Positions 1-34,635 of a stretch of DNA of 34,635 nt are shown one piece after another. The DNA lies in assembly GCA_002069605.1 (NCBI GenBank), contig MWBQ01000071.1, positions 1 through 34,635 on the forward strand. The letters run 5' to 3'. Position numbers and translations under genes: made by a program. This DNA comes from Candidatus Atribacteria bacterium ADurb.Bin276 (GTDB taxonomy: Bacteria > Atribacterota > Atribacteria > Atribacterales > Atribacteraceae). How positions within the stretch are numbered: position 1 is the stretch's first letter; every line of letters starts with the position of its first letter. The notes under the pieces are model-generated. The model was given only the letters and a program-made list of their open reading frames with translations, did no database searches and was not told where the DNA came from.

Positions 1-27
1 CTCAATGGGGGAATAAGTCAAATAATT

Positions 28-57
28 CCCCTCCTTGGAGGGGTGCCGTTTTACGGC
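28..57. repeat. Paired short hairpins (intergenic repeat-like)
   Basis: Two perfect hairpins lie back to back: CCCCTCC (28-34) pairs with GGAGGGG (37-43), and GCCGT (45-49) pairs with ACGGC (53-57). The arrangement, followed by a second GGGGAGGGTGCC run, resembles short dispersed intergenic repeats. Only one copy is visible in this window, so calling it a repeat family member is inference. Confidence 0.4.
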
Positions 58-77
58 GGGGAGGGTGCCTTTAATCC

Positions 78-237
78 GTCATCCTGAGGCTTCGTACTTT
101 GAAGCCGTGAGGACCTCATCTGACATCACGAATGTCATCCTGAGCGGTGCTTTCCCGCGTGAGGATCTCATCTTTTCATCATTATAAAAAATCTAAATGA
201 GATTGCCACGTCGCATAAGACTCTCCTCGCAATGATG
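78..237. repeat. Degenerate dispersed repeat units
   Basis: GTCATCCTGAG occurs at 78-88 and again at 134-144. Each copy is followed about 20 bases later by GTGAGGAxCTCATC (107-120 and 159-172). A third portion, GAGATTGCCACG (199-210) through CTCCTCGCAATGATG, is an approximate inverted partner: GATCTCATCTTTT faces AAATGAGATT across a short spacer. From general knowledge, units of this type (CATCCTGAG...GGATCTCATC and GAGATTGCCACG...CTCCTCGCAATGA) are scattered through intergenic DNA of several bacterial genomes, where they look like non-autonomous palindromic elements. No open frame of note is present. Confidence 0.55.
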
Positions 238-240
238 GAT

Positions 241-470
241 TAATTAGTGTTTTCATCCTTATCTGGTGTCACCAAGGCGACATGAGAGTTTATCCTTCAA
301 TAGGAAGAGATTAAAAAGATAAGGATGTCCTAATCATTCATTCAAATGAGTTCCGAATTGATTAGAATAAATTATTCAATTTTGAATTGTTAATAAAATT
401 TCCAAAAACTTGATTCTATCTAATGATGAAAGAAAATAACCATTTTATTTATAAAAAAAATTTGATACTT
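241..470. other. Non-coding upstream stretch with inverted repeats
   Basis: No gene is visible. A 10-base inverted repeat CATCCTTATC (254-263) / GATAAGGATG (318-327) encloses the palindrome TGGTGTCACCA (264-274). A further palindrome, ATTCAA-TT-TTGAAT, lies at 374-387. These may be decayed repeat arms. I see no RNA gene or conserved motif. Confidence 0.35.
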
Positions 471-471
471 G

Positions 472-490
472 TTTAGCTGGACAAACTAAA
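472..490. promoter_or_regulatory. Operator-like palindrome overlapping -35
   Basis: TTTAG and CTAAA form an inverted repeat separated by nine bases, overlapping the -35 hexamer of the sugar-transport operon. The layout (TTTAG...CAAACTAAA) is reminiscent of operators bound by ROK-family sugar repressors such as XylR. No regulator gene is present in the window, so the identity of the repressor is inference. Confidence 0.4.
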
Positions 491-506
491 ATATGAAAAT
501 TATAAT
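478..506 (+). promoter_or_regulatory. Promoter of the sugar ABC transporter operon
   Basis: TGGACA (478-483) and a perfect TATAAT (501-506) are separated by exactly 17 bases. Transcription would start near 513, leaving a leader of about 35 bases before the ATPase gene. Confidence 0.7.
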
Positions 507-548
507 TAAACTATCTGCGAAGAGAAGATGGATTAAGGTGGGGTGAAA

Positions 549-1328
549 ATGGGGGACAAGAATTTCCAGTACATTCTTGAAATGAAAAATGTCGGGATGC
601 GTTTCGGGAATATCGAAGCATTGAGAAATATAAATTTTTCAGTTGGAAAAAACGAAGTAGTAGGCTTACTTGGTGACAACGGTGCCGGAAAGTCAACCAT
701 GGTTAAAATTATGACCGGAGTCCTCCATCCTACCTGCGGAGAGCTCCATATCCGTGGCAAGAAAGTTACTTCTCGAGACTACAATGTAAAAAAAGCCCAC
801 AGTTATGGTATAGAAACTGTCTATCAAGATAAATCTTTAGGAGAAAAACAAACCTTATGGAGGAATTTTTTTATTGGACGGCAAATAACCAATGGATTTG
901 GCTTCATCAACATTAAAAAGGAAAAAGAAATTGCCAACAACATCATTATGGATATGATTGGGTTCCGAGGTGTTGGTATTGGTGTTGATTCCAAAGTTAA
1001 CAAACTTTCAGGTGGGGAACGGCAAGGGATTGCCATTGGCCGAGCAATGCATTTTGATGCCGATTTAATCATTCTTGATGAGCCAACGGTTTCTTTGTCG
1101 GTTAAAGAAGTCCATAAAGTTCTTCAATTTGTTGAGAAAATTCGAACCTCTGGTCGAGCTTGTGTTTATATATCCCACAACATCGGACATGTTTACGATA
1201 TCGCCGACCGTTTTGTAATTATTGATCGGGGGATGGTGGTAGCTAACTTCTCCAAAGATGAGATGTCTTTAGAAAAATTAGATGAATTTCTATTAAGATT
1301 CGCATCTAAAAAGAGGGGAGACGAGTAG
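549..1328 (+). CDS. Sugar ABC transporter ATP-binding protein (single domain)
   Basis: This is the cytoplasmic ATPase that powers import through the adjacent permease. Walker A GDNGAGKST lies near residue 40, the signature LSGGERQ and Walker B LIILDEPT are in the second half, and the switch histidine is in YISHN. At 259 residues it holds one ABC cassette, unlike RbsA/XylA-type proteins (about 500 residues, two cassettes); FrcA-type transporters are also single-cassette. I prefer ATG at 549 because AAGGTG (535-540) sits eight bases upstream; GTG at 543 would add two residues but lies almost on top of the ribosome site. First gene of a three-gene operon. The family is certain; the substrate is unknown. 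Confidence 0.92.
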   Translation: MGDKNFQYILEMKNVGMRFGNIEALRNINFSVGKNEVVGLLGDNGAGKSTMVKIMTGVLHPTCGELHIRGKKVTSRDYNVKKAHSYGIETVYQDKSLGEKQTLWRNFFIGRQITNGFGFINIKKEKEIANNIIMDMIGFRGVGIGVDSKVNKLSGGERQGIAIGRAMHFDADLIILDEPTVSLSVKEVHKVLQFVEKIRTSGRACVYISHNIGHVYDIADRFVIIDRGMVVANFSKDEMSLEKLDEFLLRFASKKRGDE

Positions 1329-1333
1329 GAGTT

Positions 1334-2362
1334 ATGATTAAAACTGAGAAAAAGGGTTTATTAGCAATAGAAGGTTTCCCGGTTATGCTGGTTTTTGTGG
1401 TTATAATTTTAGCTTTTATGAAGACCGCACCTAATGCTTTTCTAAGGCCAACCATATATATGTCTTTTTTAACCTATAATGCTCCTACTCTGGTTTTGGC
1501 GGCTGGATTGACTCTGATTATCACTGCTGGTGAAATTGATCTTTCTTTTCCATCAGTTATTGCTTTTTGTGGAATGGTGTTTGCCTATCTTTTTCACATC
1601 ACTGGAATGATTTTTATTCCTTTTTTGGCAGCTTTAGCAGCCGGAGCCTTTATTGGTTATATGAATGGTTTGATCCTTACCAAGGTTGGGATTCCTTCAA
1701 TAATGACAACTTTGGGAACCAACTTCTTTTGGACGGGTTTAACCATTTTAATTTCAGGAGGAGTTTCTCTCAACGTCAATCCGATAAAAGGTTCTCTTCT
1801 TCATACCTTGTTGGTTGGTAGAATTGGGGGTCTTTTTCCTTCTCAAGCCATATGGTCCATTGGTTTGACAATTTTTGTTTGGTATTTATTGAATCGTCAT
1901 ACTTTTGGGGAAAGCATCATGTTTATTGGAGACAATGTCAATGTCGCTCGGGTCATGGGAGTCAACGTTGATTCAACCAAGATTAAGGTTTTTACTTTAA
2001 TGGGTTTAATGGGTGGTTTTGCAGCCTGCTTGCTTACATTTGAAATGACTAATTTTTGGACGAATCAAGGAAGTGGTTTCTTGCTCCCAGTCATGGCGGC
2101 CGTTTTCATTGGAGGAACATCAATTACTGGTGGAGAAGGCCGGGTAATCGGCACCTTGTTTGGTATGTTTATTGTAGGTTCTCTCGAAACCGGAGTCACT
2201 GCTTCAGGAGTAGGTGGATTCTGGACTCGTTTGACGACCGGACTCATTATGCTTGGTTCTATTGCTCTCAATATTGTGCTAGATCGGACCAACGGAAAGC
2301 GTCTTTGTTTTTTTGATAATTTAAAGAATTCAGTTTTTACTAAAGGGTTAAAGAAAGAATAA
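1334..2362 (+). CDS. Sugar ABC transporter permease (RbsC/FrcC family)
   Basis: This is an integral membrane permease of the BPD_transp_2 family, forming the channel for a sugar-type ABC importer. The 342 residues contain roughly eight to ten hydrophobic segments. Family hallmarks are visible: LTLIITAGEIDLS near residue 60, the loop GEsIMFIGDNvnVARVMGVNV in the middle and GGTSITGGEGRVIGT near residue 260. The loop's 'GDN' with AR-x-MGV is the usual EAA-like contact with the ATPase. Start at ATG 1334; GGAG is only two bases upstream, so initiation may depend on coupling with the preceding gene, whose stop is five bases away. The length is normal. The exact sugar cannot be told. Confidence 0.93.
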   Translation: MIKTEKKGLLAIEGFPVMLVFVVIILAFMKTAPNAFLRPTIYMSFLTYNAPTLVLAAGLTLIITAGEIDLSFPSVIAFCGMVFAYLFHITGMIFIPFLAALAAGAFIGYMNGLILTKVGIPSIMTTLGTNFFWTGLTILISGGVSLNVNPIKGSLLHTLLVGRIGGLFPSQAIWSIGLTIFVWYLLNRHTFGESIMFIGDNVNVARVMGVNVDSTKIKVFTLMGLMGGFAACLLTFEMTNFWTNQGSGFLLPVMAAVFIGGTSITGGEGRVIGTLFGMFIVGSLETGVTASGVGGFWTRLTTGLIMLGSIALNIVLDRTNGKRLCFFDNLKNSVFTKGLKKE

Positions 2363-2494
2363 ATTTATTGAAGGAATTGAAAATAAGTTATTGAATTATT
2401 TAATAGAAAGGAGGAAAAAGCTTTCAAATTGAATTAGGAATATTCAAGACTATTTTTAAGTTATCAGTTCAATTTTTACGAGGAGGAAGAAGGA

Positions 2495-3484
2495 ATGAAA
2501 AAAATAAGTTTTATATTAATTGTTGCTTTAGTGTTGATGACTTTTGTTTTTCCCGCTTATTCTCAGGATAAACTTTTAGGAGAGGGAATGACAATTTATT
2601 GTCAAATGGGAGGAGCTGAAGGTGCTGTTGCCACTATACAGAGAACTTTAGGAGCCCGCGAAGCTGCTAAAGCTTTAGGTGTCAAATTAATCGAACAGTA
2701 TTCTCAGTGGCAACCTGAAAAGATGGTTCAGCAATTTAAGGAAGCCATTGCTGCTCAACCTGATGGGATTGTAATTATGGGGCATCCGGGTTCAGCAGCG
2801 ATGTGGGATTTGGTAAGGGAAGCTGACAGTAAAGGAATTATTGTTACAGTCAATAATACCCCACTTCCTGATATCCAGGAAGAGTTTTTAGCAAAAGGGT
2901 TTGGATATTCTGGTGTTGATTTATTTGCGGGTGGATATTTAACTGGTCAAGCGATGGTAAAAGCTGGCTTAAAACCAGGAGATAAAGCCATCGTATATGG
3001 TCTTTTCTCACAGCCATTCCGAGGACAAAGCGAAGAAGGAATGGCAAGAGCACTTGAAGATGCTGGAATCATTGTTGATCGCCAGGAAATTTCTCCTGAA
3101 GCTGATGCTGATGCCTCGACAGCCATACCAATATTAACCGGATATTTTCAGGCCAATCCGGATTGCAAGGCAATTGGGACTCAACATGGAGCAATCACTG
3201 GAATTTTGGTTAATCTGTTGAGGGATAATTTGAAGAAACAACCTGGTGAAATTATTTCTGCCGGTATCGACTTATCACCAGCTACCATTGAAGGGCTTAA
3301 AACTGGATACATTAGTGCGGTTCTTGATCAACAGCTCTATTTGCAAGGGTTTATTCCCGTTGTTCAAGTCGTTTTGACTAAAAAGTATAAAATCACCGGT
3401 TTTAATATTAACACCGGAGCTGGAACTGTAACTCCAGAAACTATTGGTGAATTGGAAGAGCTTATTAACGCTGGATATCGTTGA
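2495..3484 (+). CDS. Sugar-binding periplasmic protein of the ABC transporter
   Basis: This secreted substrate-binding protein belongs to the Peripla_BP_4 / RbsB-like family. A signal peptide is clear: MKK, a hydrophobic run, then cleavage after FPAYS or nearby (about residue 23). The mature part shows family features such as WQPEKMVQQFKEAIAAQPDGIVIMG (shown here only in part), GYSGVDLFAGGYLTGQAM and AGIDLSPATIEGLKTGYI with QQLYLQG near the C-terminus. The ribosome site GAGGAGG lies just before ATG 2495. Gene order is unusual in that the binding protein comes last, after a 132-base gap, which may allow separate control of its high expression. A strong terminator follows directly. Confidence 0.93.
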   Translation: MKKISFILIVALVLMTFVFPAYSQDKLLGEGMTIYCQMGGAEGAVATIQRTLGAREAAKALGVKLIEQYSQWQPEKMVQQFKEAIAAQPDGIVIMGHPGSAAMWDLVREADSKGIIVTVNNTPLPDIQEEFLAKGFGYSGVDLFAGGYLTGQAMVKAGLKPGDKAIVYGLFSQPFRGQSEEGMARALEDAGIIVDRQEISPEADADASTAIPILTGYFQANPDCKAIGTQHGAITGILVNLLRDNLKKQPGEIISAGIDLSPATIEGLKTGYISAVLDQQLYLQGFIPVVQVVLTKKYKITGFNINTGAGTVTPETIGELEELINAGYR

Positions 3485-3491
3485 TGAATTT

Positions 3492-3527
3492 AAAAACCCT
3501 CTCCAATTTTTTTAGGAGAGGGTTTTT
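3492..3527 (+). terminator. Intrinsic terminator of the sugar ABC operon
   Basis: AAAAACCCTCTCC (3492-3504) pairs perfectly with GGAGAGGGTTTTT (3515-3527), giving a 13-bp stem and a 10-base loop with a T-rich 3' end. Confidence 0.92.
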
Positions 3528-3569
3528 AAATAAGCTAGAATGATTATTGATTAAATGAACAAACTACGC

Positions 3570-3598
3570 TTGACATTTATGATGACCCTGGTTATAAT
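3570..3598 (+). promoter_or_regulatory. Consensus promoter of the T-box/homocysteine operon
   Basis: TTGACA (3570-3575) and TATAAT (3593-3598), both perfect, are separated by 17 bases. Transcription would start near 3605, at the beginning of the T-box leader. Confidence 0.9.
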
Positions 3599-3604
3599 TC
3601 GTAA

Positions 3605-3869
3605 AATATTAATCGGCTTAGAACGGGATGAGTAGTTGGGGAAGAAGGGATAGAGAACCGGGTAAGGTGGAAGCCGGTCCTTCAGAACTCGATGAACATG
3701 GCCCGGGAGCCGTTACGGTGAAAGTAGAGTAGCCGGAACCGTCTAATCGGCGTTATTCGATTGCCATCTGGTGATTGAGATGGGGAATGAGTTGGATAGT
3801 TTTTGACTATCAGAAATAAGGGTGGTACCGCGGATGAACCCCCGCCCCTTGGGCGGGGGTTTTTTATTT
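3605..3869 (+). promoter_or_regulatory. T-box leader, predicted methionine (ATG) specifier
   Basis: The canonical T-box sequence AGGGTGGTACCGCG is at 3819-3832, just before a terminator. Stem I can be folded by hand: CGGCT 3614-3618 with AGCCG 3708-3712, CGGG 3624-3627 with CCCG 3702-3705, then AGTT 3634-3637 with AACT 3686-3689 and GAAG 3641-3644 with CTTC 3680-3683. The internal specifier loop holds GAACATGG, placing codon ATG (3698-3700) followed by a purine next to the lower helix, the usual specifier position. The T-box bulge reads TGGT, which would pair with an ACCA tRNA end. Uncharged tRNA-Met should therefore allow read-through into the homocysteine genes. Confidence 0.95.
3839..3865 (+). 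terminator. T-box attenuator terminator
   Basis: CCCCCGCCC (3839-3847) pairs with GGGCGGGGG (3851-3859) around a CTT loop, followed by six T residues. The 5' arm lies just after the T-box sequence, as expected for mutually exclusive antiterminator and terminator folds. Confidence 0.93.
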
Positions 3870-3890
3870 TTAAAATAGGGGGCGCATATC

Positions 3891-5123
3891 ATGGGAGTTG
3901 CTTTGAGGTCTTATCAAGAAATTAATGAAAAGATCAAAAAAGGAAAAGTAGTGGTTGTCACTGCTGAAGAGGTTATTGAATTAGTTGATAAAAAAGGAAT
4001 TGAAAAAACTGCTCGAGAAGTTGATGTCGTAACCACAGGAACCTTTGGTGCAATGTGTTCTTCAGGTGCAATGATTAATACCGGTCATACCAAACCAAGG
4101 ATGAAAATCAGCGAAGCTTACTTAAATGGAGTGATGGCGTATGGTGGTTTGGCAGCTGTTGACCTTTATATCGGAGCAACACAGGTTGCTAAAGATGATC
4201 CGTTGAATAAAATCTACCCCGGAGAATTTAAGTATGGTGGAGGTCATGTCATTCAAGATTTAGTTGCCGGTAAAGATATATTGTTGGAAGCCTACGGTTA
4301 TGGAACCGACGAATACCCTCGTAAAAAATTAATAACCTGGATTAATATTAAAGATTTAAATCAAGCCTATCTCTTTAATCCCCGTAATGCATATCAAAAT
4401 TATAATGTTGCCGTGAATTGTTCTGACAAAATAATCTACACCTATCTTGGAGTACTTCTCCCCCATTTGGGGAACGCCGGCTTTTCGTCCGCTGGCCAGT
4501 TAAGTCCATTGTTGAATGATCCTCATTATCGAACTATTGGTGTCGGGACCAAGATATTTTTAGGTGGTGGCGTTGGTTATGTTGCTTGGCAGGGGACTCA
4601 GCATGACCCTGGAGTGGAAAGAAACGATAAGGGAATACCTAAAGGGGGTGCGGGCACTTTGGCAGTGATTGGAGATATGAAAGGTATGGATCCCAATTGG
4701 CTTTGGGGGTTAAGTGTCAGGGGTTATGGATGTTCTCTTGCGGTCGGTTTGGGAGTGCCTATTCCTGTACTTGATGAAGAAACTCTCCAGTATTGTGCAG
4801 TTCGAGATCAAGACATTGAAGCGCCGATTATTGATTATAGTAACGCTTATCCAAACGGGACTGGCGAGGTTTTGGGATATGTAAATTATGCAGAATTAAG
4901 AAGTGGTAAAATACATCACTCAGGAAAGGAAATACCAACCTCACCAATTTCCAGTTACTCTCGTGCTCGTGAAATCTGTTCAATTTTAAAAAAATGGATT
5001 CAAGATGGAGATTTCATTTTAACCCAACCAACACTTGCTCTTCCTAATACAGAATCAGATGTGCATTTTAGAAATCTTGCTGAAAGACCTTTTACTAATA
5101 ATGCTAATGGGATTAGGAGGTAA
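3891..5123 (+). CDS. Homocysteine biosynthesis protein (DUF39/COG1900)
   Basis: This is the catalytic candidate for homocysteine formation from aspartate semialdehyde and a reduced sulfur donor, as known for the methanogen protein MA1821. The 410 residues contain the family's conserved cysteine in GAMCSSGA (C56), a second cysteine at C177 (AVNCSDK), glycine-rich LGGGVGYVAWQGTQHDPG and GYGCSLAVGLGVPIP. No CBS pair follows, whereas some archaeal homologues have one at the C-terminus. ATG 3891 is preceded by AGGGGG at suitable spacing and stands just behind the T-box attenuator. The next gene starts after five bases and encodes the ferredoxin partner. The family is sure; the activity is inferred from homologues. 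Confidence 0.93.
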   Translation: MGVALRSYQEINEKIKKGKVVVVTAEEVIELVDKKGIEKTAREVDVVTTGTFGAMCSSGAMINTGHTKPRMKISEAYLNGVMAYGGLAAVDLYIGATQVAKDDPLNKIYPGEFKYGGGHVIQDLVAGKDILLEAYGYGTDEYPRKKLITWINIKDLNQAYLFNPRNAYQNYNVAVNCSDKIIYTYLGVLLPHLGNAGFSSAGQLSPLLNDPHYRTIGVGTKIFLGGGVGYVAWQGTQHDPGVERNDKGIPKGGAGTLAVIGDMKGMDPNWLWGLSVRGYGCSLAVGLGVPIPVLDEETLQYCAVRDQDIEAPIIDYSNAYPNGTGEVLGYVNYAELRSGKIHHSGKEIPTSPISSYSRAREICSILKKWIQDGDFILTQPTLALPNTESDVHFRNLAERPFTNNANGIRR

Positions 5124-5128
5124 ACCAA

Positions 5129-5539
5129 ATGGTATCGACTAAGAAGGTGGTTTTACATTTTCCCCGAGAAGCGGTCGAGAGACCAGTGGTGTGTGATCTG
5201 GCGCTTCGTTTTGGATTAACCTTTAATATTCTTCGCGCCTCTATTTCTCCACATCATGAAGGACTGATGGTTTTGGAAATCATCGGAGAGAATACTAAAA
5301 ATGAGGAAGGTCTCAAGTATCTTCAAGAAAAGGGAGTAGAAATACAACCTTTAAGCCAAGATATTAAGAAAGACGATCAACGTTGCATCGATTGTGGTTC
5401 TTGCTTAGGAGTTTGTCCAACTTCAGCTCTTTATATGGACAAGAAATCTTATCAGGTAATATTTGAAGAATCAAAATGTATTGCTTGTGAACTTTGTGTT
5501 TTGGCTTGTCCTACCCGTGCGATGGAAGCTTTATTTTAA
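5129..5539 (+). CDS. NIL domain / 2x[4Fe-4S] ferredoxin protein
   Basis: The N-terminal ~75 residues form a NIL domain, a fold otherwise found at the C-terminus of methionine ABC ATPases. The C-terminal half carries two 4Fe-4S motifs, CIDCGSCLGVCP and CIACELCVLACP. This architecture matches MA1822, the partner of MA1821 in methanogen homocysteine synthesis, thought to supply electrons. At 136 residues the length is normal. AGGAGG overlaps the end of the previous gene and precedes ATG 5129, so the two are tightly co-expressed and probably co-translated. The NIL domain may sense or hold a sulfur amino acid; that is inference. Confidence 0.93.
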   Translation: MVSTKKVVLHFPREAVERPVVCDLALRFGLTFNILRASISPHHEGLMVLEIIGENTKNEEGLKYLQEKGVEIQPLSQDIKKDDQRCIDCGSCLGVCPTSALYMDKKSYQVIFEESKCIACELCVLACPTRAMEALF

Positions 5540-5542
5540 AAT

Positions 5543-6271
5543 ATGGTCGAATATGTAGAACGGTTTTATCGAAAGACTGTTAAGCCCTCCGATTTAATAT
5601 CATTCGATGTAAAGATTAAAGAAAGCGATCTCATGATCTATGCCCATTCCGATTTAAGTCAGTTCTCTTATTCTCTTTTAGATAAAGAACGAAGGAGCTT
5701 AGAGGCTTATATTCGCTATAAACCACAGTTTCAGGAGTCTTTGGTTCCAATAGATGTCGATGATTTTGCTCCTCCCATCTGTAAGATTATGGCCGAATCG
5801 GTAAAAAAGGCAGGAGTTGGACCAATGGCTGCAGTAGCCGGAGCGGTAAATGATCGACTGGCAAATGAACTCTTATCCAAAACGACAGAATTAATAATTG
5901 AAAACGGTGGAGATTTATTCATCCGTTCTTTAAGGGAGCGAGTTATCGCTATTTATGTTGGAGAAAATTCTCCCTTTAAATCACATATCGGATTATTGAT
6001 TTCTCCGGGGAAGACTTACGGAGTGGCAACATCTTCGGGTAAAATTGGGCATTCTTTAAGCTTTGGGGAAGCAGATGCAGTTACTATAGTTGCTCACTCA
6101 TCATCAGTAGCTGATGCTTGGGCGACCAGTATTGGTAATTTGATACATTCAAAAAAAGATGTTGAAAAAGCATTGAAATACTGTGAAAATATTCAAGAAA
6201 TCATTGGAGTTGTTGTTGTTTTTCAGGATGTTTTAGGGGTTCGAGGCGATATACAGCTGGTGAATCCTTGA
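5543..6271 (+). CDS. UPF0280 / COG2122 ApbE-like protein
   Basis: This is the third member of the homocysteine cluster. It shows the UPF0280 pattern: GPMAAVAGAVNDRLANEL, IIENGGDLFIR, and a late VADAWATSIGN, residues reminiscent of ApbE flavin transferases but without proof of that activity. The methanogen counterpart, MA1715, has been linked with MA1821 and MA1822 in sulfide assimilation through persulfides. The 242-residue length is normal. The start ATG 5543 is three bases beyond the preceding stop and has only a distant GGAAG, so translation is likely coupled. The operon appears to end here, though no terminator hairpin is evident before the next gene. Confidence 0.9.
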   Translation: MVEYVERFYRKTVKPSDLISFDVKIKESDLMIYAHSDLSQFSYSLLDKERRSLEAYIRYKPQFQESLVPIDVDDFAPPICKIMAESVKKAGVGPMAAVAGAVNDRLANELLSKTTELIIENGGDLFIRSLRERVIAIYVGENSPFKSHIGLLISPGKTYGVATSSGKIGHSLSFGEADAVTIVAHSSSVADAWATSIGNLIHSKKDVEKALKYCENIQEIIGVVVVFQDVLGVRGDIQLVNP

Positions 6272-6412
6272 TGTTTTAAAAACCATGAAAAAATAATGGC
6301 TTATTGTTCTTGGAGGAATAATTTTAATTTTATCATTAAAGCATCCTCTTTATCGTCGTTTTTATTCTATCGGATCTCATTGTCTTTTTCCTCAATTTGT
6401 TTTTTGCTATTA

Positions 6413-6441
6413 TTAACAACAATGCCAAGAAACAATATGGT
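6413..6441 (+). promoter_or_regulatory. Possible promoter of the Lon-like protease gene
   Basis: TTAACA (6413-6418) and TATGGT (6436-6441) are 17 bases apart, upstream of a purine-rich ribosome site (AGAGGGGGG) before ATG 6495. The -10 matches consensus at only four of six positions. The rest of the 6272-6494 gap shows no convincing gene. Confidence 0.35.
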
Positions 6442-6494
6442 AAACTCATTTAAACAGAAAGGTTTTCAACTCTTAAAAGAAAGAGGGGGGTTCG

Positions 6495-8948
6495 ATGAAT
6501 ACTGATTTAGAACTAAAATCCGAACAACTCCGATGGTATTGTGAACCAGAAAGCCTTGGTTTTGAATATACCTCAGAATTATGTTCTTATAATGAATTTA
6601 TTGGGCAGGAGAGAGCTATCCGATCAATTGAATTTGGTCTGGATTTGGAGAGACCTGGATATAATTTATTTTTGACTGGTATTACAGGAACAGGAAGAGT
6701 CGGAGCCATCAAATATTGTATTGCGAAAAAGATCAAAGACCAGCAAGCCAAGAGAATCCTTCCCCAAATTTTTGATTGGTGTTATATTTTTAACTTTGGT
6801 AGTCCAGATCGACCTCGGGTGTTAAAAATTCCAGCCGGAGAAGGTAAAAAGCTATCAATACGTTTAGAAAATCTTTTAAAGAATATCAAAGAAATCCTTC
6901 CCAAGGCTTTTGCCGGAGAAGAATACAAAAATCAGAAACAAATTTTGATAGATGAGGAGCAAAGAAAGAATCGGCAAATCATTCAGGAATTAGAACGGAT
7001 GGCTCTCCAGGAAAATTTTGCTTTTCGTATGACTTCTATGGGGCCAATCTTGGTTCCATTGGTCGATGGGAAACCAATGACACAAGAGCAATATATTGCT
7101 TTATCTGAAACCGAAAAAGAAACCATAGAAGAAAGACGGCGAACGCTATTAAATGAAATTAACAATAATTTTGAGAAAATTCATGAGTTAGAAATAGAGC
7201 TTAAAAATAAAATTTCCGATCTTGATTATCGCATTGCTGATTTTGCCATAACCCCCCTTTTTAAGGAATGTATCCAACCCTATGAAGACCAACCGGAAAT
7301 CGTTCAGTTTATTGATTTTATAAAGAAATATACTCTTACTTATCTCCAGTATTTTCGAGATTCCCAAGAAGCAACCACGGCACCACAGCTTTTTCCCTTT
7401 CAAAGATTACAAGATCCTTTTTTGCCTTTTAAGATTAATATATTGGTTGATAATTCCGATCGGGATGAACCGCCAGTTATTTTTGAGTCCCACCCCAACT
7501 GGACTAACTTGTTTGGTCGAATTGAACGAAAGGCAATGATGGGAACTTATTATAGTGACCATACTATGCTGAAGCCCGGATCTCTCCATTTAGCAAACAG
7601 TGGATACATCATCATGTATTTCCGCGATTTGATTATGAATCCTGGTGTGTGGGAAGGCTTGAAAAGAGCGTTAAAAAACCATGAAATTAAAATCGAGGAT
7701 CCTTGGGAACAGTTTGGCCTGGTTGCACCGCAAGGATTAACTCCTGAACCTCACCCTTTTAATGCAAAAGTAATTCTGGTTGGAGATGATATGGTTTACC
7801 GATTACTTACCCTTTATGACGAAGATTTTAAAGATTTGTTTAAAGTGAAGGCTGATTTTGATTTTCAGTTAGATAAAAATAATGATGTCATTCATTCTTT
7901 TGCTTGTTATGTAAAAAAAATATGTGAGAACGAAAATCTTCTTCCTTTTGAAAATTCAGGAGTTGCCCGTCTTTTAGAACATGCTTCCCGAAGAGTTTCT
8001 CATCAAGATAAGCTAGTATCCCAGTTTGGTTATCTCAAAGATATAGTGGTTGAATCTGATCATTGGGCAAGACAAGATCATTCTGAAAAAGTAACTCGGA
8101 GTCATGTGGAACGAACCTTAAAGGAAAGAAAAAACCGCCACAATCAAATCGAGGATAAAATTCAAGAATTGATTGATCAGGGAATAGTTTTAATCGATAT
8201 TGAAAATGAAGTTATTGGTCAGATCAATGGACTGTCAGTTTATGAATTAGGTGATTATAGTTTTGGAAAGCCTTCAAGAATAACCGTAAAGACTTATTTA
8301 GGTCGGCAAGGTTTAATAAATATTGAACGTGAATCTCGGATGAGTGGGAAAATTTTCGATAAAGGAATATTAATTATAAGTGGGTATTTAGGTCATACAT
8401 TCGCTCAAGATAAGCCACTTTCGATATCAGCCAGTATCTGTTTTGAACAGTCCTATGAAGGAGTTGAAGGAGACAGTGCTTCGTTAGCAGAAACCTGTGC
8501 CATTCTTTCAAGTCTCGGTGAGATTCCAATTCGACAAAATATTGCTGTAACTGGATCTATTAATCAAAAAGGAGAAGTACAAGCCATTGGAGGAGTAAAC
8601 CAAAAAATTGAAGGGTTTTTCCAATTATGTAAAAATCGCGGATTGACTTCAAAGCAAGGAGTGATTATTCCTGCCAGTAATATTCAAAATCTGATGTTAG
8701 ATGATGAAATTATTCAAGCAGTTCGGGAAGGTCTTTTCCATGTTTTTGCAGTAAAAAATGTTGATGAAGCTATAGAAATTCTCACTGGAATGAAGGCGGG
8801 AAAACTTCTTGATGATGGAACCTATGAACCCGGAACAATTAAAGCTCAGGTTGATGAAAAAATAAGGATAGCCAATGAGAAATTGAAAAAAATTTCTGAG
8901 ATGAAAGAAAACGAGAAAAAAGATGTATCAAATGCAGCTGATCAATAA
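6495..8948 (+). CDS. Lon-like ATP-dependent protease (COG1067, AAA_32)
   Basis: This is a cytoplasmic AAA+ serine protease related to Lon but lacking the Lon N-domain. Residues about 30-75 hold the P-loop region, where the motif reads GITGTGRV (62-69): the usual lysine is arginine and the following Ser/Thr is valine. The middle is a helical insert. The C-terminal S16 protease domain has the catalytic serine in EGDSAS (Ser661) and the catalytic lysine in GGVNQKIEGF (Lys704), 43 residues apart as in E. coli Lon. The 817-residue length is normal for this family. It stands alone between the homocysteine operon and a convergent gene. Protease identity is solid; how well it hydrolyses ATP is open. 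Confidence 0.93.
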   Translation: MNTDLELKSEQLRWYCEPESLGFEYTSELCSYNEFIGQERAIRSIEFGLDLERPGYNLFLTGITGTGRVGAIKYCIAKKIKDQQAKRILPQIFDWCYIFNFGSPDRPRVLKIPAGEGKKLSIRLENLLKNIKEILPKAFAGEEYKNQKQILIDEEQRKNRQIIQELERMALQENFAFRMTSMGPILVPLVDGKPMTQEQYIALSETEKETIEERRRTLLNEINNNFEKIHELEIELKNKISDLDYRIADFAITPLFKECIQPYEDQPEIVQFIDFIKKYTLTYLQYFRDSQEATTAPQLFPFQRLQDPFLPFKINILVDNSDRDEPPVIFESHPNWTNLFGRIERKAMMGTYYSDHTMLKPGSLHLANSGYIIMYFRDLIMNPGVWEGLKRALKNHEIKIEDPWEQFGLVAPQGLTPEPHPFNAKVILVGDDMVYRLLTLYDEDFKDLFKVKADFDFQLDKNNDVIHSFACYVKKICENENLLPFENSGVARLLEHASRRVSHQDKLVSQFGYLKDIVVESDHWARQDHSEKVTRSHVERTLKERKNRHNQIEDKIQELIDQGIVLIDIENEVIGQINGLSVYELGDYSFGKPSRITVKTYLGRQGLINIERESRMSGKIFDKGILIISGYLGHTFAQDKPLSISASICFEQSYEGVEGDSASLAETCAILSSLGEIPIRQNIAVTGSINQKGEVQAIGGVNQKIEGFFQLCKNRGLTSKQGVIIPASNIQNLMLDDEIIQAVREGLFHVFAVKNVDEAIEILTGMKAGKLLDDGTYEPGTIKAQVDEKIRIANEKLKKISEMKENEKKDVSNAADQ

Positions 8949-8949
8949 T

Positions 8950-9138
8950 TTACCCGCTAAGCGACTTAAAATTAGGATATTTATCTACCAAGACGAGAGA
9001 AAGATCATAATCAGTTAATTTTTCTTCTGGTTTCAAAGAATTTAGGTATTGACCGATTAAGCTTTGCATTGGAAAAATGAAATGAAAAGGTTTTGCTCTC
9101 TCACCAGGCAAAGCAAAGGAAAAAGATTCATTTTCTCT
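8950..9138 (-). other. Open reading stretch in frame after the BcsB-like stop
   Basis: Directly after the TGA of the BcsB-like gene, the same frame stays open for 62 codons and ends at TAA 8950-8952, one base from the stop of the converging protease gene. The translation looks protein-like (for example PGERAKPFHFIFP, LKPEEKLTDYDLSLVLVDKY). No in-frame start with a good ribosome site is seen: the only ATG (9067-9069) has none. It may be a C-terminal cytoplasmic tail cut off by a recent nonsense change, a stop-codon read-through product, or a gene remnant. Other genes here use TGA as a true stop. Confidence 0.5.
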
Positions 9139-11388
9139 TCAATTGTCACTGCTTGTTAAATGGTTTTTTTGATAATAAAAAATTATCACTAAGGCAATAA
9201 TAATACCGAGAATAATGAGAAAAAGAATTCTTTGATTAGAGGTAAATTGAGAAAAAAATCCCTGAGATTTATCAGGATCATTGGTTGGAGAATTTTCCGG
9301 AAAGGTTGCATCAATAATTCCATTTTTTTCAAAAATGACTAAATTTCCCGAGATGCCCAAAAAGGTGGTTTTGGGGTTGAAATGTTTCTTAAAATAGTTC
9401 TCAGCAATCGATTTTTGGCCAGATGTTGTAAAAAGAATCACTGGAATGTGATTCTGATAAAAAAATACCAAACAACTTATTGGTTCATTCAGGCTGGTGG
9501 TAAGGTTTGCTTGGCTTTGGATTGAATCTTTCAAAACCATTTGGCCGGATTCAAAGAAAACCGTTGAAGAAAGATAATTAGGAATTATTTCCGGACTTAC
9601 GATTATAAGAAGATGGTTTTCACTCCGATTGGTCTGAACTGGTATGGGGTATGATAAGAAAGAAAAGAAAAATTGATGGACAAATTGACCAAAGGGAATA
9701 GTAATATTATAAATGGCAGCAGGTATTTTTTGGAGAAGATTAAGATTGAGGTATTCTGAAGATGATAAAGTGTGTTCGATCAGCTTTGGTATTTGTATGA
9801 AGTTTGTCCAATGATAATTCCACATTTCTGGGTAATAATTCGGATTCCAACCGATAGCGATTGAAGATGGGCTAAGGAGATTATTAGGATGGGTTCCCCC
9901 AAAAATGATTTCCACTGGGATCAGCCTTGAATTATAAAGCTGAATTGAGGAGAGAATTTCTGCAGCAATGTGCAAGGTATTTTCATCCAACTCAGAAGGA
10001 AGTACCATTTTAATTTTGTTGCCGGGTACAGCAGTAATAGGTTTCCAGCTGGACAAAATGGCAGCATGATTACCGCTTTTTACCTGGAAATACGAGTCTT
10101 CAGAAAAAAAGCCCTCGAAAGGCATCATTCCCAGTCGGTAATCCTCTTCATCGGGATAATAGCTTAATCCGAAGGTTAAGGTATTTACTGGTTTAAGAAG
10201 TGGAGCTGATAGATAGAGGTCAATGGGAAATAACTGACCACCGCTCTTGGCATCTAAACGTTGAGAGTAAACCGGCTGAGAGTTTATCGACAACTTGATC
10301 AGAGCTTCTCCTTTAAAATCTGAAGGAAGTGGAGTATGGTTAAAAAAAAGCCGAAGAGTCAATGAAGTTGGATATTTTGAAAGGTCAGAATAATAAAAAC
10401 GAAGGTTTTTCTCCATATTACCAAATCCCTCTAACTTGAAAGAAGAATATCCTAAATGGGAGAAAGTTATTTTTTGAGGCTGGAAAGATTTTTTTTCTTC
10501 GGTGGAATAGAAGGTTTTTCCGCTGGTACCAATCATGAACCTGTGTAATTCAGCTGATATAGTTTTTACTCCTTCAGCGGTTAAAAAAAGTTTTTTCCCA
10601 TAAAGTTGATAATCACTTACAGAGTTTTCTAAAAGATATATTTGGTAGCTTTGTTTAGAATCTGCGGAGGAAAGTTGAGAAGGAGCAATAATAGTTTGGA
10701 TTCGAAAAGGTTGTTCTCGATGAATTTTATGAAGAAAAGCATAGAGGGTGAAATAGGATTGAAGCATGTGATCCGACCAAGGTTGGGGAGGAAGAATTAG
10801 AGTTATTGTTTCTTTAATACTTTTCAGAAAGTCATCAATAGTTTGGGGAATCCAATCGGTTTTCGTTTTAAAGGTTATAAAGCTTTCTTTTTTGATGATA
10901 ATCCAGAGATTTCCAGAAGAAATATCCTCACCAAGGTGGTTACCAATAAAAAGAGTTGGTTGAATTTCAATTTTTATGAAGCGTTCATTCGTCTTTAAAG
11001 CGGTTTCAGGAATTAGGATATCAAGATAGGCAACCCAATCGGGTTGTAATGGGATATTTTTTAAAAGCCGGGTGTAGACTAATTGATCATTGATGAGAAG
11101 GGACACTCGACTTTCTGGATTTAATGCTTCTGAAAACCAAATTTTTAAAGCTAGCCGAGTTTCATCCCAGTTTACTCCTTTAAAGTTGGGCAAAAAAAAG
11201 CTATAAGAAGCTTTATGTCCTTCTAATCGGATATCGTTTTCCTGCCCAACGAAATCGGTTAAATTCCAGACTATAGTGTTTGGTATTTGAGCAAAAGCTG
11301 AATTGATGATTGGCAGGGAAAGGAAAAATAAACCTATGAATAAAAAAATACCTAAAAAAACAAGGCACCGATCATTTTTGAACCGCAT
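9139..11388 (-). CDS. BcsB-like (cellulose synthase subunit B family) envelope protein
   Basis: This exported protein is anchored by a C-terminal membrane helix. The N-terminus is a signal peptide ending near AFAQ (about residue 34). The body shows BcsB-like repeats of a beta-rich carbohydrate-binding type domain (VSLLINDQLVYTRLL; ALIKLSINSQPVYSQRL) alternating with BcsB ferredoxin-like parts. The last residues carry one hydrophobic helix (ILFLIILGIIIALVIIF) followed by a short basic tail. BcsB normally works with the synthase BcsA, but no glycosyltransferase lies nearby, so the polymer is unknown. ATG 11388 has an ideal AAGGAGGGG six bases upstream; TTG 11391 is less likely. The frame continues open beyond its TGA stop. 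Confidence 0.8.
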   Translation of the reverse strand: MRFKNDRCLVFLGIFLFIGLFFLSLPIINSAFAQIPNTIVWNLTDFVGQENDIRLEGHKASYSFFLPNFKGVNWDETRLALKIWFSEALNPESRVSLLINDQLVYTRLLKNIPLQPDWVAYLDILIPETALKTNERFIKIEIQPTLFIGNHLGEDISSGNLWIIIKKESFITFKTKTDWIPQTIDDFLKSIKETITLILPPQPWSDHMLQSYFTLYAFLHKIHREQPFRIQTIIAPSQLSSADSKQSYQIYLLENSVSDYQLYGKKLFLTAEGVKTISAELHRFMIGTSGKTFYSTEEKKSFQPQKITFSHLGYSSFKLEGFGNMEKNLRFYYSDLSKYPTSLTLRLFFNHTPLPSDFKGEALIKLSINSQPVYSQRLDAKSGGQLFPIDLYLSAPLLKPVNTLTFGLSYYPDEEDYRLGMMPFEGFFSEDSYFQVKSGNHAAILSSWKPITAVPGNKIKMVLPSELDENTLHIAAEILSSIQLYNSRLIPVEIIFGGTHPNNLLSPSSIAIGWNPNYYPEMWNYHWTNFIQIPKLIEHTLSSSEYLNLNLLQKIPAAIYNITIPFGQFVHQFFFSFLSYPIPVQTNRSENHLLIIVSPEIIPNYLSSTVFFESGQMVLKDSIQSQANLTTSLNEPISCLVFFYQNHIPVILFTTSGQKSIAENYFKKHFNPKTTFLGISGNLVIFEKNGIIDATFPENSPTNDPDKSQGFFSQFTSNQRILFLIILGIIIALVIIFYYQKNHLTSSDN

Positions 11389-11624
11389 CAAGTTCCCCTC
11401 CTTATTTCACAACTCCAACCCTTTATTAGTTTAAAATAAATCAATTATTGATACAAGCAATTCCTGAAAGACAGTGATGATTAATTGAGAAGAAGTAATG
11501 AGTGAAAAGACCGAAACGAGTGATGATAAAAGGATTAATAGAAATGAATTCAGAAGAACCATAATATTGAAAAAATTAGACAACCAAGCAAAAAATTTCT
11601 TTAAATTTTATAGTTTGACCTTAC

Positions 11625-11653
11625 TTGACAAATAAGAAAATAAGTGATTAAAT
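11625..11653 (+). promoter_or_regulatory. Probable promoter of grpE-dnaK
   Basis: TTGACA (11625-11630) is followed after 17 bases by TTAAAT (11648-11653), 40 bases before grpE. I looked for a CIRCE operator (TTAGCACTC-N9-GAGTGCTAA) and found none. The rest of 11404-11624 shows no convincing gene. Confidence 0.5.
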
Positions 11654-11692
11654 ACGATAGTCTAAGATGGTAAAATTTTAAAGGTCACGACC

Positions 11693-12316
11693 ATGACAAG
11701 GCAGAAAGAGGATGAAATAAATAAGGACGGTGATATTAGAATGAACAACCAGAAGGAGGAACCGAAGGTCGTTAATAAAAATGATACATCGGGTTGTGAT
11801 GAGATTTCTTTGGAAGAATTAAAAAATATTTGTGAAGAATACCGTAACAACGCCGAAGAATACCAAAAGAAATCAGAAGAATATTTGAAAAACTTAAAAT
11901 CATTAAAGGCAGAGTTTGAAAACTATCGGAAGAGGGAAAGGCAATTTCGGGATAGCTTTATAAAATCATCCAATAGAGATTTAATGCTCAAAATCCTTCC
12001 GGTAATGGATGATATGGATAATGCCATTCTTGAAAGTAAAAAAAATGAAGTCCATCAGTCTTACGTAGAAGGAGCTGAGCTAATCTATCGCAAACTTTTA
12101 AATATTTTGGAAAAAGAAGGAGTTCGACAGATAACCACCCTGGGTGAAAAGTTTGATCCAAAGTATCATGAGGCAATGATGACGATTTCATCCCCTGATT
12201 ATGAGGATTATGCGATTGTCGATGAGTTAAGAAAAGGATATATGTTGAATGAAGAAGTTTTACGTGCAGCTCAGGTATCGGTTAATCGTTGGGATAAAAA
12301 TGAGAAAGAAAGGTAA
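11693..12316 (+). CDS. grpE: Nucleotide exchange factor GrpE
   Basis: GrpE releases ADP from DnaK during the chaperone cycle. The 207 residues show an acidic N-terminus, a long coiled coil (about residues 40-90, rich in E and K), the region [20 protein letters not shown] and the C-terminal signature [12 protein letters not shown] ... [16 protein letters not shown]. Start ATG 11693 has AAAGG about eight bases upstream; an internal ATG at 11741 is possible but lacks good spacing. dnaK follows after 14 bases. No hrcA gene precedes it, unlike many bacterial hrcA-grpE-dnaK operons. Confidence 0.96.
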
Positions 12317-12330
12317 AGGAGGCAAACACT

Positions 12331-14256
12331 ATGGCAAAAGTAATCGGTATTGATTTGGGAACAACCAATTCTGTTGTGGCTTATATGGAGGGTGGTCAAC
12401 CAACCATTATACCCAATAAAGAAGGTTCTCGTTTAACACCCTCAATTGTTGCATTTACTAAAAATGGCGAAATATTGGTTGGTCAGTTAGCCAAAAGACA
12501 AGCAATAACCAATCCAAAGAATACCATTTATTCTATAAAGCGTTTAATGGGTCGACGTTATGATGATCCAGAGGTTGAAAAGGCGCGTAAAGTACTTCCT
12601 TATGAAATTGTACCCGGAAAACATGGAGAAGCTGCTGTAAAAATTGGAGATCGAGTATACACTCCTCCCGAAATATCAGCAATGATATTAAAGAAAATGA
12701 AAGAGGATGCCGAGGAATTCTTAGGAGAAAAAATAACCGAAGCAGTTATCACTGTCCCGGCGTACTTTAATGATAATCAGCGTCAGGCAACCAAGGATGC
12801 TGGGAAAATTGCCGGACTTGAAGTAAAAAGAATCATAAACGAACCAACCGCAGCTTCATTGGCTTATGGTTTGGGAAAGGGAAAAGAGGAAGTCATAGCC
12901 GTGTATGATTTAGGTGGCGGGACTTTTGATATTTCAATTCTTGAAATTGGTGAAGGTGTGTTTGAGGTAAAATCCACCTCGGGAGATACATTCCTTGGTG
13001 GTGACGATTTCGACCGAAGAGTAATGGATTACATTATTGAAGAGTTTCGTAAAGATCAAGGCATCGATCTTCGGGGAGATCAAATGGCTCTGCAGCGTTT
13101 AAAAGAAGCCGCTGAAAAAGCCAAAATTGAATTATCCGGTTCGCTCCAAACCGAAGTGAATTTACCCTTTATTACTGCCGATGCATCTGGGCCTCGACAT
13201 TTAGTGATGACTATCACTAGAGCAAAATTAGAGCAGTTAACCGCAGATCTTATTGAACGTACCTTTGAACCCTGTGAACGGGCAATGAAAGATGCTGGCC
13301 TTAAGCCAGAAAACATTGATACAGTCATTTTAGTTGGTGGTATGACCCGAATGCCAAAGGTAGAAGAAGTCGTCAAAAGGATATTCCAGAAAGAACCAAA
13401 ACGTGGAGTCAATCCCGACGAAGTAGTTTCTGATGGAGCAGCTATTCAAGCTGGAGTATTAAAAGGAGAAGTAAAAGACGTTCTTCTGCTAGACGTAACT
13501 CCACTTTCTTTGGGAATTGAAACTTTGGGAGGAGTTTTTACTCGTATCATTGAGCGGAATACGACAGTGCCGGTTTCGAAGAGTCAAGTTTTTACCACAG
13601 CTGCTGATAATCAAACAACAGTTGAGATTCAGGTGCTCCAGGGAGAGCGGCCTTTAGCAAAAGATAATAATTCTCTTGGAAAATTTCAGCTGTCTGGAAT
13701 TCCACCGGCACCACGGGGAGTTCCTCAGGTTGAAGTCAAGTTTGATATTGATGCTGATGGAATTCTCCATGTATCGGCCAAAGACTTGGCGACTAATAAA
13801 GAACAAGCCATAACAATAAAAGCTTCCAGTGGTTTATCGAAAGAAGACATTGATCGTATGTTGCGAGAGTCAGAACTTCATGCCGAAGAGGACAAGAAAA
13901 AGCAAGAAGAAATTGAGTTGAAAAACCAAGCAGAAAACCTGACCTATTCAGTAGAAAAAACCTTGAGAGAGTCAGGAGGCAAGTTGTCAGCTGAAACGAA
14001 GAGTAAAGCTGAAGCTGCTTTGAATGACCTCAAGGAAGCTGTGAAAGGTGATGACGTTGCTGATATTCGACGTAAAATGGATGAACTCCAATCAACTTCT
14101 CATGCTTTAGCTCAGGAGCTATACCGACAAACCTCTGGCCAGCAGGGTCCTGGTGAGGCAGCGGGAGCAAAAGCTGAAACAAGTTCGGATACGAATAAAG
14201 AAAATGATAATGTGGTTGATGCAGATTATAAAGTAGTTGATGATGATCAGAAGTAA
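12331..14256 (+). CDS. dnaK: Chaperone protein DnaK (Hsp70)
   Basis: This is an ATP-dependent Hsp70 chaperone. All three family signatures are visible: IDLGTTNS at the N-terminus, [13 protein letters not shown] near residue 192 and [17 protein letters not shown] near residue 335. The interdomain linker [13 protein letters not shown] and substrate-binding domain follow, then a helical lid and an acidic tail ([13 protein letters not shown]). The nucleotide-binding domain contains the additional segment after [11 protein letters not shown] that is present in Gram-negative-type DnaKs and absent from Bacillus-type ones. The 641-residue length is normal. A strong AAAGGAGG precedes ATG 12331. A terminator separates it from dnaJ. 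Confidence 0.98.
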
Positions 14257-14262
14257 GTGATG

Positions 14263-14309
14263 GAAAATCCTTGGGTCAAATAATAGTTTGGCCTAAGGAT
14301 TTTCTTTTT
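14263..14309 (+). terminator. Terminator between dnaK and dnaJ
   Basis: An 18-bp stem pairs 14263-14280 with 14287-14304, with two G-U wobbles, around the loop TAATAG and followed by TTTTT. It should limit read-through, so dnaJ probably has its own promoter or is made at lower level. A TATAAA at 14379-14384 is a weak -10 candidate. Confidence 0.88.
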
Positions 14310-14436
14310 ATTAAATCTCCCCATTGATCTTCAATACTATTAATTATTTGAACTTCTTTGATTTTTTTACAAAATTGATATAAAGTAATCGTATTCTTCT
14401 CCGAATAATATGGAAATAATTAAAGGTGATTTGTGC

Positions 14437-15591
14437 ATGAAAAAGGATTATTACGAAGTTTTGGGAGTGAATCGTAACGCTTCCTTAGAAGAGATAAAGA
14501 AATCCTATCGAAGGCTGGCAAGACAATACCATCCTGATGCCAATCCTGGAAATAAAGATACGGTTGAAAAATTTAAAGAAATCAATGAAGCCTACCAAGT
14601 TCTTTCTGATACGGAAAAGCGGACTACTTATGATCGTTTTGGCCATGCCGCTTTTGACTCCCGTGCTCAAGCCGGTTATGGTGGAGGAGGTTTTGGGCAA
14701 GACTTTGATCCGTTTGGAGATTTTGGAAGTTTTGGTGACATCTTTGATATGTTTTTTGGAAGTTCTACCGGATCACGACGAAGAGACTCAGCATCCCGTC
14801 CAACGAAAGGGGCAAATATCAATGTTGATGTTACGCTTGAATTTGAAGAAGCCGCTTTTGGAGTGGAGAAAGAAATTGAATATTCAAGAATAGAATTCTG
14901 TAAGGAATGCCAGGGAGTTGGTGGGAAAAAGAAAGTCTCCTGTCCTCATTGTCGAGGTACCGGAGAAATTAAACATACTCAAACTTCAATTTTTGGTTCA
15001 ATAGTGACTTCACGTATTTGTAATTTTTGTCACGGAAAAGGTTATGTCGCTGAAGATACTTGTCAGAAATGTCATGGTTCAGGGAAGGTGAAAACGACCC
15101 GGAAACTAAAATTAAAATTTCCAGCTGGAGTTGATAGTGGCTATCGACTTCGAGTATCCGGGGAAGGAGAAGCCGGGGAAAACGATGGTCCAGCTGGGGA
15201 TTTGTATGTTTCAATAACAGTAAAACCACATAAAATCTTAGAGAGGAAAGGCAAAAATCTCTTCTTTGATGCCGAGGTGACTTATACCCAGCTAGTTTTA
15301 GGTGATGAAATCGAAGTTCCTACCATACAAGGCATGGAGAAAATTAAAATTTCACCCGGGACGGACACTCATTCAGTTTTAAAGTTAAGAGGTAAGGGTT
15401 TAGTTGATCCAAGTAACGGTTCACGGGGTGACCAGTTTGTTCAACTCAAGCTTCGCATACCAAGACGATTAACCGGTGAATATAAAAAACTGATGGAGCA
15501 ATTGGCCGAATTAGAAGGTCAGGAAAAAAATAAAAAATCAGGTGGAATTTTTGAACGAATAAAAGAAGCTTTCACCAGCACTGAAGGTTAG
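14437..15591 (+). CDS. dnaJ: Chaperone protein DnaJ
   Basis: DnaJ stimulates DnaK ATPase and delivers unfolded clients. The J domain fills residues 1-68, with the HPD triad at 32-34. A Gly/Phe-rich linker follows, then four zinc-finger repeats ([32 protein letters not shown]) and the C-terminal substrate-binding domain. At 384 residues it is a full-length class I DnaJ. I start at ATG 14437, which has AAAGGTGA seven bases upstream and gives the standard [11 protein letters not shown]; an upstream ATG at 14410 would add nine atypical residues. rsmE follows after ten bases. Confidence 0.97.
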
Positions 15592-15601
15592 AAAAATTAG
15601 A

Positions 15602-16342
15602 ATGAGTCGATTTTATTACCATCCAGAAATAAACCAATCAACTATTCTTGCTCTTAGCCATGAAGAAAGTCTTCACCTCAAAACCAATCGAATTCAGCCT
15701 GAAACCGAGATTCTGTTATCAGATGGATTAGGTAGTTTATATTCAGGCATATTTAAAGGATTTGTTTCGCAATTAGCCCAAGTCGAAGTTGTTGGAAAGG
15801 TAAAAAAAGAAGACAATGCTTATCAGCTGTGGATATGGCAACCTCTTCTAAAAAATTGGTCCCGTTTAGAATGGCTCATAGAAAAATTGGTCGAAGTTGG
15901 TGTTTCTGGTATTGGAATTTTTTATTGTGAGCGATGTGTTCGTGAACGTATTTCTTCAACGAAAGAAGAACGTTGGAGAAAGATTATTATCGAAGCAGCG
16001 AAGCAATCAGGAAGAATACGTTTTCCTATTCTTAAAGTGATTACAAATTGGTCTGATTTTCTCACTCACTGCCGAAGCAATAACCTGAATACTATTATTG
16101 GTGATTTTAGTTCCTCGGAATCAATATCGGATTATTTAAAAGAACAAAGTTCATTTTCTTTGCAAATTATTGTTGGCCCGGAAGGTGATTTTAGTGAAGG
16201 TGAAAAAGAACAGCTTCATTCTCTTCCCAAAGTTTGTTTTTTAAGATTTTCCAACCAAATTCTACGAAGTGAAACTGCTGCTTTATATGCCAGTATTGTG
16301 AGTATAGCCAGCCTGGAATCGAAACATGAAAATTGCTATTAA
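15602..16342 (+). CDS. rsmE: 16S rRNA m3U1498 methyltransferase RsmE
   Basis: RsmE is a SPOUT-class methyltransferase that methylates N3 of U1498 in 16S rRNA. Typical motifs are IIVGPEGDFSEGE and LRFSNQILRSETAA, which form the trefoil-knot SAM site in the C-terminal third; the N-terminal PUA-like part begins SRFYYHP. The 246-residue length is normal. It sits between dnaJ and mtaB, a common order in which prmA often lies between; prmA is absent here. The gene overlaps mtaB by 17 bases, implying coupled translation. Confidence 0.95.
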   Translation: MSRFYYHPEINQSTILALSHEESLHLKTNRIQPETEILLSDGLGSLYSGIFKGFVSQLAQVEVVGKVKKEDNAYQLWIWQPLLKNWSRLEWLIEKLVEVGVSGIGIFYCERCVRERISSTKEERWRKIIIEAAKQSGRIRFPILKVITNWSDFLTHCRSNNLNTIIGDFSSSESISDYLKEQSSFSLQIIVGPEGDFSEGEKEQLHSLPKVCFLRFSNQILRSETAALYASIVSIASLESKHENCY

Positions 16343-17606
16343 AACTCTCGGATGTAGAGTAAATCAGTCAGAAAGTGATATTCTTGCTGCACTATTAAAA
16401 AGTGAAGATATTTCTTTGGTTCCTTTCGAGGATCAAGCTGATTGGTACATTATTAATAGCTGCGCAGTGACCAAGATGTCGGAAAAAAAAACTCGTCAAT
16501 GGATCAGCCGAGCTTTAAGGAATAATGAAACATCACAAGTTATTCTTATTGGGTGTTATAGCCCTTTGTATACCCGTCAATTTCCACTTCCTCAGCCTCG
16601 TCTCCAGGTTATTGATTCTCCAGAGAAGATCAAAAAGGTAATGGAAAAACTCAATTTACCTTGGGATGATTCTTTCTCAGAAAAAGTCATACCAGAAACC
16701 AAACGGGCTCGGGTCTGGTTAAAAATCGAGGATGGATGTGATCATTTCTGCAATTATTGTATTGTACCCCACCTCCGTGGTGCTGTTCGGAGTGAAGAAC
16801 CAGAAAAAATAATTCACCAAGCAATTCATTTAGAAAGAAAAGGTGTTCATGAAATTGTTTTGTGTGGTATTAACTTAGGAAGGTATGATTTTGGGAGTAA
16901 TCATACTACCCTGATTGAATTACTGGAAGAATTGATAAGAGCAACCAATATCGTTCGCTATCGTTTAAGTTCTATTGAGCCGTTTCTGATTGATAAAAAG
17001 TTTTTGGATCGATATTTTTCTTTGATCCCTCGAGTATGCCCGCATTTTCATATCCCTCTCCAAAGTGGGAGTGATGAAGTTTTATTAAAGATGGGAAGGG
17101 GTTATACCACTCAATTTTATAGAGAACTAGTAGAATTAATTCGGAGTTATGATAGAAATATAGCAATTAGTACTGACATTATTGTAGGATTCCCTGGGGA
17201 ATCGGAAAAACTGTTTACTGAAACAATTGAATTTTGTCAGGAAATCGGTTTTTCCCGTGCTCATGTTTTTGTTTATTCTCCACGTCCTTTTACTCCTGCT
17301 TCCCAGTGGGATAAGATTGAAGGGGTTCCTTTTCAAGCCAAAAAAGACCGAGAAGCACAGTTATTAAAAATTATTTACAATAGCCAAATCAAATATTATC
17401 GGTCTTTTATTGGAAAAACATTATCAGTATTGGTTGAGGCAACCACTGAAAACCATGTGGTAACTGGTTATTCTGATAATTACATACCAGTTCGAGGGGA
17501 GGGAATTTTGGCTTCTGATTATGGAAGGATTCTTCCTATATTTATCCAGGGAGAACAGGATAGAATTTTATTAGGGAAAGCTATTCAAAACCAATATACT
17601 GTATAA
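16326..17606 (+). CDS. mtaB: tRNA t6A37 methylthiotransferase MtaB
   Basis: MtaB converts t6A37 to ms2t6A37 in tRNA using radical SAM chemistry. The UPF0004 domain provides the auxiliary-cluster cysteines C10, C46 and C77 (LGCRVNQSE, NSCAVT, GCYS). The radical SAM cluster is CDHFCNYC (C138, C142, C145). A C-terminal TRAM-like domain follows around GKTLSVLVEA. Motif LGCRVNQSES is characteristic of MtaB rather than MiaB or RimO. The 426 residues match the family, and it is the third gene of the dnaJ-rsmE-mtaB unit. Confidence 0.95.
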   Translation: MKIAIKTLGCRVNQSESDILAALLKSEDISLVPFEDQADWYIINSCAVTKMSEKKTRQWISRALRNNETSQVILIGCYSPLYTRQFPLPQPRLQVIDSPEKIKKVMEKLNLPWDDSFSEKVIPETKRARVWLKIEDGCDHFCNYCIVPHLRGAVRSEEPEKIIHQAIHLERKGVHEIVLCGINLGRYDFGSNHTTLIELLEELIRATNIVRYRLSSIEPFLIDKKFLDRYFSLIPRVCPHFHIPLQSGSDEVLLKMGRGYTTQFYRELVELIRSYDRNIAISTDIIVGFPGESEKLFTETIEFCQEIGFSRAHVFVYSPRPFTPASQWDKIEGVPFQAKKDREAQLLKIIYNSQIKYYRSFIGKTLSVLVEATTENHVVTGYSDNYIPVRGEGILASDYGRILPIFIQGEQDRILLGKAIQNQYTV

Positions 17607-17669
17607 TCCCATTGAAAATTCATTTTATATTCAATAAAATAGAGAGAAAACTGGAGAAGGAAAGATAAA

Positions 17670-19841
17670 ATGGCAGCTAAGAAAAAGATAAAGACGGTAA
17701 AAATAACCAAGTCAAAGCTTCCTGTAGTCGAATCTCCCGAAAGAACTCTTCCACTTTTAGAAAAATTTCTTCAATATGGTTTATTGCTGATTGTGCTTTT
17801 ATCCCCTTATTACCGGGGTTTATATTTTGATTACGAAAGATATCCCTTTTTTTTGGCGGTTTTCCTCCTTGCCATTATTTATTTTTTCTATCAAATAGCT
17901 TACCAAAGAAAAGTAATTACTATAAAAACTCCCGTCGAATATTTTTTCCTCCTTACCGTTTTATTATATGGTCTCAGTATTTTTTGGGCTGCGGACCAGG
18001 GGATGGCTTTTCGTGAATTTTTTAGTAGTGTAGCTTACTTTATCTTTTTTCTTTTGGTCACAAATTTATTCCTGACCAAGCATTCAAAAAAAATTCTTTT
18101 AATAACATTCAATATCAATGCTGTTTTACTGGTTTTGCTGGGGTTTTTCTACCGATTTGGGTGGATTAATCCTCTGTCTCGACCATTGGGGATGAGCATG
18201 AAAGATCTTTTTTTGGCAGCATCAGGTCGTTTGCATTCAACTATGCAATACCCAAATACCTTTGCTGCTTATCTTGCAATGGCGATAATAACCTTGATTC
18301 TTATTCATTTTTTGGAAGAAAAACCGGTTTATCTCAGTTTTTGGGGGTTTATACTTTTTTTTCTTCAAACTGGATTATATTTTACCTATTCCCGGGGAGC
18401 TTTGTTGGTATTTATCATAACCTCGGTGGTTTTATTCCTTTTATTGAAAAGGCAAGAGAAGATAAAGCATCTTCTTATTCTCATGGTCGCATTTATTTGG
18501 ACAATACTTTTTACTCCGAGCTTGGAAAATTTTTTATTCAACAATTTACCCGGTCAGTTTTTTGGTTTCCTCTTATTAGGGAGTCTTTTACAGGCTTTTA
18601 GCATCTATTTGCTTTCCTTCCTATGGAAAAAGTTGATCAACCTATCAAAACCATCAATTCGTACCTCCTATTTAACAGTTGGAATTGGTGTTGCTCTTGT
18701 TCTCGTTATTTTAATTATTTTGGGACTAAAACCAGCCTTCTTGGGTGATCGTTTTCGGCAAATCACTCTCAACACCATCATTTCTCAAGAAAGATGGATT
18801 TTTTATGGAGATGGTTTAAAAATATTCCAAACCCGACCAACCGTTGGTTGGGGAGGAGGAGGATGGGAAGCTTGTTATTTTGCCCATCAATCCTATCCCT
18901 ATTTTAGCGAAAACACTCACAATTATTTTCTTCAAGTGATGATTGAAATCGGCATTATTGGTTTGTTAGCAACAATTGGGTTAATAATTGGCCTTTTTTA
19001 TCAAATTTATCGTTGCAAAAAGGTGAATAGTGATAATTGGGATACTCTTTTCGTTTTAGGATTGGGAGCTGCAGTGTTTTTGGGATTTTTTCATGGATTC
19101 ATTGATGTTGATTTTGCTCTTGGTTCTTTTTATTTTGGCATTTGGGTGTTTATTGCTTTCATCAACCAAATAACTCGATCTCAGCAAATCACCATCAAAA
19201 ATCGACATTTATTTGAAATGAAAATACCCAATTGGGTGTTGTTTTCCGGGGTTATTTTTTTAATGATTTTTTCCCTATTTTTGATTTCTGGAGAACGGGC
19301 AAAAATTTGGGGCGGATATTTTGCAGCTCATGATGATATCAATCAAGCTATTCAATACTATCAAAAAGCAGTCAATTCGATTCCTTTCAATTCTCAAAGC
19401 CATTATCTTTTAAGTACTTATTACCGGGAATTGTTTAATACCCAAAAGCAAGCAGAGTTGAGAATAAAAAGTGAATATCATAGTGAAAAAGCTACCGGCT
19501 ATTCCCCTTTTGATTATCGATATCAAGAAAATAAAGCAGTTTTAAGGGTAGAAAAAGGAGACTTTGAAACTGGTTTGAATGAATTTGAAAAAGCCATTTA
19601 TTTAGCACCCTTTATATCTACAACCTATGAGCACTATCTACAAACCTGTCTATCGGTTGCTGATTTTTACCTTATGCAATCTGATAAAAGAAAAGCTATT
19701 CATTATTTAGAAAAGGGTTTGCGTATCGATGATATATTTACAGCTTTTTTGGATAATTCATTAAGACCAGTAAAGAAAACCACTACTTACAATGAGATTC
19801 TGAAAGAATTAAAAAACCAACTTCAGGAAATTAAGGAATGA
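17670..19841 (+). CDS. O-antigen ligase-like membrane protein with TPR tail (paralogue 1)
   Basis: This is a polytopic membrane protein of the O-antigen ligase/Wzy_C superfamily. It has about a dozen hydrophobic segments and a hydrophilic loop with GWGGGGW (residues 393-399) followed by an ENTHNYFLQ segment, the family's conserved ligase/polymerase region. SPYYRG near residue 45 and FTYSRGA mid-protein also recur in the next gene. After the last helix, about 170 residues form TPR-like helices (IQYYQKAV; FEKAIYLAP). The basic N-terminus (KKKIKTVKITKSK) suggests it faces the cytoplasm. ATG 17670 is preceded by GGAGAAGGAAAG. The gene overlaps its paralogue by four bases (ATGA). It probably joins or transfers a surface glycan; substrate unknown. 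Confidence 0.85.
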   Translation: MAAKKKIKTVKITKSKLPVVESPERTLPLLEKFLQYGLLLIVLLSPYYRGLYFDYERYPFFLAVFLLAIIYFFYQIAYQRKVITIKTPVEYFFLLTVLLYGLSIFWAADQGMAFREFFSSVAYFIFFLLVTNLFLTKHSKKILLITFNINAVLLVLLGFFYRFGWINPLSRPLGMSMKDLFLAASGRLHSTMQYPNTFAAYLAMAIITLILIHFLEEKPVYLSFWGFILFFLQTGLYFTYSRGALLVFIITSVVLFLLLKRQEKIKHLLILMVAFIWTILFTPSLENFLFNNLPGQFFGFLLLGSLLQAFSIYLLSFLWKKLINLSKPSIRTSYLTVGIGVALVLVILIILGLKPAFLGDRFRQITLNTIISQERWIFYGDGLKIFQTRPTVGWGGGGWEACYFAHQSYPYFSENTHNYFLQVMIEIGIIGLLATIGLIIGLFYQIYRCKKVNSDNWDTLFVLGLGAAVFLGFFHGFIDVDFALGSFYFGIWVFIAFINQITRSQQITIKNRHLFEMKIPNWVLFSGVIFLMIFSLFLISGERAKIWGGYFAAHDDINQAIQYYQKAVNSIPFNSQSHYLLSTYYRELFNTQKQAELRIKSEYHSEKATGYSPFDYRYQENKAVLRVEKGDFETGLNEFEKAIYLAPFISTTYEHYLQTCLSVADFYLMQSDKRKAIHYLEKGLRIDDIFTAFLDNSLRPVKKTTTYNEILKELKNQLQEIKE

Positions 19842-21937
19842 CCTCAATTACCGAGAAGCTTTCGTTTTTTTTGGTTCTATTCATTGTAATCCTTTCTCCT
19901 TATTACCGGGGTATCTATCCTGATTATTACAAACTCCCATTTTTGACTCTCATTTTTTTAGCCTTTCTTATTTATCTTCTGGCAATGGTACGAAAGAAAG
20001 AAAGACTTTTCCAATTAAGCCTTCCGGAAATGTTCTTTTTCTTATTAGCAATAGTATACCTTTTTACGATTATAGTAGCTTCCAGTAAATATTCTTCAGT
20101 AATTGCCTTTATCAGCTATATAGCGTGGGCATTTCTTTTTTGGTTGATATTGGAATTGTTCCAAAAGAAATCATTAAAAATGTTCTTAATTCAAATAATG
20201 GTCTGTAATGCTGGTGTATTATCGCTTTTGGCAATCTTTGATGCCTTCCACTTTATTCCGGAAAGATTTCAAAATTTTTTAGGAATGAGTTTTTGGGGTT
20301 TATATTTTTCCGGAAGATTGGCCACTGCCTTTCAATATCAAAACACCTCGGCATCTTTTTTTGCTGTTTGTTTATTCTTAGGAATTTTTATTTACCTTCA
20401 AGAAAAAAATTGGTGGAAAAAGCTGATAAATGGTGTTCTTTTATTTTTGATTTTCTTTGGTTTTCTTTTTGCTTTTTCGAGAGGCACAAATCTTATCTTT
20501 TTAATTACACTTCTATTTCTTTTTATTTTAGTCAGAAAAAAAGAATACATAACTTCAGTTGTTTTAATTTTATCTTCATTGTTCTTGCCAAGCATTTTTT
20601 TACAGATAGAGTTGGATAGGTGTTTGTCTCAAGCTCTTCCCTTCGATTTTTTAGTTTTGTTTTTGATTGGATTGGGCTCCTTCTTTTTGTTAAGCTTTTT
20701 GTTTTTACCTAATCAACAAATTTTCTTGGTGAATAAAATCAATAAAAAACTGGTTTTTTTTCTAATTCTATTAGTAATCTTGGGAATAGAATGTTTTTTC
20801 GTTTTTTTTATTCAATTCGATGTAAAGAACTTCACTTTTGTTCGAGGATTTGGAGAAAAGGGAAGAGATATCAGCTTTGAAACAAAAAATGTTATTTATC
20901 GATTTACTTTTTACCGTGATGCTTTAAAAATGATTCAAAAAAAGCCTCTTTTGGGTTGGGGCGGTGGGGGTTGGGCAGCACGGTATTTCTCCTTTCAGTC
21001 TCATACCTATTATACTAAGTTCCCTCATTCCTTTTATTTAAATACTTTGGTTGAATCAGGAGTCTTGGGATTGGTTCCCCTTTTATTTTTACTTTTCTAT
21101 TCATTGTATATTTGTATAATTTCCACAAACCAAAATCAGTCTATATCAATAATCCCTTACTTGGGAGCCGGGGTCTTTTTAATTTTTTTACATAGCAGCA
21201 TTGACTTAAATTTTGCCATGGGCGCTTATCATATTTTTGCTTGGACACTTCTAGGCCTTTTGCTGAGTTTTTATCCTTTACAAAAGCTAAAACTCTCTAT
21301 TCCATTAATAATTCCCTTGCTGTTAACGCTTATTTTCTTTATTTTAAGCATTTTTTTGGGGAATGCCGAGTATTATTACCAATCAGGGAATGAATATCGA
21401 GCTGGGAATGATTTCGTTCATTCAGCGAAAGCCTGGGAAACAGCCGTCCGCCTCAATCCCTGGCACGATAATGTCCTATATCAATTGAGCAATTTATCTT
21501 CCGATATTTATTTACAAACAAAAAAGGAGGAATTTTTGAACCTGGCCTTGGAGAAAAATCAAAAAGCTTTAAATATAGAGCCTTATAATTATGAGTACTA
21601 TCGGCATAGAGCAGATCTTTTTCTTTTAAAAGGAGAAGTAGATGAAGCCTGGAAAGATTATAAATATTCAATGGAACTTGCCCCAATGGTTTTAGGTAAT
21701 TACGAAAAGATACTTTTTGCTTTTTTGAATTTATTAAATTCTCAACAGAAATCCATAAATCCAAATACTTTAAGTCAAATAAAGGTGTATACTGATGAGG
21801 TTTTTCATCTCTATCTCGAAAATCAGTTAAAATCGACCCAACCAAATCCACCAAGTGAAGCATTGAATTTCTTAAAAAGGGATATTGATACAGTATTAGG
21901 AGGTGGGAACACTGGAAATTCTATAACCGAAGATTGA
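19838..21937 (+). CDS. O-antigen ligase-like membrane protein with TPR tail (paralogue 2)
   Basis: This is a tandem paralogue of the preceding gene with the same layout: about a dozen membrane segments, SPYYRGIYPDYYKLP near the start, GRLATAFQYQNTSA, FAFSRGT, then GWGGGGW (373-379) with a FPHSFYLNTL loop and a TPR-like C-terminal third (NLALEKNQKALNIEP; AWKDYKYSMELAP). The ATGA overlap points to translational coupling and perhaps a heteromeric pair. The two differ clearly in sequence, so the duplication is old. No flippase, glycosyltransferase or polymer gene stands next to them, which makes their substrate unclear. Confidence 0.85.
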   Translation: MTSITEKLSFFLVLFIVILSPYYRGIYPDYYKLPFLTLIFLAFLIYLLAMVRKKERLFQLSLPEMFFFLLAIVYLFTIIVASSKYSSVIAFISYIAWAFLFWLILELFQKKSLKMFLIQIMVCNAGVLSLLAIFDAFHFIPERFQNFLGMSFWGLYFSGRLATAFQYQNTSASFFAVCLFLGIFIYLQEKNWWKKLINGVLLFLIFFGFLFAFSRGTNLIFLITLLFLFILVRKKEYITSVVLILSSLFLPSIFLQIELDRCLSQALPFDFLVLFLIGLGSFFLLSFLFLPNQQIFLVNKINKKLVFFLILLVILGIECFFVFFIQFDVKNFTFVRGFGEKGRDISFETKNVIYRFTFYRDALKMIQKKPLLGWGGGGWAARYFSFQSHTYYTKFPHSFYLNTLVESGVLGLVPLLFLLFYSLYICIISTNQNQSISIIPYLGAGVFLIFLHSSIDLNFAMGAYHIFAWTLLGLLLSFYPLQKLKLSIPLIIPLLLTLIFFILSIFLGNAEYYYQSGNEYRAGNDFVHSAKAWETAVRLNPWHDNVLYQLSNLSSDIYLQTKKEEFLNLALEKNQKALNIEPYNYEYYRHRADLFLLKGEVDEAWKDYKYSMELAPMVLGNYEKILFAFLNLLNSQQKSINPNTLSQIKVYTDEVFHLYLENQLKSTQPNPPSEALNFLKRDIDTVLGGGNTGNSITED

Positions 21938-21992
21938 GAATATTATAATAAGTATATTGTTGACTAAATAAAAAGATTGGAGTGATTTCACC

Positions 21993-22562
21993 TTGAAGAA
22001 TGGTAAGCAAAATCAGCTACTGAAGTATATCCCTTTATTTTTGTTCATTTTTATTTTGCTTCCCGGATGTTTTTTGGTTGATAACCCATATCAACCAAGC
22101 CCCACGCCTGGATCTCCCGCCGATCCTTCGCCGACTCCTTATGTTTCTCCTAATGCAATCGATTTTACTCTCTCTGATCTTGATGGAAACCAATATTCAC
22201 TAAGTGAATTTCGCGGGAAACCGGTATTGGTCGCCTTTTTTGGTTTTTTATGTTCCCATTGCCGCAATGAAATGCCTCGAATCCAAAATCTCTATATGAA
22301 GTATAAAGAGAGTCAAAACTTAATCGTTTTAGGAGTTGGAGTATCAAGCTCAATTGGGCAATTACGTGAATTTCAATCAAATTATGGGTTAACCTTTCCT
22401 GTTCTTGATGATTATAACCGGGATGTCTACCATCGATTCTTCGGTTCTGGAATACCGGCCTTATTGCTCATCAATAAATCTGGTGAGGTTGCCTATACCT
22501 ATAATCAATCAGAGTTGTCGGAAGCTGAAATTGAAAACCTTTTAAATTCTTATATTTTTTAA
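21993..22562 (+). CDS. Thioredoxin-fold (TlpA/peroxiredoxin-like) lipoprotein
   Basis: This is a lipoprotein with a thioredoxin-like domain. The N-terminal signal ends in the lipobox LLPGC (C26), followed by a Pro/Ser/Thr-rich linker (about residues 31-53) and an AhpC/TSA- or TlpA-type domain with CSHC (C87, C90). It would act outside the cytoplasmic membrane in thiol reduction or electron transfer. TTG 21993 is the best start: GGAGTGA lies about eight bases upstream and the signal peptide begins at once. At 189 residues the length is normal. A bidirectional terminator follows. Confidence 0.85.
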   Translation: MKNGKQNQLLKYIPLFLFIFILLPGCFLVDNPYQPSPTPGSPADPSPTPYVSPNAIDFTLSDLDGNQYSLSEFRGKPVLVAFFGFLCSHCRNEMPRIQNLYMKYKESQNLIVLGVGVSSSIGQLREFQSNYGLTFPVLDDYNRDVYHRFFGSGIPALLLINKSGEVAYTYNQSELSEAEIENLLNSYIF

Positions 22563-22574
22563 TCGAAGGTTTTG

Positions 22575-22613
22575 AACGCAACCCAGATAATAGGGTTTAT
22601 ACTGGGTTGCGTT
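22575..22613. terminator. Bidirectional terminator between convergent genes
   Basis: AACGCAACCCAG (22575-22586) pairs perfectly with CTGGGTTGCGTT (22602-22613). ATTTTTAT follows on the plus strand. The hairpin sits between two convergent stops and can serve both genes. Confidence 0.88.
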
Positions 22614-22617
22614 ATTT

Positions 22618-23955
22618 TTATAAAAATTCTTCAACGTATTCTTCTAAGAGACCAGCTTGGTCGAGGATGTCTAATATCGTAATTCGGCTTCTTACAAAGC
22701 GGGAGAAAAGAAAAGAGTCTTTCACTAAGGATCGCGGAAAACCTAGCTCTTCAAAAGTTGATGGGGTTTTCGATCGTTTTAAAGCTTGTTCAACATCAGG
22801 TATAGCAAATAGTTTTTCTGATATCATTTGTCGCAGATGATTGGTAAATCCCGGTTTTTTGAAAGAATCGGTAAAAACCATTGGAGATGTGATTTTTTGA
22901 GTTGCTTCTTTTTCGACCGATGGATAGAGAGAACCAAATTTTTCCTGTAAGATTTCCTTGTTTACCCGAATAGGGTGGGGAGAAGCAATCTTCTCCCAAT
23001 CGATGGTATCAATTTCTTTTAAAAATCTCTGATACATTTTGTGGATAAAGAGAGTGGCAACTCCCACCCTTAAACCGTGAAGAGAGGTATTTTCTCCCCG
23101 GGAAAGACTAATCATTTCTAAGTAATGAGCGATGAGATGTTCAGCACCTGAAGCTGGTCGAGAATCACCAACCAGTGCCATGCTAAAACCTGAGTTGAGA
23201 AGAGCAATGGATAAAGCTCTGACGGCTTCGGATTTTCGTTGAGGGATTTGGTCGGCAGACTCCCACAAAATCCGAAGGGCTTCCTTGACTAAGTCCCAGG
23301 AATACTGACAAATATATTCATCTTGAAGCTGATGACGCAGAACCCAGTCGGAGTTGGCCGTAGTTTTCCCGATTAAATCAGAAAAGCCTGATTGGAGAAG
23401 GTCTAAGGGAGCTTCTACCAATACGTCGAGGTCCATAAAAATCGCTTTGGGAGGGGTTGCTTCAAAAGTGATTTTGTATCCATTTACCAACATGGGCGCG
23501 CCAAGGGAAGGATATCCATCCATTGATGCTGCGGTGCCAACTACTACATAAGGAAGGTGAGACCGATGGGCAACGAATTTTACCAGGTCATTAATAACTC
23601 CTGAACCAACTGCAATCATAAAATCTGGTTGGTATCTTAAACCAGTTCCAACCTGATGTCGGGTGTCTTCGTCAGGCTCTAAGTATTGAGTCGGAGAGTT
23701 ATGAGAAAGTAAAAGAGGAATTGTTTCATATTTTTCTTGGTTTAATATTGTTACAATTTTTTGCCCAGCTGCCTGGTAGGTATTTTCGTCAAAAACGATC
23801 AAGCATTTCTTTCCCAAATTAAGCTGGTTTAGAATGGGTGGTATCTGCTCTAAAAGCGAGTGATCAACGATGGTTTTTTGGGTTAAAATGCGATGAGTTT
23901 CACCACAAGTACAAGAAATATCTGTAGCCTTTTGAAAATAAAAAAGCTCATCCAT
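22618..23955 (-). CDS. sn-Glycerol-1-phosphate dehydrogenase (AraM/EgsA family)
   Basis: This enzyme reduces dihydroxyacetone phosphate to sn-glycerol-1-phosphate with NAD(P)H and a metal ion. The Rossmann part has VGSGVINDLVKF and VVVGTAASMDGYPS; the metal-binding half has GAEHLIAHYLEM and NTSLHGLRVGVAT, whose histidines are expected ligands. G1P is the stereoisomer used by archaeal lipids; bacterial AraM of Bacillus makes it for heptaprenylglyceryl compounds. I start at ATG 23955 (445 residues), preceded by a weak GAGAG, rather than the TTG at 24000. It stands alone, with no GGGP synthase beside it. Annotation of the enzyme is firm; its product's fate is unknown. Confidence 0.92.
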   Translation of the reverse strand: MDELFYFQKATDISCTCGETHRILTQKTIVDHSLLEQIPPILNQLNLGKKCLIVFDENTYQAAGQKIVTILNQEKYETIPLLLSHNSPTQYLEPDEDTRHQVGTGLRYQPDFMIAVGSGVINDLVKFVAHRSHLPYVVVGTAASMDGYPSLGAPMLVNGYKITFEATPPKAIFMDLDVLVEAPLDLLQSGFSDLIGKTTANSDWVLRHQLQDEYICQYSWDLVKEALRILWESADQIPQRKSEAVRALSIALLNSGFSMALVGDSRPASGAEHLIAHYLEMISLSRGENTSLHGLRVGVATLFIHKMYQRFLKEIDTIDWEKIASPHPIRVNKEILQEKFGSLYPSVEKEATQKITSPMVFTDSFKKPGFTNHLRQMISEKLFAIPDVEQALKRSKTPSTFEELGFPRSLVKDSFLFSRFVRSRITILDILDQAGLLEEYVEEFL

Positions 23956-24024
23956 AGTTTTCTCTCTTTCTGTTTTTTTATCATTGATTGTATTGTACAA
24001 TTAATGCGTTTCAATTCGATACCA

Positions 24025-24054
24025 AATATATTCCGAAATATTCAATTTGTTCAA
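24025..24054 (-). promoter_or_regulatory. Possible promoter of the G1P dehydrogenase gene
   Basis: On the minus strand TTGAAC (24054-24049) and TATATT (24030-24025) are separated by 18 bases, about 70 bases before the start codon. The -10 is good and the -35 is moderate. Confidence 0.4.
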
Positions 24055-24197
24055 TAGAATAGTGTCTATTTCTAATAGCTTTTCTCCATTAAAACAAAAA
24101 AGAAGAAGAATTTTCATTGATCTCGGAATAATGATAAGATTAAAACAATGTATTTTATTATCATCGGTTTAATTAAATAGGTCAAGGAGGATGTTCT

Positions 24198-24707
24198 ATG
24201 TCTCTCAATCAAGCTCTGTGGAAAAAAGCCCTAACTGAATCTTATCAAGCAATTGAAAGACTCAGTGGGGTTTTTCTGGTTACTCAAGGAAAAGAACGGA
24301 AACCGAATATTATGACCATTGGATGGATGCAGGGAGGAATAATTTGGGGACGGCCTATTATATCGGTTTTGGTAAGGCCTTCTCGTTTTTCATTTATTCA
24401 TATTGAGGAAAACCCCTCCTTTACGGTGTGTGTTCCGACTGATAACATGAAAAGAGAAATAAACTGGTGTGGGAGTGTCTCAGGAGCGACAGTTGATAAA
24501 TTTAAAAGTACAGCTTTTACTCCTATATATAACGAAGACTTTTCTGTTCCAATCATTAAAGAATGCCCTATTCATTTTGAGTGCATTATAGTTCAAAAAA
24601 CCAAGGTTATAGAAACAAATTTTATTCCGGAAATCCTTCGTGAATATTATTCTTCGGGAGATTTTCATTCAGTCTATTATGGAGAAATAACCAGAGTTAA
24701 AATATAA
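24198..24707 (+). CDS. Flavin reductase-like (flavoredoxin family) protein
   Basis: This is an FMN-binding split-barrel protein of the flavin reductase/flavoredoxin type. Visible features are PNIMTIGWMQGGIIWGRPII, VRPSRFSFIHIEENPSFTV (cited in parts) and GSVSGATVDKF, in the order expected for DIM6/NTAB-like proteins. It would bind FMN and pass electrons in an anaerobic cytoplasm. The 169-residue length is normal. AAGGAGGAT stands six to seven bases before ATG 24198. It starts divergently from the G1P dehydrogenase. Its partner enzyme is not evident. Confidence 0.88.
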   Translation: MSLNQALWKKALTESYQAIERLSGVFLVTQGKERKPNIMTIGWMQGGIIWGRPIISVLVRPSRFSFIHIEENPSFTVCVPTDNMKREINWCGSVSGATVDKFKSTAFTPIYNEDFSVPIIKECPIHFECIIVQKTKVIETNFIPEILREYYSSGDFHSVYYGEITRVKI

Positions 24708-25038
24708 ATTTCTTTTCCAGGGGAAGGGTCGAGAAGCCGAAATAGGGATAGAATTTCCTATCAACATGCGGAGAAAAAATTATTCGACCACGCAAAAATT
24801 TTTTATCTTTAATAACGGTATTTTAAAGAATAGTGTATAATATCATTCGGGTTTTTCCCAAGAAGAGGAAAGACTACTTTATTGGTTGGAAATATTTATT
24901 TATATTTACTGTTCTGTGGATAGGAATGAGGTTAAACGGTTTCTAGCAAACATCAAAGAAACGATCAATAAAAGAGATCTCCATTGGGGAATGACGGAAC
25001 CTATGTTATAACCCCTCCCAAAATAAAGGAGGAAACAA
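24708..25038 (+). promoter_or_regulatory. Long untranslated leader of the radical SAM gene, with candidate promoter
   Basis: This 331-base gap holds no convincing gene. A perfect TATAAT is at 24836-24841, but no good -35 lies 16-18 bases before it. Transcription from here gives a leader of about 190 bases. Short complementary parts can be seen by eye: TTCCCAA near 24856 with TTGGGGAA near 24984, GGTT with AACC outside it, and a small hairpin GTTTCT/AGAAAC around 24940-24965. I recognise no known riboswitch class and no B12 box. The leader may be structured or simply spacer. Confidence 0.35.
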
Positions 25039-26328
25039 TTGAAAATATTATTAATTGCGCCTGAGTCAATCAGGGCGTCGAAAAAAAAGGCAATCCTAGT
25101 TCCTTTCCCGCAAGCAAGCCTTACCATAATAGCCGGGTTAACCCCTAAAGAGCACTCGGTTACTATCATCGACGAAAGATTACATGAAATAGATTTTAAT
25201 AGCGATTATGATTTGATAGGCATAACAGCCATGACCGCAACCTCAGTTCGTGCTTATCAAATTGCCGATGAGTTTCGAAAAAGAAATAAAAAAGTTGTTT
25301 TAGGAGGTATTCATCCTTCTGCTCTTCCTGATGAAGCTATTCAACATGCCGATTGTGTTGTCATTGGTGAAGCTGAAAATTTATGGAAAATAGTTTTAGA
25401 TGATTTTCAACAAGGTCAATTACAAAGGTTTTACAAAAATGAAGAGCTTCCTTGTTTAACCGACCTTCCACCAGCGCGTTTAGATTTGCTAGGGAAAGGT
25501 TACTTGTTAAAAAATGTTTTTCAAACAACCCGCGGGTGCCCTCATAATTGTGGTTTTTGCTCGGTTTCTACTTTCAATGGAAGGCGTTATCGCCATCGAC
25601 CGGTTGAAAACGTTATTGAAGAAGTAAGCCGCTGTCGGTCGAAGATGATTGGCTTTTTGGACGATAACATTGTTGGGAATCCAAAGTACTCGAAAGAACT
25701 TTTTCGCGCGTTAATTCCATTAAAGAAAAAGTGGGTGAGTCAGGGAACGGTTAAGATGGCTGAAGATGAAGAATTAATTAGCCTTGCCCAAAAATGCGGT
25801 TGTATCTGTCTATTTGTTGGCTTCGAATCGGTTAACGAAATGAATTTAAAAGAGATGCATAAGCAGTTTAATCCCATAGAAAAGTACCAGAAATTAATTG
25901 AAAATTTCCACCGACATCATATTATGGTAGTTGGTTCCTTTGTCTTTGGTTTTGATAACGATGATATATCAGTTTTTGATAATACCCTGAAGTTTATCGA
26001 AGATACCAAAATTGATTTTGCTACCTTTAATATTCTGACCCCCTTACCAGGAACTGAAGTTTATGAAAAATTTAAAGATACCAACCGAATCTTTTCCTAC
26101 AATTGGACTAATTATGATTTTTCTCATGTCGTCTATCAACCAGCTAAAATGACCCCACAAGAACTCCAATTTGAACACAATGAGTTATATCGAAAATTTT
26201 ATACTTTACCAAAAATAATGAAGCGAGCTTTGTGGAATTGGAGATACCTCGGTTACTTTCTCCCGGCCAGTCTCTATTATAACTGGGTGTCAAGAAATCC
26301 GCACCAATTACCCAATTTACATGATTAA
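25039..26328 (+). CDS. B12-binding-type radical SAM protein
   Basis: The N-terminal ~125 residues form a cobalamin-binding-like Rossmann domain (DYDLIGITAMTATSVRA; KVVLGGIHPSALPDEA; VVIGEAE). The radical SAM domain has CPHNCGFC (C167, C171, C174). The C-terminus after FNILTPLPGTEVYEKF is the extension seen in this large family, which includes methyltransferases and cyclases such as BchE and HpnJ. The B12 domain lacks an obvious DxHxxG motif, so any cobalamin may bind base-off without a protein ligand. TTG 25039 follows an ideal AAAGGAGG. It overlaps the HAD gene by eight bases. The reaction is unknown; HAD coupling hints at phosphorylated substrates only weakly. Confidence 0.87.
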   Translation: MKILLIAPESIRASKKKAILVPFPQASLTIIAGLTPKEHSVTIIDERLHEIDFNSDYDLIGITAMTATSVRAYQIADEFRKRNKKVVLGGIHPSALPDEAIQHADCVVIGEAENLWKIVLDDFQQGQLQRFYKNEELPCLTDLPPARLDLLGKGYLLKNVFQTTRGCPHNCGFCSVSTFNGRRYRHRPVENVIEEVSRCRSKMIGFLDDNIVGNPKYSKELFRALIPLKKKWVSQGTVKMAEDEELISLAQKCGCICLFVGFESVNEMNLKEMHKQFNPIEKYQKLIENFHRHHIMVVGSFVFGFDNDDISVFDNTLKFIEDTKIDFATFNILTPLPGTEVYEKFKDTNRIFSYNWTNYDFSHVVYQPAKMTPQELQFEHNELYRKFYTLPKIMKRALWNWRYLGYFLPASLYYNWVSRNPHQLPNLHD

Positions 26329-26950
26329 GGCAGTTTTATTTGATCTTGATGGTACTTTAATTTTTGCCGAAAAGGCCATTATTAAGGGAATCCAAAAATG
26401 TTTTATGATGCATAACCTATGCCAACCCGAAGAAGAAATGATTCGAGGGACAATCGGACTTTCAATGGTTGAAGCTTTTTCGGTTTTACAATTCCCCGAT
26501 CCAGAAAAAGGTGCCAATTTGTATCGGGAGTTTTTTTTGGAACAGCCTGAAGACATAAGTATCAATCCTGAGTCTTTTGAACTCTTAGACATCTTGGTGC
26601 AAAAGAATATTCAGGTTGGAATAGTCACCAACCGAAGGTCAGCAAAAAGACTGATTGATAGACTGCCCTTTCCGGTATCTTTTGATGTTGTTATTGACCT
26701 TTCTTTGGGTATCCAGCCCAAGCCATCGCCAGAAGGCGTTTGGTACGCTTTAGCTCATTTAAAAATATCTCCACAAGAAGCTTTATTTGTTGGTGATACT
26801 CATTATGATATAATCGCCGGAAAATCTGCTGGGGTTGGTGTGGTAGGGTATACCCAGGGAATGCATGGAGAAGACATCCTAAAAGAATTCCGTCCTGATT
26901 GGATGATTGATTCTCTCGATGAAATTCTTATTATTCTTGACAGCGCATGA
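26321..26950 (+). CDS. HAD-superfamily phosphatase (Gph/PGMB-like)
   Basis: This is a haloacid dehalogenase-type hydrolase of subfamily IA. Motif I is FDLDGTL with the nucleophile Asp8 and acid/base Asp10; motif II is GIVTNRR; motif III is the lysine in QPKPSPEG; motif IV is FVGDTHYDI. The cap lies between motifs I and II. The 209-residue length fits phosphoglycolate or pyrophosphatase-like members. Translation is coupled to the radical SAM gene by an eight-base overlap. Substrate unknown. Confidence 0.9.
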   Translation: MIKAVLFDLDGTLIFAEKAIIKGIQKCFMMHNLCQPEEEMIRGTIGLSMVEAFSVLQFPDPEKGANLYREFFLEQPEDISINPESFELLDILVQKNIQVGIVTNRRSAKRLIDRLPFPVSFDVVIDLSLGIQPKPSPEGVWYALAHLKISPQEALFVGDTHYDIIAGKSAGVGVVGYTQGMHGEDILKEFRPDWMIDSLDEILIILDSA

Positions 26951-26999
26951 ATGAAAAGTTCATTCCTGAAGCTAAAAACAAGAAATTTATCTAAATAGG

Positions 27000-27020
27000 A
27001 AATAGATTTTGTTTCTATTT
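27000..27020 (+). terminator. Weak hairpin terminator candidate after the HAD gene
   Basis: AAATAGA (27000-27006) pairs with TCTATTT (27014-27020), ending in Ts but without a long T run. A second hairpin with stem GAATGAA/TTCATTC overlaps the HAD stop codon (26949-26965) and has no T tract. Either could weakly end transcription. Confidence 0.35.
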
Positions 27021-27164
27021 TCATAGAAAAATAAAAAAGAAAGGGTATGATAATTCTACAGATCTCTAAAGGGAAGAGCTTATGGTGGCTCCATTTACCT
27101 GTTGTCACCTGGTAGAGATAGTTTTATTCACAAATGTTTTTTGAGATAAAGGGCTTGACAAGCA

Positions 27165-27173
27165 TGTTATATT
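27165..27173 (+). promoter_or_regulatory. Extended -10 promoter of carAB
   Basis: TG-T-TATATT is a good extended -10 element 22 bases before the carA start. A TTGACA at 27155-27160 is only seven bases from it and cannot act as its -35; TTGAGA at 27141-27146 is at a loose distance. GGAGGG (27178-27183) is the ribosome site. Confidence 0.5.
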
Positions 27174-27195
27174 AGTCGGAGGGTGTTTTAGATAA

Positions 27196-28284
27196 ATGAA
27201 AACGCTATTAGCTCTGGAAGATGGTCGGTGTTTTTGGGGACACTCTTTTGGATCAACCGGAGAAGCGTTTGGTGAAATTGTTTTTAACACCAGCATGACC
27301 GGTTATCAAGAGATATTAACAGATCCTTCTTATTGTGGTCAAATTGTTACCATGACTTACCCTTTAATTGGAAACTACGGTTTAAATTCAGAAGATGGAG
27401 AATCTTCACAACCTCAATTAGAAGCCTTCATTGTAAGAGAAAAAAGTCCTTTGTATAGTAATTGGAGAGCTGAAGAAAGCTTGGACGAGTATTTAATCCG
27501 TTGTCGAATCATTGGGATGGAAAGAGTTGATACTCGAGCAATTACCCGTCACATTCGGGAAAAGGGAGCTTTAAAAGCAGTTATCTCAACCGAAGACCTT
27601 AACCCAGATTCGCTGGTTCAGAAAGCCATTCAAGGACCTCCCTTGGTAGGTGTTGACCTGGCTAAAGAAGTGACTACCGAAGAACCTTATTTTTGGCAAT
27701 CAGAAGGCAATTACACCATAGCGGTAATAGATTTTGGTGTTAAATACAATATATTAAGACAATTAGCTGCTCGAGGTTGCCGAGTGAAGGTTTATCCAGC
27801 CAAAACCACTGCTCATCAACTCATTAAAGACAGTCCTGATGGTGTCCTTCTGTCCAACGGTCCCGGAGATCCAGCCGCTCTTCATTATGCGGTTGAATTA
27901 GTTCAGGAAATTATTGGAAAATTACCAGTTTTTGGAATCTGTTTAGGTCATCAAATCATTGGTCAAGCTTTGGGTGGGAAAACCTACAAGCTTAAGTTCG
28001 GCCATCATGGTGGAAATCATCCGGTAAAAGATCTTTTGAATGAAAAAGTCTATATTACCACTCAAAATCACAGCTTTGTGGTGGATGTCAATACACTTCC
28101 CATGTCAGATCTCAAAATAACCCACATCAACCTCAACGATAATACTTTAGCAGGGATAAAGCATTGTAAATATCCGCTTTTTTCCGTTCAATTTCATCCA
28201 GAAGCGGCACCGGGTTCCCATGATACAACATATCTATTTGATCAGTTTGTCAAAATGATGGAGGAATATTGTGCCAAGAAATAA
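27196..28284 (+). CDS. carA: Carbamoyl-phosphate synthase small subunit
   Basis: This glutamine amidotransferase subunit supplies ammonia to CarB for arginine and pyrimidine synthesis. The N-terminal CPSase small-chain domain begins [12 protein letters not shown], with [11 protein letters not shown]. The class I glutaminase domain has the nucleophile Cys249 in GICLGHQ and His334/Glu336 in FHPEA. The 362-residue length is normal. Start ATG 27196; the ribosome site is rather distant (about 12 bases). The gene overlaps carB by 14 bases. Confidence 0.97.
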
Positions 28285-31200
28285 TGATATTCATCGAATC
28301 TGCATCGTTGGTTCTGGTCCAATCACAATAGGTCAAGCATGTGAGTTCGACTATTCTGGTACCCAAGGTTGTAAAGCTCTCAAGAGTGAAGGATATGAAA
28401 TAATCTTGATTAACAGTAATCCGGCAACAATTATGACCGATCCGGAAATGGCTGATCGAACCTACATTGAACCGCTCATCCCTGAGGTAATAGAGAAAAT
28501 CATTGCCCGGGAAAAACCCGATGCTTTTTTACCTATCTTAGGTGGGCAAACCGCTTTGAACCTCACTGTTCAACTGGAAAACCAAGGAATTTTTAAAAAA
28601 TATGGTATAAAAGTACTGGGAGCTTCACCGGAAGCCATTAGTAAAGCGGAAGATAGAGAATTATTTAAAGAAGCCATGTTACGAGTTGGGATAGATGTAC
28701 CTCAAAGTGACCGAGCTTATTCTCTTGATGAAGCCAAAGAAGTTGCCAATAGAATTGGATTTCCTTTAGTTATTCGACCAAGTTTTACCCTTGGCGGAAC
28801 TGGAGGATCGATCGCTTATAATATTGAAGAATTCGAAAATCTCGCACAACAAGCCTTAGAAAGTAGCATCATTCGAGAAATATTAATTGAGGAATCAGTG
28901 ATTGGTTGGAAAGAAATTGAACTGGAAGTAATGCGTGATTCCAAAGATAATGTTGTGGTTATTTGTTCAATTGAAAACTTTGATCCCATGGGAATTCACA
29001 CTGGAGACAGTATTACCATTGCACCCGCCCAAACACTCACCGATAAAGAATACCAACATCTACGTGATTTATCCATCCGGGCCATTCGAGAAATTGGAGT
29101 GGCGAGCGGAGGATGTAATATACAATTTGCTCTGAATCCTACCAATGGAAAAACGGTTATCATCGAAATGAATCCCCGAGTTTCGAGAAGCTCAGCGTTA
29201 GCTTCCAAAGCAACGGGATTTCCAATAGCCAAAATAGCAGCTAAATTGGCAGTTGGGTATTCTTTGGATGAAATACCCAATGATATTACCCGTAAAACTC
29301 CAGCCTGTTTCGAACCAGCTATAGATTATTGTGTAGTAAAAATACCCAGATTTACCTTTGAAAAATTTCCCGACACTGAACCGGTATTGGGAATATCCAT
29401 GAAAAGCGTTGGAGAAACCATGGCGATTGGAAGAAATTTCAAGGAAGCCCTCCAAAAAGGTCTTCGATCGCTAGAAATTGGGAAATGCGGATTGGAAGAC
29501 CTTAAAAACTGGAATACCCTTACCATTGAAAAAAAACACTTTCTCCTTCGAGAAAAACTCCAAAAGCCCAATCCCGATCGGTTATTCTTTTTGAAAATGG
29601 CACTCAAGGAAGGTGTTTCTCTGGAAGAGATTTATGCTCTAAGCTCTATTGACCCTTGGTTTATAAGACAGATAGATGAAATTATCGAGATGGAAAAAAG
29701 TTTGGTAGACTTAAGCTCTTGGGAAAACATCGATCCCGAACACTTAAGAAGAGCAAAAGAGTTTGGGTTTTCTGACCGTCAACTAGCTACTCTTTGGAAA
29801 GAATCCGAGTGGGTCTTAAGGAATTTTCGGTTAAAAAATAATATCAAAGCGGTTTATAAGCAGGTTGATACCTGTGCAGCAGAATTTGAAGCTGAAACCC
29901 CTTATTATTACTCAACTTATGAAGAAGAATGTGAAGCTAATCCGAGTTCCCGAAAAAAAGTAATAATTCTGGGGGCTGGACCAAATCGTATCGGTCAGGG
30001 TATTGAGTTTGACTATTGTTGCGTTCATGCAACCTGGGGCTTGCGGGATCTTGGCTATGAAACCATAATGGTTAACAGTAATCCAGAAACCGTTAGTACG
30101 GATTATGATACGAGCGATAAGTTATACTTTGAGCCAGTTTTCTTGGAAGATGTATTAAATATTATAGTTAAGGAAAAACCAATTGGGGTGATTGTTCAGC
30201 TAGGTGGGCAAACTCCTTTGAATTTAGCAAGAGATTTAGAAAAAGCTGGAGTTCCAATATTGGGGACATCACCTGAAAGCATAGATATCGCCGAAGACCG
30301 GGATCGTTTTAAAATTTTGGTAGACCGGTTAGGCTTAATACAGCCCAAAAATGGAGTATCAGTATCTTTTGAGGGTGCTCGGGAAGTTGCCGTCCAAATT
30401 GGATATCCGGTTGTGGTGCGTCCATCATATGTTTTAGGTGGACGAGCTATGAAGATAGTTTATAGTGAAAGCGAGCTTTTTGAGTTTATGAATCAAGCCG
30501 TAGAGATTTCACCAGGTCATCCAGTTTTAATCGATAAATTTTTAGAAGATGCCATTGAAGTGGATGTAGATGCCATCAGTGATGGAGAGACGACTATTGT
30601 TGCCGGTATTATGGAACATATTGAAGAAGCAGGAGTACATTCGGGAGATAGTGCTTGTGTGATCCCTCCCTTTTCTCTCAGTGATGAAATTGTTGATCAA
30701 ATTAAGCTATTTACTCAAGCTTTGGCTCGGGAACTGAATGTTATTGGACTTATGAATGTACAATATGCAGTTAAAGAAGATACGGTTTATGTATTAGAGG
30801 TTAACCCACGGGCTTCGAGAACAATACCTTTTGTTAGCAAAGCCACAGGAGTTCCTTTAGCTCGATTAGCATCCCAGGTTATGGTTGGTCGGAAATTATC
30901 GGAAATTGGCCTGAATCGCGAAGTTGAAATCCGACATTTTGCGGTTAAAGAAGCAGTGTTCCCTTTTAATCGATTTCCTGGTGTTGACCCAATATTAGGT
31001 CCTGAGATGCGTTCAACGGGTGAAGTGATGGGTATTGATGCTGATTTTGGAATGGCTTTCGCCAAGTCACAAATTGGAACTCAATCCCAACTTCCTCAAG
31101 CGGGGAGGGTGTTTATTAGTGTTAAAAATCAAGATAAAAGAGGAGTTATTTTTGTAGCCAAGAAACTGGTTGACCTTGGATTCCAAATTGTTGCCACCAA

Positions 31201-31519
31201 AGGAACTGCTAAAGTATTAATGAATAATGGTATTACAGTTGAAATTGTGAATAAGGTTGGAGAAGGCCGCCCCAATGTTGTGGATTTTATAAAAAACCAA
31301 AAAATTGACTTGATCATCAATACCCCCTCGGGAGGACGAACCCAGGTGGAGAGTAGCTTTATTCGAAAGGAAGCTGTAATAAAAAGCATCAACTATGTTA
31401 CCACGCTTTCCGGAGCCGAAGCTACAGTCTATGCTATTGAGCGGCTTAAAAAATTTCCCATTCAGGTTCGTTCTATTCAAGAATATCATCAAGAAATTTT
31501 AAGAACCCTACCAGTATAG
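28271..31519 (+). CDS. carB: Carbamoyl-phosphate synthase large subunit
   Basis: CarB makes carbamoyl phosphate from bicarbonate, ammonia and two ATP. The N-terminal ATP-grasp half ([17 protein letters not shown]) is mirrored by the second half ([16 protein letters not shown]); both carry NPRxSR motifs ([30 protein letters not shown]). The last ~140 residues form the MGS-like allosteric domain with the N-terminal strand [15 protein letters not shown] and [10 protein letters not shown]. The 1082 residues match the usual length. It begins with GTG 28271 inside carA, preceded by GGAGGAA. No terminator is obvious in the gap after it. Confidence 0.98.
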
Positions 31520-31669
31520 ATTGGCAAATTAAATTAAAAAGAATCCTTTTTTACAATGACTTCAATCGATTCATAATCGATAGGGAGGTATTTTTGCTGA
31601 AGGTAGGAAATTATAAAAATTTTCCTCTGATTATGGTAAACTGATTTTATCAATTTGAGGAGGTGTGGT

Positions 31670-32368
31670 GTGAAAACCTTTGGTATCATTGGGTGTCTTC
31701 TCCTAGTAATTGGTTGCTTTTCTCTCTCCGTTTCAGCCCTTTCGATTAGAGGGGATGTTTTATGGAATGACCAGCCTTTATCTTTTTTGCTCATTACTGA
31801 AAATTCCCGTTATGTATTAAAGATACAAAATCAGCACCAACAGCTTATGAGGGTTTTGGCTGACATGGAAGCTGAAGAATTACTTATTATTGATGATATG
31901 ATGAAGGAATACGCTTCGGTTCATTCGAAACAATTAATCTCTATTGTATCTTTGTTGGCTTTGGGAAAAGTCATTGGTGTAGAGGAAAGCTGGTTACAAG
32001 GTGAACAGGTTAATTTTTTTCAAACTGGTGAGAAAAAATTATACGACCCCTTTGGTGAATGTCTTCAACTTCGGGTGAATGATACCATCACTGGAATGTT
32101 TTGGTCCTTCCAACTGGATAATTTATTTCTACCCATAATAACCCCCATGCTTCAGAAGCTCACTCATGATGGTATCCGCTTCCCTTTTTGGGAGTCAACT
32201 GTCAAAATGAAAGGTTTTATTGTAGCTAACCAAAAGGACCAAAAAACCATTTATCGCTTAATTGAGATTGGGGAAGTTCCCCTTGAATGGCAAAAGGAAA
32301 TTCAACATAGTGACTATGAGCAAAAAGAATGGGTGGATTTTCTATCTCCATTTAAAGGAGAGAATTAA
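31670..32368 (+). CDS. Secreted protein of unknown function
   Basis: I do not recognise this family. GTG 31670 is the likely start because GAGGAGG lies directly upstream and the product then begins MKTFGIIG, a signal sequence. Cleavage may follow VSA (about residue 24); alternatively VIGC (C16) could serve as a lipobox. The mature part of about 210 residues is rich in acidic and hydrophobic stretches (MEAEELLIIDDMMKEYAS) and lacks obvious catalytic motifs. The overall look, a small beta-rich envelope protein that reports on MKGFIVAN-type strands, resembles DUF4412-like or LolA-like proteins, but this is a loose impression. It precedes the 2-oxoacid oxidoreductase gene by 37 bases. Confidence 0.75.
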   Translation: MKTFGIIGCLLLVIGCFSLSVSALSIRGDVLWNDQPLSFLLITENSRYVLKIQNQHQQLMRVLADMEAEELLIIDDMMKEYASVHSKQLISIVSLLALGKVIGVEESWLQGEQVNFFQTGEKKLYDPFGECLQLRVNDTITGMFWSFQLDNLFLPIITPMLQKLTHDGIRFPFWESTVKMKGFIVANQKDQKTIYRLIEIGEVPLEWQKEIQHSDYEQKEWVDFLSPFKGEN

Positions 32369-32405
32369 GCGAATTCTCTAACTGCTGAAAGGGAGGAGGG
32401 ATGAC

Positions 32406-33722
32406 ATGCCAGATATAATCATTACCATAGGAGGCGAAGCAGGGCAGGGTGTTCAAACCATAGGTGAGGTATTATCGCGTATTCTCATCCGAAGTGGTTT
32501 TTATGTTTTTTCTATTCAAGACTATCATTCCCGCATTCGTGGTGGGCACAATTCGGTTCAAATTCGCTTCTCTGATCAACCGATACAAGCCATTGGTACC
32601 GATTTAGACCTTTTAGTATGTCTCAACTCTGAAACTCAGGAAATACACCAACCAGCACTAAAATCGGATGGGATAATGATAGGGATGATTAAAAAATCAC
32701 CTTCAACTTCTTCAGCGATCTCAATTAATTTTAACGAAATGGCAGAAGAATTAGGAAATCGGATATTTGCCAATATTATTGCAGTAGGTGCTTTAATTGA
32801 AATTTTGGGGATCGATGATAAAATTGCCGAATTGTATTTGGAGGAAATTTTCCAAAAAAAAGGTAATGATGTCGTTCGGCTCAATAAAGAAGCACTTGCT
32901 TTAGGACAAAAGGAAATCAAGAGACAACAAATCCCTCGGCAATTTTTAGATAAAAAAAATGGAAATCCGAACCAGGGAAATCTTTTATTAATAGGAGGAA
33001 ATGAAGCTTTAGGTCTGGGTGCGATCCTGGCAGGATGTACTTTTTATAGCGCCTATCCCATGACACCATCAACCGGAGTCATGAATTTCATATCATCCCG
33101 CTCTAAAAAATACGGTATTATTGTCGAACAGGCTGAAGATGAAATTGCAGCAATTAATATGGCCATTGGAGCATCCTATGCTGGTGCTAAGGCGATGACA
33201 GCCACTTCAGGAGGAGGTTTTTGTTTAATGGCAGAAGGTTTAGGATTGGCGGCTATGACCGAAACTCCAATAGTTGTTTTAGATGGTATGCGCCCCGGTC
33301 CTTCAACCGGTTTACCAACCCGAACCTCCCAGGGTGATCTTGAATTTGTCCTCTCAGCTTCCCATGATGAATTTCCTCGATTTGTATTTGCTCCTCGAGA
33401 TCCCCAAGATGCTATCGATACAATGATTCGTGCTTTTAATCTATCCGACCGTTTTCAAGTTCCGGTAATAATTCTTTCCGATCAATACCTAGCCGATAGT
33501 AGTTGGACATTTTCTCAAATGAAAATGAATGAGCAACCCCAGAAAATACAAACTGTTATTGGTGACCACTCTTACCAGCGGTATGCTCTTACCGATTCTG
33601 GAATCTCTCCACGCGCTCTTCCCGGGATGAGTGAGGCTTTAGTAGTTGCCGATAGCGATGAACACGACGAGATTGGCCATTTGACTGAAGATTTAAACCA
33701 AATCCTGGCTCGCCACCGCTAA
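32406..33722 (+). CDS. 2-Oxoacid:acceptor oxidoreductase, gamma-alpha fusion, 3'-truncated
   Basis: This fusion protein belongs to the KorA/PorA group that oxidises 2-oxoacids to acyl-CoA with ferredoxin. Residues 1-185 are the gamma domain (GGEAGQGVQTIGEVLS; DYHSRIRGGHNSV). The alpha domain follows (GGNEALGLGAILAGC; AYPMTPSTGVMNF; EQAEDEIAAINMAIGASYAGA; SGGGFCLMAEG; PGPSTGLPTRTSQGDL). It should continue for well over 100 residues after DEHDEIGHLTED, but ends with nine unrelated residues at a stop. The missing part would hold the rest of domain II, and the beta subunit gene is not downstream. The ribosome site GGGAGGAGGG is ideal. Truncation is caused by the junction near 33,695. Confidence 0.88.
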   Translation: MPDIIITIGGEAGQGVQTIGEVLSRILIRSGFYVFSIQDYHSRIRGGHNSVQIRFSDQPIQAIGTDLDLLVCLNSETQEIHQPALKSDGIMIGMIKKSPSTSSAISINFNEMAEELGNRIFANIIAVGALIEILGIDDKIAELYLEEIFQKKGNDVVRLNKEALALGQKEIKRQQIPRQFLDKKNGNPNQGNLLLIGGNEALGLGAILAGCTFYSAYPMTPSTGVMNFISSRSKKYGIIVEQAEDEIAAINMAIGASYAGAKAMTATSGGGFCLMAEGLGLAAMTETPIVVLDGMRPGPSTGLPTRTSQGDLEFVLSASHDEFPRFVFAPRDPQDAIDTMIRAFNLSDRFQVPVIILSDQYLADSSWTFSQMKMNEQPQKIQTVIGDHSYQRYALTDSGISPRALPGMSEALVVADSDEHDEIGHLTEDLNQILARHR

Positions 33723-33969
33723 TCATCAGTGCCAAATTATTTTCTTCTATCATCATTTGTAAATCTTTAATATAGTAATCAGATTCTGTTTCAATTTTCA
33801 TTTTTGTAATTGTATCACAAAATGGACACGGGTGTAGTCCATTTTCTTCTAAATATCCATGAGCACGATTACAGTATTTAAACCTGGTTAATAACATTTT
33901 CTTTCCGCAATCATCACCCTCCGCTTGCCATGTAAAATTCATACATTCAATTAATTTTATACTTTTCAT
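33589..33969 (-). CDS. Radical SAM protein (QueE-like), C-terminally truncated
   Basis: The first ~88 residues look like the N-terminus of a QueE-like radical SAM enzyme: MNFTWQAEGDD, MLLTRFKYC, then CPFCDT and the SAM motif MISGGEP. The cluster cysteines are C33, C48 and C51 (CX14CX2C, widely spaced). After GGEP, from about 33,703 down to 33,589, the frame is merely the antisense of the oxidoreductase gene and is not native. ATG 33969 follows AAAGGATT on the minus strand. Similar genes are found on phages and plasmids. The rest of the gene is lost, so it is probably non-functional or an assembly artefact. Confidence 0.7.
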   Translation of the reverse strand: MKSIKLIECMNFTWQAEGDDCGKKMLLTRFKYCNRAHGYLEENGLHPCPFCDTITKMKIETESDYYIKDLQMMIEENNLALMISGGEPGFGLNLQSNGQSRRVHRYRQLLKPHSSREERVERFQNR

Positions 33970-34012
33970 TTTATAATATGAATCCTTTCTATTTTATTGT
34001 TTGTTCTATTAA

Positions 34013-34368
34013 AAAGTTAAAATTTCCTGTTTTTTAGTTAATAGAGGTTCTAATAATAAATTATATCTGTCTGTCCAACTAAAATCTAACATTGTTTTTA
34101 CATCAATGAGAGATGTAATTTTATTCATACAGATAATGGAAAAAATTATCCTATTGATTATTCCCTGGATAAAATCGAGCAACAGATTGATGCGAAATCA
34201 TTCTTCAGGATTAACAGGAATTTCATTATTAATTATTCCGCAATCCAGGATATTATTGCCTATTCATCGAACCGATTAAAAATTGTATTAAAAGACTGGA
34301 CTGAAAAAGAAGATATAATTGTAAGCAGAGAACGTGTTTCGGATTTTAAAGAATGGATGGACAGGTGA
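34013..34368 (+). pseudogene. LytTR DNA-binding domain fragment with frameshift
   Basis: This is the C-terminal DNA-binding domain of a LytTR-type response regulator, with no receiver domain and no start codon. From 34090 to the TGA at 34366-34368 one frame reads FIHTDNGKNYPIDYSLDKI, then AKSFFRINRNFIINYSAI and SRERVSDFKEWMDR, the classic LytTR end. Upstream of a five-T run (34095-34099) the domain continues in another frame from 34013 (ISCFLVNRGSNNKLYLSV, KSNIVF). Adding one T at the run joins both into one domain. The break may be a sequencing error or a true mutation. The style resembles Bacteroidota regulators more than its neighbours; that is inference. Confidence 0.75.
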
Positions 34369-34380
34369 TTCCTTCCCTTC

Positions 34381-34449
34381 GCTTGAATACACATTGCCAA
34401 GCCACACAAGCCAAACGCAAAACCAAAGCTTGGCAAAGAGTATTCAAGC
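34381..34449. repeat. Strong two-tier hairpin palindrome
   Basis: GCTTGAATAC (34381-34390) pairs with GTATTCAAGC (34440-34449), and inside it TTGCCAAGC (34394-34402) pairs with GCTTGGCAA (34428-34436). The 3-base symmetric internal loop still allows one C-G pair. The 25-base loop is C/A-rich. No T-run follows, so this is not a plain terminator; it looks like a structured DNA element. Confidence 0.65.
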
Positions 34450-34514
34450 CCATCCGCCCGATTAGATTCGACCATTGATAAAAAAAGAATTAAATTTAGA
34501 GACTGATAATAAGG

Positions 34515-34635
34515 GCAGCACACAACACATGGTATAGTGCATGCGGGTTTCAGAGGTTTTCGAGCGTTTGTGGCTCGTAAAAAAAGTCGGTGTAAACTGA
34601 TAGGAAATCGCTTCGTAATCCCGCACGACACCATA
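34515..34635 (-). repeat. Large imperfect palindrome, attC-like, cut by window edge
   Basis: The arm ATGGTATAGTGC-ATGC-GGG (34529-34547) is complementary to CCCGCACGACACCATA (34620-34635) apart from mismatches and a four-base bulge. Inside, CGAGC (34561-34565) pairs with GCTCG (34573-34577). The flank GCACACAAC (34518-34526) would pair with a GTTGTGTGC just outside the window. Ends with AAC/GTT, extrahelical bases and an unpaired middle are features of integron attC sites. The right end is missing, so this is a hypothesis. The open frame across it on the minus strand is most likely not a real gene. Confidence 0.4.

Follow-up and report, generated by a model that had tools for sequence, protein, structure and literature searches.

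A methionine-specific T-box leader very probably controls a DUF39 homocysteine operon in an Atribacterota bacterium

Introduction

Which amino acid does the three-gene row DUF39-NIL-ferredoxin-COG2122 serve in a bacterium of the phylum Atribacterota, and what controls it? The window, meaning the whole stretch of DNA that was analysed (34,635 nucleotides, contig MWBQ01000071.1), belongs to Candidatus Atribacteria bacterium ADurb.Bin276, a draft assembly of 2.5 Mb in 231 contigs that is 98.1% complete and 1.2% contaminated. According to the relevant passages of PMC5764234, homocysteine synthesis in Desulfovibrio vulgaris depends on all three families; Price et al. demonstrated this pathway genetically in Desulfovibrio in 2018, with COG2122 as part of it. 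T-boxes of methionine specificity are likewise known, e.g. in Staphylococcus aureus and Lactobacillus plantarum (PMC2494555; PMC3771891, in part). Papers are cited here for the passages that concern these points.

Results

Layout of the locus

On the + strand, positions 3570-6271 hold a promoter, a T-box leader, a terminator, a ribosome-binding site and three tightly packed genes, in that order:

3570..3598, + strand: sigma-70-like promoter, TTGACA-17-TATAAT, matching 12/12 consensus positions
3610..3852, + strand: T-box leader RF00230, 110.9 bits, E 6.4e-24, model positions 1-219 (the entire model)
3698..3700, + strand: specifier ATG (Met), then purine G3701, from the 16-leader alignment
3820..3832, + strand: T-box core GGGTGGTACCGCG, with UGGU at 3823-3826 as predicted partner of the tRNA 3' end
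3836..3862, + strand: intrinsic terminator stem (12 pairs, 9 of them G-C), then a T run
3877..3882, + strand: likely ribosome-binding site AGGGGG, read from the sequence
3891..5123, + strand: DUF39/COG1900 (HcyBio), 410 aa, probable L-aspartate semialdehyde sulfurtransferase (L-ASST); PF01837, 511.8 bits, E 1e-153
4056-4058, + strand: codon of the conserved Cys56 of the DUF39 gene
5129..5539, + strand: NIL domain and two 4Fe-4S motifs, 136 aa, probable electron donor subunit; PF09383, 59.1 bits, and PF00037 in two stretches
5543..6271, + strand: COG2122/UPF0280, 242 aa, probable sulfur-delivery factor; NF003323/PRK04334

A scan of 4.2 kb found 16 promoter-like sites of at least 9/12, against a mean of 10.3 in shuffled sequences, and the promoter at 3570-3598 was the sole site above 9/12. 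Both of its hexamers are kept in three related genomes (loci L002, L003 and L004). The leader scored well over the Rfam gathering score of 93 for RF00230. In an alignment of 16 leaders, 32 of the 52 pairs predicted by RNAalifold changed on both sides with pairing kept in at least one sequence; since the 16 rows are kin, these counts are not of independent events. The covarying pairs span Stem I, the subsequent hairpins and the terminator stem. The promoter and T-box placed ahead of the three genes by a preliminary description of this DNA, made from the sequence alone, were thus recovered, as were the gene families that it had named, the COG2122 protein matching NF003323/PRK04334 at E 8.4e-76.

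Its statement that the unit holds exactly three genes stood as to the families but not as to the 3' limit: the stretch from 6271 to the Lon-like gene at 6495 showed no terminator-like site, and read-through is therefore possible. A longer unit that also drives the Lon-like protease gene (6495-8948) agrees with this absence, and with the Lon-like gene following in L004 too and, by eye, in L201. We consider it unlikely, if well worth bearing in mind, because the 223-base gap holds weak promoter-like sites of its own (e.g. 6413-6441) and the next ORF differs elsewhere, being transposase-like in L003 and TPR-like in L200 (both by eye).

Specifier codon and tRNA partner

The window sequence past GAA is CATGG, which by eye can be read as ATG (Met) or CAT (His). 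ATGG was invariant in 16 leaders from the window's order, and the base ahead of it was C in 13 leaders and T in one, and was absent from the other two. This upholds the methionine specificity first proposed for the leader. A specifier one base earlier, with tRNA-His sensed instead of tRNA-Met, is readable in the window but scarcely credible: two leaders have GAA-ATGG and one GAA-T-ATGG, with ATGG constant throughout the 16, and the genes downstream serve homocysteine, not histidine. A search for tRNA-His, in which 150 of 203 candidates were scored (38 matches, with loci for 30), did not find one.

The other T-boxes of the host genome could be read alongside the methionine specifier. With the codon taken as the three bases ahead of one purine and the stem, as in TBDB, where the count starts at the end of Stem I (PMC7778990, relevant passage), four more above the cut-off read TCC, TGG, CTC and TGG, and the genes behind them fit these specifiers. 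One such gene encodes a class-V transaminase that reaches the cut-off of no model, accompanied by an ORF that by eye resembles phosphoglycerate dehydrogenase; trpB and ilvD, both above cut-off, lie behind others, and another precedes a gene for a trpX-like transporter (287 bits, cut-off 390). A sixth host T-box, near a contig end, scored 76.6 bits and is below the cut-off.

Three tRNAs with a CAT anticodon were found in the host, one of which could be a tRNA-Ile with a modified anticodon. All three have an ACCA end, and their A73 fits the UGGU of the T-box core. The tRNA-Trp has G73, yet both Trp T-boxes also show UGGU; because the comparison thus leaves room for wobble, we treat the UGGU-A73 match as weak, supporting evidence only.

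The three proteins

The Pfam text for PF01837 reads 'Homocysteine biosynthesis enzyme, sulfur-incorporation'. Cys56 of the DUF39 protein is kept in 110 of 110 aligned sequences, the window protein among them; this alignment counts L002-L004 twice, as these loci seem to be the genomes G003, G001 and G002, whose T-box scores are equal to theirs. We equate Cys56 with Cys54 of MA1821 from Methanosarcina acetivorans by spacing, since in 12 sequences 77 residues separate it from the next conserved Cys, as they do in MA1821; MA1821 itself is not part of the alignment. At the second conserved position 99 of the 110 sequences have Cys and 11 have Glu or Asp, including all five from the genus of the window; the window protein has Glu141, where MA1821 has Cys131. 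In the Methanosarcina L-ASST, the C54A variant is reported dead and C131A still active (PMC12068725, in the part concerned). A PDB search gave no match for the DUF39 protein.

The NIL-ferredoxin gene, the partner expected for an L-ASST, directly follows DUF39. NIL domains are reported to bind methionine, in the portion of PMC12068725 used here, and a second, protein-level control is therefore possible. The COG2122 protein had no Pfam family match. Its match to NF003323/PRK04334 covers residues 3-240 and, at 254.6 bits, is 16 below the cut-off of 271; a solved homologue, 2o34 (E 5e-36), is titled 'Hypothetical protein' only.

The substrate differs among COG1900 proteins, as reported in part of PMC12068725, and the window protein does match TIGR03287 (MMP16) at 123.2 bits. 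It might then make another thiol, as MMP16 does for coenzyme M, with methionine control being indirect. We regard this as very improbable, for the score is far below the MMP16 cut-off of 363.95, a Cys is present at the L-ASST position, no other de novo homocysteine route was found, and a Met T-box with NIL and COG2122 partners fits homocysteine. A role of the DUF39 protein in homocysteine synthesis remains the preferred reading.

Other homocysteine routes in the host

The preliminary description had held the operon to be independent of enzymes of the MetX/MetY type. The host genome gave no MetX match and no MetA match. PF01053, which we take to cover MetB, MetC, MetY and MetZ, had one strong match in the host. 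As a candidate MetB, MetC or MetY it was rejected, since it passes the Ala/Glu racemase equivalog of NCBIfam (666.8 against 629); it was below the cut-off of each of the other 24 models among the 25 listed of 64. A second match above the cut-off was weak (35.1 bits), in an ORF that looks by eye like a sugar aminotransferase, and two further matches were below the cut-off. A full classical route was thus looked for in a genome that is nearly complete and no such route was recognised, in agreement with the proposed independence.

Loss of metX in relatives, suggested earlier as a check, was also looked for: no genome of the 39 in the phylum had a MetX match above the cut-off, although only the E-value tally of this survey is informative because no control genome passes the model cut-off. 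Six weak partial matches (20-24 bits, about 50-65 model positions) in these genomes were taken for other hydrolases. A classical route could still lie in a gap of the draft, with its 231 contigs and completeness of 98.1%, or be too diverged to match. We give this little credence, as MetX was missing from the host and from above the cut-off in all 39 genomes, and, in the host genome, MetA was absent and the strong PF01053 match was a racemase.

Threonine synthesis needs homoserine dehydrogenase, and the host has matches to this enzyme and to semialdehyde dehydrogenase, as well as a stand-alone homocysteine S-methyltransferase domain. Homoserine dehydrogenase without a classical route resembles the enzyme set of Desulfovibrio, where threonine alone is reported to rescue homoserine dehydrogenase mutants (PMC5764234, relevant passage).

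Spread of the operon and its leader

The phylum set held 39 genomes of at least 80% completeness. DUF39 was present in 32 of them, with 35 matches, and the order DUF39-NIL-COG2122, which it had been proposed to look for in related genomes, was found in 29 of the 30 loci fetched; the remaining locus ends inside NIL. Within the order of the window, the DUF39 gene occurs in 18 of 20 genomes, and a T-box at the Rfam cut-off lies just upstream of the operon in 16 of the 17 assessable ones. The 17 leave out G017, whose contig starts inside the DUF39 gene, and L002-L004 are not counted among them. G005, of the same family as the window, has the operon but lacks any T-box match even when E is allowed to reach 1, and 12 loci of the other families f6 and f7 have no T-box at the Rfam cut-off, two of these loci having just 366 and 145 bases upstream. 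The DUF39 pathway therefore does not need a T-box. No T-box core was found at four of the five remaining DUF39 matches of the phylum; the one not covered is a partial gene at the end of a contig. T-boxes in general are widespread in the phylum (39/39 genomes at E of at most 0.001, 36/39 above the cut-off).

A second set comprised 80 DUF39 loci, the best of 221. The nearest named relatives among them were three 'Candidatus Atribacteria' assemblies, with DUF39 proteins 92-97% identical; the remaining loci had at most 66% identity, the nearest being from Dehalococcoidales, Omnitrophica and others. A cultured relative, Atribacter laminatus RT761, is reported to require yeast extract (PMC7736352). 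Allowing one mismatch, no T-box core was found within 500 bases upstream of DUF39 at these loci except in L002-L004 (at 71 of the 80, the upstream sequence is 400 bases or longer). An Rfam scan of 16 of the 80 gave no T-box at the cut-off at the 13 that are non-Atribacteria. Where 2 kb or more of downstream sequence was available (60 loci), NIL was next in 30 and NIL plus COG2122 in 15; the count used the window's proteins as tblastn queries and will overlook distant homologues. The label 'methanogen-type' given to the pathway was not sustained, as it is not confined to methanogens: DUF39 occurs in many anaerobic bacteria (best 80 of 221), and the pathway was shown in Desulfovibrio.

A second arrangement was seen in f6. 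In five loci (L188-L192) the three genes follow a row of ilvB-ilvN-ilvC-prephenate-dehydratase-leuA-leuA-like. A T-box about 8 kb upstream of DUF39 has the specifier CTC (Leu) in each of them. A sixth f6 locus, L193 (G022), shares this row in the part fetched and carries genes for a P5C reductase, a corrinoid protein, a pterin-binding protein and MTHFR behind the three genes. The leuA-type pair and the L193 genes past COG2122 were named from Pfam, the other f6 genes by eye. One f7 locus, L194 (G036), has by eye corrinoid- and pterin-type genes upstream of DUF39 and an MTHFR-like gene farther off on the opposite strand. These methyl-transfer genes beside DUF39 further support a role in methionine synthesis.

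Discussion

We conclude that a methionine-specific, transcription-attenuating T-box riboswitch very probably controls the DUF39 homocysteine route in this bacterium. By what is known of T-boxes, transcription of the leader would stop at the terminator (3836-3862) while tRNA-Met is charged. When methionine is short, the CAU anticodon of uncharged tRNA-Met would pair with ATG 3698-3700 and its free ACCA end with UGGU 3823-3826, upon which the antiterminator would form and the operon would be transcribed. Judging from homologues, the DUF39 protein would transfer sulfur via Cys56 onto aspartate semialdehyde, with the NIL-ferredoxin giving electrons and COG2122 aiding sulfur delivery.

The window's genes are of the same families as DvMF_1464, DvMF_0262 and DvMF_0044 of D. 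vulgaris Miyazaki F, and as MA1821, MA1822 and MA1715 of M. acetivorans, and the essential Cys is kept. Unlike in the Desulfovibrio and Methanosarcina systems, the window's three genes are adjacent and stand behind a Met T-box. The DUF39 pathway also lies in a gene row in Dehalococcoides (DET0921:DET0919; PMC5764234, in part), whereas a T-box core within 500 bases upstream was lacking at the non-Atribacteria loci of the 80-locus set. MA1821 is reported to have a CBS domain (PMC12068725, relevant part), and Pfam found none in the window's DUF39 protein. The idea that the T-box replaced SAM sensing by a CBS domain like that of MA1821 was dropped; absence of CBS does not track the T-box, because full-length DUF39 frames are short (386-412 aa) in families without a T-box too.

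Met T-boxes of the Firmicutes, as on the met genes of Staphylococcus aureus, likewise have a Met specifier ahead of methionine genes. According to the passages of PMC2494555 drawn on, those T-boxes control, e.g., cystathionine gamma-synthase and methionine synthase, whereas the one in the window controls the DUF39 route, in Atribacterota. The open-licence literature, covered down to the top 20 results of long lists, gave no report of a T-box on the DUF39/COG1900/COG2122 route, and TBDB may list such leaders. Pathway and switch are each known; provisionally, we take control of this route by a Met T-box to be unreported.

The preliminary description had also argued that the regulation supports the pathway and places UPF0280 in it. 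The T-box does corroborate the role of COG2122; it does not establish it, because mutant fitness in D. vulgaris had already linked COG2122 to the homocysteine pathway (PMC5764234, in the part concerned). More tentatively, and with considerable doubt, the DUF39 route may have come under a direct sense of tRNA-Met charging in one Atribacterota order, maybe of the initiator tRNA, which would tie homocysteine supply to translation initiation, atop methionine binding by NIL.

A tRNA-specific switch states in sequence which amino acid a pathway serves. The T-box is thus regulatory evidence, separate from mutant genetics, that the three families, COG2122 included, serve methionine synthesis, and the leader could readily serve as a reporter in work on the sulfur donor and electron count of this route. 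For Atribacterota there is also a caution: a missing metA, metX or metB is no ground for calling these bacteria methionine auxotrophs.

The DUF39 protein

The second, nearly universal cysteine of L-aspartate semialdehyde sulfurtransferase (L-ASST), the role predicted for the DUF39 protein of the window, is Cys131 in MA1821. In the DUF39 alignment, each of the five genomes from the same genus as the window has Glu or Asp in place of this cysteine (5/5), and the same replacement was found in three further loci (L018, L032 and L081).

Window 4311-4313, residue 141 of DUF39, position of the second L-ASST cysteine

Surroundings of the operon

The operon is followed by a Lon-like gene, and no terminator-like site was found between the operon and the start of that gene at 6495.

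Window 6495-8948, Lon-like protease gene

This gene order recurs in the locus of a close relative (L004) and, by eye, in L201 of G005, a member of the window's family. The same operon is present in L201, with no T-box match upstream of it, even at E values up to 1.

Two other loci of the host genome were annotated.

L087 1501-1708, weak T-box (76.6 bits), near the contig end
L088 649-1851, bifunctional Ala/Glu racemase (Cys/Met-metabolism PLP family), on a short contig

The L087 T-box has UGGC and lacks a clear specifier; a dapA-like gene was seen by eye upstream. The racemase passes the threshold of the model NF041088, which by its name suggests archaea.

Family f6

In five f6 loci (L188, L189, L190, L191 and L192), an ilv-leu gene row is followed by the DUF39, NIL-ferredoxin and COG2122 genes. 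The T-box at the head of this row has the specifier CTC, which reads Leu.

Three f6 genomes carry an extra DUF39-NIL pair.

L203 1634-3316, extra pair of G030
L204 2689-4371, extra pair of G022
L205 1334-3015, extra pair of G028

Within the fetched stretches, no COG2122 match was found near these pairs, and no T-box core was found at them. The extra-copy DUF39 proteins are 63-64% identical to that of the window, and the other copies in the same genomes are 52-54% identical to it.
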